50,838 nucleotides of DNA from Desulforegula conservatrix Mb1Pa. GTDB lineage: Bacteria > Desulfobacterota > Desulfobacteria > Desulfobacterales > Desulforegulaceae. Shown piece by piece: positions 1 through 50,838 of this stretch; positions within the stretch are counted from its first letter, which is position 1, and each line of letters starts with the position of its first letter. The notes beneath the pieces were generated by a model. It was not told the DNA's origin, ran no database searches, and worked only from the letters and a program-made list of their open reading frames with translations. The stretch is from positions 1 to 50,838 of the forward strand of contig NZ_AUEY01000024.1 in the NCBI RefSeq assembly GCF_000426225.1. The letters run 5' to 3'. A program made the position numbers and the translations under genes.

Positions 1-79
1 ACTTATCTTCGGTCCCATATTCGGACAGGAATTCGTGAATACTCTTTCCTTTTTGAAATTGGATCATATTTTTTGCCAT
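1..79 (-). CDS. Transposase N-terminus, IS1595-like (partial, cut by window edge)
   Basis: The first 26 codons of a gene that continues off the left edge. The ATG is at 79 and is preceded by a good ribosome binding site (GGAGGTG, 84-90 on the complement). The predicted start, MAKNMIQFQKGKSIHEF followed by LSEYGTED, resembles the conserved N-terminus of IS1595/ISXO2-type transposases (MAKN..QFQ.G.S...F...YGTE), which is normally followed by a zinc ribbon and a DDE-type domain. Those domains lie outside the window, so family assignment rests on the N-terminus alone. I could not identify the inverted repeat of the element in the 220 bases between this start and the next gene, which is AT-rich and otherwise unremarkable. 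Confidence 0.6.
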   Translation of the reverse strand, partial: MAKNMIQFQKGKSIHEFLSEYGTEDK

Positions 80-299
80 GCTACACCTCCATCATATCTG
101 GATAATCTTTCACATGCCTTAAGATAAGCATGGCGGAGTAAAAATGGTAATCAAATATACTAATCAGTGATAAAAAAAGCATATTACACTAAGAAATCTC
201 GTCTGCATGGATAATATAAAACCGGGCCATGACTATAAAATACTCTGATGCAGGGATTTTGTGAAAAAATGAAAATGTCAAATTTGTTTGTTTTCGGTT

Positions 300-1076
300 C
301 TACGAATTAACCACATCCCCTATTCCGTTAAGAATATAATTCGGCCTGTAAGCAAATTTAGGAAGATCAGCCATTGCAGTGACGCCGCTTAAAACAAGCA
401 CGGTCGTAAGCTCAGATTCGACTCCCGCAATTATATCCGTATCCATCCTGTCACCAATAATTGCGACAGCCTCTGCCCTTACGCCAAGCTTTTTCATTGC
501 ATTTCTCATAATTAGAGGATTAGGCTTTCCGACAAAATATGCTTTTGATCCTGTTGAAAGCTCTATGGGCGCGATTAGGGCTCCTGTTGCAGGAGCTATA
601 CCATTTTCAATCGGCCCAGTAAGATCCGAATTAGTTCCTATAAGCCGAGATCCATTCATGACAAGCTTAACTGCATGCTCTATCTGATGATAGCTGTACT
701 TGCGCGTATCACCCACCACCACGTAGTCAGGGTTCATGTCGTTCATTGAATATCCGGCCTCGTAAAGGGCATTTATTATACCTGCTTCACCAATAACATA
801 GGCGCTTCCAGCCGGAGTCTGGGTCGCAAGAAAATCAGCGGTTGCAAGTGCGCTTGTGTAAAAAGATTTTTCAGAAACCTCAACGCCAAGCCTGATAAGC
901 TTTTCACGCAGCTCGCGCGGAGTTCTTTCGCTGCTGTTTGTAAGGAACAGGAATTTTTTGCCTGTTTCTTCTATCCAGTTAAGAAATTCGATGGCTCCAG
1001 GAAGAAGCTGATTACCATGATATATTACTCCGTCCATATCGCAGATGAACGCTTCCTTTTCTCTTAAAGATTCCAT
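300..1076 (-). CDS. HAD-superfamily phosphatase, NagD-like
   Basis: A 258-residue cytosolic hydrolase of the NagD/PGP subfamily (HAD class IIA), phosphatases of small phospho-metabolites such as UMP or phosphosugars. Motif I is DMDG with the nucleophile Asp13 and general acid Asp15; motif II is TNSS (46-49); the motif III lysine is in GKPNP (Lys184); motif IV is GDRMDTD (208-214). The cap domain is between motifs II and III. Length is normal for the family. The ATG has AAGGGG shortly upstream. The gene stands alone between a truncated insertion sequence and repeat elements, so the context does not narrow the substrate. Confidence 0.85.
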   Translation of the reverse strand: MESLREKEAFICDMDGVIYHGNQLLPGAIEFLNWIEETGKKFLFLTNSSERTPRELREKLIRLGVEVSEKSFYTSALATADFLATQTPAGSAYVIGEAGIINALYEAGYSMNDMNPDYVVVGDTRKYSYHQIEHAVKLVMNGSRLIGTNSDLTGPIENGIAPATGALIAPIELSTGSKAYFVGKPNPLIMRNAMKKLGVRAEAVAIIGDRMDTDIIAGVESELTTVLVLSGVTAMADLPKFAYRPNYILNGIGDVVNS

Positions 1077-1109
1077 AAATCCCCTTAAGCTTAAAATGCT
1101 AATTTTTAT

Positions 1110-1160
1110 CGGCCTCTGGCGGGTCGCTTTTTTGTAAAAAACCTCCGCAAAAAACTTTTT
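1110..1160 (-). repeat. Dispersed hairpin repeat, family B (right half, single)
   Basis: Matches, in reverse orientation, the recurring intergenic unit seen at 32588, 34485, 36017, 37165 and 40676: AAAGTTTTTTGCGGAG followed by a T-run, ACA, an A-run, GCGACCCGCC and GAGGC. The inner arms GCTTTTTT/AAAAAAGC and outer arms GCGG/CCGC form a long hairpin. It lies downstream of the MYG1-like gene and upstream of the HAD phosphatase start and could act as a weak terminator or mRNA stabiliser. Confidence 0.7.
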
Positions 1161-1207
1161 GAACTTCTGGTGTTCGAGTTTTGTTTTTTAATTCAAAACT
1201 GATGGTA

Positions 1208-1325
1208 TCGCAAAAAGTCAAAAATGGGCGGTATCGTCATGCCAGACTTGATCAGGCATCCAGTAATTTAAAATACTTCTGAATTCCGGCCTGCGCAGGA
1301 ATGACGGTAATCGGACTTTTTGCGA
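1208..1325. repeat. MITE-like repeat, family A, 118 bp with 12-bp terminal inverted repeats
   Basis: Bounded by TCGCAAAAAGTC (1208-1219) and GACTTTTTGCGA (1314-1325), a perfect inverted pair. The interior has two further nested inverted segments: ATGCC..GACTTGATC..GGCAT near 1239-1260 and ATTCC..CTGCGC..GGAAT near 1282-1303. The same structure, with the same length, recurs at 27665-27783 and, in reverse orientation, at 45658-45775; a degenerate copy is at 43370-43520. Similarity between copies extends to GATGGA on one side and CCTTGTCA on the other. No coding capacity. Confidence 0.8.
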
Positions 1326-1371
1326 CCCTGTCAAAACTATTTAGAGGCCATAAACTCGTTTTGCAATTATC

Positions 1372-2172
1372 CTAAAACGATAATTCAACAAGCGCAAGTA
1401 TCTGATCAACCGGAAGTTTTTCATATGTTTTGGCCACAAACCCGCCTTTGTGCGCAAATTTAACGGAGGGATGCTTTTCTATCTTTGAAAAATTGACTCC
1501 AGGGAAGTCGCCAAAGCGATACAGTTTCCAGCCGTTCCCCCTGCTGTCCCACGAAATGCATGCAGCGGCCTTTTGGCCGTCAATCGTCTTCCAGTAGGCA
1601 TCCATGCCTGTGCTGTCATCTGTGAGGCCGATTATAACTTCTTTGCCCTTTATGACTTTTCTTTCGCATGACGCCCAAAAATCAAAACTTGCTTTGAGTT
1701 CCTTGGCTTCATTAATAATTTCGATTCCAAATTTTCTCATGATAGGAGTAACAGAGTTCGGATCATCCTCAAACCATTTAACAATCCATGATTCGAGTGG
1801 GCTGTATGCAGGCTCAAGATCCTCTACGCCCATAAGTCTTGAAACCCTTATCGGGCCAAGGCGATCCATCTTTTCCTTGAAATCCCACCAGGGTTTTATC
1901 TTCATGGTTTCGGACAAACCAAGATAATCACCCACAATACAAAAACTGGCCAGAATTGTCAGATCCTGATGATGATCAAAATTTTTCATTTCAGGTTCAT
2001 GGCGTCCGCCAACATCCACAACCCATATTTCAGGATCATCAAGCTCGGCCTCTTCAGGTTCTTTTCTGAAAACATCAAACTCGGTTTCAGGATAAGAAGC
2101 AAGAATAAGTGACAAAGCAAGAAACTCGTCGAAATGGGCCTTTCCAGGATGTGTGATTATTGTTTTTTTCAT
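1372..2172 (-). CDS. MYG1 / UPF0160-like metal-dependent hydrolase
   Basis: A 266-residue protein with the metal-binding layout of the MYG1 (UPF0160) group within the DHH-like phosphoesterases: THPGKAHFDE (residues 7-16; His8, His13, Asp15), VVDVGG (around Asp53), then FDHHQ (65-69). Eukaryotic MYG1 is described as an exonuclease; the role of bacterial members is not settled. This one is shorter than eukaryotic MYG1 (about 340-380 residues), and its middle is divergent from the family as I know it. The start is the ATG at 2172, with only a weak GGGA upstream. Monocistronic by position. An RNase or oligonucleotide phosphodiesterase role would be inference. Confidence 0.6.
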   Translation of the reverse strand: MKKTIITHPGKAHFDEFLALSLILASYPETEFDVFRKEPEEAELDDPEIWVVDVGGRHEPEMKNFDHHQDLTILASFCIVGDYLGLSETMKIKPWWDFKEKMDRLGPIRVSRLMGVEDLEPAYSPLESWIVKWFEDDPNSVTPIMRKFGIEIINEAKELKASFDFWASCERKVIKGKEVIIGLTDDSTGMDAYWKTIDGQKAAACISWDSRGNGWKLYRFGDFPGVNFSKIEKHPSVKFAHKGGFVAKTYEKLPVDQILALVELSF

Positions 2173-2283
2173 ATGATCTGTCCCATAAGGATATTTATAT
2201 AATTATAGTGAGCTGGGTATGAAGATAATGTCAATTTTAGATTCTTTAAATAGCAGACTTTTTAATGTGCGCAAAAAATAAAA

Positions 2284-2308
2284 AACCCGGAGGCAAAGCC
2301 TCCGGGTT
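2284..2308 (-). terminator. Rho-independent terminator after the Hdr-like gene
   Basis: Perfect 11-bp stem AACCCGGAGGC / GCCTCCGGGTT with an AAA loop, followed on the minus strand by TTTTTTATTTTTT. It lies 30 bases past the stop codon of the minus-strand selenoprotein gene and probably ends that transcript. Confidence 0.9.
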
Positions 2309-2337
2309 TAAAATTCAATAATAATAATTGAATCTAT

Positions 2338-3669
2338 TTATTCTTCAGCATCTTCCGCTTTTGGTGGAAGATTTACTTCCTGGAGTTCTTCTCCGAGATA
2401 CTGTCTTTCGCTTTCTCCAAGAATACCAAGGGCAAGACCAAGAACTGTCCAGATATGAACAACATGGTAATGACTTCCATAATGTTCTGAAAGCTCATGA
2501 ATCTGGGCATGGCAGTTATGGCAGCCAGCAACTACATAGGTAGCCTTGGTAGCCTTTATCTGCTCGTCCTTGATTTTTCCGTAAAGAAGTCTTTCTTCTT
2601 TAAGACCGGACTGGAGATATCCGCCGCCGCCGCCGCAGCAGAAGTTATTGCTCTTGTTTGGATAAGTATCCACAAAATTCTCTTCGCCCACGCATGACTT
2701 AATGACGTAACGGATGTCATCAGCTGCTGCGTCGCCAAAGGTCTTACGGATAATATTGCATGGGTCCTGAATGGTGAATTTAATCTGGAGATCCTTGTTC
2801 CACTCGGAACTAGGCTTGAGTCTGCCTTCGCGGATCCACTGTGCGTAGTACTGATAGATGGTGCCGACTTCGAAGTTGTGCGGAATGTTGTACTTTTTCA
2901 GTCCTGCCAGGACTGAGAATGTTATATGCCCTCACTCGGTATTGAGAAAGACCTTGCACCCGAGTTCATTCGCCTCCTCGGCAGCAGTACGGGTAACATA
3001 ATCCCATCCTTCGTCATCAGCAAGGAACATACAGTAGTTTTCACCAGCCCAGCCTTTACGGCCATAAGTCCAGTCAACACCTGCAAGATTAAGAATTTTC
3101 CACAGAGGAAGAAGTTCTTCAGGCTCTGTCATTGGCTCGCGAGAGTTCTGATTAAGAAAAAATTCAGCGCCGAATTTTCCGATAGGCGCCTGAAGATCCC
3201 TTTCTTCCCATTCAGGATACTCAGCTTTATGTTCTTCGAGAATATCACCAACAACGAATTCAAAGTCTTCCTGGGAACAACCCATGGCGCTGCATGTGTC
3301 CATTTTCATGGCCATGTCGCATGATCCAAGAATACCTTTTGGTCTTTCCTCACGAGGAATCATCTGTCTTGCGTTGAATACCAGCTGGGGAATGTTGATT
3401 TTCATCGGGCATGCATACACGCAACGCGTACACATACTGCACATCCACATCCAGTTGGATTTCATTATTTCTTCGTCCAGTCCCAACGCGGCCATACGCA
3501 GGAACTTCCTGGGGTCCATACCAGCAAAACCGCTGGCCGGGCACCCGGAAGAGCAAAGACCGCAGGTCAGACAGGAATTGAGATTCCCGCCTTCAGGAAG
3601 AATGGCCTTTACCTTGTCGATAAAGGCGCTCTTCTTCTTCCCGCCGATTTTGATTGCTTCTTGAGCCAT
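2338..3669 (-). CDS. Selenocysteine-containing HdrD/DsrK-type iron-sulfur oxidoreductase (CCG domain)
   Basis: Reading through the TGA at 2934-2932 as selenocysteine gives one protein of 443 residues. The ATG at 3669 has GGAGGAG eight bases upstream. The N-terminal half has two [4Fe-4S] motifs, CLTCGLCSSGCP (Cys33, 36, 39, 43) and CSMCTRCVYACP (Cys77, 80, 83, 87). The C-terminal part has a CCG-type cluster motif: DPCNIIR, then FCCGGGGG, then GCHNCH. The read-through residue is in TE-U-GH, where related HdrD/DsrK/GlpC-type proteins carry cysteine (ECGH). The reading frame on both sides of the TGA is in phase, so no frameshift is needed. Such proteins pass electrons to disulfides or DsrC-like partners, or belong to Hdr/Tmc-like complexes. 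No partner subunit is adjacent and the gene seems monocistronic, so the redox partner is unknown. Confidence 0.85.
2895..2934 (-). promoter_or_regulatory. UGA selenocysteine codon with bacterial SECIS-like hairpin
   Basis: On the minus strand the TGA (2934-2932) is followed after 12 bases by a stem-loop at 2919-2895: TTCTCAGTCCT, loop GGC, AGGACTGAAAA. The stem has 11 positions with a single C-A mismatch, and the loop starts with G. Position and size fit the bacterial SECIS, which lies inside the coding region just 3' of the UGA and is bound by SelB. Confidence 0.8.
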
Positions 3670-4209
3670 TTTACAAACTCCTCCGTCTTGATTTGCAAAG
3701 CATCCGGGGCTCTTCCCGTCTGCCCAAAACCATCTGGATACCGCCGCAAAAACGGCAGAATCCCACACCTATCAGGTAAATCACCGAACCCTTAAAATAA
3801 GGGAAAACTAATCTGCCACACTGAGATGCAGTTCTCGCTTAAACCATAAAAGATGTCAATAGGAAACCACGGAACAGAAAAAAATCTCTTCCAAAAGCAG
3901 CGAAAAACCTGAAATAACAGAACAAATCCATCTAAATTCAATCATATTCGCTCTTAAAAAATTATTATTAGAGATTTCTAACCTCGTAAAAGAAAACAAA
4001 CATCTTTAGCAAATCAAAAACTTTCAGAACCTCTATACATTCACAGAGCTCCATTGATTCTTAAAAAACAGCCCGAAAGATAAGGTTCTTTGATTCAATG
4101 AATTTGACTTAAGCCCGATATTTTTATAATGAAATCAAAAACAATGCCTAAAAAAATAACAACCCGAATTCCAAAGATTATATACTAAAGCTTATATAAG
4201 GATAAACCA
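3670..4209. other. 540-base divergent intergenic region, AT-rich
   Basis: Separates the minus-strand Hdr-like gene from plus-strand dapL. No convincing open reading frame, structured RNA or repeat copy was seen. It contains the SD of the Hdr-like gene (3678-3684) and the promoter assigned to dapL near its right end. Confidence 0.5.
4103..4130 (+). promoter_or_regulatory. Candidate sigma-70 promoter of dapL
   Basis: TTTGAC (4103-4108) and a perfect TATAAT (4125-4130) with a 16-base spacer, about 80 bases before the dapL start. Position and -10 match are good; the -35 is imperfect. No riboswitch was seen in the leader. Confidence 0.5.
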
Positions 4210-5436
4210 ATGATAAGAATAAATGAAAATTATCTTAAACTTAACGCCTCCTATCTTTTTTCTGAAATCGCCAAAAGAGTGTCAGCGTTCCAGGCCGCAA
4301 ATCCTGACAGGGAAATTATAAGGCTTGGCATAGGAGACGTTACAAGGGCTCTTCCCCAGGCATGCGTAGACGCGTTCCATAAGGCAATAGATGAAATGGC
4401 TTCAGATTCCACTTTTAAAGGCTATGGCCCTGAGCAGGGCTATGCCTTTCTGAGGGAAGCGATTGCAGAGCATGATTTCAAGGCAAACGGAGCTGATATA
4501 AGCGCGGATGAAATATTTGTAAGTGACGGGGCAAAATGCGACACGGCAAATATACAGGAGCTTTTTAGCGAAGATATTATAATAGCAATCCCTGACCCTG
4601 TTTACCCTGTCTACCTTGATACAAACGTAATGGCTGGCCGCACAGGGAAATTTGCCGACGGCAGGTACGAAGGCATTGTATATCTTGAATGCACAAGGGA
4701 AAACGGATTTGTTCCGGCGCTTCCTGAAAAGCCGGTTGACCTTATTTATCTCTGCTTCCCCAATAACCCGACCGGAAGCACAATAACAAAAGACCAGCTG
4801 GCAAAATGGGTCGATTATGCGAAAAAGAACAAGGCCTTGATTCTTTTTGATGCTGCATATGAGGCATTTATAACTGATCCGGCACTTCCGAAATCAATAT
4901 ATGAGATTGAAGGAGCACGGGAGGTTGCCATAGAATTCCGGAGTCTTTCAAAAACCGCAGGATTCACAGGAACAAGATGCGCTTACACCGTCGTTCCTAA
5001 AAACTGCGTGGCCTATGATTCCGAAGGAAACGCCCACAACCTTTATGCAATGTGGAACAGACGCCAGACAACCAAGTTTAATGGAGTATCATACCCTGTC
5101 CAGAAATCCGCAGCAGCAATTTACAGCGAGCCTGGCAGAACCCAGGTTAAGGAGCTTGCTGCATATTATCTGAAGAATGCGGCGCTCATCAGGGAATCAA
5201 TGATGGCCCTCGGCTATGAGTGCACAGGAGGAGTCGACTCTCCTTATATATGGATATACGGCAAGGGAACAGGCTCGTGGGATTTCTTCAACCTGTTGCT
5301 TGAAAAGGCTGGGGTTGTTTGTACTCCTGGTGCTGGTTTCGGAAGATGCGGTGAAGGATATATCCGTATAAGCGCTTTCAATAGTTATGAAAATGTTCAG
5401 AAGGCCATGGCCAAAATCAAAGAAGCCCTGAAATAA
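4210..5436 (+). CDS. dapL: LL-diaminopimelate aminotransferase
   Basis: A 408-residue PLP enzyme that converts tetrahydrodipicolinate directly to LL-2,6-diaminopimelate for lysine and peptidoglycan synthesis. The N-terminus ([17 protein letters not shown], then EIAKRV) is characteristic of DapL. Other family segments are [34 protein letters not shown] and CFPNNPTG. The Schiff-base lysine is in [12 protein letters not shown] (Lys248). Length is typical. AAGGA precedes the ATG. It is followed by its own terminator, so it is probably monocistronic. The DapL route is common in Desulfobacterota and fits the taxonomic reading. Confidence 0.95.
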
Positions 5437-5445
5437 TAAAAGGAC

Positions 5446-5478
5446 AGCCTGCCTTGACCAAACAAGGCAGGCTTCTTT
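5446..5478 (+). terminator. Rho-independent terminator after dapL
   Basis: Ten-base stem AGCCTGCCTT / AAGGCAGGCT with an eight-base loop, followed by TCTTT, ten bases past the dapL stop. Confidence 0.85.
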
Positions 5479-5777
5479 CCCTTACATATTATATTGGGGC
5501 CATTCAGGCATGACGCTGACGCCTTATTCCGACTTTTTGAGAGGCCGCCTTACCTAAACTCCCTGAAATTTCTTCTAAAAACTTGCATAAAACCTTTATT
5601 CAAAATAAATTGAACTGAACTTGAGTCTGGCATGTCTGAGATAGAGATATATTCAGTTATTGCAACTCTAAAAAACTGTTACAAGACCATTGAATCAACA
5701 GCCCGATTATCGCCTTGGGCAAAATGGCATTTTTAGATGCACCTCATCATAATAATAAAATCCTTCCAGGGGTGAAA
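5479..5777. other. Intergenic region with a decayed piece of repeat family A
   Basis: Around 5505-5552 the text CATTCAGGCATGACG...ATTCCGACTTTTTGAGAGG resembles the end of the family A element, but it lacks the second terminal repeat. The rest shows no gene. An in-frame upstream ATG at 5715 exists but lacks a ribosome binding site. Confidence 0.4.
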
Positions 5778-6239
5778 ATGCAGAAAGTTGAATATATCAC
5801 CAAGGAAAAGGTCACAGAGATAATGAAGCGCCTTGATTTTTTCAAGGATTTCAACACTTCCGAAATCACCAAACTTTCAGAATTCCATACAAATTTTTTT
5901 GTGTATGAAAAAGACGAAAGAATCATTGAAGAAGGTCACCACAGCAATGCCTTTTACATAATTCTTTCAGGCGGAGTAATTGTTATAAAGGAGAATTCAA
6001 AAATCCCCCTGGCAAGACTTGAGCCCGGAGACTTTTTCGGTGAAATCGCCTTTATCACCGGAAATCCAAGAACCTCCAATATCGTGTCTGATGAAACCAC
6101 CATAGCAATAAGAATAAACAGGTCAATGCTTGATAAGCTTACTTCTGAAATCCGTGAAAAAATAAAGGATCAGATACTGAACAAGCTTATTCAGCGAATA
6201 GGGAGAATGAACGACGTAATAGTAAGCCTGACAGAATAA
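5778..6239 (+). CDS. Small cyclic-nucleotide-binding-domain protein
   Basis: A 153-residue protein made almost entirely of one CNB (cAMP-receptor-like) domain. The phosphate-binding cassette is visible as FFGEIAFITGNPRTS, with Glu89 and Arg98 in the positions that contact the cyclic nucleotide ribose and phosphate. No DNA-binding helix-turn-helix follows; the last 35 residues are a basic amphipathic helix. It is therefore a stand-alone sensor or a subunit of something else rather than a Crp-type regulator. I chose the ATG at 5778 because AGGGGTG sits six bases upstream; an in-frame ATG at 5715 has no such site. A small palindromic GC-rich stretch (6250-6304) follows. Confidence 0.8.
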   Translation: MQKVEYITKEKVTEIMKRLDFFKDFNTSEITKLSEFHTNFFVYEKDERIIEEGHHSNAFYIILSGGVIVIKENSKIPLARLEPGDFFGEIAFITGNPRTSNIVSDETTIAIRINRSMLDKLTSEIREKIKDQILNKLIQRIGRMNDVIVSLTE

Positions 6240-6338
6240 AATCTATCCTTCCCCTCACAAAAAGCGAGGGGCGCATCCAGCATCCGTGCCGATATGCGCC
6301 CTACCTATGGACTTCGCCCATCCGCTTTTATTTATTTT

Positions 6339-9300
6339 TTACTGAAGAAGTCTCATTACATTCTGGGCAGATGCGTTTGCCTGGGACTGGGCATAGGTGC
6401 CAGCCTGCATCAGAACCTGCATCTTTGAGAACACCGAGCTTTCCTGAGCAAAATCCACGTCGCGGATGGTACTTTCCGTGGACTGAACGTTAATCTTGGT
6501 TACTGAAAGGTTTGCAACCGTGCTTGTAAGCTGATTCTGAACAGAACCCAAACCAGACCTAATTGAATCGAGACGTTTTATTGCAAAGTCGGCCGATCTG
6601 ATTACCATTTCAGCTCCCTGCTGGGTTGTCACGTCTGCGGTTGATATTGCAGTATCATAATTGATACCGGCAATAAGGGTTCCGTCGCCCCTAAGGTCGC
6701 TGGTCGCCTCTGTTTTTGTTCCGCCGCCTGCAAGTCCCATTCTCATAAGACTGAGTTCCCTGCCTGAAGCGCTGCTGCCGGCCCCGTCAACCTGGAAAAG
6801 TGTATCTGCCACAAGTCTTATCTCGCCCATATAGACAGAATCCTGAGCTACGCCTTTTCCCGGGCCAAAATCTGCTTCAAATTTTATATATTTGTTTCCT
6901 GCTGCGGTTGATTCCACATGAATATTTCTTCCATCAAGAGCCGATAGTACAAGCTTACCATCATTGTCTATGCTTGCTATTACCTTTGTCTGATCTTTGT
7001 ATTCGTTTATCGCGTTCATGAGAGCGTGATCAGCGTCTCCGGCAAGAACCTGCATACCCTTACCGCCTGTGTTGTCACGAACTATATCTATGCCGTTTAT
7101 TTTGAAGTCGCCCTGGGTAAGAACGCCTTCAACAACAGAGCCTGCGCCGGTAACATTGGCCTTGATAATATCGGCTTCGACACCTGTCTCATCCTTGACA
7201 AGATTGATTGCTGCAGCCCACGCAGCTGCACTCTTGTCTCCGAGGGCATGGGAAATGCCGTCATCCACAGGCTGGCCTATCTTGTAGCCATTTATGCTTA
7301 CATCACCGCTCTTATAGGAAAAGGTATCCACGCCAAAGAAGAGAAGGTCGTTTCCTGGGGTATTGTCTATTCCTGTTTCCTCTGATGCTCCGTAATGGAT
7401 TCCACCAAGACCAAGCATTTCAAGATAATTGTCTGAAGTTGGAGAAGAGTCAACAAGGGCTCCTGAAAGTTTTATCTGGCTGGATCTTGTTCCTTCGGCA
7501 ACACCGGGCAGCATTTTTGCCACCTTTGAAGGGTCATTCCCGCCAACTGTCAAAGGATCTCTTTCAGATATGATTCTAAGCCTGAAATCCGTATCTCCAG
7601 CTGACTTGTAAAGCTCGGCCCTTATTCCCATTTTCTGGAGATCACCATTGTTGTTGATTGCATTCACAAGGGTTCGATCTGCATCGCCTGCCTTTATTGA
7701 AAGACTGCCGCCCCGGGCTATGTCTATACCATTTATAATAAGCTCGCCTTCATTTATTGAACCTGCCTGGATACCCACTTCCCCGTTAACCATAGCCCTC
7801 GCGTTGGTCAATGAGAGAGCACCCCTTGCGACATAGGAAAGGCCTGCCATAGCCTGTCCATTAAGAGTAACACCAGTCGCTCCGGCGCCGGCCAAAGACA
7901 GATTGCGGCCATCATCCCCAACGATCCTAACCTCGCTGCCAATAAGCTCTGCCCTTATCCCCATTGCCTGGAGACTTGTGTTGGTATTTATATTGCTCAC
8001 AACCATGGCTGCCGTTGCGCCAGCCGCAACGCCAATTGATATGCCATTGAGGTTAAGACCCGCTGCCACAGGCCCAACTCCAATCACAAGCTCTGTGGTT
8101 GCCTTGGCTGCGACACCGGTGAGATTGATTTTCTCGTTTATGGCCGCAGCCTTTGCCCATGCAGTATTTGCACTGCCAAAAACCGTGAATTGGGAAACGG
8201 TTGCCCCAAGCGCAATACCGTTAACAAAAAGATCTCCGGCGACTATGGCAGCCTTACTGACCTGGGTTCCGGTAAGATATGATTTGCTTACAACAGCGAC
8301 ATCATTCCCGCCTGAATTTGAAGCTCCATTAAGTTCCCTTGAACCAAATCTTGCTCCGTCAAAGCCTATCTTCTGGATAAAATTGTCAGTAGGAACCGAG
8401 TCCGTAGCCGCGCCTTCCATAACAACGCCAGTTGTTTTGACACCTTCACGTGTTCCACTGATGAGTTGAGCTACCTTATGCGGATCTGCCCCACTTATTG
8501 TGACAGGCTCCTTCTCGGAAATAATTCTGAGCCTGAAATTTACATCGCCGGTTTCCTTGTAAAGTTCGGCCCTTATTCCAAGCGCCTGTAAATCCCTGTT
8601 GTTATTTATCGAAGTTACGAGGGTTCTGTCACCGTCTCCGGCAAGTATGGCAAGAGCTCCGCCTGCAGCCACATCCACACCATTTATCAGAAGATCTCCG
8701 GTACTTACTGAACCAGCTGCTATTCCGGCCTCGCTGTTAACCATTGCCCTTGCATTTGAAAGAGTTAGGGATCCACGCTGTGTGATCGTGGTTATTGCCA
8801 TTCCGTTCATGGAAGCGCCGCCTGCGGCACCAGCAAGAACAAGATTTCTGCCATCATTAGCAACTAACCTGACTTGGCCGTCAAAATGCTCGGCAGCAAT
8901 GCCCATAGCCTTGAAACTTGCATTATTATTAATAACACTCACAAGTGCATTGTCAGTTACCGCGCCTGTAAGGGCAACTCCATTAAGGGTTGCAGCTCCA
9001 ATGCCCGTGCCAACATTTATAATCAACTCTGTGGTGGCCTTTGCCTGGACACCGCTTTCATTGACTTTACCGTTAATAGCCGCTGCCTTGGCCCAAGCAG
9101 AATCTGTGCTACCATATGTTGCAAGCATGTTTACAGATGAGCCAATATTTATGCTGTTTGCCCTTATATCACCTTTAATGAGGGCCTCACTTGTTACAGT
9201 GCCGCCCTTGAGGAACGGGTCAGAAACAGCAGCCACAGAGTTACGATTTGTTTTGGCATATGCCATCGCACCTATTTTTGTAGCTCTTGCGTCATCGACA

Positions 9301-9779
9301 TTTACGCTTACGGTTTCATCCTTGTATGCTCCGACATGAAAGACCTTGTTGATGAAAGTACCGTCAAGAAGGGCAAGGCCGTTATAGGCAGTTGTTTCCC
9401 CAATCATCTGGAGTTCTTCCAGAAGCTTGTTAACGTCTGCCTGAATGGCCTTTCTGGACGAAAGATTCTGGGCATCAGAAGCAGCCTGGATGGCTTTTGA
9501 TCTGATTGTGGTTACGATGTTGAGGGATTCCTCAAGTGCTCCGTCAGCAATCTGAATAATATTAACCCCATCATTGGCATTCGATATTGCCTGGGCAATA
9601 CCAGTATGCTGGGCACGAAGGTTATCAGCAATCGCAAGACCTGAAGCGTCGTCTGCCGCTTTGTTGATTCTTAATCCACTGGAGAGACGCTCCAGTGACT
9701 GACTTAAACCTGCGTCGGTCTTTGTCAGGTTCTTGTGCGCTGTAAGCGCCTGTAAGTTTGTATTAATTCGAAGTCCCAT
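6339..9779 (-). CDS. fliC: Giant flagellin with tandem repeats
   Basis: A 1146-residue flagellin, two to four times the usual size. The N-terminal D0/D1 part (about 1-160; RINTNLQAL, ERLSSGLRIN, DDASGLAIADNLR) and the C-terminal D1/D0 part (about 1050-1146; ending QNVMRLLQ) are canonical. Between them are about 890 extra residues containing two tandem repeats of about 313 residues (181-493 and 494-806) and a partial third. Flagellin_IN-like motifs recur (GDLLINGVDV, GELIINGIDI, GDFKINGIDI, each followed by an INN/INE element). The ATG at 9779 has AAGGAGG nine bases upstream; the frame stays open to 9989 but without a better start. The neighbouring Maf and legionaminic acid genes suggest the surface-exposed middle is O-glycosylated. 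The distal promoter is a sigma-54 type. Confidence 0.95.
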   Translation of the reverse strand: MGLRINTNLQALTAHKNLTKTDAGLSQSLERLSSGLRINKAADDASGLAIADNLRAQHTGIAQAISNANDGVNIIQIADGALEESLNIVTTIRSKAIQAASDAQNLSSRKAIQADVNKLLEELQMIGETTAYNGLALLDGTFINKVFHVGAYKDETVSVNVDDARATKIGAMAYAKTNRNSVAAVSDPFLKGGTVTSEALIKGDIRANSINIGSSVNMLATYGSTDSAWAKAAAINGKVNESGVQAKATTELIINVGTGIGAATLNGVALTGAVTDNALVSVINNNASFKAMGIAAEHFDGQVRLVANDGRNLVLAGAAGGASMNGMAITTITQRGSLTLSNARAMVNSEAGIAAGSVSTGDLLINGVDVAAGGALAILAGDGDRTLVTSINNNRDLQALGIRAELYKETGDVNFRLRIISEKEPVTISGADPHKVAQLISGTREGVKTTGVVMEGAATDSVPTDNFIQKIGFDGARFGSRELNGASNSGGNDVAVVSKSYLTGTQVSKAAIVAGDLFVNGIALGATVSQFTVFGSANTAWAKAAAINEKINLTGVAAKATTELVIGVGPVAAGLNLNGISIGVAAGATAAMVVSNINTNTSLQAMGIRAELIGSEVRIVGDDGRNLSLAGAGATGVTLNGQAMAGLSYVARGALSLTNARAMVNGEVGIQAGSINEGELIINGIDIARGGSLSIKAGDADRTLVNAINNNGDLQKMGIRAELYKSAGDTDFRLRIISERDPLTVGGNDPSKVAKMLPGVAEGTRSSQIKLSGALVDSSPTSDNYLEMLGLGGIHYGASEETGIDNTPGNDLLFFGVDTFSYKSGDVSINGYKIGQPVDDGISHALGDKSAAAWAAAINLVKDETGVEADIIKANVTGAGSVVEGVLTQGDFKINGIDIVRDNTGGKGMQVLAGDADHALMNAINEYKDQTKVIASIDNDGKLVLSALDGRNIHVESTAAGNKYIKFEADFGPGKGVAQDSVYMGEIRLVADTLFQVDGAGSSASGRELSLMRMGLAGGGTKTEATSDLRGDGTLIAGINYDTAISTADVTTQQGAEMVIRSADFAIKRLDSIRSGLGSVQNQLTSTVANLSVTKINVQSTESTIRDVDFAQESSVFSKMQVLMQAGTYAQSQANASAQNVMRLLQ
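7362..9239 (-). repeat. Two tandem ~939-bp coding repeats inside the flagellin gene
   Basis: At protein level the two units start VAAVSDPFL and VAVVSKSYL and run in register through AWAKAAAIN, LVANDGRNL / IVGDDGRNL, LTLSNARAMVN / LSLTNARAMVN, RLRIISE and the GGNDVAV boundary. Sequence identity is high but not complete, implying an old duplication or diverged modules. A shorter third unit follows (about residues 811-990). Confidence 0.8.
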
Positions 9780-9797
9780 AGGTATATCCTCCTTAAC

Positions 9798-9834
9798 ATC
9801 CTTGTTTGCGGAATATTTATTTGCAAACAAGGAT
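9798..9834. promoter_or_regulatory. 12-bp perfect inverted repeat at the flagellin transcription start
   Basis: ATCCTTGTTTGC (9798-9809) and GCAAACAAGGAT (9823-9834) with a 13-base AT-rich spacer. It lies between the sigma-54 promoter (9835-9850) and the ribosome binding site (9785-9794). The start site expected about 12 bases after the -12 element falls near 9825, within one arm, so the sequence may be a DNA operator rather than an RNA hairpin. If transcription starts further upstream it would be a hairpin with a GGA next to the SD, as in CsrA-controlled flagellin leaders. Confidence 0.6.
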
Positions 9835-9850
9835 AGCAAGAAGGATGCCA
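9835..9850 (-). promoter_or_regulatory. Sigma-54 promoter of the flagellin gene
   Basis: Minus-strand TGGCATCCTTCTTGCT matches the -24/-12 consensus TGGCACRNNNNTTGCW at all but two positions and has the required GG-N10-GC spacing. It lies 56 bases before the flagellin ATG. Confidence 0.8.
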
Positions 9851-10279
9851 AAATATAACACATTGAAATAACTATATTTAGCCCATAAAACAATAAAAAT
9901 AGCGGAAAATTCATCCCATCTACAGATTGGAGCAACAACATAAAAAGCTGCAAAAGCAGGATGTTATATTGAGCAGCAGAAATGGCCACCAGGACATGAT
10001 ACGAATGAAATGCTGAATAAATGACGGAGATGGCGTCAAAATACCATCATAATTGATCAACGGCTTATTTCCACAGCAAGATTTTCCCATGGGAAGTAAT
10101 TGCCATTATTAAAACATTGGTGGAGGTTGAGCAAAAAAAGGAGAATAATGCAGGGTCTTATCAGGTATCAAGTATTGTCTGTGGTATGTGACCCACGATC
10201 TTAATCTGGGGGAGATTTCGCCGGACTAATTGAAATCCGGCGTTCTTTAGCCTTTTCACAAAACACTGCGGCTATTTGT
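9851..10279. other. Intergenic region between maf and flagellin
   Basis: No convincing gene. It probably holds activator sites for the sigma-54 promoter. At 10219-10242 an inverted repeat CGCCGGA / TCCGGCG (10-base loop) lies 38 bases past the maf stop, but it lacks a T-run on the minus strand, so it is only a weak terminator candidate. Confidence 0.45.
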
Positions 10280-13162
10280 TCAAGAAGTTTTACCCGAAAG
10301 CTCCCAGGCACAGCTGGCAGCTTCATCCAGACCAAGCTCAGAATAACAGTTTCCTATTTTAGTAAGAATATCCTTTCTTTCCGGAAAAGATATGAAAAAT
10401 TTTTCGTAATTGGACAGGGCCGAAGTGAAATTAGCTGCCTCAAACTGGAGATCCGCTATTGATTCAAGCAGAAAAACCGCTATGTTTTCGGGAGCTGAAA
10501 CATAGGCCTGCTCAAGATGAATCAATGCTTCAGCATAATTCCCCTCCTGGGACAAGACGCCTGCCAGATGAATCTTTGGAGCATAAGCATCCGGGTCAAG
10601 GGAGCGGGCCTGGATAAAGCATCTTTTTGCCTTGGGAAGATCTTCTTCCCCAAGGTAGATAAGACCAAGATTTAACAGTATGCGGGGGTTTTCAGGATGG
10701 TGTTTGCGCAGAATCTCAAACACCTTTTTTGCAAGCTCTGGTTTTTCGGAAGAAATAATTTCAGCTTTTTCTATGGCGACCTCATAATGTTCCATCAAAA
10801 AAGGCAGCAGTTCCTCCTGTTTTCTTTTACCACTTGCGACTTTTTCCTGCGCTTCTTTTTTAATTAAAGCGGCGCGCTCATTTTCAGGATACAGGCCAAG
10901 AATTTCATCACAAAAACGAATAGCCCAATTTTCCCTGACGTTTCCCATTATTCCAGGATCACGGCCATTCATATATCTTTCGGCCTGATCAAGGATATTG
11001 TCAGGATATTTTTTTTCATCATCCAGATTTTTAACTGCTACCAAAGCCCCATGGCTTATTTTAACCGCAGCATTATGGCATTCCAAGGCCTCTTTATGCC
11101 TTTTCAAAGCACTCAGGGTTTTACCAAGGCCAGTCCAGGCAGAAGCATTTTGCCTGTCTTCGTCAATCGCCTGTCTGAAAGTTTTTTCTGCATCGACAAA
11201 ATCCGTATACTCAAGAAATGACTCTCCGAGGGAAACAAGAATTTCAGATCTTTTCTTTCCTGAACTTTTTTTATCAAGCTCCACAAAAAGTTTCTTCTCA
11301 GCCGACAGCCTGCTATGAAGAGACTTAAAAATTTTGGAAAGCCTATCCAGGGCATCTTTTCTCGCCTTAAAAGCCTTATGAACAAAGTCCATCTCCGATG
11401 CGACTTTCATGACACCGGTCAACTCCTTATCGTCGAGCGCGAGCTGGCTTTCTTCAACTTTTAACCTCATGTCTGTTCCCTGGAAAAACATGACTGCATT
11501 ATCATAAACTTCAGATCTTTTTATTGCTTCATCATAAAGATCAAGCGCCTTCTCAACAAGGGGGCTGTAAACAAGAAGCATGGCCTTTTCATTTTTCTCA
11601 AGCTCTTTCGAAGCCTTTCTGGAAACAACCATTCCTTTTTCACATTTCTTTTCTGAAGTTTTAATATCCTTGAGGTTTTTTTTCAGATAATCAAGAACCA
11701 CATCAATGGTTGGCTTTGGGGCCTCCTCCCATGTTTTCCATAGAACATCAGAAAACCCTTCATCCAGATCAGGCTGAATATCAAGTAAGGCTTCCAAATC
11801 AACAGGTTCAGCGCCTTTGATTGCAACGCCTCTGCTGACGTTATAAAATTTCACCGAACTCTCCGTTATCTGTTTTTCCATGATCGTCCGCTGTCCGTAC
11901 ATCTGGATATCTGTCGGAACCGGGACTCCATTCTGGTCAGGTACCCATACCATGGTTTCCGCATTTATGTTAAGCGTGAGAGAAGTCCCGTCTGCGTATG
12001 AGCGAAGGCCAAGGTAAGCAAGGTCAAAACCGACAAAGATTATCGGATCAGCCCCTGAAATTCTTGCGGAAAGCAGCGCCAGATGAGACACAGCCTCGAT
12101 ATCACCAAAATTTACCCAGTATTTCCAATCCTTCATAAAGCTGCCTATAATACCAAAGGATTCGGCTATGAAAAATTTGGCCGGGCAGCGATAAGGCTTG
12201 AGAGTCATTGTCGCGCCCTTGGAGGCAAAGACAAGAGGTATATCTTCTGTTTTGTCTATTACATCCCTGTATTTTTCAAAAGAAATGTAATGAAAGTCAA
12301 CGGTCGCTACAAGATCAGGCTTTATGCCATTTTTAAGAAGAACAGGCAGGGCCGTATCAACCACAATTATGGCAAACCTGTTTCTGTATTTTTTCAGTGT
12401 CTCAAGATTATCTGAAAGCGATGGGCCTGCACCGATAACTATTGCAGCCTTGCCTTTCCATCGATCCAGAACAGTTCCAAGATTTGCTGATTTGAGGGTA
12501 GTTGTAAAATTCCTCATCTGATTTTCAAAAAACATCGGGCCTATGTTTCTTGAGGTATTCAAGCCTACAAGGACATGGTGTACCTGGTTATGGATTTCTT
12601 TCCCTGCATAGGCAAAATATTCAGGAAAAATTTCACGTTCAGGCTCAAAATAAGTTACGCGGGATCCTTTGAACATAAGGCTGACATCTGCCTGGGCGGC
12701 ATAAATTAAAGACCTGATATCGCCAATATCACTCATTATGAAATAGACGTCTTCGGCCTCAAAAAGAGCTGAAAGATCCAGATTATTAATTGCTTCCAAA
12801 AAAAGCTTAAAGCTCTTCTCAACGATGAAAAGCTTAAGAAGAGGAATCTCTCTTTTTACAATCTCAAGCGGCAGATAACCAAGCCCCATGCCCATCAGAA
12901 AAAGGACTTCGCCGGGATTTATTTCAATTGAATCAACAATTGCAGACGCTTCCGCATATGGATCATCTGCGTCATGGATGATGACAGATCTGCCATTGGC
13001 CCTGTTATGAAGCGAAGCAAATGGGAAACCAGCCTTGTTCCTGAATATTTGAATATCCAGAGATTCATCAGAATGATCCTTCTCAGTAAGAGCAGTATAA
13101 AGAGATGGGTATTTTTCCTGAATTACAGATATATTTTTTTCGTAAATAGCGTTGTTGTCCAT
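10280..13162 (-). CDS. maf: Maf-type flagellin glycosyltransferase with TPR domain
   Basis: A 960-residue cytoplasmic protein of the motility accessory factor family (DUF115, MptE-like), which transfers nonulosonic acids from CMP-sugar to Ser/Thr of flagellin before export. The DUF115 core begins KAAIVIGAGPSLSDN (about 238-252) and continues DTALPVLLKNGIKPDLV and VDFHY. An N-terminal Rossmann-like segment has FLMGMGLGYLP (88-98). After a helical, lysine-rich middle (about 490-640), the C-terminal third carries TPR repeats in two blocks (about 655-725 and 830-950). Classical Maf proteins are about 620-650 residues, so the TPR part is an extension, perhaps for holding the very long flagellin. 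It is the last gene of the leg operon and sits directly upstream of flagellin, which supports the assignment. The ATG has AAGGA upstream. Confidence 0.88.
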   Translation of the reverse strand: MDNNAIYEKNISVIQEKYPSLYTALTEKDHSDESLDIQIFRNKAGFPFASLHNRANGRSVIIHDADDPYAEASAIVDSIEINPGEVLFLMGMGLGYLPLEIVKREIPLLKLFIVEKSFKLFLEAINNLDLSALFEAEDVYFIMSDIGDIRSLIYAAQADVSLMFKGSRVTYFEPEREIFPEYFAYAGKEIHNQVHHVLVGLNTSRNIGPMFFENQMRNFTTTLKSANLGTVLDRWKGKAAIVIGAGPSLSDNLETLKKYRNRFAIIVVDTALPVLLKNGIKPDLVATVDFHYISFEKYRDVIDKTEDIPLVFASKGATMTLKPYRCPAKFFIAESFGIIGSFMKDWKYWVNFGDIEAVSHLALLSARISGADPIIFVGFDLAYLGLRSYADGTSLTLNINAETMVWVPDQNGVPVPTDIQMYGQRTIMEKQITESSVKFYNVSRGVAIKGAEPVDLEALLDIQPDLDEGFSDVLWKTWEEAPKPTIDVVLDYLKKNLKDIKTSEKKCEKGMVVSRKASKELEKNEKAMLLVYSPLVEKALDLYDEAIKRSEVYDNAVMFFQGTDMRLKVEESQLALDDKELTGVMKVASEMDFVHKAFKARKDALDRLSKIFKSLHSRLSAEKKLFVELDKKSSGKKRSEILVSLGESFLEYTDFVDAEKTFRQAIDEDRQNASAWTGLGKTLSALKRHKEALECHNAAVKISHGALVAVKNLDDEKKYPDNILDQAERYMNGRDPGIMGNVRENWAIRFCDEILGLYPENERAALIKKEAQEKVASGKRKQEELLPFLMEHYEVAIEKAEIISSEKPELAKKVFEILRKHHPENPRILLNLGLIYLGEEDLPKAKRCFIQARSLDPDAYAPKIHLAGVLSQEGNYAEALIHLEQAYVSAPENIAVFLLESIADLQFEAANFTSALSNYEKFFISFPERKDILTKIGNCYSELGLDEAASCAWELSGKTS

Positions 13163-13191
13163 TTGCTGTCCTTGTATTCTGTTCAGAAAAT

Positions 13192-13887
13192 TTAATTTGG
13201 GGATCTGTTTTTGAGCAGGGCTTCAAGAATGATGAAATCCATCTCTGTATCAATATCAATGGATCTTTGCTCTGGCATGACATGGCAGGCCGTTTCTTTC
13301 CCGTAAAATGACCTTGACAGTCCGAGCCACTCGATAAAAGCTACATAGACGGCACCATTAGGAATAAAAACAGCAGGAAGATCCTGCCTTCTCTTATTCA
13401 GAAAGCCTTCATCCATGAGTGGAACAATAAAACCCCCTGCATCAAGAGTAAACATCCAGTAGGGACTTTTGCCGGGCTCTGTCATGGAAACGCATGATTT
13501 TGCCGAAGATTCCACCATTTTTTTAATGCAGGCATCTATATCAAATGCTTCGACAAGTGGAGATGTTGGCTGGAGCACAACAACAATATCATATCCGGGA
13601 ACACTGCCGACAGCATGAAGAATGGCATCTATCGTACTGCTGCTATCTCCTGCAAGTTCGTAAGGTCTTTTGAAAGGAGCCTCACAGCCATATTCGAGTG
13701 CTTTTCGTATTATTTGTTCATCATCTGATGAAAGAATCAGCCTGTCTATATAGGAAGATTTTTTTGCGGCCTCAATTACCCAGGCTATCAGAGGCTTCCC
13801 TCCAACTTCTTTAATATTTTTAAAAGGAACACCTTTTGAGCCACCCCTTGCAGGAATAACAGCAAGTACCTTTTTGCCATCAATCAA
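13192..13887 (-). CDS. legF: CMP-nonulosonic acid cytidylyltransferase (CMP-legionaminate synthase)
   Basis: A 231-residue NeuA/LegF-type enzyme that activates the sialic-acid-like sugar with CTP. The CTP-binding loop is IPARGGSKGVPFKNI (11-25); LQPTSPL and the late DIDTEMDF segment are family landmarks. Given the companion GDP-sugar genes, CMP-legionaminate is the likeliest product; CMP-Neu5Ac or CMP-pseudaminate are alternatives that this sequence alone does not exclude. The start is a TTG at 13887, chosen because GGAGG sits seven bases upstream and the protein begins normally (IDGKKVLAVIPARGG). It is 29 bases from maf and 40 bases from ptmE, in one operon. Confidence 0.88.
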   Translation of the reverse strand: MIDGKKVLAVIPARGGSKGVPFKNIKEVGGKPLIAWVIEAAKKSSYIDRLILSSDDEQIIRKALEYGCEAPFKRPYELAGDSSSTIDAILHAVGSVPGYDIVVVLQPTSPLVEAFDIDACIKKMVESSAKSCVSMTEPGKSPYWMFTLDAGGFIVPLMDEGFLNKRRQDLPAVFIPNGAVYVAFIEWLGLSRSFYGKETACHVMPEQRSIDIDTEMDFIILEALLKNRSPN

Positions 13888-13927
13888 AACAAAACCTCCG
13901 ATATCTCAACACTAAGCAATATAAAAA

Positions 13928-14980
13928 TCATGAAGAAAAGAACTTGCCGAACTCCACATTGGCCATTTCAAAATCCTTCATTCTTCCTATGTCGATCCAG
14001 TATTCTTTTATCTGATAAACGGATGTATGCCAGTTGAGTTCAATCATCTGATTAAAAAGCTCGGTCATGTCAAAATACTGATTTTCAGGAATGAGGCGCA
14101 GAGCCTCTGGAGAAAGCACATAAATACCTGCATTCACAAGTATTTTCTGAACAGGTTTTTCCTGAAGTTCTATGAGTCTTGCGGACTCGGCACGAACAAC
14201 ACCGTATGGAATACTTACTTCATGTTCTCTGACACACATTGTTGCAGATGCCCTGCTGTCCTTATGGAAATTAAGCAAGGCATTAAAACTTATTTTTGTA
14301 AGAAGATCACCATTCATAACTATCACAGGCTCATCAGGAAGCTCGGAAAAAAGAGAAAGCCCGCCGGCAGTGCCGAGTCTCTGATTTTCTTCAAGATACT
14401 CTATGGATACATCCCATCTTGAGCCATCTCCGAAATATTTCCTGATGGAATCTCCCATATAATTTATGGATATAAAGAAATTCTGAAAACCTTCATCAAC
14501 AAATTTTTCAAGAATTATTTCAAGTATGGGCTTTCCGCCTACTTTAAGAAGAGGTTTTGGACAATCATCTGTAAGCGGCCTTAACCTGCTGCCAAGTCCT
14601 CCCGCCATAAGAACGACAGGGCTTTTTTTCGGGTCTTTCGAAAGAATATTCTTAAGGATCTCAAGGGATACTATTCTTCCGTCAGAATCGACCACAGGCA
14701 AGTGTTTGAGGTAATAACGCTTCATCCTTGAATGGATATGTTCCATGGGAGTATCGGCAGAAGCTGTCATGGGTTGACGGTGATATACCGTCTCAATCGA
14801 ATCAGAAAGCTCACATCCCCTCAAAAGGCCTCTTCTTATGTCCCCATCTGTAACAGTGCCGAGTAAACGATCCTCAGAATCCACAACAAGGGCGATCTGA
14901 AGAGCTGTTCTGTCTATTACATCAATGGTTTTTTTTATTGTAATATCAGGACTTACCGCAACTTTTTTCCACTCTTTCAT
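13928..14980 (-). CDS. ptmE: CBS-domain sugar nucleotidyltransferase, PtmE-like (GDP-GlcNAc pathway)
   Basis: A 350-residue protein: two CBS domains (about 1-118; VTDGDIRRGLLRG, LPVVDSDGRIV) followed by a nucleotidyltransferase with AGGLGSRLRPLT (126-137), KPLLKVGGKP and the metal-binding VMNGDLL. This architecture is that of Campylobacter PtmE, which makes the GDP-activated glucosamine precursor of legionaminic acid. The CBS pair may sense an adenosine nucleotide. Its position between legG and legF fits. The ATG has GAGGGG 6 bases upstream. A mannose-1-phosphate-type guanylyltransferase is the main alternative. Confidence 0.8.
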   Translation of the reverse strand: MKEWKKVAVSPDITIKKTIDVIDRTALQIALVVDSEDRLLGTVTDGDIRRGLLRGCELSDSIETVYHRQPMTASADTPMEHIHSRMKRYYLKHLPVVDSDGRIVSLEILKNILSKDPKKSPVVLMAGGLGSRLRPLTDDCPKPLLKVGGKPILEIILEKFVDEGFQNFFISINYMGDSIRKYFGDGSRWDVSIEYLEENQRLGTAGGLSLFSELPDEPVIVMNGDLLTKISFNALLNFHKDSRASATMCVREHEVSIPYGVVRAESARLIELQEKPVQKILVNAGIYVLSPEALRLIPENQYFDMTELFNQMIELNWHTSVYQIKEYWIDIGRMKDFEMANVEFGKFFSS

Positions 14981-15034
14981 AACAGCCCCTCACTTTCTTC
15001 TTAAAGCAGCAGTTTATCATGAATCCAAAAGGGA

Positions 15035-16207
15035 TCAGCCAATGTCATGGAATTTTTTTACTATCCTGACTGGCCACTTAATGTTTTCCAGTATGGAAAT
15101 TATTTCCCTTGCTGTATCGCCCTTGTCAAAGGGATTGACCATAGATTCAAGCCCTGCCCTGAAATCTTTGGAAACAGCCATAGCAACCGCTTTTTTTATG
15201 TTATCGGCAGAATATCCTGTATCTATAATATTTTGCGCCTTGATTCTGCCTTCCTGCCTCTTTCCGATATTCACGCATGGAACTTTAAAAAATGGCGTTT
15301 CAATGATTCCGCTTGATGAGTTCCCTATAACAGCCTCAGCATACTTCATGCCAGAGAGATAAAAACGCCTGCCCATGCTTGAATACATCCGGGCTTTTTC
15401 TTTTTTTTCAGAAACCCAGTCCGAAATCATTTTTTTGATTACGCCTGATTCCGCGTCTGCCCCCGGACTTGTGAATATAAAATATCTGTCTTCAAAATGA
15501 TTAAGGGATTCAAGCAGTGCTTTTGTCTGCATTTCAGCCATTCCCCTTGATCGGGTTTCAGGATGAAAAGTAATGAGAAAAAAAGGATTATCCGCCGAAA
15601 ATCCGAGTCTCTGGCTGAGCTCTTCCTTTGGCATGAAATCGAGGGAACGCATGGAATCAACTCCAAGTGCTCCGGTATTAAAGACAGTTTCAGGAAATTC
15701 ACCAAGCTGGATTACCCTTTTTCTGTATTCTTCAGCACAGGTAAAATGGATATGCGACATTTTGGTGATTGCGTGCCTGAAGGCGTCATCAACAGCGCCG
15801 AGAGTAATTTCACCGCCATGAATATGTGCTATCGGAATACCTTCCATTGTGGCTGCGCAAGCTGCTGCAAGAGCTTCGTATCTGTCTCCGAGAATCAGCA
15901 GAAGGTCAGGCCCAAGCCTTTCGAATGCCGAAGCAAAACCCATTAGTCCAAGCCCCATTGACTTTGATACGGCGGAAGGAGTGTCGGAGCTTAAAAGCAT
16001 CTCGACTTTTTCATCTATCAAAAAGCCGTCTCCTTCTATTTCAGCGCAGGTGTATCCGAACTCCCTTGAAAGATGTGCGCCTGTAACAAGTAGCTGGAGG
16101 TTAAAAAACTGATGGCCTGCAATCCTTGACATCAATGGCTTAAGAAGTCCGTAGTCGGCACGGGTTCCAGTAAATACGCAGATTTTTTTTGAAGGAGTTG
16201 AAGTCAT
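15035..16207 (-). CDS. legG: Hydrolysing NDP-sugar 2-epimerase, LegG/NeuC-like
   Basis: A 390-residue GT-B fold enzyme of the WecB/NeuC group. N-terminal FTGTRADYGLLKPLM, then GDRYEALAAA, HIHGGE, FHPET and the C-terminal NSSSGIIE with GKRQEGRI are standard landmarks. In a leg cluster it removes GDP and epimerises C2 of GDP-N,N'-diacetylbacillosamine to give the 6-deoxy ManNAc-like precursor for LegI. UDP-specific NeuC/PseG-like activity cannot be excluded from sequence alone, but the PtmE and LegB neighbours favour the GDP route. It starts one base after the legI stop. Confidence 0.85.
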   Translation of the reverse strand: MTSTPSKKICVFTGTRADYGLLKPLMSRIAGHQFFNLQLLVTGAHLSREFGYTCAEIEGDGFLIDEKVEMLLSSDTPSAVSKSMGLGLMGFASAFERLGPDLLLILGDRYEALAAACAATMEGIPIAHIHGGEITLGAVDDAFRHAITKMSHIHFTCAEEYRKRVIQLGEFPETVFNTGALGVDSMRSLDFMPKEELSQRLGFSADNPFFLITFHPETRSRGMAEMQTKALLESLNHFEDRYFIFTSPGADAESGVIKKMISDWVSEKKEKARMYSSMGRRFYLSGMKYAEAVIGNSSSGIIETPFFKVPCVNIGKRQEGRIKAQNIIDTGYSADNIKKAVAMAVSKDFRAGLESMVNPFDKGDTAREIISILENIKWPVRIVKKFHDIG

Positions 16208-16208
16208 A

Positions 16209-17219
16209 TCAGAACTCTATTTCTGAATCGGCTTTAAAATCCATTTTTGCGGTCTGCCCGATGATGCTGTCCCACATCATTGGTGAAAGCCCCTTTCCAG
16301 GTCTTTTAACAGCCAGATTTTCAGTAGAAAAAACCTCGCCTTTTTTTATGTCGATCTTTGCGACTATGCTTTTTCTGACTATTTCCCTGTTTGGAATTTC
16401 AGAACTGCATGGAACCTTTGTTCCATCGCCCAGAGCGACCTCTGTATGCCTTATGGAGCTAATCATGGCCTCAAGCTCATGTGGTTCAAGAGAAGCCTTA
16501 TGATCCGGGCCATCCATATTTCTGTCCAAAGTAAAATGCTTTTCAATGACTTTTGCACCAAGCGCCACGGCTGCTATGGGGATTTCGATGCCAGGAGTAT
16601 GATCAGAATAGCCTATCGTAACGCCATTAAAAGCCTCAAGCATGGTACGCATGGCTCTAAGATTCACTTCATGGAAAAGAGCAGGATATTCTGTACTGCA
16701 ATGAAGAATGGATAATTTTTGGCGGGGCAGTCCGCATGCGTCAAAAACCGCCACAGCATCTGCAACTTCTTCAAGATATGCCATGCCTGTGGATAAAATC
16801 ACAGGTTTTCCGAATGAGCCTATCTTTCTCAAATATGGAAGATTGGTTATTTCACCTGACGGAATTTTGAACATGGCCATGCCGATGGAATTCAAAAATT
16901 CTGCGCTTTCCTCGTCAAATGCGCTGGACAGGAACAATATGCCGGTTGAGTCACAATAAGCCTTTAGCTCAATAAAATCCTTTTCTGCGAGCTCAAGTTT
17001 TTTAAGCATCTCATATTGTGATTCAGAAGCACCTGAATTTATTTTCTGATAAGCGGCCTTTTCAGCGTCTTTTTTGACAAGCTTTTCAGCCTTGAAGGTC
17101 TGGAACTTGACAGCATCAGCGCCCGCCTTTTTTGCAGCATCAACAAGCTTTAAGGCAAGATCCATGCTGCCGTTATGATTTACGCCTGCTTCGGCTATTA
17201 TAAAAGTTTTATCAAACAT
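16209..17219 (-). CDS. legI: N,N'-diacetyllegionaminate synthase, NeuB family
   Basis: A 336-residue PEP-dependent condensing enzyme. The TIM-barrel NeuB domain starts IIAEAGVNHNGSMDLA and includes DAVKFQTF, PSGEITNLPYL, ILHCSTEYP and EKHFTLDRNMDGPDH. A C-terminal antifreeze-like SAF domain covers about 280-336 (VRKSIVAKIDIKKGEVF). It condenses the LegG product with phosphoenolpyruvate. The start ATG follows AGGGTGA. The family also includes Neu5Ac and pseudaminate synthases; the surrounding gene set decides for legionaminate. Confidence 0.88.
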   Translation of the reverse strand: MFDKTFIIAEAGVNHNGSMDLALKLVDAAKKAGADAVKFQTFKAEKLVKKDAEKAAYQKINSGASESQYEMLKKLELAEKDFIELKAYCDSTGILFLSSAFDEESAEFLNSIGMAMFKIPSGEITNLPYLRKIGSFGKPVILSTGMAYLEEVADAVAVFDACGLPRQKLSILHCSTEYPALFHEVNLRAMRTMLEAFNGVTIGYSDHTPGIEIPIAAVALGAKVIEKHFTLDRNMDGPDHKASLEPHELEAMISSIRHTEVALGDGTKVPCSSEIPNREIVRKSIVAKIDIKKGEVFSTENLAVKRPGKGLSPMMWDSIIGQTAKMDFKADSEIEF

Positions 17220-17243
17220 GATTCACCCTAAGCATCTTAAATT

Positions 17244-17945
17244 TTAGCGAGGAAACGCCCCATTATTTATATCAAGGCATACCCCGTTTATGTACTCAGG
17301 GCAGTCTGTTGCAAGCCAGACCATTGCCTTTGCGACTTCTTCGGGTTTAGCGAATCGTCCAAGATACACCGCCGCTTTTACAGCTTTTTTGCGGTCTTCG
17401 GGTATGACGTGGAGCATATCTGTTTCAACAGGTCCGGCAGCAACGGCATTTACAACGATGCCCTTTCCGCCAAGGATTTTTGCAAAACTTTTTGTAACAT
17501 TAATGAGGCCAGCTTTTGTTATCCCGTACCATACATCAGGATGTCCAATCTCTCCGGCAATGGAAGCATTATTAACGATTCTTCCGAAGCCTTTTTCAAT
17601 CATGGATTTTGAAACTTCCCTGATGAGCGCGACCGGAGCCTCGATATTAAGCTTCAGGATTGTTTCCACTTTTTCTGCAGGATAATTATCATAAGGGCAG
17701 GCAAACATTACTCCTGCGTTATTGATCAGAACATCCACATGACCGATTTCAGAAACCAGCTTCGGTATTTTTTCGATATCAGTCAGATCAAATGGCTTTT
17801 TTATGATGTTTTCAGAATCAGGAATAAGGGAGTAATCTGAAAAATCCCGGGCAACGATCACAACCTTATATCCCATCCCAAGAAAAATCTTTGTGGTTTC
17901 AAGGCCAATGCCTTTGTTGCCGCCTGTAATCAGTACTGTTTTCAT
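17244..17945 (-). CDS. ptmA: Short-chain dehydrogenase, PtmA-like
   Basis: A 233-residue classical SDR: TGGNKGIG (7-14), NNAG, the active-site Ser128 in NNASIAGE and Tyr140/Lys144 in WYGITKAG. In Campylobacter the SDR PtmA sits in the legionaminic acid locus and takes part with PtmF in making the glucosamine precursor. Position inside this cluster suggests the same, but SDR substrates are hard to read from sequence. No PtmF partner was found in the window. I start at the ATG (17945) rather than a TTG eight codons earlier because the glycine-rich strand then begins at residue 2, as usual; neither has a strong SD. Confidence 0.7.
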   Translation of the reverse strand: MKTVLITGGNKGIGLETTKIFLGMGYKVVIVARDFSDYSLIPDSENIIKKPFDLTDIEKIPKLVSEIGHVDVLINNAGVMFACPYDNYPAEKVETILKLNIEAPVALIREVSKSMIEKGFGRIVNNASIAGEIGHPDVWYGITKAGLINVTKSFAKILGGKGIVVNAVAAGPVETDMLHVIPEDRKKAVKAAVYLGRFAKPEEVAKAMVWLATDCPEYINGVCLDINNGAFPR

Positions 17946-18055
17946 AATAATCGACCCTATATTCACCAAGTTTTATCAAGAAGGCCATAAACATTGCCAT
18001 AGGAGCAAATAAAGGCCGTTTTTTTAAACATCATCGGACTCAAAAATACATTAAG

Positions 18056-18685
18056 CTAAGTCTCTATTTTGCTACCTTTAAAAACTGAATCAGCCTCGAT
18101 ATCTTTAATAAAAAGACTCCCTGTCTGAACAACGCAGCCATTGCCCACCTTTATTTCCTGCCTCAGAACAGATCCACTGCCTATGAAGGTTCTGTCCCCG
18201 ACTCTTGCGCCTCCGTTAATAATGGCTCCTGTTGAAATATGGCAATGTGAGCCGATTACAGCATCGTGTTCAATCAGCGCGTGGCTGTTTATTATGCAGT
18301 TTTCACCAATTTCGGCTCCTGCATTTACAGTCGCTCCGTGGAGAACCACAGTCCCTGGCCCAATGTGAGCATGTTTTGAGACATACGCTGTGGGAGATAC
18401 TATGGAAGCCATTATGGCACCCATATTTTTCAGCATTTCATATATCCTGAGCCTCGGTGCATAGGTTTTAATCTGCCCCAGAGTCACAAGAAAAAAGGTG
18501 TATCTGCGTACAAGTTTTTCAAGATCACCGTCTGTGCCGATGACCGGATAACCAAGAACATCCTTGCCGACATTTTCCTTTACATCAACTATGCCTTCAA
18601 TCCTAAATATATCAGCCTCTTCAATGGCATCGATGACTGAACGGCAATGCCCTCCTCCGCCTACAAGTATAAGTTCAGGTTTCAT
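18056..18685 (-). CDS. legH: Nucleotide-amino-sugar N-acetyltransferase, NeuD/PglD/LegH family
   Basis: A 209-residue protein with the N-terminal Rossmann-like sugar-binding part (ELILVGGGGHCRSVIDAI) and a C-terminal left-handed beta-helix of hexapeptide repeats (ISPTAYVSKHAHIGPG through GNGCVVQTG). LegH acetylates the 4-amino group made by LegC, giving GDP-diacetylbacillosamine. The catalytic His in HALIEHDAVIG is present. The ATG at 18685 overlaps the legC stop (ATGA), and CGGAG is upstream, so I reject the longer reading that begins inside legC. Confidence 0.85.
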   Translation of the reverse strand: MKPELILVGGGGHCRSVIDAIEEADIFRIEGIVDVKENVGKDVLGYPVIGTDGDLEKLVRRYTFFLVTLGQIKTYAPRLRIYEMLKNMGAIMASIVSPTAYVSKHAHIGPGTVVLHGATVNAGAEIGENCIINSHALIEHDAVIGSHCHISTGAIINGGARVGDRTFIGSGSVLRQEIKVGNGCVVQTGSLFIKDIEADSVFKGSKIET

Positions 18686-19821
18686 AAACGAACTCCGCTT
18701 GGAAGATTTATAAGCCTTGCTGCAATTTTTTCTGTTATCGGAAGATTTCCTCTGGGGCACTTTCCATACATTGGAAGTGTATGCATTGGCTCCCAGACAG
18801 GTCTCACCATGACTCCTGACTCGTGGGCAAAATCAAGAAAAGCATTTCTGATATTCTTATCTGATACAAGAACACTGCATAACCAGTAGTTTGACCTTGA
18901 ATTCTCAGGCTCTCTTATAAAAGAAAATCCGGAGCCTTTGAAAAAATCCATATAGATTTCAGCAAGCTGTCTCTTGTTTAAAACAAAATCAGATAATTTT
19001 TCAAGCTGGGCGCAGCCAAGGGCCGCATTAAGATTTGGCATTCTGTAATTAAAGCCTGTCATGTCATGAAAAAATTCATATTTATGGGGCTTTTTGGCTG
19101 TTGTGGTCATGTGCTTGGCAAGAACCGCGATATTTTCATCGTCTGTGATGATTGCACCGCCTCCGCCACATGTGACTATTTTATTGCCGTTGAAACTTAA
19201 AACGCCCATAGAGCCGAATGTACCGGCAGATTTTTCCTTGTAAAAGCTTCCAAGCGCTTCTGCGGCATCCTCAATGACAGGAATGAAATATTCAGAGCAG
19301 ATGTTTACGATTTCATCAATTCTGCATGGATGACCAAATGTATGCATGGGAACGCAGGCTGAAATTTTTCTGCCAGAATCATTATGAAAACACTGCCCAT
19401 CTTTTGTGGTTGTATTTTCTTCAAGAAATATAAGCAGAGCAGAAGAAGAAAGTCCGAGGGCATCTTCGTCAATATCGATGAAAAGAGGCTCTGCTCCGCA
19501 ATAGGCAATGGCGTTTGCTGTCGCCACAAAAGTAAGGGACTGGGTTATTACAAGATCACCGTTTTTTACCCCGGAAAGAAGTAGAGCTGAATGAAGGGCC
19601 GAAGTCCCATTGACTGTTGCGACAGCGTATTTTGCTCCGGTTGCTTCGCACAGCATGGATTCAAAACGGGTTACAAATTCGCCGACTGAAGAAACAAATG
19701 TGGAATCAATGGTTTCAGCCACATATGCCTTCTCGTTCCCTTTAAAAACCGGCTCATGCAGAGCTATGCTTTTTTTGTCCGGGAAAAGGGATTTTATGAA
19801 ATTTATTTCTTTTTCAAACAT
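18682..19821 (-). CDS. legC: PLP sugar aminotransferase, LegC-like (DegT/DnrJ/EryC1)
   Basis: A 379-residue DegT-family enzyme that converts the 4-keto-6-deoxy sugar nucleotide from LegB to a 4-amino sugar. Landmarks are FVSSVGEFV, GTSALHSAL, PMHTFGHPC, IEDAAEALGS and the Schiff-base lysine in LSFNGNKIVT (Lys214). The N-terminal motif ALHEPVFKGNEKAYV is typical of LegC-type rather than PseC-type enzymes. The start overlaps the legB end by eight bases, indicating translational coupling. Confidence 0.87.
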   Translation of the reverse strand: MFEKEINFIKSLFPDKKSIALHEPVFKGNEKAYVAETIDSTFVSSVGEFVTRFESMLCEATGAKYAVATVNGTSALHSALLLSGVKNGDLVITQSLTFVATANAIAYCGAEPLFIDIDEDALGLSSSALLIFLEENTTTKDGQCFHNDSGRKISACVPMHTFGHPCRIDEIVNICSEYFIPVIEDAAEALGSFYKEKSAGTFGSMGVLSFNGNKIVTCGGGGAIITDDENIAVLAKHMTTTAKKPHKYEFFHDMTGFNYRMPNLNAALGCAQLEKLSDFVLNKRQLAEIYMDFFKGSGFSFIREPENSRSNYWLCSVLVSDKNIRNAFLDFAHESGVMVRPVWEPMHTLPMYGKCPRGNLPITEKIAARLINLPSGVRL

Positions 19822-20791
19822 TATAGATATCAGCCTTGTACTGGGACAGATTTTCAGGAATTTTCAGCCAGTCTATCGTTCTTTTAAGTCCGTCCTTCAG
19901 TGAAACAGACGGCGTAAAACCCGTAAGTTCGTTGATCCTGGAATTGTCGCACAAAAGCCTCATAACTTCTGATTTATCAGGTCTTATTCTTTCATCATCC
20001 GTGATTATTTCCACATCACTTGCCATGAGCTCCTTGATAAGATCAACAAGACCTCCTATGGAAATTTCCCGGCCTGAACCTATATTTACAGTTTCACCCG
20101 CTGCCTTATCGCATTCAGCCAGGTCAATGAATCCACGGCAGGTATCTTCCACATAATTAAGATCCCTTGTAGGAGAAAGATTGCCAAGCTTGATCTTTTT
20201 CATACCGCTCAGAATCTGTGTGATTATTGTCGGAATTATCGCCCTTGCAGACTGCCTTGGGCCATAAGTATTAAATGGCCTTGCAATCACTACAGGAAGA
20301 CCAAATGACGCGAAGTAGCTAAACGCCAATGCGTCTGCGCCTATTTTGGATGCGCTGTAAGGAGACTGGGGCTGGATCGGATGAGCCTCGCTTATGGGAA
20401 CAGTCCTGGCGGTTCCGTAAACTTCGCTTGTGGAAGTATGGATTAATTTTGAAACACCATATTCCCTGGCAGCTTCGAGCACGTTATACGCGCCCTCAAC
20501 ATTTGTTTTCACATAGGCAAGCGGAGACCTGTACGAATAAGGAATACCAATCAGGGAAGAAAGGTGGAAAACCATATCAGCACCCTTGACTGCTGACCTG
20601 ACGCTGTCATAATCCCTTATGTCTCCGGTGACAAATTCGATGGATTCTGCAAACCGGCTCTTTTCAAGCCATCCTCTGTTTCCCCTTGAATTATAACGCA
20701 AAAAGGCCCTGACCTCGTATCCTTTTTCGGTCAGAGCCTCGCAAAGATGTGAGCCGATGAATCCACCGGCTCCTGTCACAAGTGCTTTCAT
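19814..20791 (-). CDS. legB: NDP-GlcNAc 4,6-dehydratase, LegB-like
   Basis: A 325-residue extended SDR with TGAGGFIGSH (6-15) for NAD binding and the active-site set TSEVYG (121-126) and Tyr145-x3-Lys149 (YSASK). LegB dehydrates GDP-GlcNAc to the 4-keto-6-deoxy intermediate, the first dedicated step to legionaminic acid. The motif TSTSEVYGTA and the string PIQPQSPYSASK match the LegB group well. GGAG lies about nine bases before the ATG. Only 32 bases separate it from the flgL stop, so it is probably read from the flagellar promoter. Confidence 0.87.
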   Translation of the reverse strand: MKALVTGAGGFIGSHLCEALTEKGYEVRAFLRYNSRGNRGWLEKSRFAESIEFVTGDIRDYDSVRSAVKGADMVFHLSSLIGIPYSYRSPLAYVKTNVEGAYNVLEAAREYGVSKLIHTSTSEVYGTARTVPISEAHPIQPQSPYSASKIGADALAFSYFASFGLPVVIARPFNTYGPRQSARAIIPTIITQILSGMKKIKLGNLSPTRDLNYVEDTCRGFIDLAECDKAAGETVNIGSGREISIGGLVDLIKELMASDVEIITDDERIRPDKSEVMRLLCDNSRINELTGFTPSVSLKDGLKRTIDWLKIPENLSQYKADIYNV

Positions 20792-20823
20792 GAAATCTCC
20801 AGATAAAGGCCACCTATAAAATT

Positions 20824-23460
20824 TTACATATAATCCACCAGACTCATCTTCATAACCTTGGCAGAAGAACTCAAGGACGCCTGATAAGCAAGTTCCTTGG
20901 CCTGAAGATCTGAAACGGCCTTTACAAAATCAGCCTCTTCAAGATTAACCCTTCTCTCGGTATATGACATGGTCAGGTCTGAAATTATGGATTCCCTTGT
21001 CATGAAACGGTTATCCCTGTTTCCTATGTCCGAAACAGTCTCGACCATATGTGCGTAATGGATGTCAAGCCTGCTTATTGTGCGCTCCACACCCTGGGTA
21101 TCATTATTTTCAAGATAGGTTTTAAGTTCTGACAAGGTTCTGAAAATTCCCCATTCAGCCTCATCATCGCTTTTTATTTCTGTGATCACGTCATCGTCAT
21201 TGTCAAAACCGAGCGCCGAGGCTGCTGAAGTGCCGGTTCCCAGGGAACCATCAGTGCCACTTTCCCACAGAAGCTGAAGTTCGTCAAGACTTGAGCCGTT
21301 TTCCTTGAAGGCGAACTTTCCTGTTTCAGCGTCGTAAGTTACCGAATAATCAATATCATACCTCGAAACCCTCTCCATTTCCTTTTCAATTACATCGGCC
21401 AGCTCATCGGAGGTGTAGTTTCCAGGAGGAATCTCGGCTGTCAGTTCCTGACTTATCTGGCCATCACGGGGTAGTTCCCTGAAATTGATCCTGTTGTTCT
21501 GCCCTACCCCGGCATTTGCAATGGTTATGTTCCTTACAGTATTTGCTGCGGTGTAATTTACGGTTCCGACACTGTCAGCGGCGGGGTTGAAACCGATCGC
21601 ACCTGCAATTGTTCTTGTATTGTAATTACCCGTATTCCAGAGCATCTCGAGTCCCGTGTTTCCGGCAGGGGAATTGATGCTGTAAAAAGGAGTAAGGTCG
21701 AATGCCACAGAATCACCTGCGCCGGCAGGGTTTGCCGTCATGTCTAGTGTCATGTCAGGCGTAGCGTCTCCGTTGAAATCAATATTCAATGTTGTTGCCG
21801 TTCCTGTGAGTGTCAGCGGCAGATTGTATCCCGGATCATTTGCGACGGTCCAGTTACCGGCTCCATCATATGTAAAGCCAAGCTGGGAACTGACAGCTGG
21901 AACAGGAGTAGAAAAAGTAAGCGCGTCAGGATTTGTTATCGTAATAACAGGAGGCCCTCCAAGGGTTGAATTTAGTCCTGTGACCTGACGGGAGAACATA
22001 ACATCGAACTGGGAATCATAGCCCACAGTATTTGACGCCTGTCGCATCGCAAATTCGATGGCATGGGCAAGACCCTCTTCGGAATAATCGCCCACAGGAA
22101 TCTCGACATTTATCTGCGGGCTCCATCCTGTTCCGTCATTTTCCCTGAAATCGAGCCTGTTGTTTGCGTTTGTAATGGAAATATTCTTTACTGCCACATC
22201 GCTTGTGGCAGGAATCCGGACTTCGTCAACCGGGTCAAAACCAAGATCAGGAGCAATACTCCTGCTCGCGTTGTCTCCGGTTTTCCAGAGCATATTGAAC
22301 TGTACAAAGCCAGGATAGCTGCCGTCTTCCTTGATGGAAAACTTCTTTGTATCCTCATCAAAGCTGACCTTGTATTTTACCTTGTATCCGCTCGCCTCCG
22401 AAGCCTTTGTCATGGCGTTTTCCATGGCAACGGCAAGCTCGGCCCCCTCGTATTTGCCGTCCGGAATCTCGGCCTTGAGCTCAATACTCTTGCGCACAAG
22501 ATCGAACTCCACGTTGTCGCCATCCTTGGCTGCTTTTTTAAGCTGCATGGAAACATCATTCGTGCCGTCATCATTAAGATCAATATCAAGAGTGGAAGAA
22601 GTTCCTGATATTCTTTCGGGGAGTCCGTATCCGGGATCGTTTTCAACTTTCCAGGACTGGGAACTTTCTTCCCATGTAAAAGTCATGGGCAGTGGACCAG
22701 GAGGATACTCGGTTCCAAGCACTTCTTTTGCCTCTGCTTCGTTTGAAGGCCTTGGAGTTCCATAAATAAGAAGGCTTCTGTCATTAACAGCAAGGCTCAC
22801 ATCAGAGGCCGCATTTTCTCCTTCGGCATGGATGTTCATGATTTCATGGCCCTTGCCCGTATCTTCCGTAAAATCTATCATATTGTTTGTTGAATCGACT
22901 TTTACGAAATTTTCCCAGAAAATATTCTTTCCGACAGACCCCACCTCGACATCGGTCGCAAGATCCATTTTAACGAGAAAAGCCTCGTCGTCTCCGGCAT
23001 AATCCACCTTGCCGTCCTTCATCACAAGTGCAGGACTGTCCGTTCTCTTTCCGGCAAAGACATGATGATTATTTACAGTAGTGTTTCCAAGGGATAAAAG
23101 CTGGCCTATGGCAGCCTCAACCTTGGCTATGGCATCTTTTCTCTGGGCTGGATTCACAGAAGCATCCGCCATTTTAAGACTTGTGGTCTTTATTGACAGA
23201 ATTTCATTCTCCGCATTGGTTAGGGCTGTTTCTCCGGCATTCAACCACATCCTGCCACTGGAAATATTCAGATTATACTGGTCAAGTGTGGACGAAGAAG
23301 CCTTGAGATTCATTACCTGGGTAAGACCAACAGGATCGTCAGAAAGATTGTTTATCCTCTTCCCTGTGGCGATCACCTCGTTTGCCTTATACAGATCGTC
23401 GGTTCTCTGGCCCAACCTGTAGCTTGTCATTTCATATATGCTTCTGTTTGCTACGCGCAT
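20824..23460 (-). CDS. flgL: Flagellar hook-filament junction protein FlgL, enlarged
   Basis: An 878-residue HAP3, against about 300-500 in most bacteria. The N-terminus (MRVANRSIYEM, LYKANEVIATGKRINNLSDDP) and the C-terminus (LEEADFVKAVSDLQAKELAYQ, ending SLVDYM) are canonical coiled-coil parts. The middle (about 190-770) is an insertion built from two repeated modules: one with NDPGY-LP-GT--TL-ID (258-320 and 525-590), and one with a GxY---ELA / Y-V-YD----KF / LW--G / LGF pattern (331-410, partly 440-495 and 605-630, and 665-760). A form of the second module also occurs in FlgK. The SD GGAGG overlaps the end of flgK. Confidence 0.92.
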   Translation of the reverse strand: MRVANRSIYEMTSYRLGQRTDDLYKANEVIATGKRINNLSDDPVGLTQVMNLKASSSTLDQYNLNISSGRMWLNAGETALTNAENEILSIKTTSLKMADASVNPAQRKDAIAKVEAAIGQLLSLGNTTVNNHHVFAGKRTDSPALVMKDGKVDYAGDDEAFLVKMDLATDVEVGSVGKNIFWENFVKVDSTNNMIDFTEDTGKGHEIMNIHAEGENAASDVSLAVNDRSLLIYGTPRPSNEAEAKEVLGTEYPPGPLPMTFTWEESSQSWKVENDPGYGLPERISGTSSTLDIDLNDDGTNDVSMQLKKAAKDGDNVEFDLVRKSIELKAEIPDGKYEGAELAVAMENAMTKASEASGYKVKYKVSFDEDTKKFSIKEDGSYPGFVQFNMLWKTGDNASRSIAPDLGFDPVDEVRIPATSDVAVKNISITNANNRLDFRENDGTGWSPQINVEIPVGDYSEEGLAHAIEFAMRQASNTVGYDSQFDVMFSRQVTGLNSTLGGPPVITITNPDALTFSTPVPAVSSQLGFTYDGAGNWTVANDPGYNLPLTLTGTATTLNIDFNGDATPDMTLDMTANPAGAGDSVAFDLTPFYSINSPAGNTGLEMLWNTGNYNTRTIAGAIGFNPAADSVGTVNYTAANTVRNITIANAGVGQNNRINFRELPRDGQISQELTAEIPPGNYTSDELADVIEKEMERVSRYDIDYSVTYDAETGKFAFKENGSSLDELQLLWESGTDGSLGTGTSAASALGFDNDDDVITEIKSDDEAEWGIFRTLSELKTYLENNDTQGVERTISRLDIHYAHMVETVSDIGNRDNRFMTRESIISDLTMSYTERRVNLEEADFVKAVSDLQAKELAYQASLSSSAKVMKMSLVDYM

Positions 23461-23471
23461 AGCTCCCCTCC

Positions 23472-26400
23472 CTACTTAATGGCAATCAGCGTTGTCAGCA
23501 TTTCGTCGCATGTTGTCAGAAGCTTTGCGGCAACTGAATATGCATGCTGATATTTCATGAGATTGACCATTTCCTCATCAAGGGAAACCCCTGAAAGTGA
23601 ATCCCTTGTCTCTGTAAGCTTTTGAACCATGGATATATTGAAATCCTTGCTCCTTGATATACTCGCGGACTGGGTTCCAAGGGAACCGATCATCCCCTGG
23701 TAGAATCCGTCAAGGGAGGCGTTTACTGATTCCGAATTAGCGACTTCGCCCCTGATATAAGTTCTTCTGGCCATGTCTATGGTCTTATTCTGAAGATCAG
23801 ACAATGCCAGGGCATTCTGGTTGTCCGCAGATCCGTAAGCGCCTTCCGTAACTCCGGTCGGAGGAGTATAAACGTCGTCCTGGTCGTTAAACCCAAGCGC
23901 CTCTCTCGCACTGCTCTTGTTCCACTGGAGGGTGAAGCCGATCTCGTTGCTGCTTCTCTCCTCTGTGATCCTGAATTTCCTGCTTTCGGCATCAAATGAA
24001 ACCTTGTAATCAAGACGGTTCAAAGAAACCGACTCTAGTGCTTTTTCAATATCTGCGGCAAGAACATCCATGTCAGCGTCTGTGGTGTAAGTGCCGCCAG
24101 CAAGAGAAGGTTTTATTGTGGCGGTTACTTCCGCGCCTGTAGCTTCATGAAATACTATCTGGTCATTTACTCCGGCTGCAATCGTAAAAGGAGCCGCAAT
24201 CTTAACGTCGGACGTAATCCCTGTTCTGTCCATGGCATCTACGCGGCTTGCGCCGATATTGCTTACTGTGGCCATAAGCTTGTTGACCTCTATGGTCATG
24301 GAATCATCACCCTGAAAAAATGTATTCAGGCCGAGAGCCGCATATATCCCCGAATCCCCTGACTTGTCATCTGAAAAATTGAATGCGTACTCGCCCTTGT
24401 CAGCCTGGATATCAAAGGTATAGGTTCCGGCTGTTTCTATGGGCGTATCAAAACTAACCATCATATCCACACCGCCGTCGCCCGAGAGATCTATCCCGAA
24501 TCCTTTGTCAAGTGGAGTGGACGCGAGGGTTGGAGCGCCAAGGGCATCGGTTTCGACTGTAAATACATCATCTTTATAAAGAGCTCCTGAATTGAAATTA
24601 AGGGTCATGCCATCAATAACTGGTGCCGCTCCAAGTGGGGCAGTAAGGTTTATAACGCCGCCTATGGTTCCATTTGTCCAGTTGATTGTAACAGGATCAG
24701 TACCTATCACTCCGCCGGTTGCCACAGTAAAGGTGTAAGTCGAGTTTATTGTGCCAGCAGGGCCGACAGGCGCAAGATCAAGCGGAGCCGGAACAATTTT
24801 AGCCCCAAGATATTTGTCAGATGTTATCCCGCCAAGACTCCAGACACCGCCAGCACTTCTTGAAAGCTGAATATTTGTATCAGCATCTTTAAAAGCTGAA
24901 TAATCCTCATATTTAATATTCGTGTAATCCTTGTTTATGCCTCCTGTAGACCTTATATTATCGACTTCATATCCGTCAATCTCAGGCTCAAGCTTAAAAC
25001 GCATGTCGCTCGTCACAACCGCTTCCACGCCCTTTACATCCCTGTTGAACTGATCCCTGAAAGAATTCATTGTCCAGTGCCAGTCTGTGGGAAGATTACC
25101 AGGTACAGGATTAATTTCGGGAACACCCTGTTCGTTTGTCGCAAGTGTAAAAACATCACCCTCAACCACAGATCCTCCGTTAAACTCCATCCTCATTCCG
25201 TCCACGTCGACATAAAGAGGAAGATAAGGAGGGTCCTGGGGCGTAATTGTAAATGTCCCGCTTGAAAAAGTGCTCTGCCATTCTATGGTAACAGGCTCGT
25301 ATCCGATTCTGCCAGTGATGTCGGATTCATTTACACCCGCATTTTTTACTGTAAATTTATATGTATCATTAATGCTGCCCGCCCTGCCAGTTGCTGCAAA
25401 TCCGAGGGGAACAGAATTTGCGTTAACATCGGTATTGACCGTCATTACATTGCCTTCAACCAGCTCCCCGGAACCTATGTCAAAGCTAATACCCGCGACG
25501 GGAGGAATCGCCAGAGGATCATCATCGACTGTGATTGTTCCTTTATTAATAGGAATAGTATCAGATTTTATGACAACACCCTGGGTATTGAGCTTTTCCC
25601 ATGTGATCCTAGGATCATAAGGATTTGCCTCATCATTCACGACGCCACCTGTTGTGACTGTAAATCTGTACTGATATGGAGGGGCGTCCACTGCGTCTAT
25701 GGTTCCGGTGCCAGTCCAGTTGGTTACCGAAGCATTTGAAATGCCCATATTGGTTTCATATGGAGAATAGGATGTTGAAGCGTTTCTTGTGTCACGCACC
25801 CATATTGTATTGTCCTGATTGTAGTCTATCCTGCTGCCAAATGAGAGGGTGCTTATCAGGCCATCAGAGCCGGCTTCATAAACGCCTTCCATGTCAGTTC
25901 CGTAATAGTCTGTGCCTGCTCCCCCACTCTGGGCATAATTGATCTGCCACATGAGTTCTTTGGAATAAATGTCTATCTCGTCCCTGTACTTGGGGATTAT
26001 TTCTTCCCTCAAATTCAGAAGCCCGCCCATCTTCCCGCCTGTTATTTTGTCTGTAAGATCAACACTCCCGCCATATGATCCTTCCCATGTGACATTTCCT
26101 TCTTCCATCTTGAGACCGTATGTATAAGGGCCGTTAACAAGCTGAAAACCATTTGCTGTTGTTACAATAAGGCCGCCAGAAGGCTGTTCGAATGTATTTA
26201 TGTCAACAATTTTTGAAAGGTCGCTGAGAAGCCCGTTTCTTTTATCCCTCAGGTCATTTGCTGTCCCGTCGTGTTCAAGAGCGACAAGCTGGCCGTTTAT
26301 ATTTGCTATTTCCTTTGTCAGCCTGTTAACTTCACCCACAGAAGACTCGATATCCTGACTGAGATCAGTCTCTATCTGGGAAAGCTGGGAATTGATGGAA

Positions 26401-26846
26401 TTGAGGCCCTGGGCTATCCTGATTCCATTCTGATAAACACCGATTCTCTCGGACGAGCCTGGAGGGTTATCCGCAAGGTCATGCCAGGAATTCCAAAACT
26501 CTGAGCTCATATAACTGAGACTGCTCTCGGTTCCTTCGTTCAAAAGCCCTTCAAGCACCTTCATATATGACTCCGACTGTTCATACAGGGACATCTGGGA
26601 TTTCTGATCCATGAGTCTGTTTTCCATGAGCTGGTCAGAATATTGTTTGACATTCTGGGTATCCACACCTGTACCGAAAATCAGGCCGCCATATTGTACG
26701 GTAATATTGTTCGTATGCGGCAAAACCTGCCTGGTGTAACTTGAGTTGTTTACATTGGCAATGTTGTTACCTGTTACGTTTATACCGTATTGCTGTGCTG
26801 CTATTGCGCCTTTGGCTATATTTAGTGTGGCACCTATTCCGCTCAT
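23472..26846 (-). CDS. flgK: Flagellar hook-associated protein FlgK, enlarged
   Basis: A 1124-residue HAP1, about twice the usual 450-650. Canonical ends: MSGIGATLNIAKGAIAAQQY and NNIANVNNSSYTRQ at the N-terminus, and VSLDEEMVNLMKYQHAYSVA at the C-terminus. Conserved FlgK helices run to about residue 310. The insertion has three copies of a beta-rich module of the form Y-FTV--GGV ... P-TI-W ... SG-VEGDVFTV-T (about 390-475, 492-570, 702-768), plus one module related to FlgL (about 893-990). Such modules probably decorate the junction surface. GAGGG precedes the ATG, which lies two bases past flgN. Confidence 0.92.
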   Translation of the reverse strand: MSGIGATLNIAKGAIAAQQYGINVTGNNIANVNNSSYTRQVLPHTNNITVQYGGLIFGTGVDTQNVKQYSDQLMENRLMDQKSQMSLYEQSESYMKVLEGLLNEGTESSLSYMSSEFWNSWHDLADNPPGSSERIGVYQNGIRIAQGLNSINSQLSQIETDLSQDIESSVGEVNRLTKEIANINGQLVALEHDGTANDLRDKRNGLLSDLSKIVDINTFEQPSGGLIVTTANGFQLVNGPYTYGLKMEEGNVTWEGSYGGSVDLTDKITGGKMGGLLNLREEIIPKYRDEIDIYSKELMWQINYAQSGGAGTDYYGTDMEGVYEAGSDGLISTLSFGSRIDYNQDNTIWVRDTRNASTSYSPYETNMGISNASVTNWTGTGTIDAVDAPPYQYRFTVTTGGVVNDEANPYDPRITWEKLNTQGVVIKSDTIPINKGTITVDDDPLAIPPVAGISFDIGSGELVEGNVMTVNTDVNANSVPLGFAATGRAGSINDTYKFTVKNAGVNESDITGRIGYEPVTIEWQSTFSSGTFTITPQDPPYLPLYVDVDGMRMEFNGGSVVEGDVFTLATNEQGVPEINPVPGNLPTDWHWTMNSFRDQFNRDVKGVEAVVTSDMRFKLEPEIDGYEVDNIRSTGGINKDYTNIKYEDYSAFKDADTNIQLSRSAGGVWSLGGITSDKYLGAKIVPAPLDLAPVGPAGTINSTYTFTVATGGVIGTDPVTINWTNGTIGGVINLTAPLGAAPVIDGMTLNFNSGALYKDDVFTVETDALGAPTLASTPLDKGFGIDLSGDGGVDMMVSFDTPIETAGTYTFDIQADKGEYAFNFSDDKSGDSGIYAALGLNTFFQGDDSMTIEVNKLMATVSNIGASRVDAMDRTGITSDVKIAAPFTIAAGVNDQIVFHEATGAEVTATIKPSLAGGTYTTDADMDVLAADIEKALESVSLNRLDYKVSFDAESRKFRITEERSSNEIGFTLQWNKSSAREALGFNDQDDVYTPPTGVTEGAYGSADNQNALALSDLQNKTIDMARRTYIRGEVANSESVNASLDGFYQGMIGSLGTQSASISRSKDFNISMVQKLTETRDSLSGVSLDEEMVNLMKYQHAYSVAAKLLTTCDEMLTTLIAIK

Positions 26847-26848
26847 GG

Positions 26849-27343
26849 CTATACCCTCGCTCTAAAAATGGCTCCACTTAAATTAGCTGAGTTGCTGCTT
26901 GGCCTGTAGCCCTGGGAACCTGATGCAGCATCTGCGAAAACAGCTACAAGCTGTTCGATTACCTGCAGATATTCTTCTGTGAATTTCACATTCGTAACAG
27001 AGAGATCAAAAACTGCTTTCTTCAGTTTTTCAATATCAAGACAAAGAGGAGCAATACGATCTGCGGCTTCTTTTGATACGAATTCAACGATCTTTCCGCT
27101 TGAAAATCTTCCAGGGATCATGCCATGTTCAGGAGCTATTGTGTCCAGATCGCCTAAAATTTCTTTCCTTAAAATCTCTATTTTCTTGGCAGCATCATGC
27201 TTGAGTGCTGACATGCGCCAAAGCTCACCAGGATCTGCTGATTTAAGTATTTCAGACTCTTTTTCAAGTATCTCAACAAGATTTTTGTAGACAGCGTGCT
27301 TCTTTCTGAGTCGGTCTTCGACTCTGTTCATAATATCTTCCAT
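26849..27343 (-). CDS. flgN: Flagellar chaperone FlgN
   Basis: A 164-residue largely helical protein with heptad-like helices (EDRLRKKHAVYKNLVEILEKE) typical of the FlgN family, the export chaperone of FlgK and FlgL. Position immediately upstream of flgK in the same direction is the usual gene order. GGAGGTG lies seven bases before the ATG. No flgM precedes it. Primary sequence conservation in this family is low, so context carries much of the assignment. Confidence 0.8.
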   Translation of the reverse strand: MEDIMNRVEDRLRKKHAVYKNLVEILEKESEILKSADPGELWRMSALKHDAAKKIEILRKEILGDLDTIAPEHGMIPGRFSSGKIVEFVSKEAADRIAPLCLDIEKLKKAVFDLSVTNVKFTEEYLQVIEQLVAVFADAASGSQGYRPSSNSANLSGAIFRARV

Positions 27344-27488
27344 ATAGGCACCTCCATTTTATATTATTTCGGAATCTGCTCCAGGTTTCTGAAGCCGGAA
27401 GCTGCTCAAAAAATACTGTTTATTAATTATTCCCTGAAGATTTCAGCTTCGCATTCCAAAACAGCGCAGATATTTTTGAAAGTAGAAA

Positions 27489-27504
27489 TGCACGGAGTGT
27501 GCCA
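27489..27504 (-). promoter_or_regulatory. Sigma-54 promoter of the flgN-flgK-flgL(-leg) operon
   Basis: Minus-strand TGGCACACTCCGTGCA matches the -24/-12 consensus TGGCACRNNNNTTGCW at every defined base except one (G for T in the -12 half). Spacing is exact. The predicted start is about 135 bases before flgN. Confidence 0.8.
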
Positions 27505-27664
27505 TGCCCAGACCAGAGATATTAAACATATAACTTACTGAAAATATATGATATTCAAAACACAAACAAAACTAATGAATTCATATTCTCAAAGTCCGGG
27601 GAAAAATATTCCGGCAAGGTTCCCTTTGACCCAAAAAAATCAATAAGCGAAAGGTTTGATGGAC

Positions 27665-27783
27665 TCGCAAAAAGTCCCCAAAAGGCATCGATATCATGCC
27701 GGACTTTATCCGGCATCTTTGTATTTTCAGAAAGTTATGGATTCCAGCCTGGGCTGGAATGACGGGAATTGGACTTTTTGCGA
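27665..27783. repeat. MITE-like repeat, family A, 119 bp
   Basis: Ends TCGCAAAAAGTC (27665-27676) and GACTTTTTGCGA (27772-27783) are a perfect 12-bp inverted pair, 13 bp counting the next base. Interior arms ATGCCGGA..TCCGGCAT and ATTCCAGC..GCTGGAAT are perfect. Flanks GATGGA and CCTTGTCA match the other copies. It lies between the sigma-54 activator and the flgN promoter. Confidence 0.85.
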
Positions 27784-27831
27784 CCTTGTCAGAGAGCTTT
27801 AGTAAAGACGTATAGTTCAAACAATTCGGTG

Positions 27832-29406
27832 TTATCTTTCAACCTTTTTTTCTATCTTAATCCCCAGTTTCCTCATCTTGCCCCTCAAGGTAGAGGAATT
27901 TACGCCAAGAAGAAGGGCAGCGCCATTTTCGCCTTCAATGCGTCCTTTTGTAAGCTCAAGAGTTCTTTCTATGTGGCTGCGGAGAAGAACATCAATGGTT
28001 TGAACAGAGCCGGGCACAGGAAGTTGCGCCACGCTTGAAGATTTTGTTTCCCCTGTTATTTCTCCCGAAAGCCCTGAAAACGATAGCGGCCTGCCTCTGC
28101 TGATTATGAGAGCCCTTTCTATTACATTCTGAAGCTCGCGAATATTTCCGGGCCAGTCGTATGCCATTAGCTGGAAAAAGGCGTCTGATGCGAATCCCGG
28201 ATTTACGGGAAGATTCATTTCCCTTGCTTTTCTTAGAGCAAAATATTCAGCAAGCGCTGGAATATCATTTTTTCTGTCCCTTAACGGCGGAATTTTTATG
28301 GGAAAAACATTCAACCTGAACCACAAGTCTTCCCTGAAACCGTGCTTTCTGACCATTTCTCTAAGATCACGGTTTGTGGCCGCAATCACCCTTACATCAA
28401 CCGAAATTGTTCTGCTGCCGCCGACCCGATGGAACTCCATTGTCTGGAGAACACGAAGAAGCTTTACCTGGGCAGCCAGGGGCAGTTCGCCTATTTCATC
28501 GAGAAAAATAGTTCCGCCATTAGCCTGTTCAAAATATCCGCGTTTTAAAGAGGTGGCACCTGTGAAAGCACCCTTTTCATGCCCAAAAAGCTCGCTGTCT
28601 ATTAGGCTTTCAGGAATTGCTCCGCAGTTTATGCTTATCATGGGGCCGCTTTCACGACCTGAACTCTGGTGAATGGCGTTTGCTACAATTTCCTTACCTA
28701 CCCCTGTCTCGCCTGTGATTAGCACAGGACTTCCAAGCGGAGCGACCTTTCTTACAAGATCAGCAACTTCCTTTAGTCCGGTTTCCGCGCCTATTATCCT
28801 TCCTGCTGAAATATGCCCTAATTTTTCTTCGAGGCCCCTTTTTTCACTGGCAAGACGTTCATTAAGGCATACGGATTCCCTGTGATGAAGAAGGTTCAAA
28901 ACAGACCCTGCAAGAGGTCTCTGGATCATGGCGAGATATTTTTTGTGCTCGTCATTATAAACATCACCGCCTTTTGCCACGAGTCCGAATCCGCCGACAA
29001 GTGGCTGGCCAATATCAAAAAGAATGGCAAGGGCTGAGAGATCTTCTTCTTCGCTGAAAATCATGTATCTTGAAGTTGACTGAAAATGCTCGAAAATCTC
29101 CCGGATCACGGGACTTCCGGATTTTGTAAAAACAGTCACAGGGGTTATCACTGATGCCCTCACCTCCATAATGGACGCTTCAGAAATCTGGACACTCTCG
29201 TCTATCAAAACCCCTCTCTTGCCATAAGCCACAGCAAGATATCTCAGACTGCCCTTTGTGGTGTCGAAGATAAACATATGGGCAAGCTCAAGCGGAAAAT
29301 ATCTGCTGAGATATTTGAATGTCTCGTAAAGAGCCTCTTCAATATTGAGACTGCTGTAGAGGCAAAGGGTGACTTCGCTTATGAATTTTTCTTCTTCCGG
29401 AAGCAT
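27832..29406 (-). CDS. Sigma-54-dependent transcriptional activator (GAF-AAA+-Fis)
   Basis: A 524-residue enhancer-binding protein. An N-terminal GAF-like sensor covers about 15-175. The AAA+ domain (about 200-435) has Walker A GETGVGKE (232-239), the sigma-54 contact loop GAFTGA (279-284) and Walker B FLDEIGEL (301-308). The C-terminal Fis-type helix-turn-helix covers about 480-520 (LELTKGRIEG then AALLLGVNSSTLRGKMRKLG). There is no receiver domain, so it probably binds a small ligand in the GAF domain. It is divergent from the acyl-CoA catabolic genes, whose promoter is of sigma-54 type with two similar palindromes upstream, so it likely controls that operon. Overall layout resembles FhlA/NorR-like GAF activators. 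Confidence 0.9.
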   Translation of the reverse strand: MLPEEEKFISEVTLCLYSSLNIEEALYETFKYLSRYFPLELAHMFIFDTTKGSLRYLAVAYGKRGVLIDESVQISEASIMEVRASVITPVTVFTKSGSPVIREIFEHFQSTSRYMIFSEEEDLSALAILFDIGQPLVGGFGLVAKGGDVYNDEHKKYLAMIQRPLAGSVLNLLHHRESVCLNERLASEKRGLEEKLGHISAGRIIGAETGLKEVADLVRKVAPLGSPVLITGETGVGKEIVANAIHQSSGRESGPMISINCGAIPESLIDSELFGHEKGAFTGATSLKRGYFEQANGGTIFLDEIGELPLAAQVKLLRVLQTMEFHRVGGSRTISVDVRVIAATNRDLREMVRKHGFREDLWFRLNVFPIKIPPLRDRKNDIPALAEYFALRKAREMNLPVNPGFASDAFFQLMAYDWPGNIRELQNVIERALIISRGRPLSFSGLSGEITGETKSSSVAQLPVPGSVQTIDVLLRSHIERTLELTKGRIEGENGAALLLGVNSSTLRGKMRKLGIKIEKKVER

Positions 29407-29451
29407 GAAATATCATTCCTAAACAGATTCAACTCAAACTGAGCAAAACAA

Positions 29452-29506
29452 CTGTCAAATAAAACAGAATTATCAAATACAAAATATTATCTGCCATATT
29501 TAACAG
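29452..29506. promoter_or_regulatory. Two candidate activator binding sites (UAS)
   Basis: CTGTCAAATAAAACAG (29452-29467) and CTGCCATATTTAACAG (29491-29506) match at 12 of 16 positions, both with CTG...CAG ends, 39 bases apart. The nearer site is about 60 bases upstream of the -24 element at 29558, a usual distance for an enhancer-binding protein encoded next door. Confidence 0.55.
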
Positions 29507-29557
29507 AAAACAACAAGGCAATATCTTATATTATTGAATTTTATACAAATATCAAAC

Positions 29558-29573
29558 TGGCACGAATATTGGA
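29558..29573 (+). promoter_or_regulatory. Sigma-54 promoter of the acyl-CoA catabolic genes
   Basis: TGGCACGAATATTGGA against TGGCACRNNNNTTGCW has one mismatch (G for C in the -12 GC). The -24 half is perfect. It is 73 bases before the SDR start codon. Confidence 0.72.
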
Positions 29574-29645
29574 TTAATAAAGCAGAATCAAAATGGAAAT
29601 CAGACAAATAATTCTTAAAACAATCCTTCTTGGGGAGAAGATTAA

Positions 29646-30404
29646 ATGAAAGAATTCGCACTCGAAAACAAAGTGGCCCTCATCACAGGCGCAAGCAGAG
29701 GCATAGGCGAAGCAATTGCAATGCTCCTTTCAAAATACGGAGCGCACTGCATTCTTGTGAGCAGAAAAACAGAAGGCCTTGAAGAAGTAGCAGGGAAAGT
29801 CAGGGCAAGCGGCGGCAAGGCGGATATCATTGCCTGCAACACCGGATATCCTGATCAGATCGAAGCTCTTTATAAGACAGTTGAAGAGAAATTCGGAAGA
29901 CTCGACATACTCATCAACAACGCAGCCACAAATCCTCATTTCGGAGAGATGATAGACGCTGACATAGGAATCTGGGACAAAACCCTTGATGTGAACCTCA
30001 AGGGCCCTTTCCTCATGATTAAGTACGCAGTGCCCCTAATGGTCAAAGGCGGCGGCGGAGCCGTCGTAAATGTGGCGTCAGTGAACGGTATAAGACCAGG
30101 AGCTTTCCAGGGTGTTTATTCAGTAACCAAGGCAGCCATGATCTCCATGACCCATGTATTTGCAAAAGAACTTGCTGCCAAAAATATCCGGGTCAACGCC
30201 CTTCTCCCAGGCCTGACTGAAACTAAATTCGCATCAGCCATTACAGGCAATGCTGAAATATCAAAATATGTGACAAGCCAGATCCCTATGGGCAGAGCAG
30301 CCCAGCCAAGTGAAATGGCAGGAGCGGTTCTTTTCCTGGTTTCAGATGCTTCATCATATACGACAGGAAGCTGTCTTGTTTGCGATGGCGGTTTGTTAGT
30401 TTAG
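29646..30404 (+). CDS. Short-chain dehydrogenase/reductase (3-oxoacyl / 3-hydroxyacyl type)
   Basis: A 252-residue classical SDR: TGASRGIG (14-21), NNAA, Ser145 in NVASVNG, Tyr158 and Lys162 in YSVTKAA, and a C-terminal YTTGSCLVCDGG typical of FabG-like and secondary-alcohol SDRs. First gene after the sigma-54 promoter and followed by acyl-CoA dehydrogenase, so oxidation of a hydroxyacyl-CoA or an alcohol in the same pathway is likely; the exact substrate cannot be read. The ATG at 29646 follows GGGGAG. Confidence 0.85.
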   Translation: MKEFALENKVALITGASRGIGEAIAMLLSKYGAHCILVSRKTEGLEEVAGKVRASGGKADIIACNTGYPDQIEALYKTVEEKFGRLDILINNAATNPHFGEMIDADIGIWDKTLDVNLKGPFLMIKYAVPLMVKGGGGAVVNVASVNGIRPGAFQGVYSVTKAAMISMTHVFAKELAAKNIRVNALLPGLTETKFASAITGNAEISKYVTSQIPMGRAAQPSEMAGAVLFLVSDASSYTTGSCLVCDGGLLV

Positions 30405-30462
30405 CAGGGTCTTTTTCAAAAGCACCACCTGGCAGTCTGCGCTGCGACAACCCTCCCCGCAG

Positions 30463-30502
30463 CCCGCGGAGAGAGCCTGATAAAAGAGGGTCTCTCTGCG
30501 GG
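30463..30502 (+). terminator. Intercistronic hairpin (partial terminator or processing site)
   Basis: CCCGCGGAGAGAGCC and GGGTCTCTCTGCGGG pair around a ten-base loop with one G-U and one mismatch. No clean T-run follows, so transcription may continue into the acyl-CoA dehydrogenase gene. The 190-base gap holds nothing else. Confidence 0.45.
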
Positions 30503-30594
30503 CAATATTTTGCGGGCAGAAGGCAAACGAACAGGCTGTAATAAATAATTTCCCTGGAAATAATCCGGGAATCTATAAACGACTGGAGAAAACC

Positions 30595-32400
30595 ATGGCT
30601 TCAAAATATGTCAGTATGCGCAATATAAAATTCATGCTGAATGAAGTATTCAATATATCAGAACTTGTTCAACATCAGTATTTCAACGGCCACACCCAAA
30701 AATCCTGCGACATGATTCTTGACGCTGCCCAGAAAATAGGCACCAAGCTATTAAACCCTGTTTTTACTGAAATGGACAGAAAGCCGCCGGAGCTTGACAA
30801 CGGAGAGATAGTTGTTCACCCCCAGGTTAAGGCTATAATAAGGGAATTCGGTGAAAACGGCTGGATATCAGCAACCTTCAAGGCAGAACACGGAGGTGAC
30901 CAGCTTCCTATACTTATTGCAAACTGCTGCAATATGATCTTCTGCGCCGCAAACTATTCAGGAAGCGTTTACATGGGCCTGAGCGCGGGAGCTGCAAAAC
31001 TAATTCTAACATTCGGTGAAGAAACCCTCAAAAATAAATATGTACCAAATCTTCTGTCCGGCAAATGGCAGGGAACAATGGCGCTGACAGAATCCCAGGC
31101 AGGAAGCTCCCTTGCTGATATCGCAACCACTGCTTATCCAACGGCAGACGGCCACTATAAAATAAAGGGCCAGAAGATATTCATATCTGCCGGAGATCAC
31201 AACTGCGTTGAGAATGTCGTGCATCTTCTTATCGGACGAATTGACGGAGCGCCTGCCGGAGTCAAGGGGATCTCCCTTTTTGTCGTTCCTAAAAAAAGAC
31301 TGACTGAAAAGGGCGAACTCGAAGCCAATGACGTGGCTGTGTCCCAGGTTTTCCATAAACTTGGATATCGAGGCGCGCCGATCACAGAACTTGTATTTGG
31401 TGAAAAAGACGACTGCCAGGGCTATCTTATAGGAGAACCGGGCAAGGGCCTTGGCTATATGTTCCAGATGATGAACGGAGCGAGGCTTGAAGTTGGCCTG
31501 GGTGCAGCAGCAATAGCATCAGCCGCTTACTATTCTGCCCTCGATTACACAGAAAACAGGCTCCAGGGACGCGAGCTGACATCAAAAGATCCTGCATCTC
31601 CTCAGCTTCCAATAATTCGCCATGCAGATATTAAACGCATGCTTCTTTTCCAGAAATCAGTGGTTGAAGGATCACTTTCACTGATTCTTCAATGCAGCAG
31701 ATACGAAGATATGTGCGAAATTACAAGCGCCGAGGAAAAGGAAAGATGGCATCTCCTCCTTGACCTTCTGACACCAGTAGCAAAAACCTATCCTGCTGAA
31801 ATGGGCATTTTATCCACAAGCCAGAGCATCCAGTGTTTCGGAGGATATGGCTATTGCGAGGATTTCCCTGTAGAGCAGCATTTCAGGGATATGCGCATTC
31901 ATACAATTCATGAAGGCACAACAGGAATCCAGGCAATGGATCTTCTTGGCAGGAAAGCCATCATGAAGAATGGCAAGGCCATGGCCATTTATCTTGAAGA
32001 AGTTAATAAAGCCATTTCAGCGGCAAAGGATTTCACCAAGCTCCAGCCTCTTGCAAAGCAGCTTGAAGATGCGATTAAAAATCTTCAGGATGTCACCATG
32101 CATCTTGTGGGAATAGCCATGGGCGGGAAACCCGATGTTTTTCTTGCGGATGCGACTCTTTATCTCGAGATGTTCGGCAGCATAGCAGTCGGATGGCAGT
32201 GGCTTTTAATGGCTACGGCTGCCGCAAAAGCCCTGGAAAAGAATCCTTCGAAATCCGAAACTTCCTTTTACGAAGGCAAGATATTCACTTGCAGATATTT
32301 TTTCGCATACGAACTGGTCAAGATATCAGGTCTCGCAACACGCCTGACAGACGGAAATCCGCTGACCATGGAGATGGAAACAAGGCATTTTAGCGATTGA
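30595..32400 (+). CDS. Acyl-CoA dehydrogenase, long form (about 600 aa)
   Basis: A 601-residue flavoprotein of the long acyl-CoA dehydrogenase subgroup that includes DmdC-like enzymes and has a C-terminal extension (about 470-601). FAD-binding signatures are MALTESQAGSS (162-172) and IKGQKIFISAGDHN. The catalytic base is Glu440 in TIHEGTTGIQAMD, and the conserved ECH-like QCFGGYGY precedes it. It introduces the 2,3-double bond in an acyl-CoA; electrons normally go to an ETF, which is not encoded in the window. GGAG lies six bases before the ATG. Chain length or ring specificity cannot be deduced. Confidence 0.9.
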   Translation: MASKYVSMRNIKFMLNEVFNISELVQHQYFNGHTQKSCDMILDAAQKIGTKLLNPVFTEMDRKPPELDNGEIVVHPQVKAIIREFGENGWISATFKAEHGGDQLPILIANCCNMIFCAANYSGSVYMGLSAGAAKLILTFGEETLKNKYVPNLLSGKWQGTMALTESQAGSSLADIATTAYPTADGHYKIKGQKIFISAGDHNCVENVVHLLIGRIDGAPAGVKGISLFVVPKKRLTEKGELEANDVAVSQVFHKLGYRGAPITELVFGEKDDCQGYLIGEPGKGLGYMFQMMNGARLEVGLGAAAIASAAYYSALDYTENRLQGRELTSKDPASPQLPIIRHADIKRMLLFQKSVVEGSLSLILQCSRYEDMCEITSAEEKERWHLLLDLLTPVAKTYPAEMGILSTSQSIQCFGGYGYCEDFPVEQHFRDMRIHTIHEGTTGIQAMDLLGRKAIMKNGKAMAIYLEEVNKAISAAKDFTKLQPLAKQLEDAIKNLQDVTMHLVGIAMGGKPDVFLADATLYLEMFGSIAVGWQWLLMATAAAKALEKNPSKSETSFYEGKIFTCRYFFAYELVKISGLATRLTDGNPLTMEMETRHFSD

Positions 32401-32466
32401 TTTTCATTCCACATTCAAGCGGCAACTACGTTGGCGTCTTGAATACAATAATTGAATAGAGAACGC

Positions 32467-32635
32467 GGGGAACTTTTTGTAAAAAGGTCCCCACACCCCT
32501 CAAAAACTTTATGAATGGGTATTTTAGAAAAACCCTTATGAGGTAAGATGAATGAAAGGACATCATTCACTCAACAGACTCAATCTTAAAGTTTTTTGCG
32601 GAGCTTTTTTACAAAAAAGCGACCCGCCTGAGGCA
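32467..32635 (+). repeat. Composite dispersed element, family B (two hairpins)
   Basis: Left hairpin GGGGAACTTTTTGTAAAAA + GGTCCCC (32467-32492), then CCCCTCAAAAACTTTATG, about 90 unrelated bases, and the right hairpin unit AAAGTTTTTTGCGGAG ... GCGACCCGCC-GAGGC (32588-32634). The same order of parts occurs at 34438-34532 and 35953-36057 and inverted at 37165-37314. Confidence 0.75.
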
Positions 32636-32670
32636 TAACCAGATATCCAGGTAAAAAGGCGTATATATAA

Positions 32671-33417
32671 ATGGAAAAATTCAAATTCAGAACTGAAGGC
32701 AGAATCGGCTATCTCACAATGAACAGGCCGGACAAATATAACTCTTTTGACCTACAGATGGTGGATGAGTTCGAAACATTTTTAAGGGAAAAAATGTATG
32801 ACGAAAGCGTTGGCGTAATCATACTCGACGGAGGAGACGCAAAAGGTTTCTGCGCTGGCCTTGATGTTGAAACTTATGCTCCGGCAATAATGGCTATGAA
32901 GCCTGTGGACGCATATAATGCCCAGGCAAGAATGTCCCGACTGTTTCTCGCCATGAGAAGAATCCCCCAGCCCATCATTTCCTGCATACACGGATCTGCG
33001 GCTGGAATAGGATTTTCCCTCGCCATGGCATCTGATATCAGAATTCTGGCTGAGAATGCCCGCTTTTCGGCAGCTTACATAAATATAGGCCTTGGCGGAG
33101 CTGATATGTCTTCCAGCTATTTCCTCCCAAGAATTATTGGTTCAGGCAGGGCAAATGAATATCTTTTAACAGGAAACTGGATGACAGCCCAGGATGCCAA
33201 AGAACTTGGATTTGCAAGCAGGGTTGTTCAAAAGGAAAAGATGCTGGAAACTGCAGAAGAGATTGCCAAGGTCATGATGACGAAAAATCCTCTTGGAATA
33301 AGAATGACCAAGGAGGCTATAAACGCCAATCTTGATGCGGCAAGCCTTGAGGCATGTCTCCAGATGGAGGACAGGAATCAGATGATGATAGCATATACGT
33401 ACAGGATGACCCCATAA
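32671..33417 (+). CDS. Enoyl-CoA hydratase/isomerase-family protein
   Basis: A 248-residue crotonase-fold protein. CoA-binding and oxyanion-hole segments are KGFCAGLDV and HGSAAGIGFSLAM. The two glutamates of classical enoyl-CoA hydratase are absent: the position in GIGFSLAM is Ser, and the residue in SAAYINIGL is Tyr. An Asp in GGADMSSSYFLPR aligns with the Asp used by dienoyl-CoA isomerases. It may therefore be an isomerase or a specialised hydratase rather than a standard hydratase. It lies between acyl-CoA dehydrogenase and Nfn genes. The ATG at 32671 has only a weak AAGGCG upstream. Confidence 0.82.
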   Translation: MEKFKFRTEGRIGYLTMNRPDKYNSFDLQMVDEFETFLREKMYDESVGVIILDGGDAKGFCAGLDVETYAPAIMAMKPVDAYNAQARMSRLFLAMRRIPQPIISCIHGSAAGIGFSLAMASDIRILAENARFSAAYINIGLGGADMSSSYFLPRIIGSGRANEYLLTGNWMTAQDAKELGFASRVVQKEKMLETAEEIAKVMMTKNPLGIRMTKEAINANLDAASLEACLQMEDRNQMMIAYTYRMTP

Positions 33418-33418
33418 C

Positions 33419-33531
33419 GGCTTCGTAAAAAGCCCATCTGCGGCGTTGCTCCTCGTTCTCAGTCATTGCGGAGTATGAAAAGCTACTCCTCATTCCTTCG
33501 AACTCACGCGCCTTGCATATGGAGCTTTTTT
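33419..33531. repeat. Dispersed palindromic repeat, family D
   Basis: Ends GCTTCGTAAAAAGCCCAT and, in inverted form, ATATGGAGCTTTTTT; inner parts CTGCGGCG and CGCGCCTTG also mirror one another imperfectly. A central hairpin GGAGTA / TACTCC is at 33470-33489. Only one copy is in the window; I recognise the type (GGCGTTGC...TCATTCC...GCGCCTTGCAT...GGAGCTTTTT) as a common intergenic repeat in related genomes. Confidence 0.55.
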
Positions 33532-33584
33532 CTTTGCCGTGTGTTCTGATTTTATACAGGATTATCAATTTTTAAGGCGGCATC

Positions 33585-34424
33585 ATGTTTGAAATAGTTC
33601 ACAAAGAAACAATGTCAGCAGGAAATGTATTTCTGCACGAGATCAAGGCCCCGAAAATTGCGGCCAAGGCAAAGCCGGGACAGTTTGTTATCTTAAAGGC
33701 AAACGAAACAGGCGAGCGAATCCCTTTGACAATGGCTGATGTTGATCCTGAAAAAGGAACAATAACAATAGTTTTTATGGCCATTGGCAAATCAACGGCT
33801 CTTTTCGGAACCCTTGAAAAAGGCCAGGGTTATCAGGACGTGATAGGCCCGCTTGGACAGGAAACTCACCTTGAAAACTTCGGAAAAGCTGTTTGCATAG
33901 GAGGAGGGACTGGAACAGCGGTTCTTCACCCCATAGCCCGGGCGCTGAAAAACGAAGGCAATCATGTGACGACTATTCTTGGGGCAAGATCTGAAAGCCA
34001 TATGATTCTGAAAGACAGGATGGACAAAATCTCTGACAGCCTGATCATATGCACAGATGACGGATCTGCTGGCAGAAAGGGTTTTGTAACGGATGCTCTG
34101 AAGGAAATACTTGAGACAGAAAAACCTGACATAGTAGTTGCCATCGGCCCAGTTCCCATGATGAAGGCTGCATCAGATATGACAAGACAATACGGCATAA
34201 AAACCATAGTCAGCCTCAATCCCATCATGATCGACGGAACAGGAATGTGCGGAGGATGCAGGGTGACGGTCGGAGGAAAGACTAGGTTCGCCTGTGTCGA
34301 GGGCCCTGAATTTGACGGCCATGAGGTCGATTTCGACGATCTTGCAAAAAGACTGAGAGCTTACGGGAAAGAAGAAAAAGAAGCGCTCGAAAAGCATAAG
34401 TGCAATCTTGATGCTGCCGTATGA
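33585..34424 (+). CDS. nfnA: NADH-dependent ferredoxin:NADP+ oxidoreductase, subunit A (NfnA)
   Basis: A 279-residue ferredoxin-reductase-like flavoprotein (also annotated SudB or DHOD electron-transfer subunit). FAD-binding ERIPLTMADVD, NAD-binding GGGTGTAVLHPIA, and a C-terminal [2Fe-2S] site with MCGGCRV ... FACVEGPEFDG. With NfnB it bifurcates electrons from NADPH to NAD+ and ferredoxin (or runs in reverse). AAGGCGG is five bases before the ATG. NfnB follows after 116 bases of repeat. In older literature the same pair was called sulfide dehydrogenase. Confidence 0.88.
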   Translation: MFEIVHKETMSAGNVFLHEIKAPKIAAKAKPGQFVILKANETGERIPLTMADVDPEKGTITIVFMAIGKSTALFGTLEKGQGYQDVIGPLGQETHLENFGKAVCIGGGTGTAVLHPIARALKNEGNHVTTILGARSESHMILKDRMDKISDSLIICTDDGSAGRKGFVTDALKEILETEKPDIVVAIGPVPMMKAASDMTRQYGIKTIVSLNPIMIDGTGMCGGCRVTVGGKTRFACVEGPEFDGHEVDFDDLAKRLRAYGKEEKEALEKHKCNLDAAV

Positions 34425-34437
34425 AGATAAAAAAACA

Positions 34438-34532
34438 GGGAACTTTTTGTAAAAAGCTCCCCACGCACCCTACAAAAAAATCATAAAGTTTTTTGCGGAG
34501 CTTTTTTACAAAAAAGCGACCTGCCGGAGGCC
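34438..34532 (+). repeat. Composite dispersed element, family B, between nfnA and nfnB
   Basis: GGGAACTTTTTGTAAAAAGC + TCCCC (34438-34462) followed by ACAAAAAAATCATAAAGTT and the right unit ending GACCTGCCGGAGGCC. The GGAGG of the right end (34526-34530) is the only ribosome-binding-like sequence in front of nfnB (ATG at 34541). Confidence 0.78.
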
Positions 34533-34540
34533 GGACTATT

Positions 34541-35950
34541 ATGAAGAAAGAAGATTCGCCCAGGAAAGTACCCAGACAGAAAATGCCTGAACAGGCTCCT
34601 GAAAAACGCAGAAAAAATTTTGAGGAAGTGACCCTTGGCTTTTCGCCTGAAATGGCGGTCATGGAGGCCTCAAGATGCCTTGAGTGCAAAAAGCCTCTTT
34701 GTGTTGAAGGATGCCCAGTGGGAGTTCCGATTCCTGAATTCATAAACCTAATCAAAAACAAGGATTTCAGCGGAGCGGTCAGGAGAATAAGGGCAAAAAA
34801 TGCTCTGCCTGCTATTTGCGGAAGGGTATGCCCCCAGGAAAACCAGTGTGAAGGCAAATGCATTCTTGGCAAAAAAGGCGAATCTGTCTCAATAGGCGGT
34901 CTTGAAAGATTTCTCGCTGATTTTGAAAGACAAAGCGGAAATATAGAGCTTCCAAAAAAAGATAAATCTACAGGCAGCAGAATTGCTGTTGTGGGATCAG
35001 GCCCTGCCGGGCTAACTGTGGCTGGAGATCTGTCTGTAAAAGGCCATGATGTGACCATGTTCGAGGCTTTCCATAAGACAGGCGGAGTTCTTGTATATGG
35101 AATCCCTGAATTCAGGCTTCCAAAGTCAATCGTTGAAGCAGAAGTCGGACTTATTGAAGATCTTGGAGTAAAAATAGAGTGCAATACGGTCATAGGCCTG
35201 ACCTCCTCAATTGACGAGCTTTTTGAAGAAGGTTTTGACGCTGTTTTTGTGGCTGTGGGCGCAGGGCTTCCAAAATTCATGGAGATTCCGGGGGAAAACC
35301 TCGTTGGCGTGTGTTCAGCCAATGAATACCTCACAAGAACCAATCTCATGAAGGCTTACGATCCTAACTATGACACTCCTGCTCCTTCTGGGAAAAATGT
35401 GGTTGTTCTGGGCGCTGGTAATGTCGCCATGGATGCGGCAAGAACAGCCATGAGGCTTGGAGCCGAAAGCGTAAAAATAGTTTATCGCAGGTCAATGGCT
35501 GAAATGCCCGCAAGAAAAGAAGAAATCCACCATGCTGAACAGGAAGGCATTGAGTTTGTTCTTCTCACTGCTCCTTCAAAATTCGTTGGAAACAAGGACG
35601 GATTTCTCTCTGGCATGGAATGTATAAAAATGGAACTGAGCGAGCCTGATGAATCAGGAAGAAGAAAACCAGTACCTGTAAAAAACTCAGAATACATAAT
35701 CGAATGCGATCTGGCCGTGATTGCTGTCGGGTCAGGAGCAAACCCGATTCTCGCCAAAAAAGAGCCTGGCATAGCATTAAGCAAATACGGATATATCATT
35801 GCTGATCAGGCCACTGGCAAGACATCGAAAAAGGCTGTGTGGGCAGGCGGAGACATTGTAACTGGTCAGGCAACGGTAATCGAAGCAATGGGCGCTGGAA
35901 GAAGAGCCGCTGATTCCATTGATGAGTATCTGAGCGGCGGCGATTTTTAA
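34541..35950 (+). CDS. nfnB: NADH-dependent ferredoxin:NADP+ oxidoreductase, subunit B (NfnB, GltD-like)
   Basis: A 469-residue protein of the glutamate synthase small-subunit family. The N-terminal iron-sulfur domain has CLECKKPLCVEGCP and ICGRVCPQENQCEGKC, binding two [4Fe-4S] clusters; then FAD-binding VVGSGPAGLTVAGDL and NADPH-binding VVLGAGNVAMDAART, with AVWAGGDIV near the end. This domain plan next to NfnA identifies the b-FAD-carrying bifurcating subunit rather than glutamate synthase, whose large subunit is missing. I use the ATG at 34541, not an in-frame ATG at 34493 that lies inside a repeat. Confidence 0.9.
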   Translation: MKKEDSPRKVPRQKMPEQAPEKRRKNFEEVTLGFSPEMAVMEASRCLECKKPLCVEGCPVGVPIPEFINLIKNKDFSGAVRRIRAKNALPAICGRVCPQENQCEGKCILGKKGESVSIGGLERFLADFERQSGNIELPKKDKSTGSRIAVVGSGPAGLTVAGDLSVKGHDVTMFEAFHKTGGVLVYGIPEFRLPKSIVEAEVGLIEDLGVKIECNTVIGLTSSIDELFEEGFDAVFVAVGAGLPKFMEIPGENLVGVCSANEYLTRTNLMKAYDPNYDTPAPSGKNVVVLGAGNVAMDAARTAMRLGAESVKIVYRRSMAEMPARKEEIHHAEQEGIEFVLLTAPSKFVGNKDGFLSGMECIKMELSEPDESGRRKPVPVKNSEYIIECDLAVIAVGSGANPILAKKEPGIALSKYGYIIADQATGKTSKKAVWAGGDIVTGQATVIEAMGAGRRAADSIDEYLSGGDF

Positions 35951-35952
35951 AA

Positions 35953-36057
35953 GGTGTGGAGACTTTTTGAAAAAACCACACCACCAAAAAGTTTAAGCTT
36001 ATTACAACAAACAATGAAGTTTTTTGCGGAGCTTTTTTTCAAAAAAGCGACCCGCAG
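35953..36057 (+). repeat. Composite dispersed element, family B, after nfnB
   Basis: Left hairpin GGTGTGG ... CCACACC (35953-35982, with the T-run/A-run core conserved but the GC arms changed by compensation), then AAAAAGTTTAAG and the right unit AAGTTTTTTGCGGAGC ... GCGACCCGC (36017-36057). Confidence 0.75.
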
Positions 36058-36069
36058 CATTTTGAACAA

Positions 36070-36161
36070 TGTCGGATTACGAGCAAAGGACGCTCTAATC
36101 CGACCTACGAATTGGCCTTTTTTACAGCAATTTAACCATACAAGGCAATTTTTCAGAGAAG
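36070..36161 (+). repeat. Dispersed repeat, family C
   Basis: GTCGGATTA and TAATCCGAC (36071-36079, 36096-36104) form a hairpin with further pairing inside, followed by CTACGAATTGGCCTTTTTTA and ATTTAACCATACAAGGCAA. The same string of parts occurs at 40815-40894. The GTCGGATTA/TAATCCGAC core is a widespread bacterial intergenic repeat. A short hairpin CAAGCC-TTCC-GGCTTG follows near 36179. Confidence 0.75.
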
Positions 36162-36241
36162 AAAAACATCAAGGTGAGCAAGCCTTCCGGCTTGAGCACC
36201 CTACAAAAATATTATTTCAAAAATTTATAAGGAAAACATAA

Positions 36242-37144
36242 ATGGACATCAAAAACGTTTTGATTCTTGGCGGCGGCACAATGGGACAGAAAATTTCCAT
36301 ACAGTGCGCCATGTATGGTTTTAATGTGGTTATATATGACATAAACGACGAGATTCTTGCAAATACCAAGAAAATTGTGGAAAAGACAGCCTCAAGATAT
36401 CAGAAAACAGGTGTCATAAAAGACGCCAGCATAGACTCCATCATTGCCAGAATCAGTTACACTTCAAATCTTGAAGAAGCCGCAAAAAATGCGGATCTTG
36501 TGAACGAGTCAGTTCCTGAAGATCCTGGCCTTAAGGCAAAAATTTTCAACCAGCTCCATACCCTTTGCCCTGCACACACAATTTTCACGACAAATACTTC
36601 GACCCTTCTTCCTTCAATGTTTGCGGACAAGACTGGAAGGCCTGAAAGATTCCTTGCTCTCCATTATCACAATCCAGGTTCTGACCGCATAGTAGATGTC
36701 ATGCCTCACCCGGGAACAGCCCCTGAAATGGTGGAAATAGTCGAAAAATTCTCCAGAGATACGGGTATGATCCCGATCGTTCTTAAAAAGGAAAACATAG
36801 GCTATGTGTTCAACAGCATGTTTTCAGCGCTTCTTGCATCAGCGCTTACGCTTGCCGCCAACGAAGTTACGTCTGTGGAAGACATTGACAAAGCTTGGAT
36901 GGACATGATGCATTCATTTATAGGGCCTTTTGGCATCATTGATTCAGTGGGTATTGAGACGGTTTACAAGATCACGGATTACTGGGCGCAAAAGACCAAG
37001 GACAAACAAAATCTTAAAAACGCGGCTTTCCTAAAAAAATATGTGGAAAGAAACGAGCTTGGAATAAAAACTGGCAAAGGATTCTATTCATATCCGAATC
37101 CTGCGTACGCGACCCCTGGGTTTGTGGAAAGCATCGGTAAATAG
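36242..37144 (+). CDS. 3-hydroxyacyl-CoA dehydrogenase
   Basis: A 300-residue NAD-dependent dehydrogenase of the Hbd/PaaH/FadB2 type. Rossmann motif ILGGGTMGQKI near the N-terminus, Asp of the NAD ribose contact in VVIYDINDE, the catalytic His in FLALHYHNPG (normally HFFNP), and the C-terminal helical domain with GIKTGKGFYSYP. It oxidises 3-hydroxyacyl-CoA in the pathway shared with the upstream genes. AAGGA precedes the ATG. A thiolase is not encoded in the window. The motif variant HYHNPG is unusual but keeps the His. Confidence 0.88.
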   Translation: MDIKNVLILGGGTMGQKISIQCAMYGFNVVIYDINDEILANTKKIVEKTASRYQKTGVIKDASIDSIIARISYTSNLEEAAKNADLVNESVPEDPGLKAKIFNQLHTLCPAHTIFTTNTSTLLPSMFADKTGRPERFLALHYHNPGSDRIVDVMPHPGTAPEMVEIVEKFSRDTGMIPIVLKKENIGYVFNSMFSALLASALTLAANEVTSVEDIDKAWMDMMHSFIGPFGIIDSVGIETVYKITDYWAQKTKDKQNLKNAAFLKKYVERNELGIKTGKGFYSYPNPAYATPGFVESIGK

Positions 37145-37164
37145 AATTTAATGCAGCATAATTT

Positions 37165-37314
37165 GCCTCCAGCGGGTCGCTTTTTGAAAAAAGCTCCGCA
37201 AAAACTTTCCGGGTTTAAAAACGCTGAGGGGATATTATTGAGCCGCCTAACCATGTCATTAACAAAAACATAAAGTTTTTGAGGGGTCTGGGGAACTTTT
37301 ACAAAAAGTTCCCC
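37165..37314 (-). repeat. Composite dispersed element, family B, inverted copy
   Basis: Right unit in reverse (GCCTCCAGCGGGTCGC ... AAAACTTT, 37165-37208), about 50 bases, then CATAAAGTTTTTGAGGGGT and the left hairpin GGGGAACTTTT / AAAAGTTCCCC (37290-37314). The order is exactly the reverse complement of the copy at 32467. Confidence 0.78.
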
Positions 37315-37324
37315 ATTTTTTTTT
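37290..37324 (+). terminator. Terminator after the 3-hydroxyacyl-CoA dehydrogenase gene
   Basis: Perfect 11-bp stem GGGGAACTTTT / AAAAGTTCCCC with an ACA loop followed by ATTTTTTTTTG. It is formed by the left arm of the family B element and separates the plus-strand operon from the converging aldehyde dehydrogenase gene. Confidence 0.8.
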
Positions 37325-37330
37325 GTTCAG

Positions 37331-38962
37331 TTAATCTCTCTTGAATGTTCTCATATAGAGCATCAACATTTTCACAGATCCTGTCAGTCTGGTCATGAGA
37401 CTCTGACTGTAAAGCATTTCAAGAAGCCCTTTCAGACCGTTGTAAACCTTTTTATCATGCGGATGCCACCACATATTGCGTTTTACGAATGGCATGATGT
37501 CTTCGACAATAACCTGGGGTTCCGTCATTTCCTGAAAGCCTATTTCTCCGTGGGTTCTTCCTATGCCCGATTCCTTTAAGCCGCCCCAGGGTGTTTCTGA
37601 TAGTCCGTGGCTCATCAAATGATCATTTATAGTAACAGCCCCTGCCCTGATTCTTCTGGCAAGACTGATTGCTTTTTTACGATCAGTTGACCATACAGAG
37701 CCTGTCAAGCCGAGACTCGAATCATTGGCGAGCGCTATCGCGTCATCCATACTGTCGACCCTCATGACGCCAAGGACAGGACCAAAGGTTTCTTCCTTCA
37801 TCACAAGCATATCGTGATTTACTTCCGTGAGAACCACAGGTGCAATGAGATTGCACCATTTGCCCTCTTGAGCAAAGTGGGCTTTTGCGTGGATAACTGC
37901 GCCTTTTTCAAGGGCGTCATTTATATGGGTTTCAACTGTCTTCATTTGTCGCTCTGTTGTCATTACACCTATATCGACGTTAAAGTCAGTATCATAACCG
38001 ACCCTGAGACTTTCCGTCTTTGTTTTCAGAATCTCGAGGAATCTGTAATATACATTGTAGTGGACATAAATTCGCTCGACTCCTCCGCATGACTGGCCAG
38101 CATTCTGAAAACCTGCCCATATGGCTCCGTCAGCAGCTCTTTCAAGATCAGCGTCGTCGCAGACAAGCATGGCATCGTTGCCGCCGAGTTCAAGGCTGAC
38201 AGGCGTAAGGGTTTCTGCGGCCTTGCCCATGAGGTATTTTCCGACTCCAACAGAACCTGTAAAGAAAAGTTTGTCTACTCCTGCAGCAAGAAAAGCATCT
38301 CCTGCAATCTTACCGGGCATGTTCACATAACTGAAAACATCGGGAGGCAATCCTATTGATTCAAAAACCTCTTTCAAGGCTTTTCCGACCATCTGGGTTT
38401 CGGAAGCCGTCTTAAGAATGACCGCGTTTCCTGCAAGAAGCCCCATCACTACTTCTGAAAAAGGAATGGCAAATGGATAGTTCCAGGGAGAAATAATTCC
38501 TATGACTCCAAAGGGTAAACGGCTGATTCGGCTGATTTTGTTGGCAAGGAGAATATGTCCTGGCACAATAAAACGATCCTTAAGAAACTTCCTGGCCTTT
38601 CCAGAATAATAAGAAGCTGCCATGGCAGAAGGGATAAGCTCGGAAATTACCGCATCAATCCTTGTCTTGCCATTATCATCCGAAATTGTGCGCGCCAGTT
38701 CATCGCAATTTTTTGTTATGTACGCGCTTGCCTTTCTTATGATGGCAGCTCTTTCCCTGACAGGCTTTTTAGCCCATTCAATCTGGGCGGCCCTGGCCCT
38801 TTTCATTATTTCTTCAAGCTCTTCGACAGTATTAAGCGAAGAAAAGCCAAGAATCTCTCCTGTTGCTTTTTTTATCGACTCATGGCCGAGAAATTCTGGA
38901 GTTTTTTTAATATTTTCAGATAGTTCTGGATTTAGAGCCTGGGCATAAGCAGATGGTGCCAT
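37331..38962 (-). CDS. NAD(P)-dependent aldehyde dehydrogenase
   Basis: A 543-residue aldehyde dehydrogenase. Active-site Cys292 in NAGQSCGGVER, general base Glu258 in LELGGND, Asn161 in SPWNYPF, and the cofactor loop FTGSVGVGK. A C-terminal tail of about 60 residues beyond the usual end is basic and hydrophobic (SQSLMTRLTGSVKMLMLYMRTFKR) and might bind membrane, as in fatty aldehyde dehydrogenases. It converges with the acyl-CoA genes and may feed fatty acids into them. The start has AGGAGG six bases upstream. No partner gene shares its transcript. Confidence 0.9.
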   Translation of the reverse strand: MAPSAYAQALNPELSENIKKTPEFLGHESIKKATGEILGFSSLNTVEELEEIMKRARAAQIEWAKKPVRERAAIIRKASAYITKNCDELARTISDDNGKTRIDAVISELIPSAMAASYYSGKARKFLKDRFIVPGHILLANKISRISRLPFGVIGIISPWNYPFAIPFSEVVMGLLAGNAVILKTASETQMVGKALKEVFESIGLPPDVFSYVNMPGKIAGDAFLAAGVDKLFFTGSVGVGKYLMGKAAETLTPVSLELGGNDAMLVCDDADLERAADGAIWAGFQNAGQSCGGVERIYVHYNVYYRFLEILKTKTESLRVGYDTDFNVDIGVMTTERQMKTVETHINDALEKGAVIHAKAHFAQEGKWCNLIAPVVLTEVNHDMLVMKEETFGPVLGVMRVDSMDDAIALANDSSLGLTGSVWSTDRKKAISLARRIRAGAVTINDHLMSHGLSETPWGGLKESGIGRTHGEIGFQEMTEPQVIVEDIMPFVKRNMWWHPHDKKVYNGLKGLLEMLYSQSLMTRLTGSVKMLMLYMRTFKRD

Positions 38963-39207
38963 TTTATCCTCCTGTCTTTAAATCAATATTTGCTGATGTA
39001 TGGAACTTGGCCGGAATTAATTATATAAAAGATGTGCTGCAAAACTTGAAAAGGCTTAATTTACCATAAAAACAATAGCAGACTATTCAGTGAAAAAGCA
39101 ACGTCTTAAGACTTTACTTCATAATTATTATACAAATGCACAATTATAAGCCTTGAAGGTTAGCCGGAAAAAAGATGACAAGACTTCGCAACATAAAAAC
39201 CATAATC

Positions 39208-39873
39208 TCAGGCACCCAAATCAGACAATTTTCCATTTTCGAGCGTCAACCTGATATCAGCCAGTTTTTCTGCGTGGCCTGAGTCATGGGTTGTGATTAT
39301 GATCATGGTGCCTTTCTTTGATTTCAGCTCAAGCAGTATGCTTTCGATGATTTCAATATTGTCCTGATCGACAGATGCTGTGGGCTCATCAAGAAAAAGA
39401 ACCTCCGGATTTACAGCGAGCGCCCTTGCGATCCCGAGCCTTTTTTTTTCTCCTGTTGAAAGCGAAAGAGCGGCCTGGCCGCGTATTTCACCAAGACCAA
39501 CAAAATCGAGGGCATTTCTGACCGCAATTTCAGTATTTCTTCTGGAAATCCCCCTGACTTTCAATCCATAGGCGACATTATCAAATACCGAAGAATTAAA
39601 CACTCCGGTTTCAGGCAGAACCATTGTTATTCTTCTTTTAAGATGAATATTTTGAGGGACAGGAGAATCGCCTTGCATATAGATTATCTCTCCTGAGTCA
39701 GGAGCCTCAAGCAAGGAACACATTCTAAGAAGAGTCGATTTACCTGCGCCATTGTTCCCCATGATCACGTAAACTGCATTACCGTCAAACGAATATGAAC
39801 AGTTATTAATTATATTCCTTGTGCCGTAGGATTTTGTTATTGAACTTGCCATGAGACGCATTCCCATATTCAT
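39208..39873 (-). CDS. tupC: Tungstate ABC transporter ATP-binding protein
   Basis: A 221-residue ABC ATPase. Walker A GNNGAGKST (39-47), Q-loop region near MVLPETGVF, signature LSTGEKKRLGIARAL, Walker B VLFLDEPTASVD and a switch His in ITTHD. Its start codon overlaps the stop of the permease gene (ATGA), and the substrate-binding protein upstream is TupA-like, so tungstate (or possibly molybdate) is the likely substrate. Family-level assignment is firm, substrate comes from context. The 245 bases after it (38963-39207) hold no gene. Confidence 0.85.
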   Translation of the reverse strand: MNMGMRLMASSITKSYGTRNIINNCSYSFDGNAVYVIMGNNGAGKSTLLRMCSLLEAPDSGEIIYMQGDSPVPQNIHLKRRITMVLPETGVFNSSVFDNVAYGLKVRGISRRNTEIAVRNALDFVGLGEIRGQAALSLSTGEKKRLGIARALAVNPEVLFLDEPTASVDQDNIEIIESILLELKSKKGTMIIITTHDSGHAEKLADIRLTLENGKLSDLGA

Positions 39874-40559
39874 GAACGCGCCCCTTTTTTCTGGATGTGA
39901 TGCATGAAAAAATTGATAATCAGGGTAATTGCCATAAGAACAAGCCCAAGAGCCACTGCAAGATCAAAATTACCTTTGTCGGTCTCCATAGCTATTGCAG
40001 AGGTCATAACCCTTGTCAGTCCTGCGATATTTCCACCGACAATAAGAATTGCCCCGACTTCCGCAGTCAGCCTGCCAAAAGCTGCAACAATCGCTGACAT
40101 GATTCCGTATCTTGCTTCAGCAATAACTGTAAAAAAAAGCTGTGTTTTGTCTGCTCCAAGCGAAATGGCAGCCATCCTGACATTCTTGTCGACTCCAGTT
40201 ATAGCCGAATGGCCAAGACCCGTTATGATGGGAAGGGCGATCAATGTCTGGGCGATTATCATTGCTGAAGGAGTGTACAAAAGCTCCAAAAAACCCAAGA
40301 TTCCTCTTCTTGAAAGGAGAATGTAAAGAACAAGTCCAACAACAACCGGAGGCAGCCCCATCAGAGCGTTGATTATTGATATTGAGATATTTCTTACCGG
40401 GAATCGCTTCATGGAAAGAACCGCAGCAATAGGAAGGCCAATTGCCGAGGCTATTATGAGTGCCGAAAATGAAACCTTCAAGGACAAAAAGATTATTGAT
40501 ATAAGCTTGCTGTCCATTACTGAAAGCAGAGTTAAGGCCCTTACTAGTGAATTATCCAT
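39870..40559 (-). CDS. tupB: Tungstate ABC transporter permease
   Basis: A 229-residue inner-membrane protein with five or six predicted helices (for example IIFLSLKVSFSALIIASAIG and ALGLVLMAITLIINFFM). The ABC permease coupling loop is visible as AAISLGADKTQLFFTVIAEA. The TupB-type stretch ALMGLPPVVVGLVLYILLS is conserved. The ATG at 40559 lacks a clear SD. It is separated from tupA by 541 bases full of repeats, which is unusual for tup operons. Confidence 0.87.
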   Translation of the reverse strand: MDNSLVRALTLLSVMDSKLISIIFLSLKVSFSALIIASAIGLPIAAVLSMKRFPVRNISISIINALMGLPPVVVGLVLYILLSRRGILGFLELLYTPSAMIIAQTLIALPIITGLGHSAITGVDKNVRMAAISLGADKTQLFFTVIAEARYGIMSAIVAAFGRLTAEVGAILIVGGNIAGLTRVMTSAIAMETDKGNFDLAVALGLVLMAITLIINFFMHHIQKKGARS

Positions 40560-40675
40560 AATATACTTAAATAACTATGTGGTTATGCTCAATTCTCAGT
40601 AACATTTGAAAGTTCGTGGGCTTAACATTTTTAAAACTCTAAAAATATCAGTTTTTTGCCTACTAACAAAACCAT

Positions 40676-40720
40676 AAAGTTTTTGCGGAGCTTTTTACAA
40701 AAAGCGACCCGCCCGAGGCA
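40676..40720 (+). repeat. Dispersed hairpin repeat, family B (right half)
   Basis: AAAGTTTTTGCGGAGC, T-run, ACA, A-run, GCGACCCGCCCGAGGC, matching the copies listed at 1110, 32588, 34485, 36017 and 37165. A CATAAAGTT run-in is shared with 34481. Confidence 0.75.
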
Positions 40721-40814
40721 CTCGCCCTATCAACTTCAAAACAGCCGAACGAATACGCTTCATCTGATTTTGGTCTATTGGGTTATAAAGCCTCGCCGGA
40801 GGCACTCGGCTTAA

Positions 40815-40894
40815 CGTCGGATTACGGACAAAGGGCGTCCTAATCCAACCTACGCATCACCCTTTTTTGATGGCAAATTAACCATAAAAGGCAC
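40815..40894 (+). repeat. Dispersed repeat, family C
   Basis: GTCGGATTACGGACAAAGG, then GCGTCCTAATCCAACCTACG, a CCTTTTTT run and AAATTAACCATAAAAGGCA, in the same order as at 36070. In both places a family B unit lies shortly upstream (36017 and 40676). Confidence 0.75.
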
Positions 40895-41100
40895 TTCTTA
40901 ACTGAAAATCAGGCAGAGCCACAAATAACTATTCTGATATAAAAGCTAAAAAATTCCGGAAAAGCCGGAAAATTGCTGTGGCATCATGAAGGACTCGATC
41001 CGGAATCAAATTTTTTTTTAAGGTACTTCAGGATACCGGCTCCCGGTTTTCACCATGAGCCGGTATTATGGAAACAGGTCTTTATGCGAGACCAGCAATC

Positions 41101-41940
41101 CTACTTGTCCGAAACTGTCCCTGCGTTCGGCTTAAAAAGAACGACGCCGTTTTTATCCTTAAAACCAGCAATGGCTTCCTGGCCTTCCTTTGATATGATC
41201 CAGTTTATGAATTTCATAGACTGATCATATTTTACCGAAGGATTTTTGGCTTTGCTTACGGCCATTACTCCATACTGGTTGAAAAGGGACGGATCGTTTT
41301 CATAAAGAGCCACAAGCTCAAGTTTGTCCTTATCCTTTACAGCAAGCCATGTTCCTCTGTCTGTAAGCGTATATGCTTTTTTCTCGCTTGCTATTCTCTG
41401 GACCTTTTCCATGCCCTGGCCTGCCTCAAGATAAAATTTCATTCCCTTTGGATCTATACCGGCTTTTTTCCAGAGCTTGAGCTCTTTTTTATGAGTTCCG
41501 GAATCATCGCCTCTTGAGACAAAAAGGCAGGCATCTTTGCATTCAGCTATTTTTTTCAAAGCTTCAGAGGCTGACGCGGATTTTTTGATTCCGGCAGGAT
41601 CTGCAGCTGGCCCCACGACTATGAAATCATTATACATGACATCATGTCTGTCTGTGAAAAAACCTTCTTCAACAGCCTTCAATTCGTCTTCTTTTGCGTG
41701 AACAAAAACAAGATCCACATCACCCCGTTTCCCCTGTTCGATGGCCGCGCCGGTTCCTGCGGCTATCACATCGACTTTAATACCTGACTTTGCCTCGAAT
41801 ATGGGCAGTAGGTAATCAAAAAACCCTGAATTTTGGGTGCTTGTTGTTGAAGAACATTTTATCCTCTCCTCTGCCAAGGCAGAATTGAAAAACATAAAAA
41901 CCAGCAGAACAGCCAGGGCATATCTTTTCATCAATTTCAT
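41101..41940 (-). CDS. tupA: Tungstate-binding periplasmic protein
   Basis: A 279-residue binding protein with a Sec signal peptide (MKLMKRYALAVLLVFMFF, cleavage near ALA-EE). After the signal, CSSTTSTQNSGFFDYLLP carries the TTSTQNSG oxyanion-binding motif characteristic of TupA. Further landmarks are GTGAAIEQGKRGDVDLVFVH, NDFIVVGP, SRGDDSGTH and YTLTDRGTW. TupA is strongly selective for tungstate, which fits the AOR-type enzyme nearby. AGGAGG lies four bases before the ATG at 41940; an ATG three codons later would be spaced better, and both give a plausible signal peptide. The divergent gap to moeA shows no clear promoter or Moco riboswitch. Confidence 0.9.
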   Translation of the reverse strand: MKLMKRYALAVLLVFMFFNSALAEERIKCSSTTSTQNSGFFDYLLPIFEAKSGIKVDVIAAGTGAAIEQGKRGDVDLVFVHAKEDELKAVEEGFFTDRHDVMYNDFIVVGPAADPAGIKKSASASEALKKIAECKDACLFVSRGDDSGTHKKELKLWKKAGIDPKGMKFYLEAGQGMEKVQRIASEKKAYTLTDRGTWLAVKDKDKLELVALYENDPSLFNQYGVMAVSKAKNPSVKYDQSMKFINWIISKEGQEAIAGFKDKNGVVLFKPNAGTVSDK

Positions 41941-42109
41941 AATTCCTCCTGATTTAAAAAAATAGTCAGCGCCTATAAAAATGTTTTCTTTCTTATTACA
42001 GGATGATAAACATTAGTTCAACAACTAAACAAAAACATTTACCTGCAAAACAAAGCAACTAAGCATTCATATCTAATGACGTAGCGTCTCAGATAGCCGG
42101 AATAATAAA

Positions 42110-43345
42110 ATGCATAAAGAATTTCTAACCCTCTCAAATATCAAAGATGTTCTTGGGCTTTCAAGTCTTTTCAAGCCAGGAGAAACAGAAAAAGCAAGTC
42201 TTGAAAACTGCCTTGGAAGGGTTACTGCAAGCGACATATTTTCCAATGAAAATATCCCGCCATTTGACAAATCCACAGTAGACGGATTTGCGGTTACAAG
42301 TTCATCAACATTCGGATCGTCCGAAGGCAACCCTTCAAGTCTCGCTTATATCAAGGACTCAGTTCGGACAGGCAGTGTTCCCGAATTCTCCATAAAACAC
42401 GGAGAAGCCGCCAAAATACAGACAGGAGGCATGATCCCAAAAGGAAGCGACGCAGTTGTAATGCTGGAACACGCTGAAATAATCGGCTCCGATATGCTTG
42501 AAGTATTCAGGCCCGCTGCTCCCGGAAGCAACATCATATACAAGGGCGACGACATAAAGGCAGGAGATCTGGCTATACCCGGAGGAACCAGATTAAGGGC
42601 GCAGGAGGCCGGAATACTGGCCGCAATCGGCCATACAGAAATAGAAGTAGTTAAAAAACCTGTGGTTGGAATAATTTCAACAGGCGATGAAGTAGTACCT
42701 GCATCGTGCATGCCTGAATCCGGAAAAATCAGGGATGTGAACACCCATACTCTTTGGAACATGACAATCAGAAACGGGGGAATCCCGGTTTTCGTAGGGC
42801 TTGTCAGGGATGATTATGATGAAATCCTTAAAGCTTGTGAAAATGGCCTCACCCAATGTGACATGCTCCTTATTTCCGGAGGAAGCTCGATCGGAGCCAG
42901 GGATTATACCCTTGACATAATAAAGAAACTCACCATGGACAACATACTGGTACAGGGGGTTTCAATGAGTCCGGGCAAGCCTGTCATACTTGGAAAAGCC
43001 GGAAACAGGCAGATATGGGGACTTCCGGGGCATGTCGCATCGGCAATGATTGTATTCCACACACTCGTAAGGCCATTTTTGAACAGGCTCGAAGGACTCG
43101 CAAACGATGAATCAGTAAAAATCCCTGCGATCCTGACTAAAAATGTGGCTTCTGCCAACGGAAGAACAGATTTTATCAGAGTCAGGCTCAAATATGAAAA
43201 AGACCGCGTTCTTGCAGAACCTGTCATTGGAAAATCCGGGATATTGCTCACAATTGTCAAATCAGACGGAATAATCGAAATAGACAGAAACTGCGAAGGA
43301 CTGAAACAGGGCAGTCAGGTTTTTGTGACACTGCTTGGGCATTGA
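42110..43345 (+). CDS. moeA: Molybdopterin molybdenum/tungsten transferase, MoeA family
   Basis: A 411-residue MoeA: it inserts the oxyanion metal into adenylylated molybdopterin. Landmarks are PPFDKSTVDGFAV, IQTGGMIPKGSDAVVM, IISTGDEVV, the MPT-binding ISGGSSIGARDYT and VSMSPGKPVILGKAG, and GLPGHVASAMIVF. Domain order (I-II, III with the MoCF fold, IV) and length are standard. It lies back-to-back with tupA and just upstream of a second MoeA, so it may serve the tungsten enzyme. The SD is weak (CCGGAA). Confidence 0.9.
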   Translation: MHKEFLTLSNIKDVLGLSSLFKPGETEKASLENCLGRVTASDIFSNENIPPFDKSTVDGFAVTSSSTFGSSEGNPSSLAYIKDSVRTGSVPEFSIKHGEAAKIQTGGMIPKGSDAVVMLEHAEIIGSDMLEVFRPAAPGSNIIYKGDDIKAGDLAIPGGTRLRAQEAGILAAIGHTEIEVVKKPVVGIISTGDEVVPASCMPESGKIRDVNTHTLWNMTIRNGGIPVFVGLVRDDYDEILKACENGLTQCDMLLISGGSSIGARDYTLDIIKKLTMDNILVQGVSMSPGKPVILGKAGNRQIWGLPGHVASAMIVFHTLVRPFLNRLEGLANDESVKIPAILTKNVASANGRTDFIRVRLKYEKDRVLAEPVIGKSGILLTIVKSDGIIEIDRNCEGLKQGSQVFVTLLGH

Positions 43346-43369
43346 TGAAGTCATAATTAAGTCCATTTG

Positions 43370-43520
43370 CCAAGGCCGCAAAAAGTACGATTTCCGTCAT
43401 TATGGATGGGTCTGTCCCGGTGAAAACCTATGCCTTAATCCGCAAGCATCTGAAAATACACATATGCTGATCAAGTCAGGCATGATACTGAAACCCTTTT
43501 TGAATTTTTGCTGGACCATC
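43370..43520 (-). repeat. Degenerate family A repeat between the two moeA genes
   Basis: Outer parts GCCAAGGCCGCAAAAAGTAC and TTTTTGCTGGACCATC, and inner ATTTCCGTCATTATGG and TGATCAAGTCAGGCATGA, match the reverse-oriented copy at 45658-45775, but with insertions and lost symmetry. It ends 24 bases before the second moeA start. Confidence 0.6.
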
Positions 43521-43543
43521 ATTTTTTTAAAGAAAGGATACTT

Positions 43544-45460
43544 ATGGAAAGAAAAATTTATCTGAACATGCTGAGCATAGATGAAGCAAAGACAAAAATC
43601 CTTGAATCCTTTCCATATACGATTAAAGAATCAGAAACCGTTCCTGTTCTTGAAAGCGTAGGAAGAATACTTGCAAGCCCGGTAAGGGCTAAATATTCTC
43701 ATCCGTCCTGCCATAGCGCCGCAATGGACGGGATCGCAGTCAGCGCTGAAAAAGCATACTCTGCTTCAGATCATTCCCCTGTCATTCTTACTCCGGGAGT
43801 GGACGCTTTTTTTATAAACACGGGCCATAAACTTCCCGAAGAAACCAATGCTGTTATAATGATGGAGAATCTGAACAATACGGACGAAGGGGGAATAGAG
43901 ATCATAGCCCCTGCTTTTCCGTGGCAGCACGTTAGAAAAATGGGAGAGGACATTGTTGCAGGCGAACTCATTTTCCCAACAAATCATGAGATAACCCCTT
44001 ATTGCCTCGCAGCCTTGATTACAGGCGGCATAACAGATATCAAGGTCAGGAAACAGCCAAAAATACTTGTGATTCCAACAGGGAACGAACTCATAGACTT
44101 TGAGTTACAACCCCAGGACATGCCTTTGAATGGAAACGCACTTGAATGCAATTCCCATGTTCTTGTCAGACTCGCTGAAAAAGCAGGTGCCAAGGCAGAA
44201 AGACACAGCATAGTCAAAGACAAACTAGAATCAATCAGCGCAACTGTCACAGAAGCTTACAAAAATGGCTTTGATATCGTTCTAACCATAGGAGGATCAT
44301 CGGCAGGTTCAGAGGATTATGCCCACCACGCGGCATCAGAGCTTGGCGAGACTCTTGTTCACGGAGTCACTATGATGCCAGGAAAACCCCTTCTTGCAGC
44401 CTCCATAAACGGCAAGCCCTTCTTCGGAATTCCAGGTTACCCGGTTTCAGCGATACTTTCCTTTGAGACTTTTGTCGTTCCCCTTATCTACTCACTTCAG
44501 GGAAAAACATATCCTGAAAGACCTACGATTAGAGTAAAGCCAACAAGAAAGCTAAGCTCAAAACTTGGGGTCGAGGAATTCGTGAGGGTCAAGCTGGGCA
44601 GGGTTGGGGAAAACATAATTGCTACACCACTACCAAGGGGAGCTGGACAGATAACATCAATAGCCCAGGCGAGCGGAATCATAAGAATTCCCTCAAACTG
44701 CGAAGGTTTCCCTGAAAACGCGGAAATAATGGCTGAACGCCTGAAACCTGAATCAGAAATAAACAGCACAGTGGTTGTAATCGGAAGCCACGACAACACG
44801 CTGGATCTTCTGTCAGATATGCTCAGGGCAAAATCAGGGTTCACTCTGTCTTCAAGCAATGTCGGAAGCATGGGTGGACTTACGGCAATAAGAAAAGATT
44901 CATGCCATATTGCAGGAAGCCATCTCCTTAACACAGAAACAGGCGAGTACAACATCAGCTGTATAAAAAAATATCTGCCTGACACGGAAGTCAAGGTTAT
45001 AAATCTGGTCATAAGACAGCAGGGGCTGATAATAAAGAAAGGAAATCCCAAGAATATTTCCGGCATAGCTGATCTTGCGAGAAATGACATAACTTTCATA
45101 AACAGACAGGCAGGCGCAGGAACAAGGGTGCTGCTTGACTACGAAATCAAAAGAGCTTCGATTGCTCCGAACAGCATAAAAGGCTACGAAAACGAGGAAT
45201 ACACCCATATGGCGGTTGCTGCCGCTGTTATGAGCGGACGCGCTGATGCCGGAATGGGAATAAGAGCGGCTGCAAATGCCCTTGATCTTGATTTCATCCC
45301 TGTTACAAACGAACAGTACGATCTTGTCATTCCTGAGAAATATTTTAATTCGAATATGATTCAGAGTGTGCTGGAAATAATAAACTCCGATGAATTCAAG
45401 TCCGAAGTCATGAAACTTGGAGGGTATGACACTGACATGACAGGAAGAACAATTATATAA
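43544..45460 (+). CDS. MoeA fused to a periplasmic-binding-protein-like domain
   Basis: A 638-residue two-part protein. Residues about 1-400 are a full MoeA (HSAAMDGIAVSAEKA, ETNAVIMMENL, VIPTGNELIDF, TIGGSSAGSEDYAHHA, MMPGKPLLAASINGKPFFG). Residues about 410-638 form a type-2 PBP-like domain (VVIGSHDNTLDLLSDML, INRQAGAGTRVLLDYEI, AVMSGRADAGMGIRAA) related to those that bind molybdate or act in ModE/LysR-type sensors. The fusion suggests that metal or cofactor availability is sensed by or delivered to the insertase. The start ATG at 43544 has AAAGGA; a longer in-frame start lies in the degenerate repeat and is unlikely. MoeA-PBP fusions are known in anaerobes. Confidence 0.88.
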   Translation: MERKIYLNMLSIDEAKTKILESFPYTIKESETVPVLESVGRILASPVRAKYSHPSCHSAAMDGIAVSAEKAYSASDHSPVILTPGVDAFFINTGHKLPEETNAVIMMENLNNTDEGGIEIIAPAFPWQHVRKMGEDIVAGELIFPTNHEITPYCLAALITGGITDIKVRKQPKILVIPTGNELIDFELQPQDMPLNGNALECNSHVLVRLAEKAGAKAERHSIVKDKLESISATVTEAYKNGFDIVLTIGGSSAGSEDYAHHAASELGETLVHGVTMMPGKPLLAASINGKPFFGIPGYPVSAILSFETFVVPLIYSLQGKTYPERPTIRVKPTRKLSSKLGVEEFVRVKLGRVGENIIATPLPRGAGQITSIAQASGIIRIPSNCEGFPENAEIMAERLKPESEINSTVVVIGSHDNTLDLLSDMLRAKSGFTLSSSNVGSMGGLTAIRKDSCHIAGSHLLNTETGEYNISCIKKYLPDTEVKVINLVIRQQGLIIKKGNPKNISGIADLARNDITFINRQAGAGTRVLLDYEIKRASIAPNSIKGYENEEYTHMAVAAAVMSGRADAGMGIRAAANALDLDFIPVTNEQYDLVIPEKYFNSNMIQSVLEIINSDEFKSEVMKLGGYDTDMTGRTII

Positions 45461-45576
45461 AGACTGAAGGTCTATTACAAATCTAAATCAATATTGCATT
45501 GATTCGAATGGTCTCGGGCGAGGGGCAGGTACGCATAATAGACTGTTATTAAAACAATAAACTTTTTTAGTAATTT

Positions 45577-45605
45577 GGGGGAACTTTTTTACAACAAGTT
45601 CCCCC
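45577..45605. terminator. Hairpin between convergent genes (family B left unit)
   Basis: Perfect 10-bp stem GGGGGAACTT / AAGTTCCCCC with loop TTTTACAAC. An A-run follows on the plus strand, so it looks more effective on the minus strand, where T-rich sequence follows it on both sides. Preceded by AACAATAAACTTTTTTAG, as in other copies. Confidence 0.5.
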
Positions 45606-45657
45606 AAAAAATGTAACTCAAAAATGATTTGTTTTTAGGTTTCAATATTTGGCAAGG

Positions 45658-45775
45658 TCGCAAAAAGTCCGATTTCCGTCATTCAGGCGCAGGCCGGAAT
45701 CCAGAACTATCTGAAATAACTGGATACCTGATCAAGTCCGGCATGACCTCGAATCCCTTTTTTGACTTTTTGTGA
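45658..45775. repeat. MITE-like repeat, family A, 118 bp, reverse orientation
   Basis: Ends TCGCAAAAAGTC (45658-45669) and GACTTTTTGTGA (45764-45775), one mismatch in 12. Interior ATTCAGGCGCAGGCCGGAAT and CTGATCAAGTCCGGCATGA are the reverse complement of the interior at 1239-1303. The flanks read GGCAAGG and GTCCATCA, the inverted form of those at 27658 and 27791. Confidence 0.82.
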
Positions 45776-45797
45776 GTCCATCAATCCTGATCACATA

Positions 45798-47669
45798 CTA
45801 TATTATACCGAAGTTCCTGAGGGTCTCGTCCTTTGGAATGCCGTTTGAATCATATCCCCTGAGCCTGTAATACCGGTCAAGAAGTTTTTCCAGAGGAACA
45901 ACAAGTTTGTCAGGGTCACATGGTCTGCCTTCCTTCAGCATTCTCGGAGGCAGGGTGTCATCTTTCCGTGTAACGCCTTCCCTTGTATTCATATATCTTT
46001 CAAGAACCTGAATCCTGTCACCAGCTTTCAGAAACTCGGCACTGGACATTTTAATGCCTGTGACCGAGCTCCAAAGCTGTGGATAAAGGCTGAAGTCCAT
46101 GAGAGCTATGGCAAGCTGGGGAATATTCTGCATGAGTATTCCGAGCGTGGTATCAGGCGTGAACCTTGATAGCGGAGGCTCAAGCGTATAGGAATACATC
46201 GTGAACTGGCATGTCTGCAATGAATTGATACCATTTGTAAGGCTTTCAAAGAATTTCACGAACTCGGCTTTTGCCCTGATACTCTTCGGGCTCAGAAGAC
46301 CGAAAAAAACCTCGAGTGCGACAAGATAAGCCGAAAGATGGCAGGCGCCCCTGTTTGCAACGGCATAGGCAAGTCCCTGGCCAAAGCTTCCGCGAGGATC
46401 ATAGGCTGCCATCTCAAGTCCCTTGACATGAATTGCAAAATCCTTTCCGCCGTATTTTTCGGAAAGAGCCCTTGAGCCAAGGCCAAGTTCCTGCCCCTTG
46501 TCCCTTGCATACCCAATATCATGGAGCATTTCCGCAATGCCTGCCTTTTCTCCAAATCTCAGGCCTGCGTCAAATATGCCCTTTTCGGCAGCCTCCATTG
46601 CCCAGGCCATTGTTCCACCTGCGGAAATGGTGTCCATACCCATTTTACCGCAGATGTCGTTCCATTCAGCAATAATTTCGGGGTCAAATATTCCGATATT
46701 GGAACCCATCAGGGCTGTTGTTTCAAATTCAGGAACAGCCCTCTTTTTGCCGCCGAAATCGCCTTTATGGCCGCACAGAATAGTGCATGGTTTGCAAGTA
46801 TGATATTGGGTGTTATGAGCCTCGCTTATCACTTCGCCGGACAGTTTATATGCCCTGTCATCACGACCATTTGAAAAATTGTTTACAGGCAGAATCCCCG
46901 CCGAATTGTTCAGATTGACGTTGGCGTTAGTTCCGTATTTCCTCAGAAAGAATGAAGACATCTCGTTCTGGTTGATATATTTTGTCCCGCGCTTTTTAGC
47001 CTTTTCAAATTTTTTGGAGTTAACAGGCTGAATCTGGAATTTACCGCCATTTGCAACAACAGCCTTGACATTTTTGGAACCCATGACAGCGCCAAGACCG
47101 CCGCGCCCAAGAAATCTGTGACCTGAAGCGATATTGGCGTATTTTACAAGGTTCTCTCCGGCAGGGCCTATTGCCATTACTCCGGCTTTTTTTGCGGAAA
47201 GTTTTTTCTGGGTTTCCTCTGTATCAAGTCCCCATAATTCAGAGGCATCATGAAAGGTTATTCCGTCGCTGTCAATTTCAAGCCAGACAGGAGTTTCGGA
47301 TTTACCTTTCAGAATCAGTCCGTCCCATCCGGCTGTCTTTAGCTGCATTCCAAATGGTCCGCCGCATGAGGAAGATGAAAAAAGTCCGGTTAAGGGAGAT
47401 TTTGAGACGGCATGAAAACGGCCGGAGCAAGGACCTCCCGTCCCAAGAAGAACCCCGGGCATAACTGCAAGCATGTTATCTGAACCCAGGGGATCAGCTC
47501 CGGGCTGCATCCTGTCAAAAAGAAGCTTAAGGCCTAACCCCTTTGCGCCCAGGTAGAGCCTTCTTTCATCTTCCTTGACATTGTAAACCGAATATTTTCT
47601 CGATGTAAGATCCACTTCAAGGACTCTGTTAGAAGTCCCGAGTATCACATCCTTTTTAGTTTCTTCCAT
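45798..47669 (-). CDS. Aldehyde:ferredoxin oxidoreductase, tungsten-type
   Basis: A 623-residue AOR-family enzyme that oxidises aldehydes to acids with ferredoxin (or the reverse) using a bis-tungstopterin cofactor and one [4Fe-4S] cluster. Cluster ligands are visible as CKPCTILC (Cys292, 295, 299 from this start) and a distant Cys in INSLQTCQF (487). Other family parts are GAKGLGLKLLFD at the N-terminus, SKSPLTGLFSSSSCGGPFG, GHRFLGRGGLGAVMGSKNVKA and the tungstopterin segment MGMDTISAGGTMAWAMEAA. I start at the ATG preceded by AAAGGGG (47669); an ATG six codons earlier overlaps the adh stop. The tup and moeA genes nearby support a tungsten enzyme. The substrate is unknown. Confidence 0.92.
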   Translation of the reverse strand: MEETKKDVILGTSNRVLEVDLTSRKYSVYNVKEDERRLYLGAKGLGLKLLFDRMQPGADPLGSDNMLAVMPGVLLGTGGPCSGRFHAVSKSPLTGLFSSSSCGGPFGMQLKTAGWDGLILKGKSETPVWLEIDSDGITFHDASELWGLDTEETQKKLSAKKAGVMAIGPAGENLVKYANIASGHRFLGRGGLGAVMGSKNVKAVVANGGKFQIQPVNSKKFEKAKKRGTKYINQNEMSSFFLRKYGTNANVNLNNSAGILPVNNFSNGRDDRAYKLSGEVISEAHNTQYHTCKPCTILCGHKGDFGGKKRAVPEFETTALMGSNIGIFDPEIIAEWNDICGKMGMDTISAGGTMAWAMEAAEKGIFDAGLRFGEKAGIAEMLHDIGYARDKGQELGLGSRALSEKYGGKDFAIHVKGLEMAAYDPRGSFGQGLAYAVANRGACHLSAYLVALEVFFGLLSPKSIRAKAEFVKFFESLTNGINSLQTCQFTMYSYTLEPPLSRFTPDTTLGILMQNIPQLAIALMDFSLYPQLWSSVTGIKMSSAEFLKAGDRIQVLERYMNTREGVTRKDDTLPPRMLKEGRPCDPDKLVVPLEKLLDRYYRLRGYDSNGIPKDETLRNFGII

Positions 47670-47679
47670 ATGTGCCCCT

Positions 47680-48864
47680 TTATTCATAAGCTTTTTTCAA
47701 AATGCCGAGCGCATCATCGAAATCCATCTCAACAGGATTCATGGTAACAGACCCATCATTTATCGCGGTTCGCGCAATCTGGCCAAGTTTGTCCTTTGGA
47801 ACTCCGGCATCCTTCAGGGTCATTGGGAGTTTGCAGATCTCGTTAAGTTCGCGCTGGAGCTTTCTTATTGCTTCTACTGTTTTAGCGGCACGGTCAGCGG
47901 ACGCTGTTTTAACATATTCCTCAGGCCCAGCTACTGCCAGAAGAAGTTCTCCGATATTTTCGGAACACTTGGACATATTATATTCAAGGCAGTGGGGAAG
48001 AAAAATTGACATGGCAAGCCCGTGAGGGACATGGCAGACAGCGCCTGTCGCATGGCCCAGGGAATGAACTATACCAACCATGGAGTTTGAAAAAGCGGCT
48101 CCTGCCATACATGCGGCATTTGCCATGGCGAGTCTTGCTTCGGAATCTTTTCCGTTTTTAACGGCATTTATAAGATTTTTTCTGACAAGATTTATGGCAG
48201 CTATTGCATGGACATCACTCAAAGGATTTTTCTGAAGGCATATATAAGCTTCCACCGAGTGTGTAAGAGCGTCCATTCCTGTTGCAGCCGTTATGTGCGG
48301 CGGCATGGTAAGGGTCATGCGCGGATCAAGAATTGCGGCCTTTGGAAGCAGATGCTTGGACGCAAAAGCCATTTTAACATTTTTTTCAGGATTAGAGATT
48401 ACAGCGACAAGAGTCACCTCGCTTCCTGTTCCTGAGGTTGTGGGTATTACTATAAGAGGCTTCATCGGCTTCTTGAGCATTTCAGCGCCCATGAATTTCA
48501 TCAGATCATCCGCTTCTTCTGTAATAACTATATTGACGCCCTTGGCCGTATCAATTGGAGACCCGCCGCCAACAGCCACAATCGAGTCACATTTGTTCTG
48601 ACGGTAAATCTTTACAATATCATTAACAACGCCCACTGAAGAGTCAGGAGGAACATCATCATATATGGCTCCGATTGTCATATCCGAACTTCCGAAAGCG
48701 CTAACTACAAGATCAACAAGACCAGCGCCCACGACACCCTTATCGGTAATGATAATTGGCCTTTTTGCTCCGGCCTGTTCCAGTTCGTAAGGGAGATTAT
48801 CGAGAGCCTTATGGCCTGAAACAATTTTTACAGGATTATAGAATTCATAAAATGAAGGCAGCAT
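47680..48864 (-). CDS. Iron-containing alcohol dehydrogenase
   Basis: A 394-residue group III alcohol dehydrogenase. NAD-binding AVGGGSPIDTAKG and PTTSGTGSEVT; metal-binding Asp and His in TGMDALTHSVEAY and VHSLGHATGAVCHVPHG. Length is standard. It overlaps or abuts the AOR start (ATGAATAA), so the two enzymes are translated together: the dehydrogenase would make an aldehyde that AOR oxidises, giving NADH and reduced ferredoxin from an alcohol. AAGGA precedes the ATG. The physiological direction and alcohol are unknown. Confidence 0.92.
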   Translation of the reverse strand: MLPSFYEFYNPVKIVSGHKALDNLPYELEQAGAKRPIIITDKGVVGAGLVDLVVSAFGSSDMTIGAIYDDVPPDSSVGVVNDIVKIYRQNKCDSIVAVGGGSPIDTAKGVNIVITEEADDLMKFMGAEMLKKPMKPLIVIPTTSGTGSEVTLVAVISNPEKNVKMAFASKHLLPKAAILDPRMTLTMPPHITAATGMDALTHSVEAYICLQKNPLSDVHAIAAINLVRKNLINAVKNGKDSEARLAMANAACMAGAAFSNSMVGIVHSLGHATGAVCHVPHGLAMSIFLPHCLEYNMSKCSENIGELLLAVAGPEEYVKTASADRAAKTVEAIRKLQRELNEICKLPMTLKDAGVPKDKLGQIARTAINDGSVTMNPVEMDFDDALGILKKAYE

Positions 48865-48888
48865 CTTTGTTCCTTATTAATTTTAGGA

Positions 48889-49416
48889 TTATAGGCCAAA
48901 CGGGATTCCAAGACAGTAAATATAGATAATTCGCCCGAACTTAAGGAAATCCATGGGCGGAATTCTTTTCAAAAGCCTTTTTGTGATGAAGCTTAAAGGA
49001 TAAAGATAGGTAAGAAGAACATTTAGGCACCTTGTGAACGCCATCGCGTACATCAAATCGCCTGCGACACTCAGCCTGTTTTCAGCGAATGCCTGGGCAG
49101 CGCCCATCTGGGGAGTAAGAACAAGAAAGGCACATTCAATGTTTTTAAAATTGATGGTAACATCGGCAGAATCAGGAAGTTTGCTTCCCTTGTGCCTGAT
49201 AAGCCCCCCTGACTTTTCCATAACCATTACAGGCCCTGACGGAAGCACCCTCATTACAAGCACAAATCCTTCTCTCCATTCAGCGACTTCCCGCCTTATC
49301 AGGGGATCAAACTTTGCGGCAGACTGAAATGCCCTTCCAAGCACAAGAAAAACAATTTTTGAAACAAGTTCCTTAAACCATTTTCTCCCTGCATTAACTG
49401 GTTCATAACTTTTCAT
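48889..49416 (-). CDS. SCP2 sterol-carrier-like domain protein
   Basis: A 175-residue protein. The middle (about 40-125) resembles the SCP-2 lipid-transfer fold (FVLVMRVLPSGPVMVMEKSGG, ADVTINFKNIECAFLVLTP, AENRLSVAGDLMYAM). Flanking segments are hydrophobic (WFKELVSKIVFLVLG near the start and YPLSFITKRLLKRIPP near the end), suggesting membrane association. The start ATG at 49416 has GGAG nine bases upstream; an upstream in-frame ATG lacks one. It lies between the TetR gene and the alcohol dehydrogenase, all minus strand, so it may be part of a TetR-controlled lipid or alcohol pathway. The assignment to SCP2 is moderate. Confidence 0.7.
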   Translation of the reverse strand: MKSYEPVNAGRKWFKELVSKIVFLVLGRAFQSAAKFDPLIRREVAEWREGFVLVMRVLPSGPVMVMEKSGGLIRHKGSKLPDSADVTINFKNIECAFLVLTPQMGAAQAFAENRLSVAGDLMYAMAFTRCLNVLLTYLYPLSFITKRLLKRIPPMDFLKFGRIIYIYCLGIPFGL

Positions 49417-49503
49417 TTTTTCTCCATTATTTTTATATAATGTTGATGCCATTCTGAGCCTGTAGCAGAGGCCGCAGACTTCGCATTATCAATCAACCGG
49501 CTA

Positions 49504-50085
49504 CTACTGGTTATTTTTAGTCAAAAGCTCGGCTGTCTCTGCAAGCGGAACGTCCGTGTTCCCAAGCATGGATTGTATTATATATCCGTCAATGCTTGCT
49601 ATTATGAGCTGGGCCTTCATTTTTACGTTGGTTATTCCAGGTATGAGCTTCTGGATACTGTCTTCGAGCATTGACTGCCATTGCTGATACTTCCTTAGAA
49701 ATCTTTTCCTCAGAATCTCATTGCCAGTCAGCGCTTCCCTGACAAGATAAAGATGCAGCCGGCTTCTTGTTTCTGCATTCACAAGGGTTTCATAAACAAT
49801 TGTAAGGGTCGATGTGGCGTCAACACCTTCTGTTCCGTTTGCAATGAGATTTAGAAGATCACTTGTGATCCTGCTCATATGCCTCTCCGTAAGATCAAAT
49901 ATCAGATCATCTTTTGAAGCATAATAATAATAAAGGGTGCCCTTGCTGATGTCCGTTTCCCTTGCGATATCAGCAAGACTCGTATTTTCGATCCCTTTTT
50001 CAACAATAAGTCTGCTTGCGGCATCAATTATCTTCTGTCTGCTTTTTGCCTGTTTGGCGGTTAGCTTTCGGTCATTCAAAACCAT
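49504..50085 (-). CDS. TetR-family transcriptional repressor
   Basis: A 193-residue regulator. The N-terminal helix-turn-helix is clear (KIIDAASRLIVEKG, TSLADIARETDISKGTLYYYYASKDDL, residues about 18-63), and the C-terminal ligand-binding part is all-helical. The ATG at 50085 is immediately behind AAGGAG, too close for good initiation; a TTG two codons later has six bases of spacing and may be the true start. It is the first gene of a minus-strand run SCP2-adh-AOR and probably represses it and itself; the ligand is likely an acyl-CoA, alcohol or other hydrophobic compound (inference from family). Confidence 0.9.
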   Translation of the reverse strand: MVLNDRKLTAKQAKSRQKIIDAASRLIVEKGIENTSLADIARETDISKGTLYYYYASKDDLIFDLTERHMSRITSDLLNLIANGTEGVDATSTLTIVYETLVNAETRSRLHLYLVREALTGNEILRKRFLRKYQQWQSMLEDSIQKLIPGITNVKMKAQLIIASIDGYIIQSMLGNTDVPLAETAELLTKNNQ

Positions 50086-50118
50086 CTCCTTTTTTAAGCC
50101 GGTTGGCCGATTTATTTT

Positions 50119-50147
50119 TATTTACTTTAGGACATTTTTTTTGTCAA
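50119..50147 (-). promoter_or_regulatory. Sigma-70 promoter and putative operator of the TetR gene
   Basis: Perfect -35 TTGACA (50147-50142), 17-base spacer, -10 TAAATA (50124-50119). The -35 region contains GACA-N7-TGTC (50145-50131), an inverted repeat placed to act as an autoregulatory TetR site. Confidence 0.7.
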
Positions 50148-50556
50148 CCATATAAACCAATAAAAACAGCAACATTCCTTTTTAAGATAAACCATTCCTG
50201 AAATCCCTGCCAATTCATCTGACATCCTGTGACCATATTAATAACAAACTGAAATAATAAATTAAAAGCTTCAGGCATAATTCTGACACAGGCGAAAGAA
50301 AGAAGGTTTTTGCGGCGTTGCCGTTCAAGAAAAAAGTCAGGAAACTAAATATAGAACATTATAACTGTATTTAAACAATGTTAACAAGACCCATTTTCCA
50401 TCAATATTGTTGAAATAAGGCAAAAGCAGGGTGGATGGCACTTTCCCGCGCACAGTCTGAATCAAGCAAGTGGTACGTGCAAGGACGTACGTATACTACA
50501 GAAAATCGTTAATTTTGCCCCCTTTCATGACTATACAAAGAATTCTGAGTCACCGA
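50148..50556. other. Intergenic region between the TetR gene and the IS element
   Basis: No gene. AT-rich, with a TGCGGCGTTGCCGTTCAAG fragment (about 50311-50330) that recalls the inner part of repeat family D, and palindromic ACGTGCAAGGACGTACGT near 50477. The IS right boundary probably lies in the last 40 bases, which include AATTCTGAG just before the hairpins. Confidence 0.45.
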
Positions 50557-50630
50557 CCACCGGCAAAGCCGGTGGCATGGAATTCTGAACCGCTCAAAGC
50601 GGTAAAAAATGGGGATCACCTAAAGGTGAT
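50557..50630 (-). mobile_element. IS200/IS605 right end with three consecutive hairpins
   Basis: Directly after the tnpA stop: ATCACCT/AGGTGAT (50615-50630), ACCGCT/AGCGGT (50589-50603) and CCACCGGC/GCCGGTGG (50557-50575). GAATTCTG boxes occur at 50540-50547 and 50579-50587. Subterminal hairpins, bound as single strands by TnpA, are the hallmark of this family. The left end lies outside the window. Confidence 0.75.
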
Positions 50631-50838
50631 TAATCAAACAGTCTTAACTGTTCAATTCTGCGGTCCTCATATTCTTGTTTTCTAATATACTCTCGAACCG
50701 CCAGCTCATCTTTGCCAACTGTCGAGACATAATAGCCTCTTGCCCAAAAATTCTGACCAGTAAAATTCTTTTTCCGGCCACCATAATTCCTTGCAATGCT
50801 TATTGCACTCTTCCCCTTTATAAAGCCTACTACTTGAG
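50630..50838 (-). CDS. tnpA: IS200/IS605 transposase TnpA, C-terminal 68 residues (partial)
   Basis: The open frame enters from the right edge and ends at the TAA 50632-50630. The residues read VGFIKGKSAISIARNYGG, then NFTGQNFWARGYYVSTVG, then VREYIRKQEYED, which is the typical end of IS200-type Y1 transposases. The catalytic tyrosine and metal-binding glutamine are in YIRKQ. The HUH motif and start are off the window. No TnpB gene was seen on the visible side. Confidence 0.92.
   Translation of the reverse strand, partial: QVVGFIKGKSAISIARNYGGRKKNFTGQNFWARGYYVSTVGKDELAVREYIRKQEYEDRRIEQLRLFD

Follow-up and report, generated by a model that had tools for sequence, protein, structure and literature searches.

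The window, the whole stretch of 50,838 nucleotides from Desulforegula conservatrix Mb1Pa that was analysed, contains on its minus strand a gene with an in-frame TGA codon (Table 1). When TGA is read as selenocysteine (Sec), 2338-3669 encodes 443 residues, with U246 (2934-2932), flanked by NTE and GHI, as the sole recoded codon. On either side of this TGA, at which the conventional reading splits the gene, the frame stays open; the part before it matches 4Fe-4S dicluster models in Pfam, and the part after it the CCG model. The gene looks monocistronic, given the GGAGGAG motif before its ATG and the terminator-like hairpin past its stop codon, both recognized by eye. Its neighbours are seemingly unrelated to it: the divergent one, which we take to be a dapL-like aminotransferase gene, and a downstream open reading frame of 266 aa. 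Elsewhere in the window, a flagellin-like frame (6339-9989, minus strand) is unusually long, at 1216 aa, and has inner segments that look repeated.

Table 1. Features of the Sec gene and its flanks, in window coordinates.
Feature	Position	Strand	Details or basis
Whole gene	2338..3669	minus	443 codons + TAA, UGA at codon 246
In-frame UGA, read as Sec246 (TE-U-GH)	2932..2934	minus	TGA kept in 80/80 relatives (best 80 of 482)
Likely ribosome-binding site GGAGGAG, 8 nt ahead of ATG	3678..3684	minus	by eye
SECIS hairpin, 8-bp stem, loop GGC starting 23 nt after UGA	2898..2916	minus	fold, covariation and bacterial model limits
HdrC-like part, two 4Fe-4S sites (C33, C36, C39, C43, C77, C80, C83, C87)	3397..3582	minus	profile matches
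First CCG-like domain, without full cysteine set, holds C213 and Sec246	2884..3168, approximate	minus	structural match to HdrB, conservation
Second CCG domain, full set C304, C344, C345, C383, C386	2500..2775	minus	Pfam CCG, HdrB alignment
Terminator-like inverted repeat, then T run	2281..2309	minus	by eye

Conservation of the TGA codon and its SECIS hairpin

A scan of genome contigs identified 482 relatives, the best 80 of which were fetched (BLAST identity 67-77%). All 80 have TGA at exactly codon 246, which, together with the frame being open on both sides, bears out the proposal of a sequence-only reading that the two frames form one gene. In an alignment of 112 copies, which counts some genomes twice through double locus ids and is enriched in close relatives, TGA is present in 111; the remaining one is a paralogue in the D. 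conservatrix genome itself (L002), which is 62% identical and has TGC at the Sec codon. Although the standard reading splits the gene, the family is common: at E<=1e-100, 141 of 194 genomes of the order have a match, with TGA inside every one of the matches listed and TAA or TAG too in a few. At the level of the phylum, 107 of 395 genomes match at E<=1e-60, and the 26 further loci fetched from this search have TGA (22) or a Cys codon (4) at the Sec246 column. Cys homologues at this position are L002, L155, L163, L167, L169, L206 and L210. Residue 246 is Sec in 113 and Cys in 8 of 121 aligned rows, and a second alignment likewise has only Cys or Sec at this column (28/28 rows), as had been anticipated for homologues.

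A tree places the window copy within a Sec clade of 24 rows (SH-aLRT 99) that is nested among other Sec copies, with three copies from Cys sets branching near the base. It is a quick tree with no bootstrap and a very long outgroup branch, so that its deep branching order is unsure. A recent Cys-to-Sec change from the paralogue L002 is not favoured by this topology.

The sequence-only reading had also described a hairpin of 11 positions, 12 bases downstream of the TGA. A hairpin is indeed present, but its stem comprises 8 bp closed by a 3-nt loop and begins 15 nt past the TGA. Folding energy alone gives modest support for a SECIS element (z between -1.45 and -2.93 for the various stretches folded), and the strong support comes from covariation. 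The alignment used for this purpose spans 45 nt from the TGA in 92 TGA copies, of which 73 are distinct. The 8-bp helix is paired in 95.0% of its cells, with four invariant pairs and four that have changes on both sides. Its covariation is 0.193, versus at most 0.024 in slid versions, and none of 500 shuffles was equally high; the count of further pair types was not above shuffles (430/500). The innermost pair alternates between U-A (40) and G-C (29). The codons involved are CTG-GCA versus CGG-GCC, which is a Leu-to-Arg change coupled to a silent one, a pattern that selection on the RNA would be expected to leave. The helix is weaker at its outermost pair, which does not form in 20 of 73, and at the pair of columns 22-34, which is lacking in 8 of 73.

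The limits quoted for the published bacterial SECIS model are a stem of 4-16 bp, an apical loop of 3-9 nt with a G within its first two positions, a UGA-to-loop distance of 16-37 nt and an energy of at most -7.5 kcal/mol. The stem (8 bp), the loop (3 nt), the distance (23 nt) and the energy (-11.2 kcal/mol) all lie within them, and column 27 is G in 92/92 rows. No matching hairpin was found in the Cys paralogue by alignment, nor in other Cys copies by eye. Judged from its fit to the model limits and its compensatory changes, the SECIS hairpin is real. Of the Sec machinery that the sequence-only reading had proposed looking for, selA, selB and tRNA-Sec are encoded in the genome, all above cut-offs. 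By all sequence evidence, the product of the window gene is a selenoprotein.

Domain make-up and the Sec246 site

Matches to HdrC and HdrB agree with the Hdr/DsrK-like identity suggested earlier, and on these matches the window protein is an HdrC-HdrB (HdrD-like) fusion. The eight cysteines of the HdrC-like part are kept in 120 or 121 of 121 rows. The second CCG domain, which was aligned with HdrB, has all five cysteines in 121/121 rows. The description of a normal two-cluster CCG protein does not apply: the C-terminal CCG domain alone has five cluster cysteines, whereas its N-terminal counterpart, without the full set, retains residue 246 and C213. The latter is present in 120 of 121 rows, i.e., in 120/120 family rows besides the outgroup, and position 249 is not Cys among the letters listed for the 121 rows. 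T244, E245, C/U246 and H248 are invariant in 28/28 rows, including L003, a relative of the membrane-complex type from the same genome that is about 31-32% identical.

An AlphaFold2 model (pLDDT 88.1) has mycobacterial EtfD (9ojn) as its best structural match (Z 25.5), and from residue 168 onward it matches HdrB chains (Z 20.9-21.7). In EtfD, His583, which lies two residues past Cys581 of the first CCG domain, is described as a ligand of the noncubane cluster of the second domain (PMC13083937). U246-x-H248 fits Cys581/His583 by motif and spacing, and the selenol would consequently sit near the remaining noncubane cluster. The placement of residue 246 rests on model, motif and spacing, as profile comparison with the separate HdrB of the same genome was too weak for placing it and a CCG-part profile could be aligned with HdrB in the second CCG domain alone. 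Unlike the window protein, EtfD is described as a membrane protein without Sec that has a linear 3Fe-4S cluster in its first domain.

Candidate partner genes in D. conservatrix and its relatives

The sequence-only reading had remarked on a lone gene with no visible partner subunits. This does not hold for the family, since many relatives have adjacent partners, nor for the genome, in which candidate partners lie on another contig. Neighbours on the same strand and within 2.5 kb were counted for 80 genome-contig copies (best 80 of 482), 19 in the clade of the window copy, where the gene stands alone (the lone clade), and 61 outside it; the counts are lower bounds owing to contig ends. Outside the lone clade, HdrA or MvhD is nearby in at least 25 of 61 copies, MetV or MetF in at least 17, and all four in at least 9. 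Within the lone clade, none of the 19 copies has such a neighbour on the same strand within 2.5 kb. One lone-clade copy (L023) has an HdrA-type frame 2.4 kb off; this was not used as support for pairing, because it lies on the opposite strand and has Cys and a GltD-like insert.

Two relevant gene sets were found in D. conservatrix. The first, on contig C89, is an all-Cys Flx-like set consisting of CCG, HdrA, MvhD, an Fe-S subunit and an AsrA-like subunit. The second, on contig C26, consists of HdrA with TGA (DCAMU), MvhD with TGA (SGUHPGD), an Fe-S subunit and an AsrA-like subunit, and has no CCG gene. Of the partner genes of an Flx-type complex, C26 has those for HdrA, an MvhD-like protein and two Fe-S subunits. 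As the contig ends inside the AsrA-like gene, the FNR-like subunit of this set is presumed from relatives, where its gene is seen. Both contigs end inside the AsrA-like gene (L135:3-530 on C89, L171:3-530 on C26), with 100% identity between the two ends across 176 aa, so that a near-identical repeat shared by the Sec and Cys operons has probably interrupted the assembly here. A lone HdrC-HdrB pair lies on contig C5 (L136:4491-5907), with no HdrA beside it within the 15 kb examined.

Gene sets were inspected in 12 further genomes, at part of their Sec MvhD loci. CCG-less Sec sets occur in G019, G051, G085, G025, G122, G184, G081, G016 and G012, each together with a lone-clade Sec CCG gene. With D. 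conservatrix (G000) included, a lone-clade Sec CCG gene is accompanied by a CCG-less Sec HdrA-MvhD-Fe-S set in all 10 of the examined genomes that have such a gene; the stretch visible upstream of HdrA in these sets measures 3.4 to 8.9 kb. These genomes were selected because their best copy seemed to stand alone. In G019 and G051 there is one family match each at E<=1e-100 and one free MvhD each with TGA. Compared with the C26 protein, Sec HdrA of the CCG-less sets has 69-75% identity and Cys HdrA 62-63%. The Cys sets of G085, G184 and G000 bear a Cys CCG gene adjoining HdrA (3/3). G045 has a variant set, seen with just 1.0 kb upstream, in which HdrA is fused to a GltD-like part, and the sets of G050 and G004 are cut at contig ends. 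An upstream motif that the Sec HdrA set might have in common with the lone gene was not used as evidence: the best match in G000 was 11 versus a shuffled maximum of 10, and six other genomes were not above shuffles.

Other arrangements were seen as well. G081 has two loci where HdrA, MvhD and CCG stand side by side, all with TGA (L227:7134-12201 and L228:6919-12058), and these sets are without the Fe-S and AsrA-like subunits. In 7 of 11 Sec HdrA sets, miaA lies directly beside the set in divergent orientation (L171:5324-6259, L203, L204, L205, L207, L209, L220), which suggests that the place of the set is conserved across families.

Proposed function and relation to known systems

The simplest account proposed for these gene sets is that the lone gene supplies an HdrBC-like subunit to the C26 set. 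The protein would then be an HdrC-HdrB-like selenoprotein working with the C26-type Sec HdrA-MvhD flavin-bifurcating set as its disulfide end, to which we give a probability of roughly 0.6. After recoding of the UGA at codon 246 by the SECIS hairpin, it would handle the thiol/disulfide chemistry in a soluble complex that is flavin-bifurcating and resembles FlxABCD-HdrABC. The other subunits would come from the other contig, namely Sec HdrA, Sec MvhD and two Fe-S subunits, joined by the NAD(P)H-FAD subunit seen in relatives. Electrons may pass from NADH by way of HdrA and the HdrC-like clusters to the second CCG domain, where the noncubane cluster would receive them. Sec246 would occupy a ligand position of the first, degraded CCG site, and may form a transient selenenyl-sulfide with its disulfide substrate, for instance DsrC.

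Disulfide reduction is a reasonable guess for the function. DsrC is a reasonable guess for the substrate because contig C17 has genes that we take to be qmoA, qmoB, qmoC and an aprA-like gene, which suggest a sulfate reducer. Contact of DsrC with FlxABCD-HdrABC in Desulfovibrio vulgaris is indicated by the title of a cited paper. The Cys-only set in the same genome suggests isoenzymes suited to ample and to scarce selenium.

Alternatively, the selenoprotein may serve another complex, for instance a MetVF set or an ETF-type donor, while a separate HdrB/HdrC pair serves Sec HdrA-MvhD. The MetV or MetF neighbours on the same strand within 2.5 kb, counted above for at least 17/61 copies outside the lone clade, are consistent with this, and 7/7 genomes searched also encode HdrB separately, in a frame about 300-350 aa long. 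In G012, moreover, one locus (L230) has the order HdrC-HdrB-HdrA-MvhD(Sec)-MetV-MetF with HdrB and HdrC separate, and C26-type HdrA was also met with in G050 and G004, with no lone-clade CCG gene observed in either. These findings weaken the lone gene as unique supplier, and the separate HdrB/HdrC pair remains a rival partner for the Sec HdrA-MvhD set. Nevertheless, all three homologous Cys sets employ a CCG fusion of the family of the window gene, and the HdrB/HdrC pair of D. conservatrix has no HdrA alongside in the 15 kb viewed, so that service in another complex is on balance unlikely, if still a serious contender.

Far less probable is a membrane-complex subunit, like DsrK, TmcB or HmcF, that draws its electrons from the quinone pool. 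TmcB, HmcF and DsrK are the top NCBIfam matches of the protein, but with 149.6, 138.4 and 99.8 bits these fall so far below the curated cut-offs of 735, 750 and 400, respectively, that orthology to any of them was rejected; the genome also has another relative of that type, L003. That the gene is truncated or a pseudogene, with translation stopping at the TGA that divides its frame in the standard reading, has a negligible probability given the TGA at the same codon in 80/80 relatives (best 80 of 482), the SECIS covariation and the encoded Sec machinery, and on the first two of these a pseudogene or sequencing error was rejected.

Within the preferred pairing with the C26 set, a more specific picture is tentative and, taken as a whole, rather doubtful. 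A selenol and a single noncubane [4Fe-4S] cluster would make up the disulfide-reducing site, with Sec246, perhaps together with C213, standing in for the first CCG cluster, which has degraded. The window gene would then encode, apart from the rest, the third Sec subunit of a Sec NADH-bifurcating Hdr complex that exists beside a complete Cys isoenzyme.

FlxABCD-HdrABC, in its known make-up, is a close model for the proposed partner set, in which HdrA, an MvhD-like protein and two Fe-S subunits are joined, in relatives, by an FNR-like NAD(P)H-FAD subunit. The proposed complex, predicted here from gene content, would differ by its fused CCG protein being encoded at another locus and by Sec in three subunits. 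The window protein also resembles HdrB and HdrC of HdrABC (5odc, 7bkb, 8rvu) in its HdrC part with two 4Fe-4S sites, its HdrB fold and its second CCG domain with five cysteines. Unlike these, it is fused in one chain, and its first CCG domain is without a full cysteine set and has Sec.

The novelty implied by the sequence-only reading has to be given up, as the family itself is already described and the window gene is a further member. A 2026 review lists an 'Fe-S oxidoreductase-like' (GlpC) selenoprotein (PTHR43551, motif UGH; example record WP_174406253.1). It is found in Deltaproteobacteria, and an operon that also has HdrA and FrhD has been reported for it. U246-G-H248 within a CCG protein corresponds to this selenoprotein, compared by description, whereas the window gene stands alone. 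An Fe-S oxidoreductase selenoprotein has also been reported from a marine deltaproteobacterium. In Desulfobacterium autotrophicum HRM2, HdrC and HdrB domains are described in one soluble protein of the HdrD group, with Sec in hdrD4; compared by description, this HdrD4 is likewise an HdrC-HdrB fusion with Sec. What is added here is the SECIS covariation, the degradation of the first CCG site and the recurrence of a split Sec set across genomes. No report of a split Sec set was seen in the literature searched (open-licence papers).

If the pairing is true, an energy-conserving enzyme exists in sulfate reducers as two parallel forms, one with Sec and one with Cys, and the form in use might depend on selenium supply. 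Parallel forms of this kind have been reported for the methanogen M. maripaludis (PMC11097638). A natural Sec/Cys pair within one genome would also offer a test of the effect of selenium beside a noncubane cluster. In one of the Cys copies of the family (L163, from G345), the downstream stretch resembles a decayed SECIS by eye, perhaps reflecting a Sec-to-Cys change.
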